Part shown: positions 1 to 64,000 of the stretch, one piece after another | Layout: each line of letters begins with the position of its first letter | Position numbering within the stretch: the stretch's first letter is position 1 | NCBI RefSeq assembly: GCF_003574315.2 | Contig: NZ_AP025739.1 | Location: 7,068,001 to 7,132,000 of the forward strand | Reading direction: 5' to 3' | DNA length: 64,000 bases | DNA from: Capsulimonas corticalis | GTDB taxonomy: Bacteria > Armatimonadota > Armatimonadia > Armatimonadales > Capsulimonadaceae | Position numbers and translations under genes: made by a program | The notes under the pieces: model-generated | What the model was told of the DNA's origin: nothing | Database searches by the model: none | Seen by the model: the letters and a program-made list of their open reading frames with translations, nothing else

Positions 1-1130
1 CCGGCGCCATTCATATGCATGTTCTGCGGCCAGTGCCCATCCCCTTCCTGAGTCGCCATCAAGTAGAGCATCGTTTCGCGCGCGGCGCGCGGGTTTCCCG
101 CAGCCAGCATCGCGCCCGCCGCCTCCACCTGATCGCGCGGCCAGACGACATGATAACCCGCCAGATCGTTATCGCCATGCGCAAATCCCCAGGGAATGGA
201 AAGACTGGCGATCACGCCGCCCGGAAACCGCTTTCCGTCGTGAACCCGAAGTACGCTGAGGCTGGTGTGATACGCATCGAAGCCGTCTCGCCCAGGCGCC
301 TCCATCGCCAGACATTCTCCGTGGAACTCACGCCATTCGCGGGAATATTCCATCTCGGCGTCCGTGAAGCCAGTCAGCAGCGACGTGCGCGCCTGCTGCC
401 CCGCGCCGCTCCAGTCCTGGTCGAAGCCCAGAGCAAGCACGAACTCGCCGCCACACGTTTCCAGATCGATCTGCCCGGTCAGGGCGATGTTGCCGCCGGA
501 CGCGTCTCCGTAAAAATGCATCATCTTTTTATGCGCCTCAATGTCCCGCCAGCCGTCCGATGCGCCGACGTAGCCGCAGGAACGGCCCAGCCACGGAGCG
601 GAGCAGGCCAGGGCGAGCGCAACGCCTCCTCGCCGGGCGAACAGCATCGGGACGCCTTTGTAGTCGCCGGTCCACCCGTCATTCCCCGAACCGCAATTCG
701 CCAAATGCGGCGCCAGCAGCGCGTAGACTTGGTAGTCGGATAGCTCCCCTTTCAGCGCTTCGAATGTCACCTTCTGTAGGAGTACGTCTCTGCGGGGATC
801 CGTGATAATAGTTTTCGTGATGCGGTAACGTCTCTGGCGACAGGTGTTCGTCATTACGTATCCCGGAATTCCCCGTCCGAGCGGCCGGATCGCGTGGTCC
901 GTATCCCGCTTTTCTTCCGAGAAGAAACCGTCCTTATCCGTCACCAGCAGGCCGAAGTCGCGTGTGTTGGCCTGATCCACGGAAGGATGATAGACCTCGT
1001 CCACGATCCCGTGCGAAATGGTGAACCAGACGCGGCTGGCGTTCGATAGAGCGGCGCCGACTCCCGATTTGGCGCTGGATGTCCATCGCGGCGCCATGCC
1101 AGGTTTACCGGGAGCAATATTGTTATTCAT
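1..1130 (-). CDS. Glucoamylase-like GH15 glycoside hydrolase, N-terminal part (cut by window edge)
   Basis: The minus-strand frame opens at the ATG at 1130 and stays open to the left edge, so only the first ~376 residues are present. The start reads MNNNIAPGKPGMAPRW. Conserved GH15 features include an early stretch DEVYHPSVDQANTRDFGLLV, a beta-sandwich N-terminal domain, and further on HVVWPRDQVEAA and EGDGHWPQNM, which begin the (alpha/alpha)6 barrel. The family releases glucose from the non-reducing ends of alpha-glucans. The catalytic acids normally lie further downstream and are outside the window, so activity cannot be judged. The start codon overlaps the stop of the upstream VKOR-like gene by 8 bp, which suggests translational coupling. 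Family assignment is from recalled motifs; I am fairly sure. Confidence 0.85.
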   Translation of the reverse strand, partial: MNNNIAPGKPGMAPRWTSSAKSGVGAALSNASRVWFTISHGIVDEVYHPSVDQANTRDFGLLVTDKDGFFSEEKRDTDHAIRPLGRGIPGYVMTNTCRQRRYRITKTIITDPRRDVLLQKVTFEALKGELSDYQVYALLAPHLANCGSGNDGWTGDYKGVPMLFARRGGVALALACSAPWLGRSCGYVGASDGWRDIEAHKKMMHFYGDASGGNIALTGQIDLETCGGEFVLALGFDQDWSGAGQQARTSLLTGFTDAEMEYSREWREFHGECLAMEAPGRDGFDAYHTSLSVLRVHDGKRFPGGVIASLSIPWGFAHGDNDLAGYHVVWPRDQVEAAGAMLAAGNPRAARETMLYLMATQEGDGHWPQNMHMNGA

Positions 1131-1635
1131 TGGATTTACTTTCTCGAATATGGTCCCATGCCGCGCGGGCTTCGGGCCAGGCCAGAGGCGCCGCCGCGAG
1201 TGTCCCAAGTGCGCCGGTAACGCACAAGGCGCAGTAGGCACTGTACTTCACCGGCTGATCGATCAGGAGTTTAATCGCGAACGCCGCATCCGCAATCGCC
1301 TTCACGCCCATAAAGAAGGCCGCCAGCGGCAGAGCCTTCGCGCGGTCGGGCGGGCCCATTGCCGCCAGACCAGCGGTGGCGGCATAGGATCCCACGGCGA
1401 GCACGGCATCGGGCGTCTGTAGTAACTCATAAGCCTGCGGTGAGCCATTGATCTTGTCCCCGTCCTCGCCAGGCAGGGGAATTTCCGGGACGTGTTTCAG
1501 AATGCCCATTTGAAAAAGTGAAATAATCCCCATGACGGCGACGTTGAAAAGAGAGAGGGTGACGATCCACCGACGATTTTTCAGAAATGGCCCATCATCC
1601 TCGCGAAGAGCGCGACCTAATTCTTCCGGTGACAT
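1123..1635 (-). CDS. VKOR-like integral membrane protein
   Basis: A 170-residue protein with about four hydrophobic segments and a CALC motif (CxxC) near residue 135 in the context YSAYCALCVTGAL, as in the vitamin K epoxide reductase fold. The early segment ISLFQMGILKHVPEIPLPG and a later YELLQTPDA resemble the short VKOR-like membrane proteins often seen beside glycosidase genes. The start at 1635 has a good Shine-Dalgarno (AAGGGGAATTT-ATG). It overlaps the glucoamylase start and probably forms an operon with it. A role in thiol-disulfide exchange is possible from the CxxC, but a second cysteine pair typical of full VKORs is not evident, so function remains inferred. Confidence 0.7.
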   Translation of the reverse strand: MSPEELGRALREDDGPFLKNRRWIVTLSLFNVAVMGIISLFQMGILKHVPEIPLPGEDGDKINGSPQAYELLQTPDAVLAVGSYAATAGLAAMGPPDRAKALPLAAFFMGVKAIADAAFAIKLLIDQPVKYSAYCALCVTGALGTLAAAPLAWPEARAAWDHIRESKSNE

Positions 1636-1675
1636 AAATTCCCCTTGTCTTTCGATCTTGATCTTGTTTCGACAT

Positions 1676-2101
1676 TCAATCTCCGCGACGTCTGCCTTGG
1701 ACGCAGACCTGCGGAAGCACGACGCTAAGAGTGGCCGCCCAATGGGCGGCCAAAACTCGGGGCTTCATGCCGTTCGCACGGGCCAGGGCGTTGTCCACGA
1801 TGACCAACAGATGACGGTGTACGGATATGCTCACATCTCGGCCATGTCTGGACCGGCGGACAACAACATCGGAAGGCCGTAAGTCCGCGATACCGAGGAT
1901 CGGACTGAGCCGCCTTCGAACGCGATCGGCGCGCTGATGCGGCGAGCAGCCGTCGATGCCAACCCGAATATCCATAATCTGCTTTCCTCCCAGGCAGATC
2001 ACCTCGTCTGTCGTCATGGACGTCCGCTGCGCTCGGACCGGTTCCGCTTCGGTGACTGCGAGAAGCGCGAGTGCAAGGAATAAAAGAGGACTGATCTTCA
2101 T
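1676..2101 (-). CDS. Secreted protein of unknown function, MscS-periplasmic-domain-like
   Basis: About 141 residues starting MKISPLLFLALALLAVTEA, a clear signal peptide, preceded by AAAGGCAAGCC-ATG. A longer reading upstream exists but runs into the SDR gene, so 2101 is the better start. The mature part (IRVGIDGCSPHQRADRVRRR, later ISVHRHLLVIVDNALARAN and VLAAHWAATLSVVLPQV) resembles the periplasmic region found ahead of some cyanobacterial-type MscS channels, where a short alpha/beta domain ends in a helix plus ALP motif. Here no channel domain follows. It lies just downstream of the SDR on the same strand. Recognition of the domain is from memory and moderate; exported location is well supported. 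Confidence 0.55.
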   Translation of the reverse strand: MKISPLLFLALALLAVTEAEPVRAQRTSMTTDEVICLGGKQIMDIRVGIDGCSPHQRADRVRRRLSPILGIADLRPSDVVVRRSRHGRDVSISVHRHLLVIVDNALARANGMKPRVLAAHWAATLSVVLPQVCVQGRRRGD

Positions 2102-2115
2102 GGCTTGCCTTTCGG

Positions 2116-3126
2116 TTACTTCCGATATCCCATGACTGTCCGGCCCAGCATCACCGCCCCAACCACCGACAGAGCCGCCAAGGCCAGCCACTTTCGGTTC
2201 AGCGACAGCCAAAGCTGAGGAGTGAAGCTTTTGGCCTGAGCGTCAAAATCCCCGTGTGCGCCTCGATCGCCAGGAAGTGCTTCCCAGAGATTATTCGGGG
2301 CACTCCCGTCCTTCGGCTGTCCCAGACGCTGCTGCGACTTAAATCCCGTCCGGCCCAGATACCAGTCTCCGACCTGGGGGAATAATTTGTTACCCAAGAT
2401 AGCGATCACGGTGGAGGCGCCGACGAAGATCTCGCGACGGCCATGGCGCGCCGCCCAGTACACGGCTTCTGCGGCGACCTCCGGCTGATAGATTGGCGGT
2501 ACAGGCTGCGCCTTATTGGGCAGTAAGTTTTTAACCCAGTCGAACTGCGGCGTGTTCATGGCCGGCATCTGTACCATGCAGAGTTTGACTCCGCTTTTCT
2601 CGTGAAGTAGCTCGGCGCGCAGGGAGTCGGCGAAGCCCTGAATTCCATGCTTCGCCCCGCAGTAGGCGCTCTGCAGCGGAATGCCCCGGTAAGCGAGTGC
2701 GCTACCCACCAATACGATGCGCCCGCGATCGCGCGTCCTCATGCGCCGCAGCGAGCTCATGGCTCCATACACCTGGCCCAGATACGTCACTTCGGTGACG
2801 CGCTTGAAATCCGCCGCTTCGCTGTCTTGGACAGGACCAAAGACGGAGGCCATGGCGTTGTTGACCCAGATATCGATCGGCCCGAGCTCGAGTTCCGCCT
2901 TGCGAGCCGCCTCCTCAACCTGGCTGGCATCGGCCACATCGCAGGGCAGTATCAGCGCCGTGCCGCCGAAGCGCTCGACATCGCGTTTCGCCCCTTCCAA
3001 TCCCGCCATGCCCGCTCCGCCTCTGGCGATCAGTCCCACCTTCGCGCCTCGTTTGGCGAAGGCGCAGGCGATCGCCCGCCCCAGCCCCGCGCCGGTGACG
3101 ACGACCACTTCCGATTTGCTATTCAT
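2116..3126 (-). CDS. SDR-family oxidoreductase with C-terminal membrane segment
   Basis: A 336-residue short-chain dehydrogenase: Rossmann N-terminus, IWVNNAM (NNAG-like) and the catalytic YCGAK (YxxxK) with an upstream serine (VGSALAY). After the ~250-residue SDR core comes a ~90-residue tail ending in a hydrophobic helix (WLALAALSVVGAVMLG) and a basic end, so it is probably membrane anchored. The glycine-rich cofactor loop reads VVVVTGAGLGRAIA, two residues shorter than the usual TGxxxGxG. That may impair NAD(P) binding. The start is placed at ATG 3126; GTG at 3135 is also possible behind AAAGGATAA. The substrate is unknown. Similar membrane-tailed SDRs are frequent in acidobacterial and related genomes. 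Confidence 0.85.
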   Translation of the reverse strand: MNSKSEVVVVTGAGLGRAIACAFAKRGAKVGLIARGGAGMAGLEGAKRDVERFGGTALILPCDVADASQVEEAARKAELELGPIDIWVNNAMASVFGPVQDSEAADFKRVTEVTYLGQVYGAMSSLRRMRTRDRGRIVLVGSALAYRGIPLQSAYCGAKHGIQGFADSLRAELLHEKSGVKLCMVQMPAMNTPQFDWVKNLLPNKAQPVPPIYQPEVAAEAVYWAARHGRREIFVGASTVIAILGNKLFPQVGDWYLGRTGFKSQQRLGQPKDGSAPNNLWEALPGDRGAHGDFDAQAKSFTPQLWLSLNRKWLALAALSVVGAVMLGRTVMGYRK

Positions 3127-3169
3127 GACATTCACTTATCCTTTAAGCGGCGTTTTAGCCCTGGCCCAA

Positions 3170-6100
3170 CTACTTTTGTTTCCGGCGGACCAGAACACAA
3201 ATTGCAGCCCCGGCCGCCAGAACGGCGGCAGCCCAGATGAAAGGACGAACTTTGGCGGCGGGATCGGGATCGGTAATGTTAGTCCGCTCGGGATAAGGCC
3301 CCGGCGTGCCAGCAGGCCCCTCTCGGAGCGCCATACGGAGCACTTCCGACAGGTGCATCGCGTGGCGTCCCGTGTTCTGCGAGATCATCTCGCGGCAGGA
3401 GAACCCGTCAGCGACCAGCAGTGTCTCATCGTCGGCTGACATGACTTTGGGAAGCAGAACACGATCGCCGCATTTCTGCGCCACATCGAAGTGCGCTCCG
3501 GTTTCGAAGCCGAAGGCGCCCGCCATGCCGCAGCATCCATCCTCGGGGGCGGTAACGTTTAGCCCCATCTTGTCCAATGTTTTCTTCTCTGAATCAAAGT
3601 CAAGCACCGTTTTGTGGTGGCAGTGGCCGTGAACCAGCGCTTCGCGCTTCAGCGGAAGCCCGGCGGCAAAATTCGGGCACTCCTTCTCCAGAAACTCGCT
3701 GAGCATAAATGAGAGCTTGGCGAGCCGCTGACCGTTCTCCTGCTCCGGCATTAATTTGCCTAACTCGTCCCGGAAGACGGAACAGCACGACGGCTCCAGA
3801 AAGACAAACGGAAGGTCGGCCTGAATTTCGTTTCGAAGAGTGTTCAGGATGTTCATCATCCAGCGCGTGGCGGCATCCATGAAGCCATAGTCGTAGAGAG
3901 GTCGTCCGCAGCAGATGTCCTGCGTTGGAACCACCACGCACCGTCCGGCCGCCTCAAGAACTTCGACGGCGGCCTTGGCGGCTTCGGGATGGAAGTAGTT
4001 GTTGAACGTGTCTGGAAACAGCACGACCTTTGGCTTGTCTTGATTTCGGGGCTCGCGCCGCGCCCACCAGCGCGTGAACGGCTCCTCAGCAAAAGGCGGG
4101 ATCGTGCGTGAAGGCTCGATATCGGCCAGTCGCTTGGCGGCCGCGCTCAGAACAGGCGTAGAGGTCACGACATTGGCGAGGGTCGCCAGCCCCGGAACGC
4201 GGCTGACCAGACGCGCCCAGGTATGGATGAAGCCGAACGCATAGTGACTGCGCGGGTGCAGGCGCCCCTCGAAATAGTGCGCCCGGAACTCTGCTTTGTA
4301 GGTGGGCATGTCCACGTTGACCGGGCATTGGGCCGTGCAGCCCTTGCAGGCGAGGCACAGGTCGAGCGCTTCGTAGACGGCGTCGTTCTTCCAGCCCTTG
4401 TGCAGCGGCTCCCCTTGCAGCATTTCGAAGAGCAGATGAGCGCGACCGCGAGTGGAGTTCTTCTCTTCGCGCGTCACCATGTACGAGGGACACATGACGC
4501 CGCCTTCGTGCCGGCGGCACTTTCCAACGCCGACGCAGCGCAGCGTAGCCTCCGCAAAGGAAGCGCCATCGTCTAGATATTTAAAGTAGGTATCGACGCG
4601 CGGCGGGTCGTAATCGGCGCCGAGCCGCAGATTTTCGTCCACCGCGTAGGCATCGATTACCTTGCCGGGATTCATCTTCCAGTCCGGATCCCACAGGCGC
4701 TTGAACTGCCGCATGGCGTCCAGAAGTTCGTCGCCGAACATGATGGGCAGCAGCTGGGCGCGCGCCTGTCCATCCCCATGCTCTCCGGAAAGCGACCCGC
4801 CGTATCCGACCACCAGATGGGCCGCCTCGACGAGAAATCTTTTCCACTTGTCGATCCCCGTCTGTGTTTTGAGGTCGAACGGAACCCGGCAATGGATGCA
4901 CCCCTGCCCGAAATGGCCGTAGAGCGACGTGTTATATTCGTATTTCTTGAACAGGGCGCGCAGATCGCGCAGGTACGGTCCGACCTTGTCGGGAGGAACG
5001 GCGCTGTCTTCCCAGCCGGGCCACATGGACGGCTTGCCGGGAACATCAGCGGTGGCGCCTAGGCCGGACTCGCGGATCTCCCAGATCAGCTTCTCCTCAT
5101 CAGGATCGTCAAAGAGCTTGTGAGACGGATTCAGATCCCATGTCTGGACCTCTTCGAGCAATTTCCTCGCCTTCGCGTCGGCCTCTTCTTTATTGTCTCC
5201 GCCAAACTCACACAGAAGCCATCCCTTGCCGTCGGGCAGGAGCTTGAGATCACTCGGGTGCAGTCCTTTCTTCTTCATCCAGTCGATCAGCAGTTCATCC
5301 AGCCCTTCCAGGCCGATGGGCATGTGCTTCATCACCTTCGGCGCGGCGTCCCCGGCGTCGGCGACGTCAGGGAACCCAAGAACAATCAGCGTGTGAAACT
5401 TCGGGAAGGGAATGAGTTTACAGCGAGCCTCCAGAACGGTGACGAGCGTGCCTTCCGAGCCAACCAGAGCGGCGGCAACGTTGAAGCCTTTCTCTGGAAG
5501 CAGTTCTGCCAGATTGTATCCCGAGACGCGGCGCGGGATATTCGGATACTTTTCACGGATGAGATCCGCGTATTTGTCACGCAAGTCACGCATTCCGCCA
5601 TAAATCTCACCCTTGCGTCCCCCAGCCTCAATGATCTGCGTAAGCTCGGTCTCCGACGTTTTGCCGACCGTCATGCGCGTACCGTCGTAAAGCAGAATAT
5701 CCATCGAATCGATATTGTCCGCCGTTCGCGCGCCGGTACCCGCATGAGCAGCCATGATGGAGTGGACGCCGCAGGAATCATTGCCGATCATCCCTCCCAG
5801 GGTATTGTGCGAGTGCGTCGCCGGGTCCGGCCCAAAAGTGATCCCCTGCTTACGCGCCTCATCCCGCAGGTCGTCGAGGACACAGCCCGGCTCCACGGCG
5901 CCAATTCTATTCTCAGCGTCGATCGAGAGGACTTTGTTGAGATATTTGGACCAGTCAATGACTACGGCGACGTTGCAGCACTCACCGGCAAGGCTCGTTC
6001 CGCCGCCGCGCGACAGCACGGGGGCTTGGAATGCGCGGCAGGCGGCGACCGTCGCGATCACATCATCGATCGTCTTAGGCACAACCACTCCGATGGGAAC

Positions 6101-6286
6101 CTGGCGATAGTTGGATCCATCCGTGGCGTAAAGGGCGCGGCTTCCATCGTCAAACCGCACTTCGCCCAGAACCGATTTTCGAAGCGCCGCCTCCAGCCCT
6201 TTGGCGTTGACGTTCGGTGCGCGGCCTCCGCCACGGCGTTTGATATCATCCCTGGAAATCAGATTGGATGTTGGCATCTCAGACAT
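3170..6286 (-). CDS. FAD-linked oxidase/Fe-S fusion dehydrogenase (D-lactate/glycolate dehydrogenase type)
   Basis: A ~1038-residue fusion. The N-terminal PCMH FAD-binding domain (SRGGGTSLAGECC near residue 95; THSHNTLGGMIGNDSCG) is followed by an FAD-oxidase C domain (YGHFGQGCIHCRV, SGEHGDGQARA). Next is a ferredoxin-like region with CLACKGCTAQCPVNVDM around residue 645, then two CCG-type domains (CCGRPLYDYG, CCGMAGAFG near 918). It ends with a single membrane helix (FIWAAAVLAAGAAICVLV) and a basic tail, unusual for the family, implying membrane anchoring. Such proteins oxidise 2-hydroxyacids such as D-lactate or glycolate and pass electrons on. Start ATG 6286 follows AAAGAGGTGACT. It sits downstream of a terminator that closes the enolase/TPP operon, so it is probably transcribed separately. 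Confidence 0.9.
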   Translation of the reverse strand: MSEMPTSNLISRDDIKRRGGGRAPNVNAKGLEAALRKSVLGEVRFDDGSRALYATDGSNYRQVPIGVVVPKTIDDVIATVAACRAFQAPVLSRGGGTSLAGECCNVAVVIDWSKYLNKVLSIDAENRIGAVEPGCVLDDLRDEARKQGITFGPDPATHSHNTLGGMIGNDSCGVHSIMAAHAGTGARTADNIDSMDILLYDGTRMTVGKTSETELTQIIEAGGRKGEIYGGMRDLRDKYADLIREKYPNIPRRVSGYNLAELLPEKGFNVAAALVGSEGTLVTVLEARCKLIPFPKFHTLIVLGFPDVADAGDAAPKVMKHMPIGLEGLDELLIDWMKKKGLHPSDLKLLPDGKGWLLCEFGGDNKEEADAKARKLLEEVQTWDLNPSHKLFDDPDEEKLIWEIRESGLGATADVPGKPSMWPGWEDSAVPPDKVGPYLRDLRALFKKYEYNTSLYGHFGQGCIHCRVPFDLKTQTGIDKWKRFLVEAAHLVVGYGGSLSGEHGDGQARAQLLPIMFGDELLDAMRQFKRLWDPDWKMNPGKVIDAYAVDENLRLGADYDPPRVDTYFKYLDDGASFAEATLRCVGVGKCRRHEGGVMCPSYMVTREEKNSTRGRAHLLFEMLQGEPLHKGWKNDAVYEALDLCLACKGCTAQCPVNVDMPTYKAEFRAHYFEGRLHPRSHYAFGFIHTWARLVSRVPGLATLANVVTSTPVLSAAAKRLADIEPSRTIPPFAEEPFTRWWARREPRNQDKPKVVLFPDTFNNYFHPEAAKAAVEVLEAAGRCVVVPTQDICCGRPLYDYGFMDAATRWMMNILNTLRNEIQADLPFVFLEPSCCSVFRDELGKLMPEQENGQRLAKLSFMLSEFLEKECPNFAAGLPLKREALVHGHCHHKTVLDFDSEKKTLDKMGLNVTAPEDGCCGMAGAFGFETGAHFDVAQKCGDRVLLPKVMSADDETLLVADGFSCREMISQNTGRHAMHLSEVLRMALREGPAGTPGPYPERTNITDPDPAAKVRPFIWAAAVLAAGAAICVLVRRKQK

Positions 6287-6311
6287 AGTCACCTCTTTAT
6301 CAATACATCAT

Positions 6312-6340
6312 AAAAAAACGCGGCCGCTTGGCGCAGCCGC
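6312..6340 (-). terminator. Intrinsic terminator after the enolase-superfamily gene
   Basis: Read on the minus strand, a GC-rich stem with outer arms GCGGC/GCCGC is followed directly by seven Ts. It lies just past the stop at 6349 and before the FAD dehydrogenase start at 6286, so it separates the two transcription units. Confidence 0.7.
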
Positions 6341-6348
6341 ATGCATAT

Positions 6349-7488
6349 TCAAATCCGGTATCGCTCCGCGTCCGCGCGCTTGAACTCCATTCCCATTCCA
6401 GGACGGGATAAATCGGGATAAAGAACGCCACCCTTCGGCGTCAGCACGCCGTCAAACAACATGCCCTCAATGCGCGCGTGATCGTGAAAATACTCCAGAT
6501 GGACAAACCCGACGACCGCACATCCGGGCGCCACGTGCAGGGAAGGCGCGCAGTGCGCCGAAATCGGCGCGTGATTTGCGTGGCAGAGCGCGGCGGCGCC
6601 GAGAAACCCGGTGATCCCCGCACAGCGAGACGCATCGGCCTGGAGAACGTCCACCGCTCCGGCGGCGAGCATCCTCTGGAAATAGCTCAGCGAATATCCA
6701 TACTCTCCGGCGGCGATGTCCATGCCCGCCGGCCCTCGGTCGCGCAGCAGCCGCAGCCCCTCTAGATCGTCCGACGGGCGAGGCTCCTCAAACCAGACCA
6801 CGCCCAGCGCGGCATATTCCTCGGCGAACTTCAGCGCCTGCTTGCGCGTATAGGCGCCGTTGGCGTCCACGAATAGTTCGACGCCGGGTCCGATGGCCTC
6901 CCGAGCCTGCCGCACCCGCTCCACGTCGTCCTCGGGATGGGATCCGACCTTGATTTTTACTCGCGGGATCCCCATCGCCGCCCAGCTGCTTAGCTGCGTC
7001 TGCAACTGCTCTCTGGAATAGGTGGTGAAGCCGCCGCTGCCGTAGACAGGAGCGCCGTCACGCGCCTGGCCGAGCAGCGACGCCAGCGGCAAACCAAGCA
7101 GTCTGGCTTTGAGGTCCCAGAGCGCGATATCCACAGCGCTGATCGCCATCGAGTCGATACCGGGACGCCCCAGATTACGGATCGCGTGGTTCATCGTCAT
7201 CCATGATCCCGGAATATCCAGCGCGTCGCTCCCCACGATCTCGTTCGCCAGGGTCTCGCGGATGACGAGCGCCGTGGCCTCATCGGCATAGGTATAACCA
7301 ATTCCCGTTTGATTGCCCGCCGTCACTTCGGCGACCACGAGAGTGGTCTTATCCCAGGCGAAAGTGCCGTCCCCTTCCCGGGCGTCCGTCGGGATCGTAT
7401 ACGCCGACACATCGACCCGTGTGACTGGAAACTCATGCGCGCGCATGCCGCCCTGCTTTCTCAATGGCTCCTCAAGGAAATAGGACAT
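6349..7488 (-). CDS. Enolase-superfamily (mandelate racemase/muconate lactonizing type) enzyme
   Basis: A 379-residue protein with a capping domain and a TIM barrel. The KxK motif (RVKIKVGSHPEDD), metal ligands in FVDANGAY, VWFEEPRP and IAAGEYGYS, and a histidine-bearing ISAHCAPSLH near the end match acid-sugar dehydratases and racemases. Substrate cannot be read from sequence. The ATG at 7488 overlaps the TGA of the upstream TPP enzyme as TGATG, which supports this start and translational coupling; an internal ATG at residue 15 is closer to the usual family N-terminus. Pairing with a pyruvate-oxidase-like enzyme suggests a route from sugar acids to pyruvate and acetate, which is inference. 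Confidence 0.88.
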   Translation of the reverse strand: MSYFLEEPLRKQGGMRAHEFPVTRVDVSAYTIPTDAREGDGTFAWDKTTLVVAEVTAGNQTGIGYTYADEATALVIRETLANEIVGSDALDIPGSWMTMNHAIRNLGRPGIDSMAISAVDIALWDLKARLLGLPLASLLGQARDGAPVYGSGGFTTYSREQLQTQLSSWAAMGIPRVKIKVGSHPEDDVERVRQAREAIGPGVELFVDANGAYTRKQALKFAEEYAALGVVWFEEPRPSDDLEGLRLLRDRGPAGMDIAAGEYGYSLSYFQRMLAAGAVDVLQADASRCAGITGFLGAAALCHANHAPISAHCAPSLHVAPGCAVVGFVHLEYFHDHARIEGMLFDGVLTPKGGVLYPDLSRPGMGMEFKRADAERYRI

Positions 7489-9239
7489 CAGATGAGTTCG
7501 CTGATCTTGTCCCGAAAGGCGGTGAGCGCGATCCGCGCTCCCTGCGGCTGGCCCTTGACCAGCGCTTCGCCGAACTTGCGCGCCTGGCTCATCGTGACAT
7601 GCCCGGGCATCGGCGGCTCGTTCGGATCCACGTAAACTTCGACCAGCGCGGCTTTCCCACAGCTCAGAGCCCGCTCCAGCGCCGGCTTAAGATCGTTCGG
7701 ATCTCGCACCGTAATTCCAACGCCGCCGCAAGCTTCCGCGAACTTGGCGAAGTCAATATCGTGCAGTTCCACGGCATACTCGGGAACTCCGAGGAAGACG
7801 ATCTGCTCCCACTTGATCTGCCCCAGAACATTGTTCTTGATCATGACGACTGTGATGTCCAGGCCATATTTGACGGCAGTGGCGAATTCGCCCATCAGCA
7901 TGGTGAAACCACCGTCGCCAACGAATGCAATACTTTGCCGATCCGGAAACGCCACTTTCGCGGCGATAGAATACGGCAAGCCGGGAGCCATCGTCGCGAG
8001 GGTTCCCGAGCAGGAGAATTTCTGGTCCTTGCGGATCTTGAACTGGCGCGCGACCCACGTCGTGTTCGTGCCGGAGTCTCCGGAAACAATGGCGTTATCC
8101 GCCGCCAGCTTCCCAAGCTCCCAGGCGACGCGCTGCGGTACGATCGGCGTGCGATCGCGCATCGCCCGCTGCTCCATGAGCTCCCACCAATCCTTCATGC
8201 CCTTCTGAGCCGACTCCAGCAGAGGACGCTCATCTTTACGATCGATCAGCTCCGTCAGCGCGGCAAGGGTCGCCTTGGCGTCGCCGACCAAGCCGACTTC
8301 CACCGGATATCGCAGGCCAATCCGGTCCGGCATATCGTCGATCTGTACGCCTGGGCACTTGTCGTGCTTGGGAAGGAACTCCATATAGGGGAACGATGTC
8401 CCGACGAACAAGATCGCATCGCACTCCTTCATGACGTCCTCGGACGGCGCCGTGCCAAGAAGTCCCAGACCGCACGTCGTGTAGGGACTGTCATCCGGGA
8501 TCACCGCCTTGCCAAGCAGGGCTTTGACGACTGGCGAGCCCAGCTTCTCCGCCAGTGCGATCACCTCATCACCCGCCCCGAGCGCCCCCTGGCCGACCAG
8601 CATCACCGGCTTCTTCGCGGCGTTCAGTATGGTCGCAGCCTTCTGCAATTCACCGGCGGCGGGGACCAGCACGGGACGCGTCCAATTGGAAGTCGTGTTT
8701 TCCCGGCCCTTATGCATCGAATACTTGCCGGATGGCTCCGCCAGCTGGTAATCGATCGGCATAATGACGGCAGAGACGCCGCGATGGTTGAGCGAGTGCC
8801 GGCACGCCTCGTTGGCGAGCATTTCGATCTGATTAGGGTTGGCGAGTTCCTGCACGTAGACGCTGACATCGTCAAACAGACGCGCCAGATTGACGTCCTG
8901 CTGAAAGTGGCTGCCCTTGAGGTCGCTGAATGTCTGCCCCAGGATCGCAAGCACGGGAGCCTGGTCGCACTTGGCGTCATAAAGGCCATTGAGCAGGTGG
9001 ATCGCTCCCGGACCGGATGTCGCCAAACAGCATCCGAGCTTTCCGGTATATTTGGCGTAGGCGCACGCCATGAATGCCGCCGCCTCTTCGTGACGCACCT
9101 GAACGAACTTGATCTTATCCTGACGTGTGCGCAGCGCTTCTATCACTCCATTGACGCCGTCTCCCGGGATTCCGAAGATTGTGTCAACGCCCCAGCCCAT
9201 AATCGTTTCGATGAAGACATCCGATACGGTTTCCGCCAT
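7488..9239 (-). CDS. Thiamine-pyrophosphate enzyme, pyruvate oxidase/pyruvate dehydrogenase (quinone)-like
   Basis: About 583 residues with the three-domain TPP layout. The N-terminal PYR domain has VDTIFGIPGDGVNG and the activating glutamate in VRHEEAAAFMA. The central domain carries VLVPAAGELQKAATIL and VMLVGQGALGAG, and the C-terminal PP domain the GDGG-N cofactor motif (IAFVGDGGFTML, then MIKNN). Relatives decarboxylate pyruvate, passing electrons to oxygen or quinone, or act as acetolactate synthase-like enzymes; the closest resemblance is to PoxB-type proteins. The start is placed at ATG 9239 behind AAAGGAAGC rather than at an ATG 11 codons upstream. It is followed without gap by the enolase-superfamily gene. 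The long open frame on the opposite strand is an antisense artefact. Confidence 0.88.
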   Translation of the reverse strand: MAETVSDVFIETIMGWGVDTIFGIPGDGVNGVIEALRTRQDKIKFVQVRHEEAAAFMACAYAKYTGKLGCCLATSGPGAIHLLNGLYDAKCDQAPVLAILGQTFSDLKGSHFQQDVNLARLFDDVSVYVQELANPNQIEMLANEACRHSLNHRGVSAVIMPIDYQLAEPSGKYSMHKGRENTTSNWTRPVLVPAAGELQKAATILNAAKKPVMLVGQGALGAGDEVIALAEKLGSPVVKALLGKAVIPDDSPYTTCGLGLLGTAPSEDVMKECDAILFVGTSFPYMEFLPKHDKCPGVQIDDMPDRIGLRYPVEVGLVGDAKATLAALTELIDRKDERPLLESAQKGMKDWWELMEQRAMRDRTPIVPQRVAWELGKLAADNAIVSGDSGTNTTWVARQFKIRKDQKFSCSGTLATMAPGLPYSIAAKVAFPDRQSIAFVGDGGFTMLMGEFATAVKYGLDITVVMIKNNVLGQIKWEQIVFLGVPEYAVELHDIDFAKFAEACGGVGITVRDPNDLKPALERALSCGKAALVEVYVDPNEPPMPGHVTMSQARKFGEALVKGQPQGARIALTAFRDKISELI

Positions 9240-9332
9240 TTTATGCTTCCTTTCTCTCACATGGAGAGACAACCTTATACTTGTACTGCTAATGTTTCTT
9301 TGACAACAAGTTAAACTGCCTTCGATATTCCG

Positions 9333-10025
9333 CTACATCGCTTCCGTCAAACCTTTCTTGATAAGCCAGCGATTAATGGGATAGCTCGCGGCGAATCCCA
9401 CAACCATGGCGATCTGCATCATGAACCAGTAAGCCGACATCGTAGAGTTCAAGGGAGGCTGGAAGAGAACGAAGTGGATCAGCCCCATCCAGGCGAGCAT
9501 GCCGGCCTCGTAAGCCACGATGGAAAGAGTATCCGCCTTCACGGCGGCGATGATCCCCTGCCGGAAGCCCAGGCCGCGCATGGGAACGATGGAAAAATAT
9601 TGGAACACGATACCCAGGAAATACGCCAGCAGAAAGTCGGCTGCGACCGCCGCCCAAAACGTGTCTCCAGCGATGGTCCAACCCGAGGAGCGCATCGCCC
9701 GTTCCGCGATGATGTCGCCCAGAGCGCATCCGGCTCCGCAGTGGGTGACGCCGATAAAAACACTGCGCCGCGGCGGCTCGGCTTGGCTCCGGCTGGCGCC
9801 TTCGTCCGCGATATCTCCCATATTTCTCTTGGGCTCCGAACGCCCAAGCGCAAAGTATGCCCAGAGCCCAAAGATTCCAAGACACAAAGATGTAATCGAT
9901 CATACAAAATTCATGATCACCATCTTCTGCGGATGAGCGGACACGTCCACCGCAACGACCAAGGCGCAGAGCACGGAAAGCGAAAGAGAAATATCAGCTA
10001 AGAGCGAGAGCCAGATAGGCGACAT
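9333..10025 (-). pseudogene. DUF4396 membrane protein interrupted by an in-frame TGA
   Basis: The frame starts at ATG 10025 with a strong ribosome site (AAGGAAGATGAATCC) and reads a hydrophobic segment ending HPQKMVIMNFV. It then meets TGA at 9902-9900 and continues in the same frame with SITSLCLGIFGLWAYFALG. The family has a tryptophan at this position, so TGG to TGA is the simplest change. The rest is a normal DUF4396 protein: the THCGAGCALGD motif and three to four membrane helices to the stop at 9333. DUF4396 function is not known to me. It diverges from the ArsR-ClC operon across an AT-rich promoter region. It could be a real nonsense mutation, readthrough or a base error; an internal start downstream could still give a shortened protein. 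Confidence 0.8.
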
Positions 10026-10170
10026 GGATTCATCTTCCTTATTATATTAGTATATTCCAATATTAAAATATTATTAAACTTAATTCTTACAGCGTTATAT
10101 TATGGTATTATAATGTTCGAATGCACGAATACCGCAAAAATCTAATCCATGGCGTTACCAGGAGGACTGC
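10026..10170. promoter_or_regulatory. AT-rich divergent promoter region between DUF4396 and arsR-clc
   Basis: A strongly AT-rich 145-bp spacer holding three AATATT cores (around 10050-10075) and an imperfect dyad GTTCGAATGCACGAATAC near 10115-10130. It must contain both outward promoters. The AATATT cores resemble, but do not match exactly, the GAATATTC palindrome at the other ArsR-linked spacers. An operator for the adjacent ArsR protein is inferred. Confidence 0.5.
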
Positions 10171-10557
10171 ATGAAATCCGCGACCCGGCAGCGCGCCGCA
10201 CAACAGTTTGGCGCCCTCTCGCATCCAAAGCGCTTGAAAATCGTCGAGCTGCTTTGCGTCGGCGAAAAGAGCGTCAATGAGATTGCGCGAGAAATCAATT
10301 TCTCACAATCCGGAACGTCGCAGCATCTGGCGATCCTGACGCACGCCGGCCTGCTCGTCTTAGAGGCGCACGGCGCGACCCGGGTTTACCGGGTGCGCGG
10401 CCCCAGAGTTGGTCAGATCTTGGCGCTAATGGAAGAATTTTGTGAGACGCACGAACTGTATGGAGTTTCTGAAGAGAAAACTCACGGTGAGTGGACAGAC
10501 GCGCCCGATGGAGAGAGCGCCGGACTGTCCCTAGGAAATGGATTGGACAGCATATGA
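10171..10557 (+). CDS. ArsR-family winged-helix repressor
   Basis: A 128-residue protein with the ArsR core: ALSHPKRLKIVELLCVGEKSVNEIAREINFSQSGTSQHL forms the helix-turn-helix, followed by the wing (EAHGATRVYRVRGPRVGQIL). No CxC metal-sensing motif is present in the recognition helix, so metal sensing of the classical ArsR/SmtB type is not supported. Two paralogues occur at 18692 and 31445, sharing the R(V/I)(G/A)QI(L/M)xL(M/V) end of the domain. A good ribosome site (AGGAGGACTGC) precedes ATG 10171. Its stop overlaps the ClC start as ATGA, so regulator and channel form one operon. It probably autoregulates through the AT-rich spacer upstream. Confidence 0.88.
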   Translation: MKSATRQRAAQQFGALSHPKRLKIVELLCVGEKSVNEIAREINFSQSGTSQHLAILTHAGLLVLEAHGATRVYRVRGPRVGQILALMEEFCETHELYGVSEEKTHGEWTDAPDGESAGLSLGNGLDSI

Positions 10558-11984
10558 AAGATAGGGATCTCAATCCCGCGCCGGAGGAGAGCACGCCGCA
10601 GCTCTCCGATGAGTACCGGTGGTACAGCGAGCATACGGCGCTCCTGGTCAGCACGCTGAAATGGGCGCTGCTGGGCGCGGTCGCCGGATTGTGTGTCGGC
10701 CTGGGGACCAAGGCGTTCCTCTGGGCGCTGGCTTGGGCGACCGGCGAGGCGCTGCGGCTGAAGGTCGGCGTGTTCCGCTATTACGATCTGCTTCCGCTCG
10801 CCCTGCCGCTCTGCGTATGGCTGGTCCGCACGTTCGCGCCGACCGCCAAAGGACACGGAACCGAAGCCGTCATCACCGCCGTTCACACACGGAGCGGGCG
10901 GATCAACCTCGCGGTCGCTCCAGTGAAGCTGCTCGCAACGGTGCTGACGCTGGCCTTCGGCGGATCGGTCGGCAAGGAAGGCCCTTGCGCGCAGATCGGC
11001 GCGTCCATCACGAGCGGCTTCGCCGATTTGCTGCGGCTCGGCGACGAGGACCGGCGCCGCCTTGTGATCTGCGGGATCGGCGCTGGATTCGGCGCGGTCT
11101 TCGGCACCCCGATCTCCGGTGCGCTCTTCGGCATCGAGGTTCTGTATCTGGGTAGGATCGAATACTCCGTGCTCTTCCCCTGCCTGATCGCCAGTATCGT
11201 AGGGCATCTCGTCTGCGGCGTCAGCCCGCCCGTCCCCGTCCTGCACGACAACTTTGGACGCTTGAACCCGACGGAACTCGTTCTGCTGTCGGTCGGCTTC
11301 GGCGCGATCTGCGGCTTGATCGCGCTCACGATGATCGAATCGATGCGTGGGCTGGAGCGCGGTCTCCACCGGTTCTCCGCGCATCCCTACGCGACCGCCG
11401 CCGCCGGCGGGCTTTTTCTCGCCGTGATCTACCATGTGTTTGGAGACACTTACGCAGGGCTGGGAAGCACGACCATCGAAGGCGCGCTCAGCGGCAGTCT
11501 TCATCTCTTGCTGCTTGGGGTCGCGATTAAGATCGTCACCACGGCGGTGACCCTGGAAACCGGAGGAAGCGGCGGCATCATTACGCCGCTGTTCTTTATC
11601 GGCAGCACGGCGGGGCTAGCGTTCGCCCACATGTTTCATCTGCCGGCGGGCGCATTCGCGGCGTTTGGCTTCGTCGCGGTCGTTGCGGCGGCGGCCAATA
11701 CCCCAATCGCCGCCGCCGTCATGGGCATCGAGATGCTGCCTGGCTCCGTGGGGGTCTACGCCGCTCTTTGCGCCTGCACGGCGTATCTGATCGTCGGCCA
11801 CCGAAGCGTCTACGCCAGCCAGAAGCTGGGCTTCTCCAAATCCGCCGGGCTGGATGTTCCGCTGGGCGGGACGATCGGCAGTCTGGGCCGCGACAGCGTG
11901 CGAATCCGTCCAGGCTCTGTGGCGGCTCGTCTCCACTCGCTGCGCCGGGTCCGGCGATGGAAAAAGTCGCCTCCGTCCGCTTAG
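10554..11984 (+). CDS. ClC-family chloride channel/antiporter
   Basis: A 476-residue protein with around ten or more hydrophobic helices. Selectivity-filter motifs are visible: GGSVGKEGPCAQIGASI (GKEGP motif), FGTPISGALFGIEVL and GSGGIITPLFFIGST (third filter motif). ClC proteins move chloride or fluoride, often against protons, in acid or halide stress. Start ATG 10554 overlaps the ArsR stop by 4 bp; an in-frame start 21 codons upstream would lie inside arsR and is rejected. The C-terminal tail after RPGSVAARLHSLRRV is short, with no CBS domains. The adjacent mechanosensitive channels, DUF389 protein and Na+/H+ antiporter make an ion-homeostasis role likely. Confidence 0.92.
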   Translation: MKDRDLNPAPEESTPQLSDEYRWYSEHTALLVSTLKWALLGAVAGLCVGLGTKAFLWALAWATGEALRLKVGVFRYYDLLPLALPLCVWLVRTFAPTAKGHGTEAVITAVHTRSGRINLAVAPVKLLATVLTLAFGGSVGKEGPCAQIGASITSGFADLLRLGDEDRRRLVICGIGAGFGAVFGTPISGALFGIEVLYLGRIEYSVLFPCLIASIVGHLVCGVSPPVPVLHDNFGRLNPTELVLLSVGFGAICGLIALTMIESMRGLERGLHRFSAHPYATAAAGGLFLAVIYHVFGDTYAGLGSTTIEGALSGSLHLLLLGVAIKIVTTAVTLETGGSGGIITPLFFIGSTAGLAFAHMFHLPAGAFAAFGFVAVVAAAANTPIAAAVMGIEMLPGSVGVYAALCACTAYLIVGHRSVYASQKLGFSKSAGLDVPLGGTIGSLGRDSVRIRPGSVAARLHSLRRVRRWKKSPPSA

Positions 11985-11997
11985 AAGCCCCAATGGA

Positions 11998-13883
11998 TCA
12001 CATGATCAGCCGAACGCCGCCGAGTGAATCCAGGCTGTGTGGGAACCGGTCGCTCGGCGTTCCGATAAACATGTAGTTCTTAGGAATTCCCAGGCGCTGG
12101 GACAGCCGCTCAATCAGCGATGGGCAGAATTCGCCCTGTACGAGCAGCAAATCAATCCGCAGATCGGGATAAATCCAGTCGATGATGCTGACATTCGCCC
12201 CCAGATCGACAGGAACGGCGGCGTTGTCGGTATAGCAATGCACGACCCGCAGCCATTTGTTCTGCGCGTTTTGCAGAACATAGAGGGCCATTTCATTGAG
12301 CAGCGGCAGACTGTCTCCATCAGTAAAGAAGATCACGGCCTGCTGGTTGATCCGCTGAATATCCCCACGGATCCGCCGGCTGAACCGGCTGTTCGCCTCG
12401 TGGAGCCCCTCCAAAAACACTTCGGAGATGCTCAGAAGCAGCCGCGGAATTCTGACGCGCAGGAGCATCAGACAGACCACTCCCTCCGCAATCGCGAAAT
12501 AGACGAGGAAGACCTGTACGTACTGTGGGCTGAGCAGGACATTGCCAATCAGCGCCGCGACCGTCGCCGCGAGCGCAAGAAGCACGGTCGGCCAGGGTGC
12601 CCGGATCTGGCGCGGCAGACGCGCGCGTTTGATCTTGAGCAGGATATTGCCGACCGCAAACAACGACATCACCCCAAGAAACGCAATGGTGTAAACGCCG
12701 CCCAGCACGAGAAGCCGCCCCTGCGTAATCGCCAGGATCGACGCACAGAGTGCAAAGAAGGCGAGGATGATCCAGTGATTGGTCTCGCGCCGCTTGTTCT
12801 CGCGGAGCAGGAACTGCGGCAGACAGCGGTCCAGACTCATTCACCGCACCAGGCCAGTCACGCCGACGTAGCTCGTCAGCACGGCGCCAGACAGCACCAG
12901 CACCGCATCAATGCTGACCGCCGTTCGGAGCCAGGGCCCGGCGGCGATAAAGCCCATATGGGCCAGCAGATCCTCCGTGTGGCTCGTAATCGTCGAGAGC
13001 GGAAACAGCGAGAGCGCGAGCAGGCTGATGGCTGGATTGAAGACGGCGACAATGGCCCACATATTCCGCAGCGTCTTGGGAAATACGCCCGGCTTTTGCT
13101 CCTCGATAAAGTTGGCCGAACTTTCGAAGCCGCTGACGCCGAGCATGGCCGCCGAAAAGCCGAAAAAGACGGCGCGCCACACGCCGCCCGGCAGCGGATG
13201 GCTCCAGTTCGCGGCGAGCATGGAAACATGAGCGCCGCTGCAGCAAACGGCCACAAGAACACAAAGCGTTAGGATGTGCAGCCCAAAAATTGCAAGCGCG
13301 ATCGACGACGATTCGGCAATGCCGAAGAGGTTCAGCGCGGCGAAGACGGCGAGGAGAGCCAGGGTCGCTCAGAAGACGTTCAGATCGGCGTAAAGGTTAT
13401 GCGCGTAACTCATCGCGGCGTGCGCACTGATGACGGCGGTGGCGATATAAGAAAGGATGGTCAGGCAGGCGGCGGCCGAAGCCTGCCCCTTGGTAGTGGT
13501 GTTGAGCAGGACATTGTAAGCGCCGCCATTCAAAGGCAAGGCCGTCCCAACTTCCGCGTAGATATTGCGAAACAGGAACAGCACCGCAGCCACCAGGGCC
13601 AGCGCGATCGGCGCGTAGGGACCGGCGTAGAAGGCGGCGATGGCCGTCACATACAAGCAGCTCGACGTGATATCGTTGCCGCAGATCGCCGTCGAGCGCC
13701 AGACGCCGAGCTTATGGATGACGCCGGAGTCCAGATGCGTGAGCTTGACAGGATCGGTGTCCAGATCGCTGATCCGCTCCGCCGTGCGTCGGCCAGGAAA
13801 GTCCCATGCCGCTTCCAGGGGCGTGGACGGAAGAGCCATCCCCCAGCTTCCACAGCCCTTACTCGGTCCTCGAACTCGCTCAT
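11998..13883 (-). pseudogene. APC-superfamily amino-acid permease with two in-frame TGA codons and a probable N-terminal frameshift
   Basis: Three same-frame pieces together make one ~614-codon permease. They run from ALPSTPLEAAWDFPGRR through ITSSCLYVTAIAAF and ALPLNGGAYNVLLNTTTKG, on to GVSGFESSANFIEEQ, then a C-terminal soluble region ending at 11998. TGA at 13371-13369 follows LNVF and is followed by ATLALLAVFAALN, where tryptophan fits. TGA at 12843-12841 follows GLVR and precedes MSLDRCLPQFLL, where arginine (CGA) fits. At the 5' end, an ATG at 13883 overlaps the MscS stop as ATGA and has a ribosome site, but that frame leaves the permease frame near 13850. A third lesion is therefore likely. 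The ATG at 13839 would avoid it. A soluble C-terminal domain after the last helix is unusual. Confidence 0.82.
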
Positions 13884-14788
13884 GACTGATCTCCTATGTC
13901 TGCGTTGTTCTGGGCGGCGCGGAATGGCGGCACAGGTTCCGGCGTCTCGCGACGCAAAATTGTCGCCGACGTGGATGTGGGTGTTGGAACGCCGGCGTCG
14001 TACAGAACCTGCTTGAGGCTCCGAAGCATTTCGGATATCGTTTTGACCTCCGTCGCCTTCATGGGATCGGCCCAGTAGTAGAGCCGCCAGGAAAGAACAT
14101 CGTTCCCACTATCCACGCTGCGAACACGCAGGATCGGGGCCGGATCCTTGGCGATGTCCTCATTTTGCTGGGCCGCCTCTAACGCTTCCCGCTCTACCAG
14201 CGACGCGTCTGCGGTCAGGCTGGTGTCGAAATCAATGGTGTAACGGCGCTTCCCAAGACGCGTGTGATTGACGACGGGATTGGTATAAACCGCGCTGTTG
14301 GGAATAATCACGAGTTCATCGCCGTAGGTTTGCAGGCTGGTCGTGCGGATCTGAATGTCCGTGACCGTTCCTTCGTAATTGCCCAGCGTGACCTGGTCCT
14401 TAAGCTCAAATGGCCGCGCAAACAGCAGCAGAACGCCGGCGATGAAGTTCTCCAGAATGTCTTTCAGCGCGAAGCCCAGGGCAAATCCCGCCACGCCCAG
14501 GCTAGCGATCAGCGTGGTGACGTCGATGTTGGCCGCGCTCAAAGCGACCAGGATGCCGATGAAGAGAGTTCCCAGGTAAATGGAGCGTACGATCAGCAGC
14601 CGCACGGCCCAAGGGATGTGGTGAATCTTGCCCAGCGCCTGCCGGGCAAGGCGTCGGGCGAGGCTCGCCACGCCCCAGAACATCAGGAGAAGCAGCAGCG
14701 CCACCAGAAACCGTGGAATAAACGAAACGATTCGATGCAGGGTTGCTTGCAATGGAATGAGGAAGGCAGACCAGTAGCTTTGTGACAT
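13880..14788 (-). CDS. MscS-type mechanosensitive ion channel
   Basis: A 302-residue protein with two to three N-terminal helices, a pore helix rich in Gly/Ala (IASLGVAGFALGFALKDILENFIAGVLLLF), then the beta domain (GNYEGTVTDIQIRTTSLQTYGDELVIIPNSAVYTNPV) and the alpha/beta C-terminus. MscS channels release solutes on hypo-osmotic shock. It shares the minus-strand cluster with DUF389, CPA1 and a second MscS at 17130, and its stop overlaps the start of the damaged APC permease. The two MscS proteins are only distantly similar outside the pore and beta domain. The open frame appears complete. Confidence 0.92.
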   Translation of the reverse strand: MSQSYWSAFLIPLQATLHRIVSFIPRFLVALLLLLMFWGVASLARRLARQALGKIHHIPWAVRLLIVRSIYLGTLFIGILVALSAANIDVTTLIASLGVAGFALGFALKDILENFIAGVLLLFARPFELKDQVTLGNYEGTVTDIQIRTTSLQTYGDELVIIPNSAVYTNPVVNHTRLGKRRYTIDFDTSLTADASLVEREALEAAQQNEDIAKDPAPILRVRSVDSGNDVLSWRLYYWADPMKATEVKTISEMLRSLKQVLYDAGVPTPTSTSATILRRETPEPVPPFRAAQNNADIGDQS

Positions 14789-14864
14789 TTTGATCCGTTC
14801 TCCAGGATGCGCGCCCCTAATTCCATCTGCTCGGGATCGAAACAGTAAGAACGCGGCCGGCGGT

Positions 14865-15929
14865 CTACTGGGTTCCCGATGAGGCGACGGCGCCTTGCGG
14901 GTCCGTGGTCCAGAGGTATCCCTTGCTGCTGCACTCGCGCGTAATAATCGTACGTACGCGCAGGCTCAAGTCTTGCCGCCCCGTCGTGCGCCTCAGTTGC
15001 GCCTCCAAGTCCGCGCAGGAATTTGGAGTTACGACCCAGGGAGCGCTTACCACAGCGGTGAGCTGTGGACGATCGCCATATCCTTGTATGCGAAGATCCG
15101 TCAGACGTGCGGCGCCGTTCTTCTCGATCCGCGCGCGCAGGAACCGTTCCGCCGCTGTATGCAGGGTCTGCTGCTCCAGCGCCAGTCGGAAGCTATGGAT
15201 CAGGAAGCCCGCCAGAATCACGAGCAAAGCAACGCTGGGGCCAAATCGGCGCACGACAGCCTTACGGTCCAGATGAGACAAACTATGGTAGCCCTGAATC
15301 CAGAGAACCAGCGACGTGACGGACTGGATCGCCACCAGGTTCGTCAGAAAAAGCACGAACGCGCCGCCGCTCGCCTGATAAAGACCATGCGCAAGGCAGA
15401 TACCGCAGGTGCACAGGGGCGGCACTAAAGCCGTCGCCACCGCGACCCCGACAAGGCTGCCGCTCATCCGTGGCGACAGAACCGCGTATGCTCCCGCCGC
15501 GCCGCCCGCCAGCGCGATGATCATGTCTAAAATATTCGGCGCCGTGCGCGCCGTGATCTCACGGCCCAGAGGAAGGTCGGAATGGATCTTGCCGATCGTG
15601 AAGCCGATGGCCAGAACGAGCAGCGCGCCGCAGCATTCAGCAAGGATCGCCTTACGAAAGAGCGCCTGCTTCCCATCCACCAGAGCGAGCGCCAGACCGG
15701 TAATCGGCCCGAGCAGCATAGCGATGATCATGGCGCCGATAACGACGGCACCGCTGTCCTGAAGCAGCCCGTAGGAAGCGATTACCGCCGCTAGGCCGTT
15801 CATCAGGAGGAACGCTCCACTTAGGCCGGAATTCGCCTCAATCTGCTCGCGGACTTCAACACGAACATTCTTCTGGTCATCATTGCGCTCAGCCCCATCA
15901 TCAATGGGCGGGGAGGTTGGCGGCGTCAT
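14865..15929 (-). CDS. DUF389 (TIGR00341-type) integral membrane protein
   Basis: About 354 residues. After an acidic N-terminus, the DUF389 core begins with SGLSGAFLLMNGLAAVIASYGLLQDSGAVVIGAMIIAMLLGPI, then GGAAGAYAVLSPRMSGSLVGVAVATALVPPLCTCG, with five to six helices in all. A C-terminal soluble part (IQGYGDRPQLTAVVSAPWVV) is typical. Function is unknown. The start at 15929 has GGAAGGACAACCG in front and lies inside the end of the antiporter gene (29-bp overlap), implying co-transcription. Context suggests envelope or ion stress. Confidence 0.85.
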   Translation of the reverse strand: MTPPTSPPIDDGAERNDDQKNVRVEVREQIEANSGLSGAFLLMNGLAAVIASYGLLQDSGAVVIGAMIIAMLLGPITGLALALVDGKQALFRKAILAECCGALLVLAIGFTIGKIHSDLPLGREITARTAPNILDMIIALAGGAAGAYAVLSPRMSGSLVGVAVATALVPPLCTCGICLAHGLYQASGGAFVLFLTNLVAIQSVTSLVLWIQGYHSLSHLDRKAVVRRFGPSVALLVILAGFLIHSFRLALEQQTLHTAAERFLRARIEKNGAARLTDLRIQGYGDRPQLTAVVSAPWVVTPNSCADLEAQLRRTTGRQDLSLRVRTIITRECSSKGYLWTTDPQGAVASSGTQ

Positions 15930-17127
15930 TCGGTTGTCCTTCCAGGGCATGCTCCGATACTAGAAGATTGAGCTTTCTCAGCAAGGGCTTCATGGTGAGT
16001 CCCTGCACGATGATGGAGAACGCTACGACGGCGAAGACGACCGTAATCAGCAACGGGCGTTGCGGGATATCCTGCGGCAGGCCCAGTACGAGAGCAAGCG
16101 CCAGCGCGCCGCGCAACCCACCCCAGAACAACACGTGCTGATGGCGCATCTCGATAGGCCGGCGAGTGCGCCGAAACAGCGCACTGCACAGATAGACCGA
16201 AAGCGCCCGCCCCAGCAGTACCACCGCGACGGCGATCAGGACCGTCCGCAGCAACGGATGGACATTGAGACTTGCGAGTGACTGGCCGATCAGAAGAAAA
16301 ATCAGCGAGTTAGCCAGGAACGCCATGTAGTCCCAGAAGCGCGTGATAGATTCGCGGCCTTCCTGGGTAAACGAGCAGACATTACCCACGATCAGTCCAG
16401 CAGTCAGCGTCGCGAGCACACCGGAGAGATGGAAGTGTTCGGCCAGCAGAAAGGAGCCGTATGCCGCGACCGTCGTCAGCGTCAGTTCGACCATATGGTC
16501 GTCCGTTCCGCGCTCAAGCAGCAGCATCGCCCCCGCCACCACCGCCCCGCAGGCGGCTCCGCCCAGGACCGTGACGCAAAACGCTAACGTGATTCCCCAT
16601 CCGGTCATCCCCGCGCCTTGAACGGCCGCCAGCGCCACGGTAAAGGCGACCGCCGCCGTTCCGTCATTAAAGAGACTTTCCGCCTCCACGAGTATCTTTA
16701 AACGTTCTGGAACGGGCGTTTCTTTAAATGTGGCGATGACGGAGACCGGGTCCGTGGCGGAGATCAGCACTCCGAAGAGCAACGCCGTAGTCCAGGCCCA
16801 TCCCGCTCCGGCGTGCATGCCCAGCGCGGTGACGCCTGTCGAGAGCAGCACGCCGGCAGTGGCGAGGACAACAACAATGAGGAAATCCCGGCGCAAAGCC
16901 CGCCATGGCAGGTAAAACGCCGCTTCAAAGATCAGGGGAGGCAGGAACGCGTTAAAGATTAGGTCTTTGGTCAGATGGATTGCCGGCGCGGACCGAAGAA
17001 GCGCCAAACCGACTCCCGTTACCAGCAGCCCCACGGTGTATGGGAGATGGGCTCTTCGAGCAAGCATTGCAACGACTGCGGCGATCAGCAGCAGCAGCGA
17101 GACATATTCAATATTGTGTGCAATCAT
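15901..17127 (-). CDS. CPA1-family Na+/H+ antiporter
   Basis: A 408-residue polytopic protein with about twelve helices. Diagnostic CPA1 motifs are FEAAFYLPWRALRRDF, ISATDPVSVIATFKE and the ND motif in VEAESLFNDGTAAVAFT, where the aspartate binds cation. An arginine-containing FWGGLRGALALALVL is near the C-terminus. No long cytoplasmic regulatory tail is present. These proteins exchange Na+ or K+ for H+ at the inner membrane. It follows the MscS gene at 17130 and overlaps DUF389, so the four genes probably form one ion/pH-homeostasis operon. Confidence 0.92.
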   Translation of the reverse strand: MIAHNIEYVSLLLLIAAVVAMLARRAHLPYTVGLLVTGVGLALLRSAPAIHLTKDLIFNAFLPPLIFEAAFYLPWRALRRDFLIVVVLATAGVLLSTGVTALGMHAGAGWAWTTALLFGVLISATDPVSVIATFKETPVPERLKILVEAESLFNDGTAAVAFTVALAAVQGAGMTGWGITLAFCVTVLGGAACGAVVAGAMLLLERGTDDHMVELTLTTVAAYGSFLLAEHFHLSGVLATLTAGLIVGNVCSFTQEGRESITRFWDYMAFLANSLIFLLIGQSLASLNVHPLLRTVLIAVAVVLLGRALSVYLCSALFRRTRRPIEMRHQHVLFWGGLRGALALALVLGLPQDIPQRPLLITVVFAVVAFSIIVQGLTMKPLLRKLNLLVSEHALEGQPNDAANLPAH

Positions 17128-17129
17128 AG

Positions 17130-18098
17130 TCAGGTATTTAGTGGGGGCGATGAGAGGGAGAAATGTATTAAGGCGTTATGGCGCCATTGGCTATTCGAGA
17201 GGTGAATTCCTGCCATTGAGAACATTGCCGTTGCGATCACGCACATCCATATTCTCAGGATCGTTGTGAAAAGAGTCGTTTGGGTAGCGAAGGGAATGTC
17301 GATCCCATTCTCCATTAGTGCCTTTGTGGCGGCGATCAAGACGCAGTCCTGAACGACAAGCACATTACGCCGCGTCGGCGGCTGCACCCACCACCAGATG
17401 CGAATGGTGATGCTGGAAGCAGCGATCTCCACAACGAAGGCCTCCGGCGCGGGATCGGTCATGACGCCTTCTAAATCGCCAATCGCGTTCAAAATGACAG
17501 ACTTCGCCTCATCGGGATCGTCGCTATGCCCGACACCGATTTCGCACTGGCAGCGCCGTTTTTCGTAAGCCGTATTGACGGTGACCGCTTCGGTGAACAG
17601 CTCCGTATTGGGGATCACGATCCGTCGGCCGTCGTAGGTGTCGATCGTCGTCGCGCGGGTCTGAATGTCGCGCACCGTGCCTTCAAAATCCTTTACCACG
17701 ATCTGGTCACCGATGCGAAACGGCTCGGCAAGCAATAAGAGAATTCCGGCGGGGAAGTTCTGGAAGATATCCTTGAAGGCAAATCCGATGGCGACGGTGG
17801 AGATGCCGAGCAGGCTGATCAAGTTGCTGACGTTGAACGACGGAAAGACGACGGTCAGAGCGACCAGCGCGCCGACGAGCACGATCACACCCTGAGACAG
17901 CCGCCCCAGCACTAAGCCAACGCTTTGCGACCGGCGATGGCTCTCCGTGGCCCGTCGGACCAGCGCGCGGATCTGCCGGCCCGCATGGTAGAACAGCGCG
18001 AAAATGAGGGCGGCGATCAAGATGTTCGGGATTGCCGCGATGAAACTATTCGCCAGGATCAGAATCTTCGTCCAGGCGACGGAAGGGTCGAACTTCAT
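17130..18098 (-). CDS. MscS-type mechanosensitive channel with a frameshifted C-terminal tail
   Basis: The first ~278 residues are a normal MscS protein: helices, pore segment VSNLISLLGISTVAIGFAFKDIFQNFPAGILLLL, and a beta domain DFEGTVRDIQTRATTIDTYDGRRIVIPNTELFTEAV. After FATQTTLF (near 17267) the current frame runs into an implausible hydrophobic tail. Adding one C there (CTTTTCC) restores a hydrophilic tail, HNDPENMDVRDRN onward, ending at a TAG at 17193-17191. A one-base deletion or a base-call error in a short homopolymer is therefore likely. The channel core is intact either way. It lies directly upstream of the CPA1 antiporter. Confidence 0.85.
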   Translation of the reverse strand: MKFDPSVAWTKILILANSFIAAIPNILIAALIFALFYHAGRQIRALVRRATESHRRSQSVGLVLGRLSQGVIVLVGALVALTVVFPSFNVSNLISLLGISTVAIGFAFKDIFQNFPAGILLLLAEPFRIGDQIVVKDFEGTVRDIQTRATTIDTYDGRRIVIPNTELFTEAVTVNTAYEKRRCQCEIGVGHSDDPDEAKSVILNAIGDLEGVMTDPAPEAFVVEIAASSITIRIWWWVQPPTRRNVLVVQDCVLIAATKALMENGIDIPFATQTTLFTTILRIWMCVIATAMFSMAGIHLSNSQWRHNALIHFSLSSPPLNT

Positions 18099-18107
18099 GA
18101 GTATTGG

Positions 18108-18552
18108 TCACCAATTTCTGCAAACCGCCGCCTGAGCGCCGAGAGACGCATCCCCTTCATCCTTGTGAGAATAACCCGCGAACACGCCAACGTAGGGAAG
18201 CAAAGGCGTCACGCTCTCAATGGATTCGCCGCCACGGAAATAATAGTTCGCAAACCCGCCGATCGTCGTCAGTGTCTTGCTGTCATGGGCGCCGGCCACC
18301 GAACCCGTCGCGCCGAACTCGATATTCGGAGATGTGAACAATCCGTACGAGCCGGAAAGGGCATAAGGTTTGGCCCCGTCGAGAAATACGCTGCCGGCCA
18401 GATTAATCTCTCGTGTGTTCTTTAGTAGGAAGAAGGTTTTGTCGCGTATTCAGCGCATCCTGCGCGGAGGCGCTTCCTGTTCCGATCGACAGCATGACGC
18501 CGTCAGTTGCAATGCGCGCCAAATTTGCTGTCTTCTTGAGATTGCTAGTCAT
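18108..18552 (-). pseudogene. Small outer-membrane beta-barrel protein, frameshifted
   Basis: A strong ribosome site (TTAGGAGTAAACAC) precedes ATG 18552. The N-terminus reads as a signal peptide ending GSASAQDALN. Near 18440 the reading frame has to change: in the next frame the DNA reads DKTFFLLKNTREINLAGSVF and continues to GSYGLFTSPNIEFG, then FANYYFRGG and LLPYVGVFAGYSH. These are alternating beta strands like small OmpW/YfaZ-type barrels. It ends NW-stop at 18108, without the usual terminal aromatic Phe. Without a shift the first frame stops after 49 codons. The gene diverges from an arsR, with a GAATATTC palindrome between them. Family assignment is moderate; the frame change is clear. 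Confidence 0.6.
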
Positions 18553-18593
18553 GTGTTTACTCCTAAGGTATATTTCATAAGATTCACATATAA

Positions 18594-18601
18594 GAATATT
18601 C
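18594..18601. promoter_or_regulatory. GAATATTC palindrome, putative ArsR operator
   Basis: The 8-bp palindrome sits in the AT-rich spacer between the divergent outer-membrane protein and arsR genes, in the context TAAGAATATTCAAATAT. The same octamer occurs in the spacers at 31664, 31744 and 33337. Operator function is inferred. Confidence 0.5.
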
Positions 18602-18691
18602 AAATATATCGCTTTAATTAAACCTATGGTAGACTGTCGTTGAATAGCGCCGGCGTACGGAACGATAGGCGGGCGGAATAGGGAGATGACT

Positions 18692-19039
18692 ATGAACGAG
18701 GTGGATGGAGCAAAAAAGCCGGCTTTGGATGTCGTGGGAATGGACGATGCAACGACGAATTTCGCCGCAATGCTATTCGTGGCGCTCGCCCATCCAACCA
18801 GGCTGAAGATCGTGGAGATACTGACCGATCAGTCTCGATCAGTCAGCGAAGTGGCGGATGAGATTGGCATCCTTCCGAACAGCGCCTCGCAGCATATGGG
18901 GATTTTGAACCGCGCCGGCGTCGCCAAGTCCGTACAAGAAGGATCCGTGATTCGTTACACGCTGCGGGGGCCGCGCATCGCGCAAATCATGCGGCTTGTG
19001 GATGAATTTCGGTCACTGCATTCGTCGGATCTATTGTAG
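18692..19039 (+). CDS. ArsR-family winged-helix repressor (second copy)
   Basis: A 115-residue ArsR protein: VALAHPTRLKIVEILTDQSRSVSEVADEIGILPNSASQHMGILNRAG is the HTH, followed by the wing and the shared RGPRIAQIMRLVDEF end. No CxC metal site is visible. ATG 18692 sits 6-7 nt after GGGAG; an ATG two codons upstream overlaps the ribosome site and is less likely. It diverges from the outer-membrane protein and points towards the respiratory cluster. With paralogues at 10171 and 31445, it forms a set of three similar regulators in 21 kb, two of which bracket the ACIII/cbb3 genes. Control of the respiratory genes is an inference from position. Confidence 0.85.
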   Translation: MNEVDGAKKPALDVVGMDDATTNFAAMLFVALAHPTRLKIVEILTDQSRSVSEVADEIGILPNSASQHMGILNRAGVAKSVQEGSVIRYTLRGPRIAQIMRLVDEFRSLHSSDLL

Positions 19040-19087
19040 GAAGCGATACGGCGGTAAATTTACGATAGCTATCTTTAGCATGACAGA

Positions 19088-19696
19088 TCACTGCGACATC
19101 GAGGAATCTGTCCGATAAAGCCAGCCCAGCACTCCGCCATGGACGACAAAAGTGGCGCACAATTGCAGAGTCGCCCACCCACTCCATCCGAGGAGATAAA
19201 ATCCCGTGTCCGCAAGCGCGCCGCGCATCACCGCCGGATGATAGCCGTTCGCAAGCCAAACCATTAATCCAGTCACCGCGAATACTCCCAATCCATACGC
19301 TATTCCCTTTTCGACCGTCGAGCGGGAAAGCGACCAGGAAAGCAGGATGAAATATCCCACCGCCGAAGCCGACAAAAGGCATACCAGCGCAATGATCCCG
19401 ATCAGCCACGTTTGATGTGTTGGTATCGGTGGCCAGAGCAGAGAGCCTAGGAAGTCGGCCAAATCAAATCTGCCTCCAGGATAGGATGAGTCGTTCGCGC
19501 CGATCACGGAAGTCGGCGGCAGCAATCGTAAAGATGAGTAATAGAGAAGAAACCATACTGTGGCGCTGACGGCAGCGGCGACCGTTCCTCTCATCCAATT
19601 CACGCCATAGAGGGAAATCACTCGCTGGGGCTTGGGATAAGAAACGATGAGGTTTCGAGTCCAACGCCAGATATCCCGAAGCGCCGCTGACAATGA
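19088..19696 (-). CDS. Membrane protein of the respiratory cluster, function unknown
   Basis: About 202 residues with four hydrophobic segments (MRGTVAAAVSATVWFLLYYS; WLIGIIALVCLLSASAVGYF; IAYGLGVFAVTGLMVWLAN; YLLGWSGWATLQLCATFVVH). No family recognised with certainty. ATG 19696 lies just after the stop of the FixP_N-like small protein at 19714; a longer reading would overlap it. The three minus-strand genes 20337-19088 form a tight group divergent from the ACIII operon, so a role in oxidase assembly or as an accessory subunit is plausible but unproven. Confidence 0.6.
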   Translation of the reverse strand, partial: SLSAALRDIWRWTRNLIVSYPKPQRVISLYGVNWMRGTVAAAVSATVWFLLYYSSLRLLPPTSVIGANDSSYPGGRFDLADFLGSLLWPPIPTHQTWLIGIIALVCLLSASAVGYFILLSWSLSRSTVEKGIAYGLGVFAVTGLMVWLANGYHPAVMRGALADTGFYLLGWSGWATLQLCATFVVHGGVLGWLYRTDSSMSQ

Positions 19697-19713
19697 CATC
19701 CGTCGCCTCGCGA

Positions 19714-19986
19714 TCAATTCAATCCGTGGAACCCTGTCCAGACAAGATAAGCCGCCGTCCATCCCCCAAACAGCACATACGTCCAGATCAGAAACTTAGG
19801 CAGAGGAGCGTGGTCCTCCTCGATATCGCCGTAACTCACGATAGCTTCTTCTCCACGCTTCTGTTTCGCCGGATCTCGATCCCTGCCGATGATTGTCACA
19901 TACCAAACGGCGATGACGGAGAAGATCGTCGTCGCAACTTCGGCGAGCAACCAAATCCAGTTATCCTGCCCCTGCATGATATTCAT
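19714..19986 (-). CDS. Small membrane protein resembling the CcoP/FixP N-terminal domain
   Basis: A 90-residue protein with two hydrophobic segments (WLLAEVATTIFSVIAVWYVTII and FLIWTYVLFGGWTAAYLVW) linked by a charged loop. The second is preceded by YGDIEEDHAPLPKF, closely like the YDGIEExxNPLPxWW lead-in of the CcoP/FixP N-terminal segment of cbb3 oxidases. No haem motif is present. Location divergent from ActA and upstream of a 202-residue membrane protein supports a cbb3-associated role. The similarity is by eye only. Confidence 0.6.
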   Translation of the reverse strand: MNIMQGQDNWIWLLAEVATTIFSVIAVWYVTIIGRDRDPAKQKRGEEAIVSYGDIEEDHAPLPKFLIWTYVLFGGWTAAYLVWTGFHGLN

Positions 19987-20025
19987 ACGCTGTCTCCATA
20001 TCTTTGTGCGACGGCGCAGCTTTAT

Positions 20026-20337
20026 CTAATCTTGATTGCGAGTAAGCGATACGCCCGCGCTGGCGTTCCGCGCCACCAGAATCGTCATCATAATCGACGC
20101 CAGAAATGATATGAAAACGAGCGCGATCACCACGATAGCGAGAGTTCGTTTCAAAGCCGGTTCGGGCGAATTGGGCGGATGGTTGAAATTCTCGTTCTCC
20201 GACTCACCTAGCGGAGCGTACGCAACCCGGTCGCCCGGATCGCCAAAATGCTGGTTCCGGAACGCCCAGACCAGCGCGGCAAATCCAGCGACAGCCATCG
20301 CGAGATTTAAAAGGCTTTGAGAGACTTGCGGCGTCAT
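20026..20337 (-). CDS. Small CcoS-like membrane protein of the oxidase cluster
   Basis: About 103 residues starting MTPQVSQSLLNLAMAVAGFAALVWAFRNQHFGDPGDRVAYAPLG. A first helix is followed by a short motif like that of CcoS (cbb3 maturation), then a second helix (LAIVVIALVFISFLASIMMTILVA). A longer frame reaches 20487, but its extra part looks non-coding and would cross the promoter region of ActA. It is the first of three minus-strand genes diverging from the ACIII operon. Identification as CcoS is tentative: true CcoS is shorter with one helix. Confidence 0.55.
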   Translation of the reverse strand: MTPQVSQSLLNLAMAVAGFAALVWAFRNQHFGDPGDRVAYAPLGESENENFNHPPNSPEPALKRTLAIVVIALVFISFLASIMMTILVARNASAGVSLTRNQD

Positions 20338-20519
20338 GACATTACCATTCCCCGCAGACCTATCACTCAAACGGTTTCCCCAGAATTGAGCCAATTCAGA
20401 ACCGGCGCGTCGGTTTGAAGCAAAGACATGGCGGGTATAGGCCAACAGCGAGCATACATCTATGATTGCGAATACTATCTTACCCACTCGCCAAACGCTC
20501 GATCATCGCCGCTAAAAAG

Positions 20520-21095
20520 ATGGGACTTCCGGGATTGACACAAACATGGCGTACCCGGTTAGCGACATTTACCGGCGTTCTAATCATCCTGCTTGGCTGT
20601 TCCTTGGTGACGCGCCCGCAAACGACGCACGAGCGAAAGACCGGTTGGGTCGGCAATCCAGGACCCGCTCAACCCGTCGCCTTCTATCATCAGGTGCATG
20701 TAAGCGAACTGCACATTCCCTGCGCCTACTGCCACTGGACGGCGGCGACGTCTCGGGAAGCTAACATTCCGCCCGTGGAAACCTGCTGGGGCTGCCACAA
20801 GAACATCTCTATTACGCATCCGGAAATCGCGAAAGTCCGAAAATATTACCTTTCGGCTCAGCCCATTCCCTGGGTTCGCGTTAACCAGCAGCCGGATTAC
20901 GTGCATTTCTCGCATACCGCCCATGTCTCCGCGAACGTTCCTTGCGCGACGTGCCACGGGGAAGTCGGAAAAATGCTCGTTGTGTCTCAGCCGATCGAAA
21001 TGAACATGGGCTGGTGCGTCACCTGTCACCGCAGCAACGAAAAACGGTTTCATCCCAAGAAAGCTGCAGTCGATTGCTATACATGCCATTACTGA
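20520..21095 (+). CDS. actA: ActA: pentahaem cytochrome c subunit of alternative complex III
   Basis: A 191-residue periplasmic multihaem protein with an N-terminal hydrophobic anchor (LATFTGVLIILLGCSLV) and five CxxCH haem sites: CAYCH (68-72), CWGCH (89-93), CATCH (142-146), CVTCH (166-170) and CYTCH (186-190), the last at the very C-terminus. Five haems and the order of neighbours match ActA of alternative complex III, which oxidises quinol and reduces a cytochrome or oxidase. ATG 20520 is preferred to 20466 because the anchor follows directly. A short spacer follows to ActB1 at 21112, so it leads the operon. Confidence 0.9.
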   Translation: MGLPGLTQTWRTRLATFTGVLIILLGCSLVTRPQTTHERKTGWVGNPGPAQPVAFYHQVHVSELHIPCAYCHWTAATSREANIPPVETCWGCHKNISITHPEIAKVRKYYLSAQPIPWVRVNQQPDYVHFSHTAHVSANVPCATCHGEVGKMLVVSQPIEMNMGWCVTCHRSNEKRFHPKKAAVDCYTCHY

Positions 21096-21111
21096 TTCCC
21101 AAGGGGCGCCA

Positions 21112-23355
21112 ATGAGCGATATTAGCCGCCGTACATTTATCAAGCTTTCCATGCTTGGCGCCGCGTCAGGACTGGTGGCAGGATGCGGCGTGTCCGAAAA
21201 CGGTCGCGAAGAGGCGGCGGGACAATATGGCGGCACGCGGAGCCACATACAGCCCTATATCATCCAGCCGTCGAATCTTGTGGATGGTGTTTCTCAGTGG
21301 TTCGCCTCTACATGCGTGATGTGTCCCGCAGGTTGCGGACTGATCGTCCGCACGATGGGCGGCCGCGCGACCAAAGTCGAGGGAAATCCGGAGCATCCGA
21401 TCAGCCAAGGCAAGATTTGCTCGCGCGGCCAGTCGACGCTTCAGCATCTCTATAATCCGCTCCGTCTGCGCTCTCCCATGCAGCGCGCGGTCCGCTCGTC
21501 GGCGCCGGCGCCGATCTCCTGGGATACGGCGCTGGCAAGAATAGCCGGCAGGCTCAAGGCGAGCCGGGGAAGAATCGCCATCCTGGCGGATGGGCTTTCT
21601 TACGGGCAGAGCCCTTCGGCGGGAAAGCTGCTTTCCGGATTCTCAGAAGCCGTCGGCGCTTCGATTTTTTATTACTCACTCCTGGACAGCGCTCCGTGGC
21701 GAGCTGCGGCGAAGACGGCCCATGGGCAGGACAGCGTTCCGCTTTATCAAATCGATCAGGCTGATTACCTGCTGGCGTTTCACTCCGATTTCCTGGAGAC
21801 ATGGCCCTCGCCCGTTTATTACGGCCGAGCATTTGGAGAATTTCGGCAGGGCGCGCGTCGAGAAGCCGGCGATCACGGCCGCTTCGTGTATATCGGTCCC
21901 AGGATGAGTATGACGGCCGCGAAAGCGGACCGGTGGCTTCCGTGCCGTCCCGGGACGGAGATGGCGGTTGCCCTGGGAATTCTGAGCGCGATGGGCAGGC
22001 CGGGACTATCCGTCGTGAAGGCGGCCGCCCTCTCCGGTTTGACCGAAGCCCAGATCACGCGCGTCGCGCGGGAATTCGCGGCGGCCGGTCCTCGCGCCAT
22101 CGCGCTCCCAGGGGACGGGCTGGCCGCGCTGCCGAACGCCACGGAGGCGATCATCGCCGTTGAAGCCTTAAACACCGTCGCCGGGAGAGGCCGCACGGGA
22201 TTTGGCTTCCCAGCGTTTCCTCTTGCCGCTTCTTCAGAGTCGTATTACGCGCAGATCCAGCGGCTCCAGATCTCCATCGAAAAAGGAGAGGTTGACGCGC
22301 TTCTTGTCGTCGGTCAACCGAACCCCGTCTTTACCACGCCACCGTCCGCCGGCTTTGCCGCCGCCCTCAAACAAGTTCCCTTCGTGACAGCATTCACGCC
22401 GATTCCGGACGAGACGACGGCGTATGCGGACCTGCTGCTGCCATCCAAGACGTTTCTGGAAGAGTGGGGAGACCATCTTCCCATCGCGATCCCTGGAGAC
22501 ATATCGATGGCGAGCCTCTCGCAGCCGGTTGTCGACACAAAATATATCCAAGAGAAGAATGGCTCAGCGCCATGGATGGAGCCGAGAGGCCTATTCGACC
22601 TGACGAAGGCGATTTTGGGCGTCTCGGGCAAACCTGCGCCCGCTGCTGACGGCGAGGGCTTTGTGCGCGCGCTCTGGAGCGCCAGCGGAGCGAACGCATG
22701 GGAAGACCGTGTAGGCGTCGGAGGCTCATGGGTTTCAAAGCCGGCGGCGGGAGCCCTCCCGACCACGCCCGCCCTCCCTGCTTACTCCGGCCCGCGCACG
22801 CCTCTGCCTTCCGGAGAATTCACGCTTACACTTTATCCGCATCTCTATTGGGCGGATGGAAGAAACGCAAGCGCGCCATGGCTCCAGGAAATTCCCGATC
22901 CGATGACTATGGCAGTCTGGAACAACTGGGTGGAAATCAACGCGGAAACCGCGCATCGCCTGGGGATCCGCACCGGCGACATCGTGCGGCTGACGACGGA
23001 CCATGGCGAGATCGAACTGCCCGCGATACCGTATCCCGCGATCCATCCGGAGGCTCTGGCCGTTCCCATCGGCCAAGGCCGCTATGATTTTGGCGGTTCT
23101 CAGGCGACCGGGCACTCCGTGCCAAATCCCTTTGCTCTTCTCCCACTCTCAACGGATAAAATCACAGGCGCGCTTTCTTACAGCGGAGCCGCCGTGCGAC
23201 TGAGCAAGGTGCGCAATGCGGCGCCGGGATATGATCCCGGCGAAAATACCTTGGTCATTCTTCAGGACCGGCCCGGAGGACAGGAGCCGGAGGCGGTCAA
23301 GGACTTGATCCACGCCACGGCGCGCGAATTGCGAAGCCAAAAGTCAAACACTTAG
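21112..23355 (+). CDS. actB1: ActB1: molybdopterin-oxidoreductase-like Fe-S subunit of alternative complex III
   Basis: A 747-residue protein starting with a Tat signal (ISRRTFIKLSMLGAASGLVAGCG), whose cysteine could also be lipidated. A 4Fe-4S site CVMCPAGCG plus a distal cysteine in GKICSRGQ is followed by the molybdopterin-oxidoreductase fold (LYNPLRLRSPM, later LLVVGQPNPVFTTPPS, and a MopB C-terminal domain near RLGIRTGDIVRLTTDHGEIELPA). In ACIII this subunit is thought not to bind molybdopterin. In some lineages ActB is one polypeptide fused to the ferredoxin part; here the two halves are separate genes (ActB2 starts at 23376). Exported by Tat to the periplasmic face. Confidence 0.9.
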   Translation: MSDISRRTFIKLSMLGAASGLVAGCGVSENGREEAAGQYGGTRSHIQPYIIQPSNLVDGVSQWFASTCVMCPAGCGLIVRTMGGRATKVEGNPEHPISQGKICSRGQSTLQHLYNPLRLRSPMQRAVRSSAPAPISWDTALARIAGRLKASRGRIAILADGLSYGQSPSAGKLLSGFSEAVGASIFYYSLLDSAPWRAAAKTAHGQDSVPLYQIDQADYLLAFHSDFLETWPSPVYYGRAFGEFRQGARREAGDHGRFVYIGPRMSMTAAKADRWLPCRPGTEMAVALGILSAMGRPGLSVVKAAALSGLTEAQITRVAREFAAAGPRAIALPGDGLAALPNATEAIIAVEALNTVAGRGRTGFGFPAFPLAASSESYYAQIQRLQISIEKGEVDALLVVGQPNPVFTTPPSAGFAAALKQVPFVTAFTPIPDETTAYADLLLPSKTFLEEWGDHLPIAIPGDISMASLSQPVVDTKYIQEKNGSAPWMEPRGLFDLTKAILGVSGKPAPAADGEGFVRALWSASGANAWEDRVGVGGSWVSKPAAGALPTTPALPAYSGPRTPLPSGEFTLTLYPHLYWADGRNASAPWLQEIPDPMTMAVWNNWVEINAETAHRLGIRTGDIVRLTTDHGEIELPAIPYPAIHPEALAVPIGQGRYDFGGSQATGHSVPNPFALLPLSTDKITGALSYSGAAVRLSKVRNAAPGYDPGENTLVILQDRPGGQEPEAVKDLIHATARELRSQKSNT

Positions 23356-23375
23356 ATGGGCGAAAGCGAAAATAC

Positions 23376-24131
23376 ATGGCGGATATCAGAAATACAGAAG
23401 ATCAGACGCCCGGGAGCACTCCGAAGGACAAACGCGCGCATCGATGGGCCATGGTCATCGACCTGGACCGCTGTACCGGATGCCATGGGTGCGAAACGGC
23501 CTGCTACGCCGAAAACAACATTCCGGTCACCGGGCCGGAGCAGAGTCACAAGGGACACGCTCACCAATGGATCCGCGTCGAGCGATACTGGGAAGGCAGT
23601 TACCCCAGCGTCAAAGCGCGATTTATGCCGATCCTCTGTCAGCAATGCGGGGAGGCGCCCTGTGAGCCCGTGTGTCCGGTCTACGCCACCTATCACAACC
23701 CCGAGGGACTGAACGCTATGGTTTACAACCGCTGTGTGGGGACAAGATATTGTGGAAACAACTGTCCCTACTCAGTGCGTGTCTTCAATTGGGAGGAACC
23801 ATCTTGGGCTGAGCCGCTGAACCAGCAGTTGAATCCTGATGTTACTGTCCGCGAAAAAGGCGTCATGGAGAAATGCACGTTTTGCGTTCAGCGAATTCGG
23901 CGGGCGGAGGAGCGCGCCGACGCCGAAGGGCGCCCCCTCCAAACCGATGAGTTCACCACGGCGTGCGCGCAGGCCTGCCCGCCGAAGGCAATCACCTGGG
24001 GCGATCTGAACGACGACGCTTCCGCAGTCGCCAAACTCTGGAAAGACCCACGACGCTTTCGCCTCCTTGAGGAACTAGGGACGGAACCGTCCGTTGTCTA
24101 TTTGCGCTCTATCGATAACGATGAGGACTAA
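23376..24131 (+). CDS. actB2: ActB2: four-cluster ferredoxin subunit of alternative complex III
   Basis: A 251-residue NrfC/PsrB-type ferredoxin with four cysteine groups: DLDRCTGCHGCETACYAENN, CQQCGEAPCEPVCPVYA, YNRCVGTRYCGNNCPYSVR and KCTFCVQRIRRAEE, closed by ACAQACPPKAI. These would bind several Fe-S clusters and carry electrons within ACIII. No signal peptide, so it probably rides the Tat substrate ActB1 to the periplasm, which is inference. It starts 20 bp after ActB1 and ends 5 bp before the first NrfD gene. Confidence 0.9.
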   Translation: MADIRNTEDQTPGSTPKDKRAHRWAMVIDLDRCTGCHGCETACYAENNIPVTGPEQSHKGHAHQWIRVERYWEGSYPSVKARFMPILCQQCGEAPCEPVCPVYATYHNPEGLNAMVYNRCVGTRYCGNNCPYSVRVFNWEEPSWAEPLNQQLNPDVTVREKGVMEKCTFCVQRIRRAEERADAEGRPLQTDEFTTACAQACPPKAITWGDLNDDASAVAKLWKDPRRFRLLEELGTEPSVVYLRSIDNDED

Positions 24132-24136
24132 CATCC

Positions 24137-25534
24137 ATGGACGACGGCCAGCCCCTCAGCTTCCTCAAATCTCCCCTGGACGCCTTGAGCGCGCCCGGTG
24201 TCGCCGCGCCGACGGCACGGCTCCGCCAGGGCCCCTCACCACAACTGCACGGCCGACTCGCAGCCGCGAGCGCGGTCTGCGCGGCGCTGGTCGTGGTCGC
24301 GGGATTGATCGTCTGGCTATGGGGTTACCCGAGCCAGAAAGATAATCCCGGCTTCTGGCATGTCTCACTGGTTTCACTTCTCTTCTGGATTTCCGTGACC
24401 CAGGGAATGGCGGCGATTTCCGCCATCCTGAGGATCTTCCACGCTTCGTGGCGGTTCCCGCTGAACCGGCTGATGGACTTCTCCTCGCTCTTCGGGCTTT
24501 GGGCATGCGCTTTGCTGCCATTTCTGGTGGCGGCCCGCGACCAAATCTACGCCCTGGGCGCGGCAAAGTACCAAAACAACGTTTGGCGGATGGCGGGACC
24601 GACTTTCTATGATTGCCTGGCGATCGGTGCGGCTTATATCGCCGGATGGGCGCTGCTTTATTTGACCGCGCTGCCGGACTTCGCCGCGCTTCGCGACAAA
24701 TCCGAGCCTGGCGGCAATAGGCGCCGCCTTTACAGCCGCCTGGCGATGTCCTGGATCGGCGCCCGAGAGCAGTGGAACCGGCTTCGCATGGCGGAGGGAA
24801 TTCTCGTCGTCGGCGTTTTGGCCGCCTTCGTCGGTTCGCAAACAGTGCTGGGCTGGGATTTTCAACTGGCGGCCGCCCGAAACTGGGACTCGAGCATCTT
24901 CGCGCCGCTCTACACACTAGGATCACTGCTGGGGGGTCTTGCGCTGAGCGTGCTGGTCATTACCGTCGCCGGGCGGGTATTGCCTGGGAGCAGTCTATTT
25001 ACAACGGACCAATACGATAATCTCGGCCGCTTCATGATCGCGCTCGGGATGGTCTGGTTTTACTTTCGCTGGTGCGACTACTTGACCGCGTGGTACGGCA
25101 AGATTCCCGTCGAGTGGGCGCTGCAAAATAACCGCGTCGCCGCCTTCCCCATCCTCGCCGGGATTATGACGTTCGGGTGCTTCTTCGCGCCCGTGTTCGG
25201 CGGTATGTTCCGGGCTATTCGAACGTCCGCCTGGGGCCTCTGCGCGGTGAGCACTTGCGTGCTGGCCGGCCTTGCGGTGGAGCGCTATCTCGATACCGTG
25301 CCGACCTTCGCGCCAAACTATCCGCTTTCGGCTTTGACGCCCACCGCCGCGTCCTCCGTCGTTTTCCTGGGGATATCGGCGATGTTCGTGCTGACGTATC
25401 TCATCGCCGCCCGTTACGTTCCCATCGTCTCCCGTTGGGGCATGGCGAAGAGCCGGATGAGAACTTCGGAGTTCGAAATGGGAGGCGTCCGTCTTACGGT
25501 CATGCTGGAGGAGGCTCCAATATGGAAAGCGTAG
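24137..25534 (+). CDS. NrfD-family membrane subunit, ActF-like (diverged paralogue beside ActC)
   Basis: A 465-residue polytopic protein with about ten helices in the NrfD/PsrC pattern (LVSLLFWISVTQGMAAISAILRIFHASWRFPLNRLMDF; FYDCLAIGAAYIAGWALLYLTALPDFAALRD). It aligns by eye with the ActC at 25522 but lacks several of its hallmark residues, which suggests the second NrfD protein ActF. In the reference operon order ActF comes last; here it precedes ActC. The DNA is continuous with ActB2 (5-bp gap) and overlaps ActC by 13 bp. In ACIII both NrfD subunits carry the quinol site or proton path. Confidence 0.75.
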   Translation: MDDGQPLSFLKSPLDALSAPGVAAPTARLRQGPSPQLHGRLAAASAVCAALVVVAGLIVWLWGYPSQKDNPGFWHVSLVSLLFWISVTQGMAAISAILRIFHASWRFPLNRLMDFSSLFGLWACALLPFLVAARDQIYALGAAKYQNNVWRMAGPTFYDCLAIGAAYIAGWALLYLTALPDFAALRDKSEPGGNRRRLYSRLAMSWIGAREQWNRLRMAEGILVVGVLAAFVGSQTVLGWDFQLAAARNWDSSIFAPLYTLGSLLGGLALSVLVITVAGRVLPGSSLFTTDQYDNLGRFMIALGMVWFYFRWCDYLTAWYGKIPVEWALQNNRVAAFPILAGIMTFGCFFAPVFGGMFRAIRTSAWGLCAVSTCVLAGLAVERYLDTVPTFAPNYPLSALTPTAASSVVFLGISAMFVLTYLIAARYVPIVSRWGMAKSRMRTSEFEMGGVRLTVMLEEAPIWKA

Positions 25535-26925
25535 AGATGCGGAATCGCCGGGGCGCTGATCTTTTCGAAGTGGGAAGTTCGGAGAGCGCCCAAATCAACA
25601 CCGATCTCCTGCGAGGCGTCTATACGACCGGTAAAGCATGGTGGGCGGCGCTACTGTTCTTCGGAACCGTCACCGCCTGGGCGTTTGGATGCTTCGTCTG
25701 GCAAATCGTTCACGGAATCGATGTCTATGGCATGCAGCGTCCGAACTACTGGGGCCTTCCGATCATAAACTTCGTTTACTGGGCGGGAGTGGCCCTCTCC
25801 GGGACGATGATTTCGGCGATCCTGCGTCTGCTGCACGCGGATTGGCGGCGGGCTCTGACACGAATGACCGAAACTCTCACGCTCTGCGCGCTGATGGTGG
25901 CGGGCCTGTTTCCGATTATCCACTTAGGACGTAACTGGGCGTTCTTTTGGCTGCTGCCTTATCCGAATGAGCGCCAGCTCTGGCCGAATTATCGAAGCCC
26001 TCTGCTTTGGGACGCGACTGCGATTTCGGTGTATCTGATTTCCAGCGCGATCTTCTGGTATATCGGCCTGATTCCGGACTTCGCCTTGATTCGGGATCGC
26101 GCAATCGGATGGAGAAGGCGGCTTTACGCAAAGCTGGCGCTTGGCTGGCGCGGAACGGACCGCGAATGGCGGCGCCTGCGGGGCCTGTCGGCAATCTTGA
26201 CGGTCATGATTATTCCGGTGTTTGTGTCACTGCACACCATCGTAGGCTGGGATTTCGGCATGACGATCGTCCCAGGCTGGCATGAGACGATTTTTGCTCC
26301 TTACTTTGTCTGCGGCGCGCTTTATTCGGGAACAGGCTCCGTGCTGATTATCATGGCCGTGGTGCGGCGCGCGTATCGGTTGGAAAAGTACATTCTTCCC
26401 AAGCACTTCGACAATATCGGCAAAGCGTTGCTAGCGATTTCATTGCTCTGGTTTTACTTTTTTGCAGGAGACGCCTGGTCGGATTGGTTCTCGCGCGACC
26501 CCAGCCACATCCACTGGCTTCATTATCTCTTCGGTGGGTATCGATGGGTCCTCTTAACTCTGTTCATCTGCGGCATCGCGGCGCCAATGCTCATTTTGCC
26601 GTTTGAAAGGATGCGCCGTGCGCCGTGGGTGATGTTCGCCGTGGGGCTTTCGGTGAACGTCGCGATGTTCTCCGAGCGGTGCATCGTTGTGATTCCTCCG
26701 GCGTCTCGCGATTTCCTTACCTGGGGGAACTACACTCCGTCCTGGGTGGGCGTCTCGGTCACGGCGGGAGCCGTAGGACTGTTCGGATTCCTGTACACAC
26801 TGATGGCGAAATTCGTCCCGCTGGTCTCCCTTTGGGAGATTAAGGAAGGCGAGCGCATGACAGACGCCGCCAGCATCGGAGGAGCTTCGATCCCGCTGGC
26901 CGTTCGGGAAGAGGCGATTGGCTGA
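25522..26925 (+). CDS. actC: ActC: NrfD-type quinol-binding membrane subunit of alternative complex III
   Basis: A 467-residue protein from ATG 25522. Family hallmarks: WGLPIINFVYWAGVALSGTMISAILRLL, CALMVAGLFPIIHLGR, PNYRSPLLWDATAIS and FWYIGLIPDFALIRDRA, then RGLSAILTVMIIPVFVSLHTIVGWDF. About ten transmembrane helices. ActC lies at the quinol-oxidising membrane core. The start overlaps the end of the preceding NrfD gene by 13 bp; the longer in-frame opening from 25177 is inside that gene and rejected. Followed 2 bp later by ActD. Confidence 0.92.
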   Translation: MESVEMRNRRGADLFEVGSSESAQINTDLLRGVYTTGKAWWAALLFFGTVTAWAFGCFVWQIVHGIDVYGMQRPNYWGLPIINFVYWAGVALSGTMISAILRLLHADWRRALTRMTETLTLCALMVAGLFPIIHLGRNWAFFWLLPYPNERQLWPNYRSPLLWDATAISVYLISSAIFWYIGLIPDFALIRDRAIGWRRRLYAKLALGWRGTDREWRRLRGLSAILTVMIIPVFVSLHTIVGWDFGMTIVPGWHETIFAPYFVCGALYSGTGSVLIIMAVVRRAYRLEKYILPKHFDNIGKALLAISLLWFYFFAGDAWSDWFSRDPSHIHWLHYLFGGYRWVLLTLFICGIAAPMLILPFERMRRAPWVMFAVGLSVNVAMFSERCIVVIPPASRDFLTWGNYTPSWVGVSVTAGAVGLFGFLYTLMAKFVPLVSLWEIKEGERMTDAASIGGASIPLAVREEAIG

Positions 26926-26927
26926 TT

Positions 26928-27455
26928 ATGGCGGATACTACCGTACTTGCATTATTTGAACGGATCGACCCGAGCGCGAATGCGCTTCGGCGGCTGCAAA
27001 CCGAAGCGCGCTTCGACTGGCGGGACTTGATGGTGATCTCCTCGGCTCCCTTTCCCGAAGGCGTCCTGGTGATGGATCAATCCCCGACGCGCTTGCCGGT
27101 CACAACGGTGATCTGCTCGGTGATTGGCGTTGTGTCAGGCATTCTTCTCGCCGGCGGCACAGCGTTGCTTTATGCAATTCCACAGGGCGGAAAGCCGATT
27201 GTTCCCGGCCCGCCAACGGCGATTATCGCCTACGAGATGATGATGGCGTTTGCCCTAACGGGCGTCTTCCTGCGCGCGCTCTACGAAATACGCCTTCCGG
27301 ACTGGCGGGCAAAGGTGTACGACGACCGGATCTCCGAGGGGCTGATCGGCATCGCCGCGCACTGCGCGACGGAGCAACAAGTCAAGCTGGCGGAGAGCAT
27401 TATGCGCGAAGAGGGAGCCGGCGACGTGGTGCGCGATGCCCGGAGGTTCGAATGA
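26928..27455 (+). CDS. actD: ActD: DUF3341 membrane subunit of alternative complex III
   Basis: A 175-residue protein with an alpha/beta N-terminal part (VLALFERIDPSANALRRLQ, later DWRDLMVISSAPFPEGVL) followed by two helices (TTVICSVIGVVSGILLAGGTALLYAI; TAIIAYEMMMAFALTGVFLRALYEI) and a short C-terminal soluble piece, the DUF3341 layout. It follows ActC by 2 bp and overlaps ActE by 4 bp (ATGA). It is a structural subunit of ACIII. Confidence 0.9.
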   Translation: MADTTVLALFERIDPSANALRRLQTEARFDWRDLMVISSAPFPEGVLVMDQSPTRLPVTTVICSVIGVVSGILLAGGTALLYAIPQGGKPIVPGPPTAIIAYEMMMAFALTGVFLRALYEIRLPDWRAKVYDDRISEGLIGIAAHCATEQQVKLAESIMREEGAGDVVRDARRFE

Positions 27456-28228
27456 GGAAGTTTCTGCTTCTCACGCCATTGCTTATCCTTCTCGCTGGGT
27501 GCGGAAACCAGATGATGCGGCAGCCGGCGTTCAAGCCCCTGGACACCCCGCGCGCGGCGTCTCCCGCCGCCGCAATCCCATTTTCTCCTGGCCCGCCCTC
27601 GTGGGACGCCGCGCCACGAACCGCCGCGTTCGGAGACAATGCCGGGCAGACCGATCCCGCCGGGTCCGCCATGAAAGAACCCGTTCTCCCCGGTCCTAAT
27701 CTCTCCGACATGGCGCGTCAAATGGCCGCGCCACGCTCCGTGGACAACATTCGGAATCCGCTTGTAACGTCATCCACCGTCATCCATTCAGGAAGGACGA
27801 TCTTTATGAATAGGTGCGTGCAATGCCATAACGCCAGCGGACACGGGATGGGCCCAATCGGAGGCTATCTCGCCCCGCCTCCGCCGGACCTTGCCGCTTC
27901 CATCACACAGAAGCGATCCGACGGAGCGATCTTCTGGCAAATTACCATGGGACAAGGAAAGATGCCGGGATTTCGTCACTGGACCACGCCCGCGCAGCGC
28001 TGGTCACTGGTGGCGTACGTACGCAGCCTGAAAAATGGCGGGGCGCCGCCAGCCGATGCGCGGCGTACAGACTACCCCGTTTACGGCTCCATCGGATTTG
28101 AGACAGGTGACCCGAGCAAGCCTTTCAAAGAGCTTCCCGCAGCCGGCAACGATATGGTCATTCGCCGGAACCTGGAGGCCACTCAGCTCTGGCGCAATCG
28201 ATGGAAAGGACAGATCCATGCCCGGTAG
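27452..28228 (+). CDS. actE: ActE: mono-haem cytochrome c lipoprotein of alternative complex III
   Basis: A 258-residue protein with a lipoprotein signal (FLLLTPLLILLAGCGN, lipobox cysteine about residue 17), a Pro/Ala-rich linker, then a cytochrome c domain with CVQCHNASGHGMG. A methionine ligand candidate sits in MGQGKMPGF, as in ActE. It receives electrons from ActA or the Fe-S clusters and passes them to the oxidase. It overlaps both ActD (4 bp) and CcoN (11 bp), so the ACIII and oxidase genes are one transcription unit. Confidence 0.88.
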   Translation: MRKFLLLTPLLILLAGCGNQMMRQPAFKPLDTPRAASPAAAIPFSPGPPSWDAAPRTAAFGDNAGQTDPAGSAMKEPVLPGPNLSDMARQMAAPRSVDNIRNPLVTSSTVIHSGRTIFMNRCVQCHNASGHGMGPIGGYLAPPPPDLAASITQKRSDGAIFWQITMGQGKMPGFRHWTTPAQRWSLVAYVRSLKNGGAPPADARRTDYPVYGSIGFETGDPSKPFKELPAAGNDMVIRRNLEATQLWRNRWKGQIHAR

Positions 28229-29726
28229 AATCTTCCGTTTCCTCCGGCGTTGGCTCGACCGGCCCGACAGCGCCGCGCTTCACGGCCTGATCAGCGGGTC
28301 GGTCTGGTTTGTGATCGGAACGACCATCGGCCTGATCATGTCCCACGAACTGACGCTGCCCGATCTCTTTGCTGGGATCCCTCCCCTTGTTTTCAGTCGG
28401 TTGCGGCCGGCGCACGTCAACATGATGCTGTTTGGGTTTCTCTCTACGACGTTCTTCGGCGCTTGGTATTACTTAACGCCGCGTCTTTGTCAGACAAGCC
28501 TGCGCGGCAACCGGGGCGCAAATCTGTTGCTCTTCCTTTGGAACATTACCATCGCCGCTGGAACGATCGCTCTGCTTTCCGGCGACACCCAGGGAAAGGA
28601 ATACTCCGAATATCCCTGGTACATCGACTGGGCCGTCGAGCTTCTCCTGATCGGCAATATCGCGATCATCTACCGAACGATCGCCGCGCGCCGCGAGGCG
28701 AGGATGTACGTCTCCTTGTGGTATATCGGCGGAACCGTCATGTGGATCGCGATTATGTATGCCATCGGAAACGTAATATGGCATCCATTTACAACGACTT
28801 TAGCGAACGGCCAAATCCAATATTCGGGCAGCCTGACCGGCCTTGACGACGCGGTTTGGAACTGGTTTTACGGACATAACGTTTTCGGTTTGTACATCAC
28901 GACCGGCGGCATCGGGATCGTTTACTACCTTGTCCCAAAGCTGGTAAAGCGTCCGATTTACTCGCACACCATGTCCCTGATCGGTTTCTGGACGATCGTG
29001 CTGATGTACGCGCCCACAGGACAGCACCACCTCCTGCAAGGACCGATCCCTAACTGGCTCAAGGTCTACGCCATCATCGGTTCCGTCGGACTGATCGTTC
29101 CTGTCTTCACACAATCCACCAATATCTTTATGACCATGCGAGGCGCTTGGGGGGCGATGATTGAGAACATCCCGCTGCGCTTCGTATTGACCGGGTCGTT
29201 CTTTTACCTCGCGGTCTCCATTCAAGGCTCCATCCAGTCGCTGATGGTCGTGAACCGCTTCGTGCATTTCACGCAGTGGGTCGTGGCTCACGCGCATTTG
29301 GCGCTTCTAGGAGGATTTGGCTTCTTGAGTTCGGGAGCCATGCTTTACATGGTCCCTCAGATCTCACGCAGGCCGCTTTGGAGCCGCAATCTTGCGGATG
29401 CTCAATACTGGCTGATGTTGCTCGGCCTTACAGGCTTTTTCTGGTCGCTGACCGCAGCCGGCTTGGCGCAGGCAAGTTCTTGGATCGGCGAAGGCCAGCA
29501 AGTCGTCAAGGCCTTGGACGTGGTAAAGCCCTATTTCTTCCTTCGCTCCTGGTTTGGCGGCATGATCTGGGTGGGAGCGCTCCTGCAGGTCGCCAACCTT
29601 TATATGACGCTCCGCTCGCCCGCGCCGAGCGCGGCTATCGAACGAGCCGGCTCCTTGAAAGACTTACAAGAGATATCTCCCACAGGCGCGGCGATGATGA
29701 ACGCTGAGCGAGGTTTGGCGGAATGA
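28218..29726 (+). CDS. ccoN: CcoN: cbb3-type (C-family) haem-copper oxidase subunit I
   Basis: A 502-residue protein with about twelve helices. C-family features are visible: haem ligand region RPAHVNMMLFGFLSTTFFGAWYYL, CuB ligand in NWFYGHNVFGLYITTGGIGIVYYLVPK, the HH pair in APTGQHHLLQGPIP, and paired histidines in WVVAHAHLALLGGFGFLSSG. It reduces O2 with high affinity. Start ATG 28218 inside the end of ActE is chosen because the preceding open frame is ActE in another frame. It overlaps the CcoO/P gene by 4 bp. No CcoG/H/I assembly genes are seen in the window. Confidence 0.92.
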   Translation: MPGRIFRFLRRWLDRPDSAALHGLISGSVWFVIGTTIGLIMSHELTLPDLFAGIPPLVFSRLRPAHVNMMLFGFLSTTFFGAWYYLTPRLCQTSLRGNRGANLLLFLWNITIAAGTIALLSGDTQGKEYSEYPWYIDWAVELLLIGNIAIIYRTIAARREARMYVSLWYIGGTVMWIAIMYAIGNVIWHPFTTTLANGQIQYSGSLTGLDDAVWNWFYGHNVFGLYITTGGIGIVYYLVPKLVKRPIYSHTMSLIGFWTIVLMYAPTGQHHLLQGPIPNWLKVYAIIGSVGLIVPVFTQSTNIFMTMRGAWGAMIENIPLRFVLTGSFFYLAVSIQGSIQSLMVVNRFVHFTQWVVAHAHLALLGGFGFLSSGAMLYMVPQISRRPLWSRNLADAQYWLMLLGLTGFFWSLTAAGLAQASSWIGEGQQVVKALDVVKPYFFLRSWFGGMIWVGALLQVANLYMTLRSPAPSAAIERAGSLKDLQEISPTGAAMMNAERGLAE

Positions 29727-30808
29727 AGATGACTCCCTTCGTAATCGTGACGGGCTCCACCCTGATCCTATTCGGCGTCATTCTGGCGAACATTGCGGCG
29801 CCGTCCTGGGTGTTTCGGCCGCTTCCCAGCGCCAACGCCGCGCCCTATACGCCTCTGCAGCTGGAAGGGAGAGCATTGTATGTCAAGAACGGCTGCGTTT
29901 ACTGTCATTCTCAGGAGACGCGCCCGATGGACTGGGGGGTCGGAAGCGGTGAGGCGGCGCAGCCAGGCGACTACGCCTATGACTCCCCGCACCTGATCGG
30001 CAGTTCGCGTACCGGCCCGGACCTCTTTCGTGAGGGTGGGTATCATACCGACGATTGGCACTGGGCGCACTTTGAAAATCCCCGATACACGAGGCCACAG
30101 TCGATCATGCCTTCGTTCAAGTATATCCGAGGACACGAACGATCGGCGCTCATCGCCTATGTTCAGTGTTTGGGAGGCCGCCGAGGAGAGTCCCGCGCGG
30201 AGGAGCAGGGAAGCCTCAAACCCAGGCTCATCGCATACTATGCGAAAGGCCCAGCCGACAACGTTGCTTATCTGAATAAAACGATTCCCAAACAATGGCT
30301 GGAGATGCCCAACCCCGTCCCAGCTTCTCCCGGCTCGATCGAGCGCGGCCGCGTCGTCTACGCGGCGTTTTGTACCGGCTGCCACGGGGCCTACGGCGAT
30401 GGGCGAGGCGCGGCGAAACCTTATCTCAATCCTCCGCCCATGGACTTCACTCTGGTTCAAGCCTCTGGAGCGAATCCGAGTTCTGGGCAGCGCGGCTTCC
30501 ATTTCAACCCGAGCAAGAACAAAGTCAGCACTCTGAACAACGGCGCGATTTACTACGCAGTTCTTTACGGTTTACCAGGAAGCGCCATGCCGGCGTTTAA
30601 AGGCCAATTGGAATCGGAAAAAATATGGGACGTGGGCAACTACATTGGCGCTTCATTCATGGCCTGGAAGAAGCAGGAATACAAAGGGAGATACGACGAA
30701 CTAGCGCGTTCATGGGATTTTGTCCCTTGCTCCGCCGTCCGAGTAGCGCAGACAAATGCAGGACGAAATACTCAAAAATGGCAAACCCAGGGACGCCATC
30801 CAGGGTAA
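29723..30808 (+). CDS. Fused CcoO-CcoP-like dihaem cytochrome c subunit
   Basis: A 361-residue protein: N-terminal anchor (VIVTGSTLILFGVILANIAAP), then CcoO-type mono-haem domain (YVKNGCVYCHSQETRPMDWG; GPDLFREGGYHTDDWHWAHFENPRY; IMPSFKYI), a linker, and a second cytochrome c domain (AAFCTGCHGAYGDGRGAA, methionine in GSAMPAF). This looks like CcoO joined to one cytochrome domain of CcoP. Overlap with CcoN (ATGA) shows coupling. The last ~30 residues after DELARSWDF look non-conserved, so a late frame change is possible. Electrons from ActE probably enter the oxidase here. Confidence 0.85.
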   Translation: MKMTPFVIVTGSTLILFGVILANIAAPSWVFRPLPSANAAPYTPLQLEGRALYVKNGCVYCHSQETRPMDWGVGSGEAAQPGDYAYDSPHLIGSSRTGPDLFREGGYHTDDWHWAHFENPRYTRPQSIMPSFKYIRGHERSALIAYVQCLGGRRGESRAEEQGSLKPRLIAYYAKGPADNVAYLNKTIPKQWLEMPNPVPASPGSIERGRVVYAAFCTGCHGAYGDGRGAAKPYLNPPPMDFTLVQASGANPSSGQRGFHFNPSKNKVSTLNNGAIYYAVLYGLPGSAMPAFKGQLESEKIWDVGNYIGASFMAWKKQEYKGRYDELARSWDFVPCSAVRVAQTNAGRNTQKWQTQGRHPG

Positions 30809-30845
30809 ACGCCCCGTATGCAAGAGAAAAATAACAGGATAAAAT

Positions 30846-30986
30846 ATGCGCCGTATCGATTTCGGAGACAGGAAAACATGGATGGTCATCACCGCGCTTT
30901 TCGCAGCAACCATCCTGATCGCACTCATCGCCTATACGGCGCCGCGCGGACGCGTAGCGGATCAGCCGGTAATTCATATTTACTGA
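30846..30986 (+). CDS. Tiny single-helix membrane protein at the end of the oxidase operon
   Basis: A 46-residue frame starting MRRIDFGDRKTWMVITALFA, with one transmembrane helix through TILIALIAY and a short tail ending VIHIY. Its place right after CcoO/P and its CcoQ-like size suggest a small oxidase subunit, though CcoQ sequences are too variable to confirm. A possible ribosome site (GGATAAAAT) precedes the ATG. It overlaps larger spurious frames and has no cysteines or haem motif. Confidence 0.5.
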   Translation: MRRIDFGDRKTWMVITALFAATILIALIAYTAPRGRVADQPVIHIY

Positions 30987-31019
30987 CATATCCGCTGCCG
31001 CATGAACAACCCAACGACC

Positions 31020-31445
31020 TCACTCAGAAAGATTTTCGAGATGGGCTCGGTGAACCTCTTGGAACTCGTTGACGAGCTTCAGTATCTGAGCGATGCGCGG
31101 GCCGCGCAGGGAGTAGCAGTGGGAAGCTCCATCTCGTGTGGACTTGACAACACCCGCCCGGCTTAAGATTGTCAGGTGTTGCGAGACATTGGGCTGGAGC
31201 AGTCCCAGATCATGCGCTATCTCCCCTACGGTACGCTCCCGTTCCGTGAGCAATTCAACAATCTTCAAACGGGTTGGATTTGAGAACGACGAAAATAACT
31301 CCACCGCAAATTCCAGCGTACCATCCGACATCGGAGCACTCGTATCGATACTATCCGCCTGTTTACTCAAATCCTTTTCATCTCCTGCCGCATCGTTCTG
31401 GCGAAACTCGCCTCTCTGCATTAGAATACCCGCTGCAAGGGGCAT
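31020..31445 (-). CDS. ArsR-family winged-helix repressor (third copy)
   Basis: The winged-helix core is complete: FSSFSNPTRLKIVELLTERERTVGEIAHDLGLLQPNVSQHLTILSRAG, then the wing and RGPRIAQILKLVNEF shared with the paralogues at 10171 and 18692. No CxC site. The frame is open as far as 31628; ATG at 31445 (141 aa), 31421 and 31331 (103 aa) are candidates and none has a strong ribosome site, so the start is uncertain. It converges on the oxidase operon and has two GAATATTC palindromes upstream (31664, 31744), shared with a divergent STAS-like gene. Autoregulation and control of the respiratory cluster are inferred from layout. Confidence 0.8.
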   Translation of the reverse strand: MPLAAGILMQRGEFRQNDAAGDEKDLSKQADSIDTSAPMSDGTLEFAVELFSSFSNPTRLKIVELLTERERTVGEIAHDLGLLQPNVSQHLTILSRAGVVKSTRDGASHCYSLRGPRIAQILKLVNEFQEVHRAHLENLSE

Positions 31446-31650
31446 TGACGATACTTCAGAGATTGCGGAATTGGCGGAAGAATAATACTGACCAGAAAGC
31501 GCCGAACTATCCCATCCGCAGCAGACGCAGGCCCGGGTGTCTCTCCACAGCCGACGCCTGACGCGGCAGCGCTTTTTCCACCGAAATGGGCTGGACTTCA
31601 GCGTGTAGGGATTGTTCATCAATCGCACAAAAGCGCCATAGTTAGGAAGG

Positions 31651-31676
31651 AATTAGATATTTCGAATATTCTAATT
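31651..31676. promoter_or_regulatory. 26-bp near-perfect palindrome with GAATATTC core, putative ArsR operator
   Basis: The arms are AATTAGA at the left end and TCTAATT at the right, with TTCGAA at the centre; GAATATTC lies at 31664-31671. It sits upstream of the minus-strand arsR. It is the longest of the four related sites and probably the clearest view of the full operator. Function is inferred. Confidence 0.6.
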
Positions 31677-31743
31677 CAGTACTGTTACACCATAATAACA
31701 GCGCTCTTTTTTCAGTTTCCAGGGTATAATGAAAAAAGTTTCA

Positions 31744-31751
31744 GAATATTC
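31744..31751. promoter_or_regulatory. GAATATTC palindrome, putative ArsR operator
   Basis: Context TCAGAATATTCTAATACGG. It lies 80 bp from the palindrome at 31651 and repeats its TTCTAAT right arm, about 200 bp upstream of the plus-strand STAS-like gene. Shared operator inferred. Confidence 0.5.
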
Positions 31752-31957
31752 TAATACGGGAATATGCATGAACGTATCGCTCCTGGCTTCCGTCTGCCCG
31801 CAAGGAAACAGACCCGGATTATCGCCATTCCAATTCATAGTATCCACAGATTGACGGCGCGCTTGCCGTTCACCCCATTCCCCAGAATGGAGCCACTCCA
31901 AGGGATAAGGCCCCGCCGGCAGGCGCAACGCGCCGTCTCACCCTGAAAGGTTATCGC

Positions 31958-32284
31958 ATGAATTCCGTGACACTGCAGGCGGTCGGGCGGGTTCTGGTCG
32001 TTCGTTATTCCAGCATAATAGACGGCAAGTCCGTGCCCACGGAGGATATCATCGATAGTCTTCACGCTCGGCGTGCAAGGTTTGTCGTCATTGACGCCAT
32101 GCAGTCTCCTCACGCGGACACAGACGGAATTCGATGGTTACTCCGGTTCCGTACCTATCGGGTCGCCGCAGCGCCAAACGGCAAGCTTTGGCGCACATTA
32201 CAGTTTTTACAGCTTGATCGGAACGTCTTCGGGGCCGTTCGGGCAGCGTGGCAAACCCCTTGGAGCATCAAACACTGCCCATGA
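31958..32284 (+). CDS. STAS-like small protein (possible anti-sigma-factor antagonist)
   Basis: A 108-residue protein. The pattern VGRVLVVRYSSIIDGKSV followed by ARFVVIDAMQSPHADTDGIRWLLRF resembles a STAS domain with its strand-loop phosphoserine region, but without a convincing DSSG motif. A good ribosome site (AAAGG) precedes ATG 31958. It overlaps the next gene by 4 bp (ATGA), so the two are co-translated. The assignment is tentative. SpoIIE phosphatases elsewhere in the window would be natural partners of such a protein. Confidence 0.45.
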   Translation: MNSVTLQAVGRVLVVRYSSIIDGKSVPTEDIIDSLHARRARFVVIDAMQSPHADTDGIRWLLRFRTYRVAAAPNGKLWRTLQFLQLDRNVFGAVRAAWQTPWSIKHCP

Positions 32285-32670
32285 CGAATGAATCCCTATC
32301 TCCCGATGTCAAGCGATTTATCGGTAATTACATCAACTCAGTCGAACAGCTGGATGTACTTCAACTGCTTTGCGAGGACGCACGCCAGACATGGACTGCC
32401 GCGAGTGTCGCAGGCAGGCTATACATTCAGTCCGGATCAGCGGAAATGCGGCTCGATGACCTCGCGGCGAAGGCGCTGTGCTCCAGATCCGGAAATAATC
32501 CCACTGTCTATCAGTATTACGCTTCCAACGCCGCGACGGATCTCCTAGTATCTCAGTTGATGCAGGTATACCAAGTCCGGCGCGACACGGTGATTACAAT
32601 CATCTTCTCCAAGCCTAGCGACCGCTTGACCACATTTCCGGATGCCTATTGCTTCCGAGAGGAACGTTAA
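32281..32670 (+). CDS. Predicted winged-helix-like protein of unknown function
   Basis: 129 residues starting MTNESLSPDVKRFIGNYINS. The section VKRFIGNYINSVEQLDVLQLL, then DARQTWTAASVAGRLYI, DDLAAKALCSRSG and a final VYQVRRDTVITIIFSKPSD, matches a family of small proteins with a helix-turn-helix-like core (FIxxxIxSVEQLxVLxLL, WTAxxVA). They are found in many genomes and usually annotated as hypothetical. The start overlaps the STAS-like gene by 4 bp. A regulatory role is plausible. Confidence 0.6.
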   Translation: MTNESLSPDVKRFIGNYINSVEQLDVLQLLCEDARQTWTAASVAGRLYIQSGSAEMRLDDLAAKALCSRSGNNPTVYQYYASNAATDLLVSQLMQVYQVRRDTVITIIFSKPSDRLTTFPDAYCFREER

Positions 32671-32690
32671 TCCACACAATCGTCTAAAGG

Positions 32691-33048
32691 CTACGCCGCC
32701 ATCTGGCGGCACTCGTCAGCACACTGTTGGCATTCCCGCACGCAGCGCTGACAATGCTCCGCTTCATGCTTCGCGCATTCGGCGGCGCAGATCGCAACGC
32801 ACACCCGGCAAACTGCCTCCACGAACCGGGATCCCCGGCTCAGGAAACCGGCGGCGCTCCAGCAGATCTCCGCGCAGTCTTTATCCCGGCGAACACACTC
32901 CGCCATCATCGTGACTTCCTGTTCGCTCAAGCAAGCGTCATGACAGGCTTCACACGCCTGCGCGCAGCGCACGCAGCGCACGCAGGCAGCGCACGCAGGC
33001 ATCGATACAGGCCTGGCGCTGTTCCGGAAAATTTCCCGTTGTAGTCAT
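32691..33048 (-). pseudogene. Four-helix-bundle copper-binding protein (Csp/DUF326-like), one-base frameshift
   Basis: From ATG 33048 (ribosome site AAAGGACTATTGCC) the frame reads MTTTGNFPEQRQACIDACVRC, then LRALRALRAGV and a stop. Dropping one base in the GC-rich repeat near 32978 joins it to the downstream frame (ACVRCAQACEACHDACL and on to QQCADECRQMAA). This gives the cysteine ladder (CxxC..C..H..) expected of copper-storage Csp/DUF326 proteins. An ATG at 33002 in the second frame could make an N-terminally different protein, MPACAACVRCV. Csp proteins bind many Cu(I) ions. The nearby Cu-ATPase remnant (37.8 kb) suggests a copper-handling block that is decaying. The indel is clear; its reality is not. 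Confidence 0.7.
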
Positions 33049-33405
33049 GGCAATAGTCCTTTCTGTTGCGAAATCGGCTTCAATGATAGCCGAACGTCAT
33101 TTCGATGCTCGCCACTGCTGGCGAACCTTAAGCGGCAACAAGGAGATAGCGTTATCCAGACGGATAACCCCAAGAATGTTGCTGGCGACTGTTTCGATTT
33201 GGGGTTTCGCCTGGGACGAGTCTCCGGTCCCGCGAGCGTATCGTCACATCTTTGGCAGTCAGGTTCGACGAGATCCGAGCAGGACCAAATCGACGGCAAC
33301 ACAAATAAGTAAGAATTAATACAAATTAGATCATACGAATATTCTTATCCGAGATTCAATTCCTTTAAACACAGGTCGGTGAAGCTTCGGCGAGCGACGC
33401 CAGCG
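33049..33405. other. Intergenic region with ArsR-like palindrome
   Basis: About 360 bp without a convincing gene; small frames on both strands look non-coding. Near 33337-33344 lies GAATATTC in ATACGAATATTCTTATCC, upstream of the copper-protein gene. A plus-strand stretch (roughly 33140-33310) is open but has no recognised relative. Confidence 0.5.
33337..33344. promoter_or_regulatory. GAATATTC palindrome, putative ArsR operator
   Basis: Fourth intergenic copy of the octamer, in the context ATACGAATATTCTTATCC. It lies about 290 bp upstream of the Csp start and 60 bp from the end of the hydrolase gene. Its target is probably the Csp gene; this is inference. Confidence 0.45.
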
Positions 33406-34216
33406 TTATGCTCCTGAAACAGGAGCGAGCGTCGCGATGAATTTCCTCAGCGTTTGGGCAACGGCGTCCGGCGCTTCAAGAGGTGAAAGATGCCCGGTGG
33501 CCGGAATGACGCTCAGGCAGGCGGCGGGGATACGCGCGGCGACTTCGCGCTCAAGCATGGCCTTGTGCATGACAGGATCGGCGCCGCCGGCGACAACCTG
33601 CGTGGGAAATTCGATCGACGACACGCGTGCGGAGATATCTTCGCCAGCTTCCAATCTCCAGCCAGGCCATCCAGGCGGCGCGTGAGCAGCGCAGATTGTC
33701 TTCAATTACCTGATCCGCGAGCGCCGGCGTCAGAGGCAGAGCCGTGATTTCGCGCAGAGTCTCCCGCGCGGCATCGCGGTCTCCGTAGCTTTGCGCCAGC
33801 CGCGTTCGACCGGTTGCGGTCATCGGTTCTGGTGTCGGCGGCGATGGCGTGATCAGCACGAGCGCTCGCAGCCCCAATGGCCGGCGCGACGCCAGTGCCT
33901 GCGCGGCCTTGCCTCCCATCGAGTGTCCGACCAGAACATAACTCCCGATCTTCATGACAGCCGCCAAAGCCTCGATGTCGTCCGCCATATCGTCGACCGT
34001 ATAGCCGGACGTCGGGGCCTCTGAGTCTCCCCACCCACGCAAGTCCGGCGCGATGCACCGAAATTCGTCCGCAAGAGACGACGCAACCAAGTCCCAGGTC
34101 CTTCCAGAGCCGCCGTAATAGTGCAGAAAGACCAGAGCGAGAGCGTCTCCCCTCCCCTGCTCTCGCACACTGAGAAATACGCCGTTTGCTTTATGTTTCG
34201 CTGTCACGGATGTCAT
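33406..34216 (-). pseudogene. Alpha/beta hydrolase, one-base frameshift in the C-terminal half
   Basis: The N-terminal part is a normal alpha/beta hydrolase: ALVFLHYYGGSGRTWD, APDLRGWGDS, DDIEALAAVMKIGSYVLVGHSMGGKAAQALASRRP (nucleophile elbow GHSMGG). After CSRAAWMAWLEIGS the frame must change near 33646. Removing one base there gives GEDISARVSSIEFPTQVVAGGADPVMHKAML and the terminal catalytic histidine region IPATGHLSPLEAPDAV. Read as it stands the protein ends early without the histidine. ATG 34216 is preferred (a start two codons upstream is possible). Substrate unknown. Confidence 0.78.
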
Positions 34217-34396
34217 TGTCACGATCCTCCCAAAGGCTCAAGAGCGCCACGACATTCGGGTTACCCCATGTTCGGTCAAATCAACCAAAATTCCACATGC
34301 GCGGCGCCCACGGTTTGATCCATGGGATTTCGTGGTAAACCGTTCCAGAAGAAGCGCCCGCACCGCGTCAAGAGCGGCGGGTGGAAAGAAGCAGAC

Positions 34397-35125
34397 ATGA
34401 GATTTTCCGATAAAGTGTGTATTGTGTCGGGCGGAGGATCAGGTATTGGGAAGGCGACGTGCGTGCAGATGGCGCGCGAGGGCGGCAAGGTCGCCGTCGC
34501 CGATATCAGCGATGACGGCGCCCAGACAGTCCTGGATATCGAGAAGGACGGCGGCGAAGCGATTTTCATTAAGACGGATGTTTCTCATTCTGGGCAGGTT
34601 CAGGCGGCCGTGCAGGCGGCTGTGGATAATTGGGGCAAAATCGATGTCGTGGTCAATGACGCGGCGATGATGACATTCACTCCAATCGTTGACCTGCCGG
34701 ACGAAGATTTCGATAGAGTCCTCGCGGTCAACGTACGCTCCGTTTTTCTTTTCTGCAAATATGCGGTTCCCCACATGAGGCCAGGATCGGCGATCGTAAA
34801 CATCAGTTCAGTCCACGCCCATGAGACCACAAAGAACGTGGTTCCGTATGCAGCGAGCAAGGGCGCCATGGAGGCGTTCACGCGCGGCTTTTCGGAGGAA
34901 CTGGTGTCGCGAAAGATTCGCATCAACTGCGTCGCTCCCGGCTCCGTAGATACTCCCATGCTCTGGAACAATCCCAATATCAAGAGCGGAGCGGAGAAGA
35001 TCACCGGCGCGGTCGGCAAGCCTGAGGATATCGCGAGCGCCGTCTGTTTTATGGCCTCCTCCGAGGCGAAGTTTGTTAACGGCACGACACTGATCGTGGA
35101 TGGCGGACGTCTCGATATTCTATGA
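34397..35125 (+). CDS. Short-chain dehydrogenase/reductase
   Basis: A 242-residue classical SDR. Cofactor loop IVSGGGSGIGKAT, the NAG-equivalent VVNDAAMM (asparagine kept, second Asn replaced by Asp), catalytic Ser in NISSVHAHETT, YAASKGAMEAFTRG (YxxxK) and a typical end ASEAKFVNGTTLIVDGG. It prefers NAD(P) by fold; the substrate is unknown. ATG 34397 has GGAAAGAAG about 5 nt upstream. The stop (TGA at 35123-35125) lies 18 bp before the GH1-like start, so the two may be co-transcribed. Confidence 0.88.
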   Translation: MRFSDKVCIVSGGGSGIGKATCVQMAREGGKVAVADISDDGAQTVLDIEKDGGEAIFIKTDVSHSGQVQAAVQAAVDNWGKIDVVVNDAAMMTFTPIVDLPDEDFDRVLAVNVRSVFLFCKYAVPHMRPGSAIVNISSVHAHETTKNVVPYAASKGAMEAFTRGFSEELVSRKIRINCVAPGSVDTPMLWNNPNIKSGAEKITGAVGKPEDIASAVCFMASSEAKFVNGTTLIVDGGRLDIL

Positions 35126-35142
35126 TTCGGGAAGAGGCAGCC

Positions 35143-36341
35143 ATGACAACTTTCATGTTCGCGACCGGAATTGAGAACAGCTATCCTACGATCAAGCTGC
35201 CGGACGGAAGCGTCAAGCGCGTGGACGAAATGGAGAAATGCGGCCACTACGAGCGCTGGCGTGAGGATTTCCAGCTGGTCAAAGAGATGGGGATCCGATA
35301 CTTGCGCTACGGCCCTCCCTTTACAAGGTTCATCTCGGGCCGGGGCGCTACGACTGGAGCTTTGTCGACGAAACGTTCAACGCCATGCGTGAGATGGGCA
35401 TCGAGCCAATCACGGACCTCTGTCACTTTGGCGTGCCCGATTGGATCGGCGGCTTCGACAACAACGATTGGCCGCAGTATTTCGCGGAGTACGCGCGCGC
35501 TTTCACCAAGCGATATCCCTGGGTTCGCTACTATACTCCAGTCAACGAAATCTTCGCCGCCGCCGAGTTCTCCGGCCAGTTCGGCTGGTGGAACGAGCGC
35601 GGACAAAGCGACCGCAGTTTCGTCCAGGCTCTGCATAACCTGTGCAAGGCCAACGTGCTGGCGATGCGCGCGATCCTAGAAACGCGGGGCGACGCCGTCG
35701 TCATTCAAAGCGAATCCTCCGAATACTTTCACCCCGAGGGGCCAAGTGTTCTGGCGCAGGCGAATGTCCTCAATGAAAAGCGATTTCTCTCTCTGGATCT
35801 GACCTACGGACACCCGGTCAATGAAGTCATGTACGAGTATCTCATGGACAACGGCCTCACTCGCGAGCAGTACCACTGGTTTAAAGAACATCACGTGAAG
35901 GCCAACTGCGTGATGGGAAACGATTATTACGTGACCAATGAGCATCTGGTACACGAAGATGGGAGCACGTCTGGGGCGGGAGAGATCTTCGGCTACTACG
36001 TAATCACGCACCAGTACTACCAGCGTTACCGCCTGCCAGTGATGCACACCGAGACGAATCTTCAGGACAGCGAGCGCGCTCCGGGCTGGCTGCGCAAGGA
36101 ATGGGCCAATCTTTTCCGGCTGCGTCAGGACGGTGTTCCGATCGTCGGGTTCACCTGGTACAGCCTCACGGATCAGGTCGATTGGGACAGTGCGCTGCGT
36201 GATGACAAAGGCAGCGTCAACCCGGTCGGTCTGTACGATCTAGACCGAAGAATACGTCCGGTCGGCGAGGAGTACCGTAAACTGATCCGGCAATGGCGAG
36301 ACATCCTGCCAACAGGCGTCTACAGTTTAAACTTGACATAG
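35143..36341 (+). pseudogene. GH1-like family (clan GH-A) glycoside hydrolase, one-base frameshift
   Basis: Starting MTTFMFATGIENSYPTIKLP (ATG 35143, ribosome site GGGAAGAGGCAGCC), the frame is conserved to RYLRYGPPF. It then breaks near 35321 where CCCTTTACAAGG lacks one T. With that T it reads YKVHLGPGRYDWSFVDETFN and joins the long frame through DLCHFGVPDWIGGF, YTPVNEIFAAAEF (acid/base glutamate) and PVMHTETNLQDSE (nucleophile glutamate), ending at 36341. A TIM-barrel family-1-type glycosidase is indicated. As read, the first part stops at 35679 and the rest would need an internal start. Such a homopolymer loss is also a common sequencing error. Confidence 0.8.
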
Positions 36342-36391
36342 TGAAACCGGCCGGAAGCCAAAACCTCGCAAGACAGCAGGGACATGAATTT

Positions 36392-37819
36392 ATGGAACAC
36401 AAAAAAACGGGCACAGCGCTGGCCGCGCTGCTGGCGGCAGGCGCATGCGCGGCCTACAGTTACGGGCGGATGCAAAAGCGACGGCGTGAGGTTCAGTCTA
36501 TTCCGAAGGGCGCAAAGATCGTGATTTTAGGAGCCGGATTCGCCGGCATTCATGTGGCGCGGGAGTTGATGCGGCTCATACCGCCGGAGAAGAACGCGGA
36601 CATCGTGCTGGTCGATCAAAACGATTTTCTCCTATTTACCCCAATGCTGACGGAAACAGCAGGCGGAAGCGTCGACGCGCAGCATATTGTCGCGCGTATC
36701 CGGAATATGGCGCCGGGCGTTCGCTTCCAGCAGGGACGCGTGACCAGCGTAGACCTGGAAACAAAGCGTGTAACGATCGAAGTCGGGGGCGAAGACGGTA
36801 TTCCTGCGGCGATGCGCGATCTCGAAGCGGACCATCTGGTGATCGCCTTGGGCTCCTGCTCCAACTTTCGCGGCACACCCGGGGTTCAGGAACACGCGCT
36901 AACGGTCAAGACGGTCGGCGACGCCGCAGCGATTCGAGGCCGCATTGAGGCGCTGCTGGAGCGGGCAACCGACGAGCCGGACGAGGAAATACGCCGGGCG
37001 CTGCTCACCATTGTCGTCGCCGGTGGAGGTTACTCTGGGGTCGAGACCATGGCGGCGGTGAACGACCTGCTGCGCGACAGCATGCGTGACTACCCCACCC
37101 TGAAGCCGGCGCAGGCCCGGACGATCCTCATGGATCTCGGCGACCGGCTGCTGCCCGAGCTTGGCGAAAAACTGGCATCTTACGCGCAGCGCGAGCTGGA
37201 GCATCGCGGCGTCGCCGTGCGCCTGAAGACCGGGATCACCGGCGCGGGCGACGGTTATGTGGAGATCAAGGGAGGCGAAAGAATTGCGTCGCATACGTTG
37301 ATCTGGGCGGCGGGGGTAAAGCCTAGTCCCATCGTGGAGGCGCTTGACATCACGCAAGGCCGGCATGGCGGCATCATCGTCGACGGTTCGTGCGCCGCTC
37401 AGGGCCGCCCAGGCGTCTGGGCTTTAGGCGACTGCGCCGAAATCCCCCATCCGGATGGCAAGGGAACATACGCCCCGACCGCACAAAACGCAATGCGAGA
37501 GGGAACCTTGACGGCGCGAAACATTGTGGCGGCCTTGCGCGGCGAGCCGACCAAACCATTCGTTTACACGCCAATGGGGGAGATGGCCTTAGTTGGCCGA
37601 TACACGGGTGTGGCGCGCGTCTTTGGCCTGCAATTCTCCGGGCCGCTGGCCTGGGCGATGTGGCGGTGCGTTTACCTGGCCAAGATGCCGGGACTAGGCA
37701 AGCGGGCTCGGATTTTGGCGGACTGGACTCTGGACGCCATATTTGGGCGAGAGGGCGCCGATTCGATCGCGACGCGAGGAGCTCGAAAATTGGAAGCGCC
37801 AGGCGCGTATGAAGACTGA
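36392..37819 (+). CDS. Type II NADH:quinone dehydrogenase-like FAD oxidoreductase
   Basis: A 475-residue protein with an N-terminal hydrophobic segment (TALAALLAAGACAAYSYG). FAD-binding site IVILGAGFAGIHVARELM, NAD-binding site VVAGGGYSGVETMAAVND, ALGDCAEIPHPDGKGTYAPTAQNA (FAD C-terminal motif) and a final hydrophobic region typical of NDH-2. It oxidises NADH and reduces quinone without pumping protons, feeding the ACIII/cbb3 chain. ATG 36392 is in front of the helix. Its end is followed by the Cu-ATPase remnant on the opposite strand. Confidence 0.85.
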   Translation: MEHKKTGTALAALLAAGACAAYSYGRMQKRRREVQSIPKGAKIVILGAGFAGIHVARELMRLIPPEKNADIVLVDQNDFLLFTPMLTETAGGSVDAQHIVARIRNMAPGVRFQQGRVTSVDLETKRVTIEVGGEDGIPAAMRDLEADHLVIALGSCSNFRGTPGVQEHALTVKTVGDAAAIRGRIEALLERATDEPDEEIRRALLTIVVAGGGYSGVETMAAVNDLLRDSMRDYPTLKPAQARTILMDLGDRLLPELGEKLASYAQRELEHRGVAVRLKTGITGAGDGYVEIKGGERIASHTLIWAAGVKPSPIVEALDITQGRHGGIIVDGSCAAQGRPGVWALGDCAEIPHPDGKGTYAPTAQNAMREGTLTARNIVAALRGEPTKPFVYTPMGEMALVGRYTGVARVFGLQFSGPLAWAMWRCVYLAKMPGLGKRARILADWTLDAIFGREGADSIATRGARKLEAPGAYED

Positions 37820-37841
37820 TCTTCAGACAGCGGACTAAAAA

Positions 37842-39457
37842 TTATAGTTTTGCATTCTTTAACCTTAATGCGTTCCCAATGACTGAGATGGAGCTCAAGC
37901 TCATCGCGGCGCCGGCGATGACCGGACTGAGCAGCCAGCCAAAGAACGGATAAAGCACCCCGGCCGCAATGGGAATTCCCAGGGCGTTTTAGAGAAATGC
38001 AAAGAACAAATTCTGCCGGATATTGCGCATGGTGGCGAGCCCGAGCCGGATGGCCTGGGAAATGCCGCGGAGGTCGCCTCGCACAAGTGTGACGCCCGCG
38101 CTTTCCATCGCCACTTCGGCTCCCGCGCCCATGGCGATTCCAACATCCGCCGCGCTGAGGGCGGGAGCGTCATTGACGCCGTCGCCGGCCATCGCGACAC
38201 GTTCGCCTTCGTAAAGAAGTTTGTTGATATAAGCCACTTTCCCAGCAGGCTGAAGGTCCGCCTCTACCCCGTCAAGGCCGAGTTGCTTCGCGACGGCGTC
38301 GGCGGTGCGGCGATTGTCCCCCGTAAGCATAATGAGTTTTAACCCAAGCGCGTGAAGGCTCTGAACGGCTTCGACGCTGCTGGATTTGATCGGGTCGGCG
38401 ACCGCGAGGATTCCCGCTGGTTTGCCATCAATGGCGACAAAAATCGTGGTCTTGCCATCCTCTTGAAGTTTCGTGACCAGAGCTTCAAGCGGCTCCAAGC
38501 CCATGACTTTTTCGGCGCGCAGAAAATCTGGTTTACCGACCATGACGATGCGGCTGGCGACGCTTCCAGCGACGCCGCCCGACGTCACCGAACGAAAGTC
38601 CATTACGCTGTCCAGTGTGAGACCTCGATCTATCGCGCCCTCCACAATGGCGTCGGCAAGCGGGTGCTCGCTGTTTTGCTCAAGGGAAGCGGCGATTTGA
38701 AGGAGAGATTCTGACGTGAAACCATCGGCGGGCAGAACATCCATGAGCCTGGGCTTACCTTCCGTGAGCGTCCCTGTTTTGTCCAGAACGAGCGTGGTGA
38801 CTTTTTCCAAACGTTCCAGTACTTCGGCGTTTTTCACGAGCACGCCCTCCCTCGCCCCGCGCCCGACACCGATCATAATCGACATGGGTGTCGCCAGCCC
38901 CAGCGCGCACGGACATGCGACGATCAGAACCGCGACTGCATTGATCATGGCGTGCGCGAGCTTCGGCTCCGGCCCAAGCCACATCCAGGCGACGAAGGTG
39001 AGCAGCGCAATCGCCAGGACGACTGGGACAAAGATGGCCGCGACTTTGTCGGCCACTCCCTGAATAGGCGCGCGGTTGCGCTGCGCCTGGGCAACCATTC
39101 CCATGATCTGACCAAGCATCGTGTCGTTGCCGACCCGCTCGGCGCGCATCACGAAACTTCCCAGGCCGTTGACCGTGCCGCCGGTCACTTTCCCGCCGGC
39201 GGACTTCTCCACTGGGATCGGTTCGCCGGTGACCATGGACTCCTCCACGCTGGAATGACCTTCGACGACCACGCCGTCCACGGGCGTCTTGCCGCCGGGG
39301 AGAACTCGCAGGAGATCCCCGACTTTCACCTGATTGAGCGCAACATCTTCATCACCTTCCAAAGTCACTCGCCACGCGGTAGGCCGAGCAGCGCTTTGAT
39401 GGTGCCGCCAGTACAGCTGCGGGCTCTGAGTTCGAGCACCTGGCCGAGCGCGGGTCT
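37842..39457 (-). pseudogene. Copper-transporting P1B-type ATPase (CopA-like), N-terminally cut at the IS and with internal stop
   Basis: The body is typical: GEPIPVEKS (TGE actuator), [12 protein letters not shown] (CPC), [13 protein letters not shown] (phosphorylation site), [10 protein letters not shown] (HP motif), [20 protein letters not shown]. After NLFFAFL an in-frame TAA at 37991-37989 replaces the codon for the tyrosine of the copper-binding YN motif, and [18 protein letters not shown] to [13 protein letters not shown] continues to 37842 (the last helix set). At the 5' end, the frame shifts near 39383, and an actuator-domain fragment ([11 protein letters not shown]) runs into the IS256 element at 39458. 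Metal-binding domains and the first four helices are missing; beyond the IS the sequence is unrelated. Confidence 0.9.
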
Positions 39458-39462
39458 GTCAA

Positions 39463-39479
39463 GTAAACTATGCTTTTGC
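39463..39479. repeat. Left inverted repeat of IS256-family element, internally deleted
   Basis: GTAAACTA followed directly by TGCTTTTGC. The matching right repeat has five more bases (AAGTG) between these halves. Confidence 0.75.
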
Positions 39480-39487
39480 TTTGAGAA

Positions 39488-40813
39488 TTAGTCGTTGAGT
39501 TTGCCCCGTCCCTCGAAAACAATCGATAGTTGCGTCAGGATTTGCCCCCAGTGGGCGATCCGCATCGTCCATTTGCGCTGAACGTCGCGCGTTACCAGAA
39601 ACAGCATATTGAGCAGCGACTGATCCGTGGGAAACACGCTCTTGCCTTTGGTCACCTTGCGGAGCTGGCGGTTGTAGCCTTCGATCATGTTCGTCGTGTA
39701 CATCACTTTGCGAAGCTCGGGAGCGAACCCGAAGAACGTGGAAAGCTCCGCCCAATTCCTGCGCCAGGGAGCCACGGCCAGCGGATAAGTCTTGCCCCAC
39801 TCCTGCTCGAACCGACCCAAAGCGACCAGAGCCAACGTTTGCGAAGCCGAAGTATAGATCGCGCGCATCGACGCCACGACCGCTTTAGCATCCTTGTAGG
39901 AGACGTAGCGAAGACTATTGCGCACCTGATGGACGATGCACTTCTGGATCAGGGCGCTCGGATAGACCGCCGCAATGGCTTCCGAGAAACCCGTCAGGTT
40001 GTCCGTGCAACAGATCAGGATGTCTTCGGTTCCACGGCTCTGGATTTCGGAAAGAGTGGACAGCCAGAACTTCGCGCTCTCCGCCTCACCGATCCAGATG
40101 CCCAGCACGTCTTTCATGCCATCCAGATCGACGCCGATCATAATGTAAGCCGCTTTGCTAATGATCCGTCCGTCCTGGCGAACCTTGAAGTGGATCGCAT
40201 CCAGAAAAACCAGGGCATAGATAGGAGCGAGCGGGCGGCTCTGCCATACCTGGATCAGCAATAGAACTTTATCGGTGAAATTACTGATGAATGTGGGCGA
40301 GACTTCGATCCCGTAGAGGTGCTCCAAATGGTCATGAGTATCGCGGGTGCTCATCCGTTTGGCGTAGAGCGCCAGGATTTGGTCTTCGATGCCCGTGACC
40401 GTTTTCTGCCGCTTCTTGACGATCTCAGGCTCGAACTCGGCTTCACGGTCGCGCGGCACGGACAGGGAAATGTCGCCATATTCGCTGCGCACTTTCTTGC
40501 CGCCATAACCATTGCGGCGATTGTTAGAGCCAAGAAGATTGGAAGCCGATTTTGTCGGCTCATTCTCGATCGAAGCATTGCAGGGCGAGGATTTGCCATT
40601 TTTCTCGTATCCCAGATGATGATCCATCTCGCCTTCGAGCATCGCCTGGAGCGCCTGACCGAACAAATCTTTCAAAGCGGACTGAACATCCTCGACCAAC
40701 CGAAGATTGCCATCGTGGATGAACTGCTTGACCTGATCCTTCGAAAAGAGACTATTCTGATAAATCTGATCGGCCTTCGTAACGCGCTTGGGTTTGGGAA
40801 CTTTGTCTACCAT
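39488..40813 (-). CDS. IS256-family DDE transposase
   Basis: A 441-residue transposase with the DDE signature: LDAIHFK (first D), CTDNLTGFSEAI (second D) and TTNMIEGYNRQ (E). The IS256 zinc-finger-like motif region and the C-terminal SLLNMLFLVTRDVQRKWTMRI are typical. It is full length with no internal stop, so the element may still be able to move if its short left repeat is functional. N-terminus: MVDKVPKPKRVTKADQIYQN. Confidence 0.95.
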   Translation of the reverse strand: MVDKVPKPKRVTKADQIYQNSLFSKDQVKQFIHDGNLRLVEDVQSALKDLFGQALQAMLEGEMDHHLGYEKNGKSSPCNASIENEPTKSASNLLGSNNRRNGYGGKKVRSEYGDISLSVPRDREAEFEPEIVKKRQKTVTGIEDQILALYAKRMSTRDTHDHLEHLYGIEVSPTFISNFTDKVLLLIQVWQSRPLAPIYALVFLDAIHFKVRQDGRIISKAAYIMIGVDLDGMKDVLGIWIGEAESAKFWLSTLSEIQSRGTEDILICCTDNLTGFSEAIAAVYPSALIQKCIVHQVRNSLRYVSYKDAKAVVASMRAIYTSASQTLALVALGRFEQEWGKTYPLAVAPWRRNWAELSTFFGFAPELRKVMYTTNMIEGYNRQLRKVTKGKSVFPTDQSLLNMLFLVTRDVQRKWTMRIAHWGQILTQLSIVFEGRGKLND

Positions 40814-40861
40814 CGTGTGCCTGCCCTTCTTGCTCTATTATGAAGCAAATTTGAAGTCTAG

Positions 40862-40883
40862 GCAAAAGCACACTTTAGTTTAC
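40862..40883. repeat. Right inverted repeat of IS256-family element
   Basis: On the minus strand the repeat opens GTAAACTAAAGTG and continues TGCTTTTGC. It has the five bases that the left copy lacks. Confidence 0.75.
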
Positions 40884-41034
40884 ACTCCCTTATTCAGTGT
40901 TGCATTGGTTCATTATGATTTCCTCAAAACTTCGCGATCGGATATAAATTGATCTTCATTCACATGTAAGTCCTATTCAATTGGAATACTAGCTTGCCGA
41001 TCCAGAGCCAGTATTACACTCCTTACCGCCGTCA

Positions 41035-42429
41035 TCATAACGCCCGCGCCGACTTTCCTGATCGAAAGTGCGCTTCGATCTGTTCGAGAGTCTTGCCCTT
41101 CGTCTCCGGCACTAGATAAAATGCAAAGAACCATGCAACCAGGCTGATACCGCCGAACAGCCAGAAAGTGGCCGGTTTACCAAGGCTGTGGGTGAGCGTC
41201 AAAAACGACACGGCGACGAGTAAGTTGGCGCTCCAGTTGGCGACCGTACCAACGCTCATCGCGCTGCCACGGATATTTAGGGGATAAATCTCGGAGAGAA
41301 GCAGCCAGAAGACCGGCCCCAGCCCTACCGCGAACGAACCGACGTACACCATGAGGCTCACCACGGCGATCCATCCCAGGCAGCCGGACAGCTTCGGAAG
41401 CGCAAACGCTAGTCCCAATGCGATGAGGCTGAGCGTCATTCCCGCGAGGCTGACCAGCAGGAGCGGACGGCGTCCAACCCGGTCGATGAGCTGCATCGCC
41501 ACGACGGTGAATATGACGTTGACGATCCCCACACCGACGCTTGCGAGAATCGCCATGGAAGTCGAAGATAACCCCGCGAACTTAAAAATGGTCGGGGCGT
41601 AATAAATGACTGTGTTGATGCCGGTAATTTGCTGCAGAACCGCCAGTCCGATACCCACAATCATTGCCGAACGTAAGAGTGGCCTGAGCAACTCAGACCA
41701 GTTTGCCTTTTGCTGTCCCACACTCTTCTGAATATCTCTGAGTTCGCCCTCGACCTGTTCTGACCTGCGGATTAGCTTGAGCACATCGCGGGCCTCATCC
41801 AGGCGTCCGCGCGTGACAAGCCATCGCGGACTGTTGGGAATAAACAGAAGCCCGATGCCGAACGCGGCGGCCGGGATGACCGCCAGCGCAAACATCCACC
41901 GCCACGCCTCTGCCGCCGCAAACGCGTAGTCGACGGCATAGGAGATGACGATGCCGACGGTAAGAGCGACCTGATTGATGGCGACAAGTCTGCCCCGGAT
42001 TTCGACCGGCGCGATCTCCGAGATGTAAAGCGGCGCGACAAACGACGCGACGCCGATGGAGGCACCGGCAACGAGTCGGGCGGCGATCAGCCACAGGACG
42101 CCTGGCGCCAGAGCCGCGCTGACGGCACCGATCGCGAAAACGATAGCAGCGGCAATCAGCAGTCTGCGCCGGCCAAGTCGGTCGGCTAGCAATCCTCCGC
42201 CAGCGGCGCCGACAAGTGAGCCCAGTAACACCGAACTGACAACGATCTCCTCCATCCCTGGGGACAGATGGAATTCTTTCTTGATAAACAGGATCGCTCC
42301 GGAGATTACGCCGATGTCGTATCCAAACAGCATGCCGCCAAGCGCCGCGACAGCGGTGGCAAGATAGACCAAACGCATCCCGTGCGCCTGAGGCTTGGTC
42401 GCGACAAGGTTCTGAGTCTTACTCGCCAT
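41035..42429 (-). CDS. Sugar-porter (MFS) transporter
   Basis: A ~464-residue MFS sugar porter with twelve helices. Signatures: GGMLFGYDIGVISGA (helix 1), LADRLGRRRLL (first RXGRR loop), PLYISEIAPVEIRGRLVAINQ (PESPR-region), VLQQITGINTVIYYAPTIF (QQxxGxN), IDRVGRRPLLLV, PVFWLLLSEIYPLNIRGSAMS and the final VPETKGKTLEQIE. It imports hexoses or related sugars with protons. ATG 42429 is chosen over a start eight codons earlier, which reads implausible sequence. It is intact. The GH15 and GH1-like genes make sugar uptake likely. Confidence 0.93.
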   Translation of the reverse strand: MASKTQNLVATKPQAHGMRLVYLATAVAALGGMLFGYDIGVISGAILFIKKEFHLSPGMEEIVVSSVLLGSLVGAAGGGLLADRLGRRRLLIAAAIVFAIGAVSAALAPGVLWLIAARLVAGASIGVASFVAPLYISEIAPVEIRGRLVAINQVALTVGIVISYAVDYAFAAAEAWRWMFALAVIPAAAFGIGLLFIPNSPRWLVTRGRLDEARDVLKLIRRSEQVEGELRDIQKSVGQQKANWSELLRPLLRSAMIVGIGLAVLQQITGINTVIYYAPTIFKFAGLSSTSMAILASVGVGIVNVIFTVVAMQLIDRVGRRPLLLVSLAGMTLSLIALGLAFALPKLSGCLGWIAVVSLMVYVGSFAVGLGPVFWLLLSEIYPLNIRGSAMSVGTVANWSANLLVAVSFLTLTHSLGKPATFWLFGGISLVAWFFAFYLVPETKGKTLEQIEAHFRSGKSARAL

Positions 42430-42508
42430 TGGCCTCGCTCCTTTCCGCGGCAACGGATGTATTGCTCTGTAAAGAGATTATCCTGACCACAAAGTGCGCG
42501 CCTTCCCA

Positions 42509-43012
42509 TTATGAGGAGCCCGCCGAATTTTCAAGTAGCATTCGGTCGAGCTTCAGGGCGAGTTGTATAATCAGGGCATGCTGATCGGAGAAGTTGGTTG
42601 CGACTACGATCTTGGCTTGTGCGGTTTCCTGTTTCAGCCCGGCGAGAGCAGTTGAGTCAAGGCCCGCGCTCGCGGCATGCACGCTACTGAGGGATTTCGC
42701 AGCCTTCTGCATGTCACTATTCGCCGTGCCGAAGTTCCTGCTATCCAGATCCGTTGCCGCGCGATAGACCGAGCCACGGGCAGCCATAAGATGAGCGCGG
42801 CTGTCCGCCGCAACGAGCTACGTTCGGACTGATTGCAATTGAGTCTCGTAAGCGGACTTCTGGGCGTTCATCGCCCCTCGCCCTTGGACCGCGCCAGCGA
42901 AGTAACATAATATCGCAACGAGAGCGGCAAGTTCGAATCCCATGAGTGTTCTATGCCGGTTAAGGAAATCGAATACCTTTTGAGGCCCGGTTTCTGTTTG
43001 ATCGTTGTTCAT
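42509..43012 (-). pseudogene. Membrane-anchored helical protein interrupted by an in-frame TAG
   Basis: ATG 43012 (ribosome site AGGATAAAC) opens a frame with one transmembrane helix (LMGFELAALVAILCYFAGAV) and a helical region, then TAG at 42820-42818. In the same frame it continues LVAADSRAHLMAARGSVYRA and on to LKLDRMLLENSAGSS at 42509. The second part is alpha-helical and looks like an extracytoplasmic sensor-type helical bundle. CAG to TAG is the simplest one-base origin. As read, the downstream piece would start at ATG 42787. Family not recognised. Confidence 0.65.
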
Positions 43013-43126
43013 GTTTATCCTATTACTTATGCTAAAACATCCGTCCGACGACGATCCTATATCTCATTCACGCTGCTGGTGTCGGCACAAACGACACCGG
43101 CCTATCTGTCTGTGAGACGCCAAGCG

Positions 43127-43366
43127 CTAGCTTAACTCATTGTCGCTGAGGTATGCGTGTTCAGAAAGTTCCGACCACGCCGGGGATTTCGGCGCGTATA
43201 CGGCTACGCGGCCGTCAAGCGAGGCGGGCAGGACATCGGCCCGCGTCAGCACGATCAGCCTTCCCGTTTCTATTTCAACATAGGATCCAGCAGGCGCAAG
43301 CGTGCCAGCGGTGATCGTAGTTTCGATGTCTCCAAGCTCGAAACGCTTCGAAGTGTAGATTGACAA
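43127..43366 (-). CDS. Small hypothetical protein
   Basis: 79 residues reading MSIYTSKRFELGDIETTITA from a TTG start at 43366, with AGGAG eight bases upstream, a convincing ribosome site that decides the start. No family recognised. The sequence is beta-rich (TITAGTLAPAGSYVEIETGRLIVLT) with an acidic end. It lies between the disrupted helical protein and the SpoIIE phosphatase. Confidence 0.5.
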   Translation of the reverse strand: MSIYTSKRFELGDIETTITAGTLAPAGSYVEIETGRLIVLTRADVLPASLDGRVAVYAPKSPAWSELSEHAYLSDNELS

Positions 43367-43540
43367 TGCGGTTCTCCTAATAGCTAGACAGAGTCAAGCT
43401 GGTCTCACAGCTCACAACTAGTTCTGCGGCGATGCAACCGTGATATTCGCTTCCCGAACGTCCTGCACGAGATGGAATCAGTCCAGGTCATTCTGAACCT
43501 GCATAGTGAAGCGTATTTCGGTCGCGCCATAAAAAGTCAT

Positions 43541-44776
43541 TTATTGACGACGGGCGAGCAACAGACAAACATCGTCGCGCAAGTGGCCACCGGCGAATTC
43601 CCGTGCGCCGTCATAAATGGATCGGATCAGGTCGAGTGATGAGGCGTGCGGTCCGCCCTTTTCCGCAAGCGCCGCCATCCCCGCGATACCTAAAAACGAA
43701 AGTCCACGCCGCGCCTCAGTAATTCCATCGGTCGCCATCAAAACTGTCTCCCTAGGCGCAAGCAGGCGACTGGCCAAAATATATGTCTCGTCCGACTTGA
43801 CGCCAAGAGGCATGCCTCGGCACTCAATCTGCTCCACCGCGCCGCTCGCCCGCAAGATCAGAGTAGCCTCAGCGCCGGCTGAGGAGAATCGGGCTTCACC
43901 GGTGGCGATATTCACGACGACCAGAGCCAGGATAATGAACGTTTCCTCGTTATTCTTATCGAGCCGGTGCGTTTCGCGAACGATTTCGTTGAGATGGGCC
44001 AGGGCAATCTCCGGAGAATGATATTCATGCAGGAAAGCGCGCAGTGCATATTTGACCTCAGCCGTGCGCCCAGCGGCGAACAACCCCTTGCCTGACACGT
44101 CACCGACAACCAGCGCGACCTCGCACTCACTCAAGGCGAAGGCGTCAAAAAAGTCGCCGCCAACCTCTGCTTCGTGAAGCGCCGCCTCATAGAGCGTCTC
44201 TACCAAGAGTCCGGGAAACTTACCTGATGGGGACGACTGCAGCATGGCGCGCTGCAGCGTCGCGGCGATGCGTTCGTTTTTGGTGGCGGTGGCGACGAGT
44301 TCAGCTTCCGCCTTCTTTCGGTGGGTAATGTCGCGGATATTGCACTGAATTACCGTTTCGCTGCCTTCCTGGTAGAGATTGCTAACGAACTCCACTTGAC
44401 GTGTCTCAGATCCTCGAAACACCAGAGGCAAATTCTCGTACCGGATAGAACCATGCTGTTTCAATTTTTGAAAAGCGTCTCGACTGGCTTTCTGGTCCTT
44501 GATCAGACCGATCTCCCAGAGTTCCTTGCCCAGCAGCTCATCATGAGAGTAGCCTAGCAGCTCGGTCATGAAGGGGTTAGCGTCGGTAATCCGCCCATGA
44601 TCGGCTTCTAGCAACAGGATGCCGTCGCGAGCCGCCTCAAAGAGACGCCGGTATCGCAGTTCCGAGACCTTCAAGGCATCCGTGCTGGTCTCCGCCGTAG
44701 CCAGCGTCGGGTGGGTGTCCAAGGCAAACGGCGCGCCGCAGGACAGATCATTCGATATTGTGGGCGGGTCGATCAT
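43541..44776 (-). CDS. PAS-domain SpoIIE-type protein phosphatase
   Basis: 411 residues. A PAS domain (residues ~40-155: RYRRLFEAARDGILLLEADHG, ITDANPFMTELLGYSHDELLG, ending VIQCNIRDITHRKKAEAEL) precedes a PP2C-like SpoIIE domain: AALHEAEVGGDFFDAFAL, VVGDVSGKGLFAA, FSSAGAEATLIL, VLMATDGITEARRG, and a final HLRDDVCLLLARR. The conserved Asp pairs bind Mn/Mg. Such proteins dephosphorylate anti-sigma antagonists or act through unknown partners. The PAS segment is close to those at 51 and 52.7 kb. ATG 44776 is chosen; a TTG two codons upstream is possible. Confidence 0.9.
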   Translation of the reverse strand: MIDPPTISNDLSCGAPFALDTHPTLATAETSTDALKVSELRYRRLFEAARDGILLLEADHGRITDANPFMTELLGYSHDELLGKELWEIGLIKDQKASRDAFQKLKQHGSIRYENLPLVFRGSETRQVEFVSNLYQEGSETVIQCNIRDITHRKKAEAELVATATKNERIAATLQRAMLQSSPSGKFPGLLVETLYEAALHEAEVGGDFFDAFALSECEVALVVGDVSGKGLFAAGRTAEVKYALRAFLHEYHSPEIALAHLNEIVRETHRLDKNNEETFIILALVVVNIATGEARFSSAGAEATLILRASGAVEQIECRGMPLGVKSDETYILASRLLAPRETVLMATDGITEARRGLSFLGIAGMAALAEKGGPHASSLDLIRSIYDGAREFAGGHLRDDVCLLLARRQ

Positions 44777-44894
44777 AGCCAAAATTTCTGTTTTCTGCCG
44801 CTCGATTGCGGCTGGTATAGAAGGTCACCGCCCGAACCACGACATTCGGCGCGCTCTGTCTGAACACCCACGCATCGCCGATGATGAGAATTTT

Positions 44895-45434
44895 CTAAGT
44901 TGCGGTGTGTGTCTCAAGATGCATTTGATCGGTGCCTTTCAGGATTTCATGAGCCCGGGCAGTGTCGCCCAGGCCACCATGGGCGACCACAAGAAACTCG
45001 CCGGCCTGGAGGCGGTCCCGATATTTTAGAGCTTGATCTCTCGCGACTCCAGAGGCAATTAACCCGTCAATAAGTGCGCCAACTCCAGCTCCGCCAACAG
45101 CGCCGGCGATGAACCCGGAGAGAGGTCCCATAACCCATAAGGCGCCAACCACAGGGAACACGAAGAAACCCATCGCCCCCAGCATCAAGCCAAAAATCCC
45201 GCCGAACCAGGCGCCTTGCCGTGCGCCCGCAAGCGCGGCGTCCGAGGGCTTATAGAAGCCCTGGATATCCTCACGTGTTTCAAAATTACGTCCGATAATC
45301 GAGATCCTGGCCACGAGAATGCCGTCTGCGGCGAGCCGTCGGACGGCGGCTTCTGCCTCGACGTGAGTTCGAAAACTGGCGATGACCGCCTCGCTGTACT
45401 AGTTAGGTTGTGTTTTTGAGAGTGTGGTGTTCAT
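44895..45434 (-). pseudogene. DUF1269/general-stress-like protein with an in-frame TAG at codon 12
   Basis: ATG 45434 with AGGAGATACTAACA in front starts MNTTLSKTQPN, then TAG (45401-45399), and the frame continues YSEAVIASFRTHVEAEAAVR before VARISIIGRNFETREDIQGF. The rest has a glycine-rich double hydrophobic hairpin (GIFGLMLGAMGFFVFPVVGALWVMG; GAVGGAGVGALIDGLIASGV), as in general-stress/DUF1269-like proteins. CAG to TAG is the simplest origin. A GTG at 45314 could start a shortened protein that keeps the hydrophobic part. It follows PRC1 on the same strand. Confidence 0.65.
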
Positions 45435-45489
45435 TGTTAGTATCTCCTGGCTCGATTCGTCGGTTTCTTTACGAGACTAAATCTTATGG

Positions 45490-46332
45490 TCAACGGCTGC
45501 TTGTTTCGACTTCGACAGCGGATGTCATTCGGCCTGACAACATTTCCGAAGGCGCACGGCGCTGCCGGGTATAGTAAGCGAGCAATTCCTCCTCGAATTG
45601 AGGGCTGATCGGCTTACCGGAATCCCACTCGGGCGCATTTCGAACCTGATCGCACGTAATGTCCACCGTCACGGTGTGGTCTACCCAGATCGTCAGTCCG
45701 ATCCAGTCATGCGGAAGCAGAACCTTTTTCCCTGGCCACCAGTCGCGTGTATCTACCGCAAGGAAACGCAGTTTCCATACGGTATCATCGACGATGAAGT
45801 CCTCGACATGGCCGATATGGCCGTCCTGCGCAGCGATTTTATATCCACTGACTTCCTTGGTGCTGCGAAGATGCGGATCACCCCGGTCACGCGCCGACTC
45901 GTGGCCCCTTGCTCTCTCGTTCTCGGCCTGCGGCGACATGCCGGCTTCGTTCTCTTTGGCCACCATCACCGCCCCCGGAACGCCCGTTCCGCCGGTGAGG
46001 CCCATGCCGCCCCAATAGAATGGCCATGCGTAATAGTCGTAATACTCCGTCTCCCATTGGCGCGACACGGGCTCATTCGTTTCAATTCCCGGGCTCTTTT
46101 CAATCTGGTCGCGAGTTAAATTGACGTTGAGCACGCGGAGATCCCAATCCAATACACCCAGCGCGGCAGGCGCGATCAGTACCTTACGGCCATCAAGCCA
46201 CCCTCCCGTGTCCACGATCAGGTAACGGACCGTCCACTGCTCTTCATCGAACAGGATTTCATCGATTTTTCCGATTTCCCCATCAAGCGCCCGAAGGGCA
46301 TTTCCATGCAGATCTTTGACTTGGATTAACAT
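45490..46332 (-). CDS. Two-domain PRC-barrel protein
   Basis: 280 residues with two PRC-barrel repeats: GEIGKIDEILFDEEQWTVRYLIVDTG (residues ~18-43) and DGHIGHVEDFIVDDTVWKLRFLAVDT (~170-195). They are separated by a region containing EPVSRQWETEYYDYYAWPFYWGG. PRC-barrels are small beta domains that occur in photosynthetic reaction centres, RimM and many stress proteins; the task here is unknown. It follows slipin by 44 bp and is a clear paralogue of the protein at 48104, with the same architecture and linker. ATG 46332 has AAAGGAAACACGAT in front. Confidence 0.85.
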   Translation of the reverse strand: MLIQVKDLHGNALRALDGEIGKIDEILFDEEQWTVRYLIVDTGGWLDGRKVLIAPAALGVLDWDLRVLNVNLTRDQIEKSPGIETNEPVSRQWETEYYDYYAWPFYWGGMGLTGGTGVPGAVMVAKENEAGMSPQAENERARGHESARDRGDPHLRSTKEVSGYKIAAQDGHIGHVEDFIVDDTVWKLRFLAVDTRDWWPGKKVLLPHDWIGLTIWVDHTVTVDITCDQVRNAPEWDSGKPISPQFEEELLAYYTRQRRAPSEMLSGRMTSAVEVETSSR

Positions 46333-46376
46333 ATCGTGTTTCCTTTCTTACTGAGGCATTCTCCGATTCCGTCAGG

Positions 46377-47348
46377 TTACATTGGCGACGTTCCTAAAAG
46401 CTCGGCGTCCGCTATGGGCGTCACTCCGTTCGCGTGCGCTAATCCGTTTGCGGCCACCGGAGCCGGTGTTTCCATCGGAGCGGCTTTTGCGCCCTCCTGC
46501 CCTATCCCCATCGTCAATGCCGTCAAACCCGCAAGACCGCCGAGCTGCATGGATTCGACCGCCGTGCTGGGAACGATGACGATGGTCGAGTTCTGTTTCA
46601 GACCTTCATACAGCATGTTCATCGCTCGCAAGTGGAACGCGACGGGATTATTGGCGTAGGTCTTGGACGCTTCACCGAACTTCTCGGGCACCTGCCGCTC
46701 CGAGTCGCCGAGGATAACGCGCGCCTGACGCTCCCGTTCTACTTGAGCTTGCATCGACATCGCGCTCTCCAGCGACGGCGGAATCAAGACATCCTTGACT
46801 TCCACGGAGATCACCGTAATGCCCCAGGGCTCCGTACGGTCGTCGATGATCATCTGTAACCGAGCGCTGATCGTGTCCCTACCCTCCAGCATATCGGCGA
46901 GCATCGTCTTGCCGATAACATCGCGCAGGGCCGTCTGGCACGCCCAGCCAACCGCCGCCTGATAGTCCGCCACATCCAGGGCCGCCTTCTGAGGATCCAG
47001 AACCTTCCAGAAGAGAACTGCGTCCACGTCCACCGTATCTTTCGTCAGCGTCTTTTCCGCCTTAAACGACATCGTGATCACCCGCGTATCGATCCAGTAC
47101 ACAATGAAATCCACAACGGGAACGATGAAGAACAGCCCCGGTCCCCGCAAGGCCTGGAAGCGCCCCAGGCGCAGGACCACCGCCTTGTCCCACTGATTGG
47201 CGACCTGGAGGGACGAGTACACAATACACGCTAAAACAAACGCCAGTACGCCAGCCGTGATATTTGGCAAGCCAGGCGACGGCCCGCCGATGGCGAAGGA
47301 AATACTCAGTCTCACGCCTAAGATAACGATGACCGCTAATGCTGACAA
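46377..47348 (-). CDS. Slipin (SPFH/band 7 membrane protein)
   Basis: 323 residues: an N-terminal hydrophobic hairpin (LPNITAGVLAFVLACIVYSSLQVA), then the SPFH core beginning QWDKAVVLRLGRFQALRGPGLFFIVP, through TKDTVDVDAVLFWKV, RARVILGDSERQVPEKFGEA-like region and NSTIVIVPSTAVESMQLGG. A proline/alanine-rich tail follows. It is a typical prokaryotic slipin, a membrane scaffold often with NfeD partners, though none is next to it. A TTG at 47348 is the only reasonable start; it has a weak ribosome site. A shared promoter element lies 155 bp upstream (47503-47555). Confidence 0.85.
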   Translation of the reverse strand: MSALAVIVILGVRLSISFAIGGPSPGLPNITAGVLAFVLACIVYSSLQVANQWDKAVVLRLGRFQALRGPGLFFIVPVVDFIVYWIDTRVITMSFKAEKTLTKDTVDVDAVLFWKVLDPQKAALDVADYQAAVGWACQTALRDVIGKTMLADMLEGRDTISARLQMIIDDRTEPWGITVISVEVKDVLIPPSLESAMSMQAQVERERQARVILGDSERQVPEKFGEASKTYANNPVAFHLRAMNMLYEGLKQNSTIVIVPSTAVESMQLGGLAGLTALTMGIGQEGAKAAPMETPAPVAANGLAHANGVTPIADAELLGTSPM

Positions 47349-47502
47349 CTAACTTGCTGATTTCGTACGACTAACTCCTGCGACGCACCCGGTTACGTGG
47401 ACTTTGAGAGGCGGTATTGCTCCGGGGGATAACACTGAGAAAGATGAGCGAGTACGGCCCGCTGCTGGAGCCTGCGCATATTTTACAGGCGCCTATTGGA
47501 AT

Positions 47503-47555
47503 CAGTATGGAGCATGGCGCCCCCCATGTCGCCCGTCCAGGGTAGGACTGTAAAC
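47503..47555 (-). promoter_or_regulatory. Shared promoter element upstream of slipin
   Basis: On the minus strand: GTTTACA, 14 bp, GGGCGACA, 13 bp, GCTCCATACTG. Within it GCGACA and CATACT are separated by 17 bp, a sigma-70-like -35/-10 pair. The same three blocks with the same spacing precede the PRC-barrel gene at 49017. The assignment as a promoter is inferred from repetition and spacing. The start of slipin is 155 bp downstream. Confidence 0.6.
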
Positions 47556-47576
47556 ACGACCTAATGATGGTCTGAT

Positions 47577-47626
47577 GCCTGTCCTTAAGGACAGGCTCTG
47601 GCCCCATCTCACGGTCAGGTGACCGT
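47577..47626. repeat. Two adjacent inverted repeats, upstream of the slipin promoter
   Basis: A 20-bp perfect palindrome GCCTGTCCTTAAGGACAGGC (47577-47596) and ACGGTCA-GG-TGACCGT (47611-47626). They lie downstream of the zinc-ribbon gene end (47781) and 22 bp upstream of the promoter block. A T-run is lacking, so an intrinsic terminator is not clear. The rest of 47349-47780 holds only the promoter above. Confidence 0.5.
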
Positions 47627-47780
47627 CAGTATCAGGTTTAGAGATTTGAGATTATGCGAACATCTTTTGTGACTGACTTTCGGAATGCGTCCTTCAGGCG
47701 TAACCGCACCGGTGCCATCAGCATGGCCCTTCATTGATCTGCCGCTGGCGACAAGTCGACGCCGGCTTGGGCCTCAAGTG

Positions 47781-48101
47781 TTATCGTCCCGGGCTGTACT
47801 CATTAGCAACGCCGCCGATAGGATAAAACCATCTCGTCACGGATTGACACCATTGCAGGACGCGACGGGTGCTTGACTTAGTCGGTTGCCCGATTCCTGG
47901 CGCATCGACTTTGTTCTCCGATAAGGCGCCGCGCCATCCGCAGTTGTAACATTCCAGGGTTAAAATGTGGTTGAGCGTACCGCACAATACACAGAAACCA
48001 GCGCCAGGCTCCGTCAAGGGCGATGGAATGACCGTAAGCCGCTGGCTGTTGGCGGTCAGCGCAACTTCCGGCGCCGTGATTTCTTTCAGAGTTTTATCCA
48101 T
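47781..48101 (-). CDS. Zinc-ribbon small protein
   Basis: 106 residues with a four-cysteine ribbon: CVLCGTLNHILTLECYNCGW, CxxC plus CxxC about 11 residues apart. The N-terminus is polar and the C-terminus basic. It starts 2 bp after the PRC-barrel stop (48104) and is clearly co-transcribed with it. Metal binding is likely; function unknown. The region after residue ~80 (RVLQWCQSVTRWFYPIGG) is less regular. Confidence 0.6.
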   Translation of the reverse strand: MDKTLKEITAPEVALTANSQRLTVIPSPLTEPGAGFCVLCGTLNHILTLECYNCGWRGALSENKVDAPGIGQPTKSSTRRVLQWCQSVTRWFYPIGGVANEYSPGR

Positions 48102-48103
48102 GG

Positions 48104-48976
48104 TTATTGTCTCTCCGAATACGACCGACCGGCGGACGCTTGCCGTTCGTTCCTGTGTGCGACGGGCCGTTCATCCACCTCAAGGCGCTGCTCGCCATAG
48201 TAGACGGCAAGTTCATACTCGAAGGCTGGGCTGATCGGCTCATGCGCATTCCAACTCGGTCCATTACGAACCTGGACGCGTGTTACTCCAACGTTAACGG
48301 ACCGGTCCGGCCATTGGGTGCTGATGATCCATTCGGGTGGCAGGAGAACTTTCTTACCTGGCCACCAATCTCGTGTGTCAACGGCGAGATAGCGGATCAA
48401 CCAACTGACCTCGTCGATAATCAAGTCTTCGACATGCCCAATGTGACCGTCCTCGGCAACGATGCCGTATCCGGTTACTTCGCGCGAGCTGCGCAGGTGA
48501 ATGTCATCGTTTTTGTCCGGATTATCGCCGCCTCGCGCCCGCGCCTCCAGAGCCTGCGGCGAGGCTGCGTTGATTGCGGTTGTGACCGAGTACACTGAGC
48601 CGGGATTCCCTGCTGCCCACGACAATCCCGCGCGGTTAGCAAGCCCCATCCCAGTCCAGTAATACGGCCAGCCGTAATGGTCGTAGTATTCCGTTTCCAT
48701 CTGGCGTGAAACGGGCGCGTCCATATCGATTCCTGGACTGTCCTCCACTTGGTGATGTGTCAAGTTGACATGCCATTCGCGTGTAGTCCAATTCATGTCG
48801 CCGAACGCCTTTGGCGCAATCAGCACTTTACGCTCATTGAGCCAGCCGCCGGTGTTCACCACCAGGTAACGGACTATCCACTGATTATCGTCGAACAGGA
48901 TCTCATCGACACTGCCGATCTCTCCGTCTCGTGCGCGAAGTTTCACCCCGTGCAGTTCTTTAACTCTCCTCAGCAT
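48104..48976 (-). CDS. Two-domain PRC-barrel protein (paralogue of 45490 protein)
   Basis: 290 residues with two PRC-barrels, DGEIGSVDEILFDDNQWIVR (from ~18) and DGHIGHVEDLIIDEVSWLIR (from ~170), and a linker with APVSRQMETEYYDHYGWPYYW matching that of the 45490 protein. Ribosome site AAGGAAGG precedes ATG 48976, 41 bp downstream of a shared promoter element. Its C-terminus differs from the paralogue and is enriched in Arg/Glu. Co-transcribed with the zinc-ribbon gene. Role unknown; stress or envelope inferred from neighbours. Confidence 0.85.
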   Translation of the reverse strand: MLRRVKELHGVKLRARDGEIGSVDEILFDDNQWIVRYLVVNTGGWLNERKVLIAPKAFGDMNWTTREWHVNLTHHQVEDSPGIDMDAPVSRQMETEYYDHYGWPYYWTGMGLANRAGLSWAAGNPGSVYSVTTAINAASPQALEARARGGDNPDKNDDIHLRSSREVTGYGIVAEDGHIGHVEDLIIDEVSWLIRYLAVDTRDWWPGKKVLLPPEWIISTQWPDRSVNVGVTRVQVRNGPSWNAHEPISPAFEYELAVYYGEQRLEVDERPVAHRNERQASAGRSYSERQ

Positions 48977-49016
48977 GTTGCGATATCCTTCCTTACTCTC
49001 ACGACGGACTTAAACA

Positions 49017-49069
49017 CAGTATGGAGCGCGGAAGATGCTCTGTCGCCCGCCCTTAGTTCTGGTGTAAAC
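49017..49069 (-). promoter_or_regulatory. Shared promoter element upstream of PRC-barrel/zinc-ribbon operon
   Basis: GTTTACA, 14 bp, GGGCGACA, 13 bp, GCTCCATACTG on the minus strand, identical in spacing to the slipin copy. The -35-like GCGACA and -10-like CATACT are 17 bp apart. It ends 41 bp from the start codon. Confidence 0.65.
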
Positions 49070-49077
49070 CAGACAAA

Positions 49078-49099
49078 AGGACAGCCCTTGGGCTGTCCT
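49078..49099 (-). terminator. Intrinsic terminator after the thioredoxin-fold gene
   Basis: A perfect 10-bp stem AGGACAGCCC/GGGCTGTCCT with a TT loop; on the minus strand it is followed by TTTTG. It lies downstream of the stop at 49212. Confidence 0.6.
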
Positions 49100-49106
49100 G
49101 AAGATT

Positions 49107-49142
49107 AGGCGATGACCTAACCTCGTGGTTAGGTCATCGCCT
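49107..49142. repeat. Long perfect 16-bp inverted repeat
   Basis: Arms AGGCGATGACCTAACC and its complement with a TCGT loop, next to the terminator at 49078. A very stable hairpin on either strand. It may add to termination or process the transcript. Confidence 0.6.
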
Positions 49143-49211
49143 GAGGTAGGTTTAAAATTTGGTGGTCTGATGAACGAATACCGCGAAAACATGCGAGATG
49201 CGCGGTGACGT

Positions 49212-49709
49212 TCAGTTGTCGTCCTGCGGGATCTCTTCCCAGTCATCCAGTCGGCGGGCGCCGTTTATGAAGAACGCGGGGGCGCCGGTAACGCCGCTGT
49301 GTACGCCGCTCTCCCGATCCTGGCGGACGTGCTCGCCGGAAACATGCCCTGTCATGTCACGAAGAAACTGGTCCATATCTAGCCCCAGATCACGCGCGTA
49401 CTCGACAATGTGTCCGCTGCCGAGCGCGGATTGATGCTCAAAGAGCGTGTCGTGCATCTCCCAAAACCTGCCCTGCCGACCGGCCGCCTCCGCCGCTTCG
49501 GCGGCATGCGCGCGAAGGCCAGGTGTTGGAAAGTGACGGAATACGAACCGCAATCGGCAGCCCATCCGGGCCTGATAGGATCTGATCCTTGGCTGGGCGT
49601 CGGCACACTTTGGGTCCGCGTAATCACCGTATTCCAGAAGAGTGACGACCGCCTCTGTTGGTCCTTGAGAGTGGTCTCGGTCGCTGATAGGCAATGACAA
49701 CTTGTCCAT
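49212..49709 (-). CDS. Thioredoxin-fold DsbA-like protein without the CxxC motif
   Basis: 165 residues. The DsbA/FrnE-like start VVTLLEYGDYADPKCADAQP has DPKC where the catalytic CPxC should be; only one cysteine remains. The cis-proline region GVTGAPAFFINGARRLDDW and helical insert (GRQGRFWEMHDTLFEHQSALG) fit the DsbA-like family. Redox activity with a dithiol is unlikely; a chaperone-like or single-cysteine role is possible. No signal peptide, so probably cytoplasmic. The C-terminus is short. A shared promoter element ends 5 bp before ATG 49709, which would make the transcript nearly leaderless unless translation starts later. Confidence 0.75.
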   Translation of the reverse strand: MDKLSLPISDRDHSQGPTEAVVTLLEYGDYADPKCADAQPRIRSYQARMGCRLRFVFRHFPTPGLRAHAAEAAEAAGRQGRFWEMHDTLFEHQSALGSGHIVEYARDLGLDMDQFLRDMTGHVSGEHVRQDRESGVHSGVTGAPAFFINGARRLDDWEEIPQDDN

Positions 49710-49713
49710 AATT

Positions 49714-49745
49714 CAGTATGGAGCATTCTAGGCTTTCAGTCGCCT
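49714..49745 (-). promoter_or_regulatory. Shared promoter element upstream of thioredoxin-fold gene
   Basis: AGGCGACT, 13 bp, GCTCCATACTG; the last two blocks of the element at 47503 and 49017 at the same spacing (GCGACT, 17 bp, CATACT). The upstream GTTTACA block is absent. It nearly touches the start codon at 49709. Confidence 0.6.
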
Positions 49746-49770
49746 ATCCCCAGGTCTGATATCAGCAATA

Positions 49771-49800
49771 CAAAAGGACAGTCTCAAGACAGTCCTTTTG
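49771..49800 (-). terminator. Intrinsic terminator after the response regulator gene
   Basis: Arms CAAAAGGACAGTCT and AGACAGTCCTTTTG with one mismatch; on the minus strand the stem ends in a T-run. It lies just after the stop at 49824. Confidence 0.6.
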
Positions 49801-49823
49801 GTTGGGATTTCCATGATCCTGGA

Positions 49824-50504
49824 TCAATCCAAGCTCGCCAGGCCGCGTTTGAGCGCTGTAATCACCGCTTGGGTGCGATCCCCCGCGTTGAGCTTACTCA
49901 GAACGTGACCGACATGGAACTTGACCGTACTTTCTGCGATGAAGAGCGCCCGGGCGATCTCCTGATTACTCATGCCCCGGACCATAAACCGCAGCACTTC
50001 CAGCTCCCTGTCGCTCAGCTGCTCGTAGATAATCCGGCTGGCGAGCTTCGCTCCCACTTCAGAGGAGACAGGGGTTTGGCCAGCGTGGACAGCGCGGATC
50101 GTATCCACGAGAACATGCCGGCCGACATCCTTGAGAAGATAGGCTTTGGCCCCCGCCTGCAGCCCGCGATAAATGTCTTCATCCGCGTCGTAGGTGCTCA
50201 GGATAATCGCGCGGGCCGCCGGAGACTGCGTTCGGATGGCGCTGATAGTTTCCACACCGTTCATCCCCGGCATACGCAAATCCATCAGCGTCACATCTGG
50301 GCGATGCTCTCGGTAGAGACAAAGCGCTTCCGTGCCTGAGCTAGCCTGACCGACTACGATCATATCGTCCTGCTCTTCGATGACTCCCGCCAGGCCGTCA
50401 CGGACGACAGGGTGATCGTCCGCGATTAGGATGCGGATCTTACACACATCGTCGTGCATGCCGCTGCTGCGAGCGTAATCGACGCGTGCTGTATTAATAT
50501 CCAT
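49824..50504 (-). CDS. NarL/FixJ-family response regulator
   Basis: 226 residues: receiver domain (IRILIADDHPVVRDGL, phospho-acceptor Asp in VTLMDLRMPGMNG, DEDIYRGLQAGAKAYLLKD) followed by a LuxR-type HTH (LSDRELEVLRFMVRGMSNQEIARALFIAESTVKFHVGHVLSKLNAGDRTQAV). It is overlapped by 11 bp with the histidine kinase at 50494, its obvious partner. It probably controls genes of the nearby stress module; a DNA target is not visible. Confidence 0.93.
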   Translation of the reverse strand: MDINTARVDYARSSGMHDDVCKIRILIADDHPVVRDGLAGVIEEQDDMIVVGQASSGTEALCLYREHRPDVTLMDLRMPGMNGVETISAIRTQSPAARAIILSTYDADEDIYRGLQAGAKAYLLKDVGRHVLVDTIRAVHAGQTPVSSEVGAKLASRIIYEQLSDRELEVLRFMVRGMSNQEIARALFIAESTVKFHVGHVLSKLNAGDRTQAVITALKRGLASLD

Positions 50505-51621
50505 TTGGGTTTGTTTGTGGGGAAATCGGCACGATCAGGTCAATCGCCGTTCCCTGTTTCGAATGACTGACGATGGACAGTGTCCCCTGGGCTTTTTCTG
50601 CGCGCTCTCGCATACCGATCAGGCCAAATCGCCCGGCTTCGGACAGACTGGGATCGAATCCGCGCCCGTCATCGTGTACGCAAAGCCGGACGGCGCCCGC
50701 TTCAAAGGACAGCTTTACGAATATCTCCCGCGCCTGCGCGTGTATGACGGCGTTCCCAATGGCCTCCTGGCCGATCCGAAGCAGAAAATGTTCGATTGAC
50801 GGCGGTAACGGGTAAGGGATGCCTTCCAGCAGATAACGGCCCGCAGTCGCCGTTCCCAGGACCCGCTGTGCCAGGAAATCAGCCAGCGCCTCGCTCAAGG
50901 GGGCCGCCTCCAGCGTCGGCGACCGCAACGCCTCGACGGAACGCCTCGCCTCATTCAAGCTCTCATGGGCCAGGTCGCGCGCTTTTCCGATGCGCACTTG
51001 GACCTTTCCTAATTGGGTCTGACACACAGCAAGGCGGGCCTGACTGGCGGCAAGAGTGTCGGACAAGATCGGCTCAGGCTCCCTGGAGAGAACCGCATCC
51101 GCCGCTTCCAGCTGCGCGGCGATTCCGGTAAAGCCCTGTGCAAGCATGTCATGGATCTCCCGCGCCAGCCGACTGCGCTCCTCCAATACGGCCAACTCGG
51201 CGGCTTGACGCCCATGCTTGTCGGCGGCAGCAACAAGTTCCACTTCCCCGCGCTTTCGTTCGGTAATGTCACGAACGTTACACTGAATGACCGTGTGATC
51301 ACCCTCGGGATAGAGGTTGCTGACAAACTCCACCTGGCGGCTTTCCCCACGTCGGTTCTCAAGCGGCAGGTCCTCGTACCGGATGTAGCCCTCCCGCTTT
51401 AGTCTAAGGAACGCCTCCTGGCTGGCCCCCTTATCGCGCAGAAGCCCAATCTCCCATAGTTCCTTGCCCAAAAGCTCCTCATGCGAATAACCCAGAAGTT
51501 CCGTCATGAACGGGTTAGCATCGGTGATTCGGCCGTGATCGCTGTCCAGGAGGAGGATGCCATCGCGAGCCGTCTCGAACAGTCGGCGGTACCGCAGTTC
51601 CGAAATTCTCAGGGAGTCCAT
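50494..51621 (-). CDS. PAS-domain HisKA_3-type sensor histidine kinase
   Basis: 375 residues: PAS (LRISELRYRRLFETARDGIL, ITDANPFMTELLGYSHEELLG, TVIQCNVRDITERKRGE), then the HisKA_3 dimerisation/phosphorylation segment EERSRLAREIHDMLAQGFTGIAAQLEAA with the histidine in EIHD, and an HATPase domain (GQEAIGNAVIHAQA; VHDDGRGFDPSLSEAGRFGLIGMRERAEKAQG). Cytoplasmic, no transmembrane helix. It shares its PAS module with the SpoIIE phosphatases at 43541 and 51670 and overlaps the response regulator gene. Confidence 0.93.
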   Translation of the reverse strand: MDSLRISELRYRRLFETARDGILLLDSDHGRITDANPFMTELLGYSHEELLGKELWEIGLLRDKGASQEAFLRLKREGYIRYEDLPLENRRGESRQVEFVSNLYPEGDHTVIQCNVRDITERKRGEVELVAAADKHGRQAAELAVLEERSRLAREIHDMLAQGFTGIAAQLEAADAVLSREPEPILSDTLAASQARLAVCQTQLGKVQVRIGKARDLAHESLNEARRSVEALRSPTLEAAPLSEALADFLAQRVLGTATAGRYLLEGIPYPLPPSIEHFLLRIGQEAIGNAVIHAQAREIFVKLSFEAGAVRLCVHDDGRGFDPSLSEAGRFGLIGMRERAEKAQGTLSIVSHSKQGTAIDLIVPISPQTNPNGY

Positions 51622-51669
51622 GGGTGGTGCCGTAACTTTCCTAGCAGCATCAGTGTGTCTAACATACAG

Positions 51670-53235
51670 TCAGTCTTTGCGCACCAATACCAACCAGGTA
51701 TCATCACGAAGTTCTCCATGAGCAAAATCGAGAGCGCCCTGGAGTATTGCCTCACCCATGCTTTGCAGCGTCTCGCCGCAATGCTTCACCGCCAATTCCC
51801 TCACACCATCATCCCCCAGGAAATCTTTGCCATACCGAGCTTCAGTAATCCCATCCGTCATCATCACGAGCGTATCTCCCGCCCCAAGTTGGAACTCCAC
51901 ATGATTGTAAGTAGGCTTTGGCTGCATATTCATTCCCAGCGGCTGCCCCGAAGCCTTCAAAACGTCGATAGCGCCACTGGCGCGGACCAACAACGGGCAC
52001 TCCATTGCTGCAACAGCGAGAAACCCTGCTCCCGTTTGTCTATTAATTACTGCGAGTGACAGGCACACAGGCGTATCGTCGCCTTCCGTGTTGACGCCTT
52101 CCAAAAACAGTCGATTGCTCTGTGAGATATACTCGTTCATCTGATGCAGAATACGTGATGGATGCTCATGCTCGCGGACATAAGCCCGCAGAGTGTGCTT
52201 GAGTTCCGTGGTAAAGACGGCGGAATGCAGGCCATGCCCCATCACGTCGCCACAGACCAGAGCGACGTGTCCTCGGTCAAACGCAAATGTGTCCCAGAAG
52301 TCACCTCCGACAAGGGCCTCATCGGAGGCGGTAGAATAGATCGTATGGACCAAGAGGCCAGAAAAGGCATCTTCGTTTGGCCGAAACAACATCGTACGCT
52401 GTAAGTCAGCAGCAATCTTTTTGTCTTGCTCCTGATCGGCGGCGGTTTTGGCTTCCAACAATTTACGCTCAGTGATATCGCGAATATTGCATTGAATGAC
52501 CGAGCCATTACCTTCTTGGTAAATATTGCTGACGAACTCTACCTCGCGCTGATTAGCTCCTTCGCTTTCGAGCGGTAGATCCTCGTATCGGATATAGCCG
52601 TTTTCTTTCAACTGCTGGAAAGCGTCCCGGCTGGCCGTTTCGTCTTTTAGGAGACCAATCTCCCACAGTTCCTTGCCCAGGAGTTCCTTATGAGAATAAC
52701 CAAGAAGCTCTGTCATAAACGGATTGGCGTCGGTGATCTTTCCATGTTCACTGTCCAAAATCAAAATGCCATCGCGAGCCGCTTCAAAAAGTCGTCTGTA
52801 CCGCGTTTCTGAGATTATCAGTGCCTCGCGCGCTCGCACCCGCTCGGTAATGTCTTCGATAGCGACTACGAGAAGCGCCGCACGGCCATCTGCTTCAAAC
52901 GACTCGCGAGCATTGATGAGCATCACACGAGGACCGATTTGCGGAAAATTGATGGCAACTTCAAAATCGTCGAATGAGTTGTGTTCCAGAAGGATGTTAT
53001 TGAGAAGATCGATCAGTTCAGGGATATTCCAATGACCATTGCCGAGTTCAACGAGGAGTTTCATTTCCGTTTCTTCTGCTGTTACTTGAAAGGTCTTATA
53101 GAAGGCGCGATTCGCGGATATGACTCGGAGGTTAGTATCGAGGATTAGCAAGGGGTCACGGACGCTATCGCCGATATTTATGATGTGTGTGAAACTTTGT
53201 ACTGGCAATTCATCGTGTCCCATCGGCGGCCTCAA
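51670..53235 (-). CDS. PAS-PAS SpoIIE-type protein phosphatase
   Basis: 521 residues. The first PAS (SFTHIINIGDSVRDPLLILD, VISANRAFYKTFQVTAEETE, VVAIEDITERVRAREAL) is of the CheB/R-type. A second PAS (TRYRRLFEAARDGILILDSEHG, VIQCNIRDITERKLLE) is the shared module. A SpoIIE phosphatase domain follows: SDEALVGGDFWDTFAF, VCGDVMGHGLHSAV, LVMMTDGITEARYG and GELRDDTWLVLVRKD at the end. Conserved metal aspartates are present. It is 48 bp upstream of the kinase gene on the same strand, but no operon overlap. A partner switch with the STAS-like protein at 31958 is speculative. Confidence 0.92.
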   Translation of the reverse strand: MRPPMGHDELPVQSFTHIINIGDSVRDPLLILDTNLRVISANRAFYKTFQVTAEETEMKLLVELGNGHWNIPELIDLLNNILLEHNSFDDFEVAINFPQIGPRVMLINARESFEADGRAALLVVAIEDITERVRAREALIISETRYRRLFEAARDGILILDSEHGKITDANPFMTELLGYSHKELLGKELWEIGLLKDETASRDAFQQLKENGYIRYEDLPLESEGANQREVEFVSNIYQEGNGSVIQCNIRDITERKLLEAKTAADQEQDKKIAADLQRTMLFRPNEDAFSGLLVHTIYSTASDEALVGGDFWDTFAFDRGHVALVCGDVMGHGLHSAVFTTELKHTLRAYVREHEHPSRILHQMNEYISQSNRLFLEGVNTEGDDTPVCLSLAVINRQTGAGFLAVAAMECPLLVRASGAIDVLKASGQPLGMNMQPKPTYNHVEFQLGAGDTLVMMTDGITEARYGKDFLGDDGVRELAVKHCGETLQSMGEAILQGALDFAHGELRDDTWLVLVRKD

Positions 53236-53453
53236 ACTTGTATGACAAGATAATAAAAACCTATACCCAAGGTATGAAATTGCAAACCATCACGCACGCG
53301 AGCACTGGGATAAACCACGGCGTTTACAAGTCTTGTCATACAATTTTTCAAAGACTGAGATCCTGGGTATCTCTTTATTGACACACCAATGCACCGAATA
53401 AATCGGTTCACTGCATTGAGGCATTGCGAGCCGATATTATGAGGATCGCCAGC

Positions 53454-53906
53454 ATGGACATTCGGGACAAGGCGCTTTTAGCTCCACAAAATTCGTCGCC
53501 CAGCCAGGCGAGCGACGATATTCGGCATACCTTCCCCAAAAATACTTTGGATAATATTCTCCATCCACTTCTTGTGCTGGATGAGAATGCCAATATTTGC
53601 GCGTTCAACCAAGCATATAGCACGGCGTGCAGCTCAATGGGAGCACCCCTTGTTGCGGAATCCGTATATAGCGTTCATCAAGGCCGATGGAATATACCAG
53701 AACTGCGCATCCTTATGAACAAAGTGACAATTCAAGGGCATCACTACGCCATTGTCAAAGTTACCAGCAGCTTCTTCGGGACTGACCTGAAGACGGGTGT
53801 TTTCTATGCGCGACAAATCAAGCGGTGCGAGAGCACTATGATTCTACTTTCTATCGAAGATGCAACGGCGTACTACGAAAGGCCAACAGATACGTTCCAT
53901 TCATAG
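53454..53906 (+). CDS. Stand-alone PAS-like protein, diverged
   Basis: 150 residues. NTLDNILHPLLVLDENANICAFNQAYS with a later GRWNIPELRILMNKV and ILLSIEDATAYYE follows the first PAS of the phosphatase at 51670 (both have a WNIPEL motif), but with extra changes and no output domain. ATG 53454 has GAGG nine bases before it; a further ATG at 53439 and a TTG at 53424 are alternatives. It may be a decaying duplicate of the phosphatase's first domain, inverted relative to it. Confidence 0.6.
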   Translation: MDIRDKALLAPQNSSPSQASDDIRHTFPKNTLDNILHPLLVLDENANICAFNQAYSTACSSMGAPLVAESVYSVHQGRWNIPELRILMNKVTIQGHHYAIVKVTSSFFGTDLKTGVFYARQIKRCESTMILLSIEDATAYYERPTDTFHS

Positions 53907-54477
53907 GCTCCTCGTAAAAGTTGGCTGCTTCTGATGTGGTCTTGGACCTGGGGCGCGGAAAGGCTACGTCCACCCTGGGTGATTGCTGGTGCTGACACTG
54001 ACGGCGCTATCCCTGCTGTTCTTCAAATCGCATCTGTCCCGTCGGGCCATCATTATCACCCTCTATGTGGTTTTCGCTACTGTCCGCCTCTGGTGGCCGT
54101 GACGAGATAGGACAAGTCTCTTCCTGCCGTTCCGCAGATGGAATGAGATAATATGCTGGATAACAAATGCGCCAAGGCCCGCTTCGCCCCGTCCCTTACC
54201 AGCACTATTGAAGACGCACGGATCGCGCCCAACGCGCCTACCGCAATGACGCACGACGGCGCCAATCCCTTTCGCTCCCTGCGCATCTTAGTAAAGGGAG
54301 GTTATATCTATCTGCGCGAGGTCGTCTTCAGCGAAAGGGCATGCCAAAATTACAGCTACATCTATATTTGGAGTGACCGGTATAAGCGACACTCTGGATT
54401 GCCCTGACTGATTGGCCCAGAGCGAGGAGAAACTACGTCTTATGCAGAGCACAATTCACGGCGACGAAATTTGCAGC
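53907..54477. other. Region without a clear gene; possible membrane-protein remnant
   Basis: About 570 bp. At ~53985-54103 (plus) a short frame of about 40 codons reads LVLTLTALSLLFFKSHLSRR and ALYVV-like hydrophobic sequence ending LWWP, which resembles the last helices of a cation/Ca2+ antiporter. It is preceded by a stop, so probably a remnant. The rest shows nothing recognisable. Confidence 0.35.
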
Positions 54478-54506
54478 AAGAAAAGACCGCCCCGGCATGG
54501 GACGGT
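54478..54506 (-). terminator. Intrinsic terminator after the PIN-domain toxin
   Basis: Arms ACCGTCCC and GGGGCGGT followed by TCTTTTCTT on the minus strand, directly after the stop at 54523. Confidence 0.6.
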
Positions 54507-54522
54507 AGGAATTGGAAGGGGA

Positions 54523-54969
54523 TTAAGGTTTCTGCAAAAGATCTGAGGGCGAAATGGCGACAATACCAAATCGGTTGAAGTGTCTTACGTTAAATGTAAG
54601 CAAATGCATGACGCCATGCGTCAGCATCGCGGCCGCAATTCGGGCGTCATGCACTTGGACGCCACTCACGCTGCAATTAGCGACGAGCTTTCGCCACTCT
54701 GTATGCACAGCCGGCGTATCTTCCAGGAGTGGAAACAGGGCCTCGATTTTGCCGACCTCGGCGTCGGCCTGGGCGGGCGTAAGGCCGAGGCCGTTGACAT
54801 TGGCGGGTCGGGTCGCACCGTTCCAGAACTCGACAATATTTTGAGGAAGAATATAGAGATCTTCGCCTTGAGAGCGAAGGATTTGCACCGCCGCGCGAGC
54901 CTGCGCGCACATTGGAGTCCCAGGCTCGATCCAGCGCAGCAGGATATTCGTGTCAAGACAGTACGCCAT
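54523..54969 (-). CDS. PIN-domain toxin (VapC-like ribonuclease)
   Basis: 148 residues. Acidic residues of the PIN active site are visible: AYCLDTNILLRW (Asp-6), NIVEFWNGATRP (Glu) and VHDARIAAAM (Asp), with LLTFNVRHFNRFGIV at the end. VapC toxins cleave RNA, commonly initiator tRNA or rRNA. ATG 54969 overlaps the antitoxin stop by a base (TGATG), the usual coupling. Intact. Confidence 0.88.
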   Translation of the reverse strand: MAYCLDTNILLRWIEPGTPMCAQARAAVQILRSQGEDLYILPQNIVEFWNGATRPANVNGLGLTPAQADAEVGKIEALFPLLEDTPAVHTEWRKLVANCSVSGVQVHDARIAAAMLTHGVMHLLTFNVRHFNRFGIVAISPSDLLQKP

Positions 54970-55250
54970 CAGGGGCGCCCCTCGTAGAACGACTCGCGAT
55001 CAAACGCGTCCGCAGGAAGCGGATTGCGCTGTGCGTGGCCTTCTAGCCAGCCGCTGAATTCCCGATTCCATTCCTCAGGCGTCGCCGTGGCGTAAAACGG
55101 CAGGGGCGATTGATCAGAAGCGCCATTCTCTGCCCCGAGATGCTTCGTGAGTATCTGTACCGCGTAATCCGCCGGCTCAACGCCATGGCGTTGAGCCTCC
55201 TGAGCCAAACGCCGCTCGACAGCGGGGGCATTGATGAAAATCATTGCCAT
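54969..55250 (-). CDS. VapB-like antitoxin of the PIN toxin
   Basis: 93 residues: APAVERRLAQEAQRHGVEPADYAVQIL forms a predicted ribbon-helix-helix-like or helical DNA-binding N-terminus, and the acidic C-terminus (FSGWLEGHAQRNPLPADAFDRESFYEGRP) would wrap the toxin. Start at 55250. Immediately upstream of vapC. Family name not certain. Confidence 0.8.
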   Translation of the reverse strand: MAMIFINAPAVERRLAQEAQRHGVEPADYAVQILTKHLGAENGASDQSPLPFYATATPEEWNREFSGWLEGHAQRNPLPADAFDRESFYEGRP

Positions 55251-55402
55251 TGTTCTCCTTTTCTAGGATTTCTAGCAGGGGCAAAATTGCCGGAGCCAAA
55301 GATACGATACCATGACCGTACGAGAGAGTCAACATGTCGGCATTTCAGTCTGTCCGCGATTATCTTAGATTTATTTTAATGTATTTTGCTTTAATTGTGG
55401 CT

Positions 55403-55858
55403 ATGTCTGATGAAGCCATTTCTTCTTCCACAGTCCGTGTCTGGATTATTGACGACGACATTCAGTTTTGCAGAGACCTGGTTGCTCTATGGCGTGAACG
55501 TGCGCCGCGCGATCAGACTGAGTTCCACCTATATCCCACAGCAGCCGAGGCGCTGCACGCCTTTCGAGATCACCAACACAACGCAACACCTCACGCCATA
55601 TTGATCGACGGCTATCTGGCGAGGGACGACGGCGATCTCAGGTACGGCGCGAACGTCGTGAGACGGATACTAAAGGGCGACATCACACCGTTTCCAATTT
55701 TAATTGGATTCAGCGCCGATACTTATGCAAATGACGACATGGTGGCGGCAGGCGCTATCAAGGCGTTCCAGAAGATCAAATATACGGAATTGATCGTGTA
55801 TCTTCAGAGCCAGCTTCCTCCTCACCCACTAAGAGGACAGAAGCAATGTCTCACATAG
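55403..55858 (+). CDS. Single-domain receiver protein
   Basis: About 151 residues with a receiver fold and no output: VWIIDDDIQFCRDLV (acidic pocket), phospho-acceptor Asp-69 in HAILIDGYLARDDGD, switch residue in LIGFSADT and the Lys in AFQKIKY. It resembles CheY-like regulators that act on other proteins. An alternative start at 55334 (behind GAGAGAG) adds a hydrophobic stretch MSAFQSVRDYLRFILMYFAL; this could be an anchor. A partner kinase is not next to it. Confidence 0.75.
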   Translation: MSDEAISSSTVRVWIIDDDIQFCRDLVALWRERAPRDQTEFHLYPTAAEALHAFRDHQHNATPHAILIDGYLARDDGDLRYGANVVRRILKGDITPFPILIGFSADTYANDDMVAAGAIKAFQKIKYTELIVYLQSQLPPHPLRGQKQCLT

Positions 55859-56586
55859 CAAGCGTCAATCGGGTAATTTTGCCGACTATTTGGAAAAAGC
55901 GCCTGTATAATGGTGAATGGCAGTGGCCCCGTTCCATCTCCTGCCCTTCGGGCTCAGGCGTCCACGGGATTTCGGTTCCCCGGTTGTCTTCCTATCCGGA
56001 TTGCCCTCGGCGGCCATCAGGAAGGCCTGCCGGACAGAGCGCCCCAAGACCTCGACATTTGTTCGCTGTGTTTTCATGCCCGCTTATTACCTGAGCGCGA
56101 TGGACATTCCTAAGTCCATGAGTGGTTTCTCGGGAAGCCGTACAACGAAGCATCCCTCAAGCAGAGCAGATATGTAGCCGGATGCTGCGGACATCGCGGC
56201 ATCTTCGCCAGAAGCAGTAATTCATAACAAGCCGCCTTCCATAAGAAGGCGGCTTGTTGTGTTCTTGCGGCCTACGTCAGTTGAACCTCTTCCGCCTTCA
56301 TGGCCGCAGGCTCGCCGGCCGATGGAGGCAGACTATGAGCGTGGCATCGGACGGAAGCCTGACACGCATCCTCCCGGGATAGATGGGACAGTTGAGAACG
56401 AAGCCTCAACGAAAGTGGCCAAGCCTTCTTCCTCAGCAAGAAACCCGAATTCAGGGAATAAAACGTAATATATGTACGGCTTCGTTCGTATCTCGGACCG
56501 TCGCGAATTCCAAATGAAACAATGACGAACAGGCATTGCTACCGAAACGACATAACTTGGACTTTCAGAGCTTTGATGTCCTGTCC
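55859..56586. other. Region without a recognisable gene, with a hairpin
   Basis: About 730 bp. A hairpin with arms AAGCCGCCTTC and GAAGGCGGCTT (56229-56255) is strong but has no clear T-run. Open frames on both strands are short and show no family. Possibly remnants of a degraded gene. Confidence 0.4.
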
Positions 56587-57012
56587 CTACTGCCGCATAT
56601 CTTGCATCTCCAACAGGACAACAATCTGGTCAAACGCTGCCTGCAACCGTAGCTCGAACTGTTCTGAGGTCACGAACATCCGCAGCGAGGCCAAACCCGA
56701 TATTTGCAGATCGTAGTGAGGTCGAGGGCCACGCACGAACCGCGTCGCAATTATGATTTGACCGCCCGGCGCTTCCATGCGGATACAGGGATCCTTGTCG
56801 TTTGAGCCAGCAAGCACCTCATCGATATTATGCGATATCCCGCTGAGGCGTTTCAGGCCCGCTATGCCTTTTGCGCAATCGTACATCTCACGGATGAGGC
56901 GCAGCTCCGGCTTGACGCCGAATAGCTCCTCGCTTCGATCCTGAGAGCGCTTCACCTCGGTTACAGAGACTGCAAGAACAAAGGGTTCATCAATAGATGA
57001 TGGCTGGAACAT
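56587..57012 (-). CDS. Hypothetical protein
   Basis: 141 residues (MFQPSSIDEPFVLAVSVTEV onward). A mixed alpha/beta pattern with a C-terminal helix (ELRLQAAFDQIVVLLEMQDM). No ribosome site in front of 57012 and no family recognised, so coding status is moderate. It stands alone between the receiver gene and the secreted CHAP protein. Confidence 0.45.
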   Translation of the reverse strand: MFQPSSIDEPFVLAVSVTEVKRSQDRSEELFGVKPELRLIREMYDCAKGIAGLKRLSGISHNIDEVLAGSNDKDPCIRMEAPGGQIIIATRFVRGPRPHYDLQISGLASLRMFVTSEQFELRLQAAFDQIVVLLEMQDMRQ

Positions 57013-57514
57013 GGATTGACGTTAGGGGTTGGAAGACCACGGCGAATCTAGCAGGGACCGGCGGCAGAGTCAACAACGCTCTTCACTCGATACTGTTATG
57101 TCGTTATCGAGGGTGCGAGTGGCGGCGCTTCGATCCAGCGGCGAAACATAACACCTTTTGGTTACCCGCCGATAGCTCCAGCCGGCTCTTACGCCACGAA
57201 GGGACCAGCAGCAGATAGAGCTGGCACCAGCTCTATTATAGAAATTTACGCTTATGCCTGCCGTTGCAGCTTATCTAAGTATCCACAAACCGAGGATACG
57301 AGCATCAACTAACTATGGCTCCGTCAAACCACTCCCACACGATGCGGGGCTTAACCTGGGGAACGAGTAGTCCCCCTCCCTCACCAGAGTGAGAACAGCG
57401 TCCCTGATGCGGCACCACAAATTGCTTTGAAGCAACCTGGCTTGACAGGTTAAGAAAAGGACCTCTTTGCAGAGGCCCTTTTCTATGTTGCAGGACTTAT
57501 GCAGGTAACAATAA
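57013..57514. other. Region without a clear gene, with a hairpin
   Basis: About 500 bp. It holds a hairpin at 57453-57484 with arms AGAAAAGGACCTCT and AGAGGCCCTTTTCT (two mismatches), T-rich on the plus-strand side. It may be a terminator for an unseen transcript. Nothing else recognised. Confidence 0.4.
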
Positions 57515-57549
57515 AAAGGCCGTGTACGGGAAATCCGTACACGGCCTTT
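57515..57549 (-). terminator. Intrinsic terminator after the CHAP/FG-GAP gene
   Basis: Perfect 15-bp stem with arms AAAGGCCGTGTACGG and its complement, loop GAAAT; on the minus strand it is followed by TTTTTA. It lies just past the stop at 57588. Confidence 0.8.
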
Positions 57550-57587
57550 GTGAATGTCTTCGATGAAGATGAGGCAGGAGCTGGCGC

Positions 57588-59453
57588 CTAATGCATCCCG
57601 GCTATCTGCCACTGGAGGGGCTCCCCGGCGAGGATCGTCCCGTCGCCGGTAATAGTGGTGCCGGTGAGCAGCCAGTAGGCGATGTCCCCGCTCTGGGTGT
57701 TGCGGACCAGGATGTCTGGCCTGCCGTCGCCGTCGATGTCGGGCGCGCCCACCACCTGCCACTGGAGCGGCTCGGTGGCGATGGTCCCGTCGCCGGTGAT
57801 CGTGGTGCCGGTAAGGATCCAGTAGGCGATCTCGCCGGTGCCCACGTTCTGGACGAGGATGTCCGAATGCCCGTCCCCGTTCAGGTCGGGAGTTCCGACG
57901 ATGTGCCAGCTGGTAGGCTCGAAGGCGATAGTTCCGTTGGCGACGATCTGGCAGTTCTGGAGGATCCAGTACGCCACCTCGCCGGTCGTCTTGCTCTGCA
58001 CCAGAATGTCGGGCTTTCCATCACCATTCAGGTCGGGGGTCCCGACGACCTGCCAGTCCGTGGACTCCATCGCGATCGTGCCGTCTGCGACGATCTGGTA
58101 GTTCTGCACGATCCAGTAGGCGATCTCCCCTGTCGCGGCGTTCTGGACGAGGATGTCGGGGTGGCAGTCGCCGTTCAGGTCCGGACTGCCGACCACCTTC
58201 CAGTCGGTGGACTGGGTGGCGATCGTGCCTGCGGTCACTATCTGGTACCCGTTGGTGAGCCAGTAGGCGATCTCGCCGGTCGCCGAGTTCTGGGCCAGCA
58301 TGTCGTAGGTCCCTCCCCCGTCCAGGTCGCAGACGATATGTCGTATGGCGATGGTCTGGGCCGCCTGGAACGTTGTGCCGGCTGCGTCGGTAACCGCAAG
58401 TGTGATTACATGGGAACCCGGCAGGCAGTACGTGGGGTTGAACGGGACGCTCCAGGCAGGGCCCGGCGAATTGATCGTGGCAAAGGCACTGCTAGCGCCG
58501 TCGAGGAACAGCTTGACGCTCGCGACCGCGGACCTCGAGTCGCCGTCGGTCCCGGAGATCGTAGTCAGCCCGCTGACCACCGCTCCGTCCGAGGACGGGG
58601 AGGCGATGCTTCCGGCAGGGTTCCCGGTTATCATGATCGCGCGGCTGCAGCTGAAGGTCGCGCCAGCCTGGTCGGTGACCGTAAGGGTGACCGTGTGCGT
58701 CCCGGCGGCATAGCCCGCAGGATTGAACGACGCGCTCCAGGTGGGTCCCGGATTGCTTACGGTCGCAAAGGGGGTACCTGCGCCGTCAAGGAACAGCTTG
58801 ACGCCCGCGACCGTAGATCCTGGGTCTCCGTCGGTTCCGCTGACCGTTATCGGACTGGTAACCTGTACGCCGTCTTGCGCAGGGTTAGTGAAGGCGCAAG
58901 TTGGGTTGGGAGGCGCACCTTGGCTCGAATGTCTAAACCATCCAAGGACGTTGTTGAGGCCTGACAAGGCGTGGAGCAGGCCTTTCTCATCACTTTTCCA
59001 GTTCGAGTCAACCACCTGAACGGTTGTGGCGCTTGTAGGATCATTACATACAATCGCTATATGGCCATAGCCCAACCCAACGGAGGAGGACCATACTACA
59101 ATATCCTGGCTTTGGGGATAGCTAGTGCCGTCATTCGCAATCCTTTGCGTATGCGCTGGCTGGAGCCTTAGGTCATCCCAGATCCAGTGGGCGCCGTCCG
59201 AATCAGAAGCCTGGGAGTCGCCGGAATGGCCGTTGTAGGGATGGAATTGGCCAATACTGGGAATTGGCTCCCCAAGAACTTGGGCAGCGTAGTTCCCAGC
59301 AAAGACGACGCATTGACCTTGAACTGCCACGCCATTGTAATAAGAAGGGTTGCCTGGAACCCATCCTTGAGCCCCTGCTGACATCGGCATGCCAGTGAGC
59401 ATGGCGGCCAATAGCGCCACCATGATTGCTACTTGAGTTATAGCCTGTCTCAT
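57588..59453 (-). CDS. Secreted CHAP-domain protein with Ig-like and FG-GAP/VCBS repeats
   Basis: About 621 residues. A signal peptide (VAIMVALLAAMLTGMPMSAGAQ) is followed by a CHAP cysteine peptidase/amidase domain (catalytic Cys-48 in GQCVVFAGNYA, His-131 in GYGHIAIV, Asn-151 in DSNW). Two bacterial Ig-like repeats (GTDGDPGSTVAGVKLFLDGA, GTDGDSRSAVASVKLFLDGA) come next, then about five FG-GAP/VCBS repeats of ~52 residues (DLNGDGKPDILVQSKTTGEV type) to the end. It probably cuts peptidoglycan or peptides at the surface, with the propeller for binding. The start is placed at ATG 59453, 9 nt after an AGGA; ATG 59459 is possible. Confidence 0.85.
   Translation of the reverse strand: MRQAITQVAIMVALLAAMLTGMPMSAGAQGWVPGNPSYYNGVAVQGQCVVFAGNYAAQVLGEPIPSIGQFHPYNGHSGDSQASDSDGAHWIWDDLRLQPAHTQRIANDGTSYPQSQDIVVWSSSVGLGYGHIAIVCNDPTSATTVQVVDSNWKSDEKGLLHALSGLNNVLGWFRHSSQGAPPNPTCAFTNPAQDGVQVTSPITVSGTDGDPGSTVAGVKLFLDGAGTPFATVSNPGPTWSASFNPAGYAAGTHTVTLTVTDQAGATFSCSRAIMITGNPAGSIASPSSDGAVVSGLTTISGTDGDSRSAVASVKLFLDGASSAFATINSPGPAWSVPFNPTYCLPGSHVITLAVTDAAGTTFQAAQTIAIRHIVCDLDGGGTYDMLAQNSATGEIAYWLTNGYQIVTAGTIATQSTDWKVVGSPDLNGDCHPDILVQNAATGEIAYWIVQNYQIVADGTIAMESTDWQVVGTPDLNGDGKPDILVQSKTTGEVAYWILQNCQIVANGTIAFEPTSWHIVGTPDLNGDGHSDILVQNVGTGEIAYWILTGTTITGDGTIATEPLQWQVVGAPDIDGDGRPDILVRNTQSGDIAYWLLTGTTITGDGTILAGEPLQWQIAGMH
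57600..58330 (-). repeat. FG-GAP/VCBS tandem repeats (~156-bp period)
   Basis: Five successive repeats encode DxNGDxxPDILVQNxxTGEIAYWI plus a link of about 28 residues. The repeats are degenerate at DNA level but regular in length, so expansion by slippage or recombination is likely. Confidence 0.75.
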
Positions 59454-59617
59454 TTTCATGTCCTTCCTTCTGAAAGAGAGCCGAGGTACAATTACCTCAG
59501 GAGGGAATATATCATTCTCATTATCTAAATACAATTATTTATAGCTCTGATAGCCAACCAATCATATTTACATTCCGTTGGTAAGCAGGTATGCCAAGGG
59601 GCGAATACCAAGAGCCT

Positions 59618-60220
59618 ATGAGAAAAATCAGAGTCACAATCACCGGCGTTGCAATTGTTATAATAGTCGCATCAGCGGCCTTCATTTATTTTAGATCCGG
59701 CCAAACAGCAGGCCCCGCTTCCAATTCTATGCCAACCCCTGCTTCAGCCGTCCCTACACCCTCCGCAACAGGTTCCCATGCCAATACCTATGACGCAACG
59801 GATATTGGGCTTACCTTTACTTATCCCAACGGATGGTTTGCGTCCGAGGACAGCGCTTCCCAACGGATAAATATAGCAAATGCTCAGGGAGCATTTAATC
59901 TGGAAAACCGTCCGTCCAGCTATGAGCTTGTCTGGCTGTCGGCAGCACCTTACGAGACATCAGTTGAGGCAGAGGCTCATACGAAAGCCGGCGCGCCCGA
60001 CTGCTGTACGACTTCCGGGAGCCCTATTGAGGTAACATCTGGCACAATAGTTGCCCGATCCCTTGTGATCAATACATATAAGTTCCAAGGCACCATTCAG
60101 GCATACTGGTCGAGCACATATGGCAAACGCTATTCCGCATCGATCATGTCGCCTGGACCGCAGAAAGATGAGATCGCAATACTTAAATCCATCCTCGCTA
60201 CCATAAGCGTAAGCCAGTAA
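59618..60220 (+). CDS. Secreted or membrane-anchored hypothetical protein
   Basis: About 200 residues: an N-terminal helix (VTITGVAIVIIVASAAFIYF), a Ser/Thr/Pro/Ala-rich linker (SMPTPASAVPTPSATG) and a mixed beta domain (IGLTFTYPNGWFASED), similar to the PsbP-like/lipoprotein folds that follow short secreted linkers. ATG 59618 is preferred to an ATG nine codons upstream. It is followed 11 bp later by the metallopeptidase gene. No family certain. Confidence 0.55.
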   Translation: MRKIRVTITGVAIVIIVASAAFIYFRSGQTAGPASNSMPTPASAVPTPSATGSHANTYDATDIGLTFTYPNGWFASEDSASQRINIANAQGAFNLENRPSSYELVWLSAAPYETSVEAEAHTKAGAPDCCTTSGSPIEVTSGTIVARSLVINTYKFQGTIQAYWSSTYGKRYSASIMSPGPQKDEIAILKSILATISVSQ

Positions 60221-60231
60221 GCGCTGCCCAA

Positions 60232-61200
60232 ATGAGGAGACCCGCCACGCCCACGGGACGTCTACTATCCTATTTAGTGGTAACCGTCATTTTAGGAGTC
60301 ACAACCTATGTAGCCCTTCCACCCCCGCTGCTATCTCCGAGAGTCTCCACAACACCTCCTTCCACTCGCCAGGGACCCGCAGCTTCGTCCACACCAGCGC
60401 AAATCCAAGAAACCACCTTCCAAACCTCAGGAGGCCTGCGCTATGCAGACCGCGATAAGTACCGGCAAGAGCTTGTAAACACTTCAACAATGAGTGGGGC
60501 TACCGCTGTCCTAAACACTTTTTTTGACCAGTACGGAATAAGCATTTCCACCACCCAGGATACACTTCCCGCCACCGTAAAGCTCGACGCCATTTGGCAA
60601 CGCCTGAGTCCAACCAGTCCTAACGACCTTTCTGACACCAAGGCCTTCGGGTCATGGCTGATCGACGAGTGGTCCAAGTACCCAAAAGCCTGGATCAAGG
60701 CAAGCGATATTCAGGCCGTTATTCTTGGCCGGGCACTTACCGCCACTAGCAATAATGCGGAAGAAGGAGTGGCAGAGCCGAATGGCATTATCCTTTACAA
60801 TCTCGAGCTCTTCGAGAGATCGAACAATCCAGAGGACTACTACCGAGGGCTTATACACCATGAATTCGACCATGAGATAGAGTTCGGCATACGCCTATCC
60901 CCCGACCGTCCCGACGGCGACTGGTCAGCATTCAATCCCACGGGCTTTGCGTATGGCAAGACCTCTGACGTATCCGCCCACCCCAGGCAGTCGTTTGTCA
61001 CCCCGTACGCCGAAACCACAATCGGAGAGGACAAGGCTGAGGCCTATTCGTATATGTTCGTGAATTCCCGCAGCAAGCAGCTTTCGCAGTGGGTGCAGGC
61101 AGATCCCGGCTTGGCCGGTAAGGTCACCTACTACAAGGCGTTTATAAAGAACCAAGTTCCGATCATGGACGACGCGTACTTCGCGGCGATAAACCCGTGA
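60232..61200 (+). CDS. Secreted HExxH zinc metallopeptidase-like protein
   Basis: 322 residues. N-terminal helix (LLSYLVVTVILGVTTYVAL), Pro/Ser-rich linker, then the zinc site LIHHEFDHEIEFG: HEFDH fits HExxH. A downstream glutamate in IGEDKAEAYSYMFV could be the third ligand. Mature region alpha-helical. It resembles putative zinc-binding peptidases of the gluzincin type. Follows the previous secreted gene on the same strand, probably co-transcribed. Confidence 0.7.
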   Translation: MRRPATPTGRLLSYLVVTVILGVTTYVALPPPLLSPRVSTTPPSTRQGPAASSTPAQIQETTFQTSGGLRYADRDKYRQELVNTSTMSGATAVLNTFFDQYGISISTTQDTLPATVKLDAIWQRLSPTSPNDLSDTKAFGSWLIDEWSKYPKAWIKASDIQAVILGRALTATSNNAEEGVAEPNGIILYNLELFERSNNPEDYYRGLIHHEFDHEIEFGIRLSPDRPDGDWSAFNPTGFAYGKTSDVSAHPRQSFVTPYAETTIGEDKAEAYSYMFVNSRSKQLSQWVQADPGLAGKVTYYKAFIKNQVPIMDDAYFAAINP

Positions 61201-61473
61201 CGACCGGCGGCCGAAGCGACGGCCGGAACCGTAAGCGCCTCGACCCAACTTCAATGCCTGCCCTCTCTACCCTTTTGCCTGGCCTTTCGGCCAGTCCTCA
61301 GCTGCTCAAGATCATACGGGGCGCCCAGCCTGGGGACTACTATTTCCCCGGGTTAAATGAACATTGAGGAATCACCCTAGTCCTCGCAGCCGCAAGGTGA
61401 TAATGGCACTATGTTTTCATGCGCAGCGAGCCCTGCTAAGCTTGATCCGTAAGCTATAAGCGCAATATTCCCT

Positions 61474-61689
61474 ATGAGCATGGAGCATCATAAACCAGAG
61501 CATCAGTCCGGCCCCTCCCACCAGCACGTCGAGGCGGGCTTTGAGGAGCGAATCAAGGGGCTAGAGCTATACCCTGCCGGCGAGCTTACCCTCACCGTAG
61601 TCCTTCCTGGCGAGGAGGGGGCGTTTACCGCTGACAGCGCCGCTGAGGCCCAGGACGTGGCGGACCGCCGAGAGGGGACCGTGGAATGA
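61474..61689 (+). CDS. Small acidic protein, uncertain
   Basis: 71 residues, rich in Glu and His (MEHHKPEHQSGPSHQHVEAG; later ELTLTVVLPGEEGAFTADSA). It overlaps the 3' end of the E1-like gene on the other strand by 65 bp and may be a shadow. Codon use looks coding-like. If real, it could be a partner of the E2/JAB/E1 genes, but it has no terminal Gly-Gly and its strand is opposite. Confidence is low. Confidence 0.35.
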   Translation: MSMEHHKPEHQSGPSHQHVEAGFEERIKGLELYPAGELTLTVVLPGEEGAFTADSAAEAQDVADRREGTVE

Positions 61690-63025
61690 TAAATCCTGGA
61701 TTGCTAATCTTTGTTCCATGGCTAAAGCTATCGATGCCGACAATGCTTCTCAGGCTGCCGACGGTCGTGTCAATCAGATTTCCGCCAGCAATGGCACGAA
61801 TGGCCTCTGCAATCACGAGACAGGAAACCGTAAGGCCAACGAATGGCACACCGGCTGCGGCGTCAGCCGCCAAGACGATCCCGCATCGGTCAAGGCCGAG
61901 CGCTTCGTATGCGGCACGGTTCCTGTCCACCTTCTCCTCACTGGTAAGTGTCCTCCGAGCGTCTGGAAAAGCAACCGCCGCCTTGCCCCTGTTAGTGAAC
62001 GTTTGTACGAAGAACTCATCATAGTCGGCAGCCGTCGATCCCAAGCCTGCGTCGATGGACAATGCGAAGCCCGGGCTTTCGAGCAGACGGCGGGTAGAAA
62101 GGTTGTCGACTCCAGCAAGAAGGATACGGGGATCCGCATCGGCCAGAAGTAGCCGCCCGTCGAACCGGCGCTCCACAAGCCGCGTGGCGAAGCCGCGCGC
62201 CTCGAGCCAGCGGGAAACGACTCTCGTTTTTAGGTGCCCGATATGCCTGTGGTACGTAAGAACGCTGGTGCTCGGGGTTGAAAGCGTCACATGGTCGTCG
62301 TCTTGCAGGCACACCAGCGCCTTGCTGTCAGGATACGGCAACGCGGCCAGTGTCCAAGCGTAGGCTTGTCCAAGGTGCCCCAGGCCGAGCAGCCAAAGGC
62401 CGCTCGGGAGATAATATGGCTCAAGCCCCTCTCCGTGCCGCCAGTCCGTTCCGGGCATGGCGAGTGAAAGCCCGAGGCTGCGACGTCCGGCCCACCGATC
62501 CCGCCCCAGGAGATATGCGAAGCATTCCGATACTGCTAAGGCACCGGCCAAGACTGCCGCCAGCGGAAACATCGAATCCTCGGGCAGGCGGAACCCGTCT
62601 TCCGCCGGGAGCACACCGCCTGACCAGCCGCCATAGGTCACCCGTATGGCCGGGACGTCAGCCCCCTGGGATGTGCAGTCGCCGAGCAAAACAAGCGGCG
62701 CGTTGCTGAACGCCTCGCCAGCGATCTGGCCGCCCAGCCGCTGAATTGCCTGCCCAAGCGTTTGACCGCTACCGAGCCCCGTCACCAGTCTTTCATCCCC
62801 GTCAACTCCCACGATTCGAACGCCGCCGGCACAGGCCCTGGCCCCTGCATTTGCCATGGTCAGGAGGCATACCTGCCCGGATTCCGTGCGTACGGCGTCC
62901 TTCCCCACGACAATAGTGAAGGCGTATCGCCCGAGCATGGCGTATGCTGCGTCCACGGATTGGGCAAGCTGGAGATCGATAAGGATCTTGGCTGCTCTGT
63001 TTAGGTTTTCGCGATTGTGTTGCAT
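61625..63025 (-). CDS. ThiF/E1-like ubiquitin-activating enzyme homologue
   Basis: 466 residues. The N-terminal half is an E1-associated region (VVGKDAVRTESGQVCLLTMA; VTYGGWSGGVLPAEDG) and the C-terminal half a ThiF-type Rossmann domain: GLGHLGQAYAWTLAALPYPD, the acidic LQDDDHVTLS, KTRVVSRWLEARG and GVDNLSTRRLL. E1s adenylate the C-terminus of a ubiquitin-like protein. A catalytic cysteine candidate is in VSCLVIAEAI. The last ~25 residues look low-complexity and may be beyond the true end. It follows the JAB gene by 4 bp. Family assignment is good; the substrate is unknown. Confidence 0.85.
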   Translation of the reverse strand: MQHNRENLNRAAKILIDLQLAQSVDAAYAMLGRYAFTIVVGKDAVRTESGQVCLLTMANAGARACAGGVRIVGVDGDERLVTGLGSGQTLGQAIQRLGGQIAGEAFSNAPLVLLGDCTSQGADVPAIRVTYGGWSGGVLPAEDGFRLPEDSMFPLAAVLAGALAVSECFAYLLGRDRWAGRRSLGLSLAMPGTDWRHGEGLEPYYLPSGLWLLGLGHLGQAYAWTLAALPYPDSKALVCLQDDDHVTLSTPSTSVLTYHRHIGHLKTRVVSRWLEARGFATRLVERRFDGRLLLADADPRILLAGVDNLSTRRLLESPGFALSIDAGLGSTAADYDEFFVQTFTNRGKAAVAFPDARRTLTSEEKVDRNRAAYEALGLDRCGIVLAADAAAGVPFVGLTVSCLVIAEAIRAIAGGNLIDTTVGSLRSIVGIDSFSHGTKISNPGFIIPRSPLGGPPRPGPQRRCQR

Positions 63026-63029
63026 TCTT

Positions 63030-63491
63030 TCAGCTCCAACGGCCTACGTATAGCTTTTGAGCGGAAGGCCCAGGTTTGACCTCGCTCCACTGGTGGTTTC
63101 CCAAGAACGTGTAGTACGCGACGTCCGCTGGCTGCGGTCTCCCCTGCGCATAATTGGGGACGATGAAGGCCAGGTGGCCGCTGGAGGCCATCATGGGATT
63201 ATCACGGTCCAGCGGGCTTTGGAAGGGGGGACCGGGATGGGTATGGACATCCGCTACGACTTGCAGGCCGGATTCCTTCAGTATCTTCCAGAGCTTTCTG
63301 TAGCCCACTGAGGTGAAAATGATGTAGCCGGCCTCAAGGCACCCCGGCTCAAGGTCGTCGTAGAAGGCGAATCGGACTGCCTCCCTCCGCCCTTTTACGG
63401 TTTGCCCGAGGAGGAAGGCACCGCTTTCCCTGACACCGTCCCCACGGGCGGCAAGCTCAGAAACGAGATGGCTCCAGGCTGAGATGGGCAT
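63030..63491 (-). CDS. JAB/Mov34 (JAMM) metalloprotease, probable deubiquitinase-like
   Basis: About 153 residues. JAMM motif: Glu in VRESGAFLLGQ, then HTHPGPPFQSPLDRD (H-x-H-P, Ser, Asp), so the zinc site is complete. Such bacterial JAB proteins trim or remove ubiquitin-like modifiers. ATG 63491 is at the domain start; a GTG at 63515 is also possible, and the frame continues further upstream inside the E2 gene. It lies between E2 and E1 genes with 4-bp to overlapping spacing, so the three form one operon. Confidence 0.85.
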   Translation of the reverse strand: MPISAWSHLVSELAARGDGVRESGAFLLGQTVKGRREAVRFAFYDDLEPGCLEAGYIIFTSVGYRKLWKILKESGLQVVADVHTHPGPPFQSPLDRDNPMMASSGHLAFIVPNYAQGRPQPADVAYYTFLGNHQWSEVKPGPSAQKLYVGRWS

Positions 63492-63498
63492 AGAGAGT

Positions 63499-63999
<501 letters not shown>

Positions 64000-64000
64000 C

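Follow-up and report, generated by a model that had tools for sequence, protein, structure and literature searches.

A three-block motif upstream of three stress-type genes in Capsulimonas corticalis: putative terminator-promoter cassettes of common descent

The slipin gene, a PRC-barrel gene (PRC1) and a DsbA-like gene of the soil bacterium Capsulimonas corticalis are each preceded by the same short sequence blocks at the same spacing. The locus raises the question of whether these blocks belong to a stress promoter used throughout the genome, to a small local regulon, or to DNA that was copied together with its spacing. In the window (the whole stretch of 64,000 nucleotides that was analysed), the minus strand carries, in this order, a PAS-SpoIIE phosphatase gene, a histidine kinase gene, a response regulator gene, cassette C, the DsbA-like gene, cassette B, PRC1, a small ORF, cassette A, the slipin gene, PRC2, a 139-aa ORF and a second PAS-SpoIIE phosphatase gene (Table 1). 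The nearest solved structure to the response regulator is VraR (E = 3e-43), and the slipin is 77-78% identical to its orthologues in the relatives G005 and G003. Segments coding for the PAS domains of the two phosphatases and the histidine kinase (44424-44680, 51362-51618, 52571-52827) share ~72% DNA identity, a domain duplication. Elsewhere in the window, a tandem 147-bp repeat (57669-58329) comprises about four copies of 66-73% identity inside an ORF.

Table 1. Positions of the genes, cassettes and sequence blocks within the window.
Feature	Position	Strand	Remarks
PAS-SpoIIE phosphatase	51670-53235	-	
PAS histidine kinase (HisKA_3, HATPase_c)	50494..51621	-	Overlaps response-regulator gene
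NarL/LuxR-type response regulator	49824..50504	-	Response_reg and GerE; directly upstream of cassette C
Cassette C, upstream of DsbA-like gene	49714..49796	-	Homologous from terminator hairpin (49800-49771) through GCTCCATACTG
Cassette C blocks	AGGCGACT 49745-49738, GCTCCATACTG 49724-49714	-	GTTTACA absent
CATACT, candidate -10 element	49715..49720	-	5 nt 5' of DsbA-like ATG (49709)
DsbA-like/thioredoxin-fold gene, 165 aa	49212..49709	-	Pfam DSBA 3.7e-15, Thioredoxin_4 1.3e-12
Cassette B, upstream of PRC1	49017..49161	-	16-bp perfect hairpin; terminator hairpin 49099-49078 with T tail
Cassette B blocks	GTTTACA 49069-49063, GGGCGACA 49048-49041, GCTCCATACTG 49027-49017	-	
PRC1, double PRC-barrel protein, 290 aa	48104..48976	-	Pfam PRC
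Small ORF, 106 aa, CxxC pairs, zinc-ribbon-like	47781..48101	-	Pfam: no match
Cassette A, upstream of slipin	47503..47648	-	Two hairpins
Cassette A blocks	GTTTACA 47555-47549, GGGCGACA 47534-47527, GCTCCATACTG 47513-47503	-	
Conserved leader, ~50 nt	47384..47437	-	Between cassette A and slipin; outside three-copy motif
Slipin/SPFH gene, TTG start	46377..47348	-	Band_7 5.2e-31
PRC2, paralogue of PRC1	45490..46332	-	58% aa, 65.6% nt identity

An earlier note on this DNA had placed GGGCGAC(A/T), 13 bp and the block GCTCCATACTG before all three genes. A base-by-base check finds exact copies of GGGCGACA-N13-GCTCCATACTG at 47534-47503(-) and 49048-49017(-), the 13 bases being counted from the base that follows the A/T of the first block. 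The third copy, at 49745-49714(-), reads AGGCGACT-N13-GCTCCATACTG and has one mismatch to GGGCGACW-N13-GCTCCATACTG; the first block common to all three copies is GGCGAC, not GGGCGAC. No match to GGGCGACW-N13-GCTCCATACTG occurred in 100 shuffles of the window. GTTTACA does lie exactly 14 bp upstream of GGGCGAC in two copies, those of slipin and PRC1, as had been noted, and the equivalent position before the DsbA-like gene reads GCTGATA. The distance of 17 bp given for GCGACA and CATACT likewise holds in all three copies, but the third reads GCGACT. The GCTCCATACTG block is located ~40 nt 5' of the PRC1 ATG and ~155 nt 5' of the slipin TTG start (47348).

The similarity reaches well beyond these blocks, which form the 3' end of longer homologous segments clustered within 2.2 kb. 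Cassettes A and B align over ~146 bp, gapless except for one single-base gap near the 5' end (Smith-Waterman score 69; the best of 1000 shuffles reached 34), and with the motif removed they still score 53, against a maximum of 30 in 1000 dinucleotide shuffles. Cassettes B and C align without gaps over ~83 bp, beginning at the terminator hairpin. Without the motif this pair scores 34, a value reached in none of 1000 dinucleotide shuffles, and its identity in register is 52% versus at most 41% at other offsets. For A and C without the motif, homology was not significant when this pair was taken alone (41 of 1000 shuffles scored as high). Similarity ends at the last G of CATACTG, and identity directly downstream is 24-26%. 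Judged by these alignments, the three upstream regions are paralogous DNA segments and not three independently evolved sites. Since the copies are homologous, the fixed spacing is largely inherited, and a tandemly duplicated putative terminator-promoter cassette explains it.

Hairpins are part of the duplicated DNA. Inverted repeats lie upstream of slipin (47596-47577), PRC1 (49099-49078) and the DsbA-like gene (49800-49771), as the earlier note had it; those of PRC1 and the DsbA-like gene resemble intrinsic terminators with T tails, but the slipin repeat has no T tract. A further, perfect 16-bp hairpin (49105-49145, -) is found 3' of the DsbA-like gene and 5' of the second terminator hairpin, and these two hairpins of cassette B together give a fold z-score of -9.1. 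No Rfam match was found with E up to 1. The AGGACAG stem is not used by other terminators in 318 kb, which speaks against a general terminator repeat of the genome, and a DNA search for a dispersed or mobile repeat yielded no further copy.

The neighbouring genes bear on how the cassettes multiplied. As PRC1 and PRC2 are paralogues, cassette and PRC gene were probably duplicated together (cassettes A and B). Both PRC genes have AGTAAG(G/A)AAGGA at nearly equal distance from the ATG and thus matching ribosome-binding regions; in PRC1 the Shine-Dalgarno-like site AAGGAAGGA lies ~9 nt 5' of the ATG. In the relative G005, the slipin gene is directly followed by the 139-aa gene and later by the phosphatase gene; a PRC gene is missing from the interval, which makes PRC2 look like an insertion in this genome. 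The simplest history would be a duplication of cassette plus PRC gene around slipin and the copying of a shorter segment to a place in front of the DsbA-like gene. Slipin and its own leader are today situated between cassette A and PRC2.

Within the duplicated segments the core is more conserved than its flanks. Across 102 aligned columns of the three cassettes, 43 are invariant: 17/17 inside the blocks and 26/85 (31%) outside. The 11-bp block is identical three ways, and a run of at least 11 invariant columns has P ~0.004 at the overall rate, which counts as moderate support, the blocks having been chosen after the data were seen. Because the three copies are related and come from a single genome, the effects of descent and of function on this conservation are not fully separable. 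The DsbA-like gene begins with an ATG 5 nt downstream of CATACT; this start codon lacks a Shine-Dalgarno site and has an in-frame stop codon just upstream. We compared this arrangement with a background sample of 864 kb from the same genome (the window and 40 stretches totalling 800 kb; genes called with a simple home-made caller). There, -10-like hexamers are most frequent 6 nt upstream of ATGs, with nine cases at that distance and typically two or three elsewhere, and no Shine-Dalgarno match is present in the cases listed. On this geometry, a -10 element is the most likely role of CATACT, and the DsbA-like mRNA is a candidate leaderless transcript. Before the slipin gene, CCAATAG occurs after the -10 position both here and in two orthologues. 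In the same sample TATAAT and TTGAC...TANNNT are strongly enriched upstream of genes, whereas the sense strand there has no more CATACT than the antisense strand; the site is therefore off-consensus for the housekeeping sigma factor. Its -35/-10 pair agrees with TTGACA/TATAAT at 7-8 of 12 positions, below the standard scan threshold of 9/12, and was therefore missed.

From this evidence we infer promoter function, start sites, a regulator and co-expression as follows. The motifs are probably the conserved cores of paralogous terminator-promoter cassettes that were tandemly duplicated within the locus and drive a private regulon from an activator-dependent promoter with CATACT as -10. Cassettes B and C would terminate the transcript of the preceding gene, and all three would initiate the following one, the GGCGAC region serving as -35. 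GGCGAC would be a poor -35 and CATACT is an unusual -10 for this genome, hence the presumed need for an activator. The regulon would comprise the DsbA-like gene, PRC1 with the small ORF, and slipin with PRC2, and the three stress-type genes are probably co-regulated locally. The modular units under common control proposed in the earlier note thus find backing in the terminator hairpins, the common strand, the conserved core and the leaderless geometry at the DsbA-like gene.

Other explanations were weighed against this reading. The stress-type gene products and the ~50 matches to sigma-70 region 2 in the genome would suit a genome-wide class of stress promoters served by one alternative sigma factor. 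The genome-wide pattern search proposed in the earlier note speaks strongly against it. In the 7.65-Mb genome (a single contig), the only sites with up to two mismatches are these three (zero or one mismatch; none with two), and sites with three mismatches are near background (13 versus 5 for a reversed-pattern control). The shortened core GGCGACW-N17-CATACTG returned the same three sites and six one-mismatch matches (control 2), all six inside or overlapping open reading frames. A profile of 102 positions, derived from the three copies, matched only these same three at full length; its other, weak matches were hairpins on the opposite strand, and N16 spacing as a control gave background only. 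With no enrichment upstream of other genes, the suggestion of a general stress promoter does not hold. At this stringency a genome-wide class is refuted and we hold it to be highly improbable; a much more degenerate motif is possible. Nor did 150 relatives contain a convincing, clustered or repeated copy, matches with one or two mismatches being scattered singles; the upstream regions of PRC relatives (18 loci) lack the motif and those of slipin orthologues lack the cassette. Such isolation, with just three homologous copies, no orthologues found and hexamers far from the promoter consensus of the genome, would also fit a duplicated terminator-bearing spacer, in which the motif was kept by chance or recent descent and the blocks have no promoter function. 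We consider this improbable, since the blocks are invariant next to sequence that has fallen to 31% three-way identity, homology ends at the -10-like block, CATACT is in leaderless position, and the DsbA-like gene comes after a terminator and so requires a promoter in the 110-bp gap.

A further reading assigns the cassettes to a general-stress sigma factor, with GTTTAC as -35, GGGCGA as -10 and a 15-bp spacer; GCTCCATACTG would be downstream sequence. The spacing of GTTTAC-N15-GGGCGA agrees with the Bacillus SigB consensus, GTTTAA-N15(+/-2)-GGGTAT (PMC9847131). The genome encodes two SigB/SigF/SigG-family sigma factors (L018 and L020), each scoring above the NCBIfam cut-off, and the locus encodes two PAS-SpoIIE phosphatases. 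GTTT...GGGTAW promoters are found at the slipin gene of G005 and at other genes with its leader in G005 and G003. In addition, GTTTGC-N13-GGGTAT (53287-53263, -) precedes by 27-28 nt the phosphatase gene adjoining the locus and is a good candidate for a SigB-type promoter. The cassettes themselves fit poorly, however. GGGTA occurs in none of the three copies (GGGCGA in two, AGGCGA in one), neither GTTT nor the first G is present in the third, and the blocks conserved three ways are GGCGAC and GCTCCATACTG, not GTTT and GGG. Moreover, GTTT...GGGCGA is found upstream of genes only twice in the 864-kb sample, the number expected from two related copies alone. This reading is somewhat less improbable than a functionless spacer but still unlikely, and the activator-dependent promoter is preferred because the TA of the -10 is absent from every copy.

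SigB-type control may operate on slipin elsewhere in the family. The slipin leader has the pattern CYCCCGG-N~18-TCAAnnTCCACGTARCCGGGTGCG, is common to the slipin orthologues of two relatives, where it ends ~18 nt before the start codon, and was not found in Rfam. Three Capsulimonadaceae genomes hold six strong copies (one here, three in G003, two in G005); they precede slipin, relatives of the 139-aa gene and one further gene. The 24-nt leader core begins 41-47 nt upstream of the start codons, and 60 nt here, the start having apparently moved. Where the orthologues start with ATGAAATC, this genome has ACGAAATC (47366-47346, -) followed by an in-frame TAG, and the slipin start therefore appears to have been relocated to the TTG at 47348. 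In four of the six copies (L174, L177, L178, L179), including that of slipin in G005, GTTT-N14-17-GGGTAW lies 97-104 nt upstream of the leader core; the chance rate, measured on 180-bp pieces of the own genome, is 0.12%. These findings suggest that Capsulimonadaceae have a SigB-type regulon whose genes share one leader. The slipin gene studied here has retained the leader, and cassette A replaces the SigB-type promoter seen in G005.

The leading candidates for an activator of the cassettes would be, by adjacency, the neighbouring histidine kinase and NarL-type response regulator, and control by this regulator is our leading guess. It is a tentative proposal, of which we are rather doubtful, that a dedicated factor, either this regulator or an unusual sigma factor, has the cassettes as its private target, with putative recognition of GGCGAC-N14-GCTCCATACTG. 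In that case promoter and terminator would have spread together and built a small stress regulon in one locus. The locus would illustrate how a small regulon can arise when a terminator-promoter segment is copied before unrelated genes. It also calls for caution, as the same element with the same spacing at three genes can reflect common ancestry instead of a motif used across a regulon. The locus also offers testable predictions on promoters, leaderless mRNAs and a SigB regulon in the Armatimonadota, a poorly studied phylum.

Among known systems, the cassettes are comparable to duplicated paralogous bacterial promoter regions, in which homologous non-coding segments precede different, co-regulated neighbouring genes and the core is kept as the spacer diverges. 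They differ in including the terminator hairpin of the preceding gene (B and C) and in lying as three copies within 2.2 kb with no orthologue found. With SigB-type promoters, two cassettes share GTTTAC and GGG 15 bp apart, but the third has neither element and none has the -10 TA. Leaderless promoters of Deinococcus have a -10 (TANNNT) adjoining the ORF (PMC12340547). The DsbA-like gene resembles them, with a -10-like hexamer 5-6 nt upstream of an ATG that lacks a Shine-Dalgarno site; the hexamer, however, is CATACT and not TANNNT, and PRC1 and slipin would have leaders of ~40 and ~155 nt. Like local regulons of NarL/LuxR-family two-component systems (VraR/LiaR-like), the locus has a kinase-regulator pair adjoining possible co-directional targets; unlike them, the cassette blocks form no evident inverted repeat and are candidate targets by adjacency.
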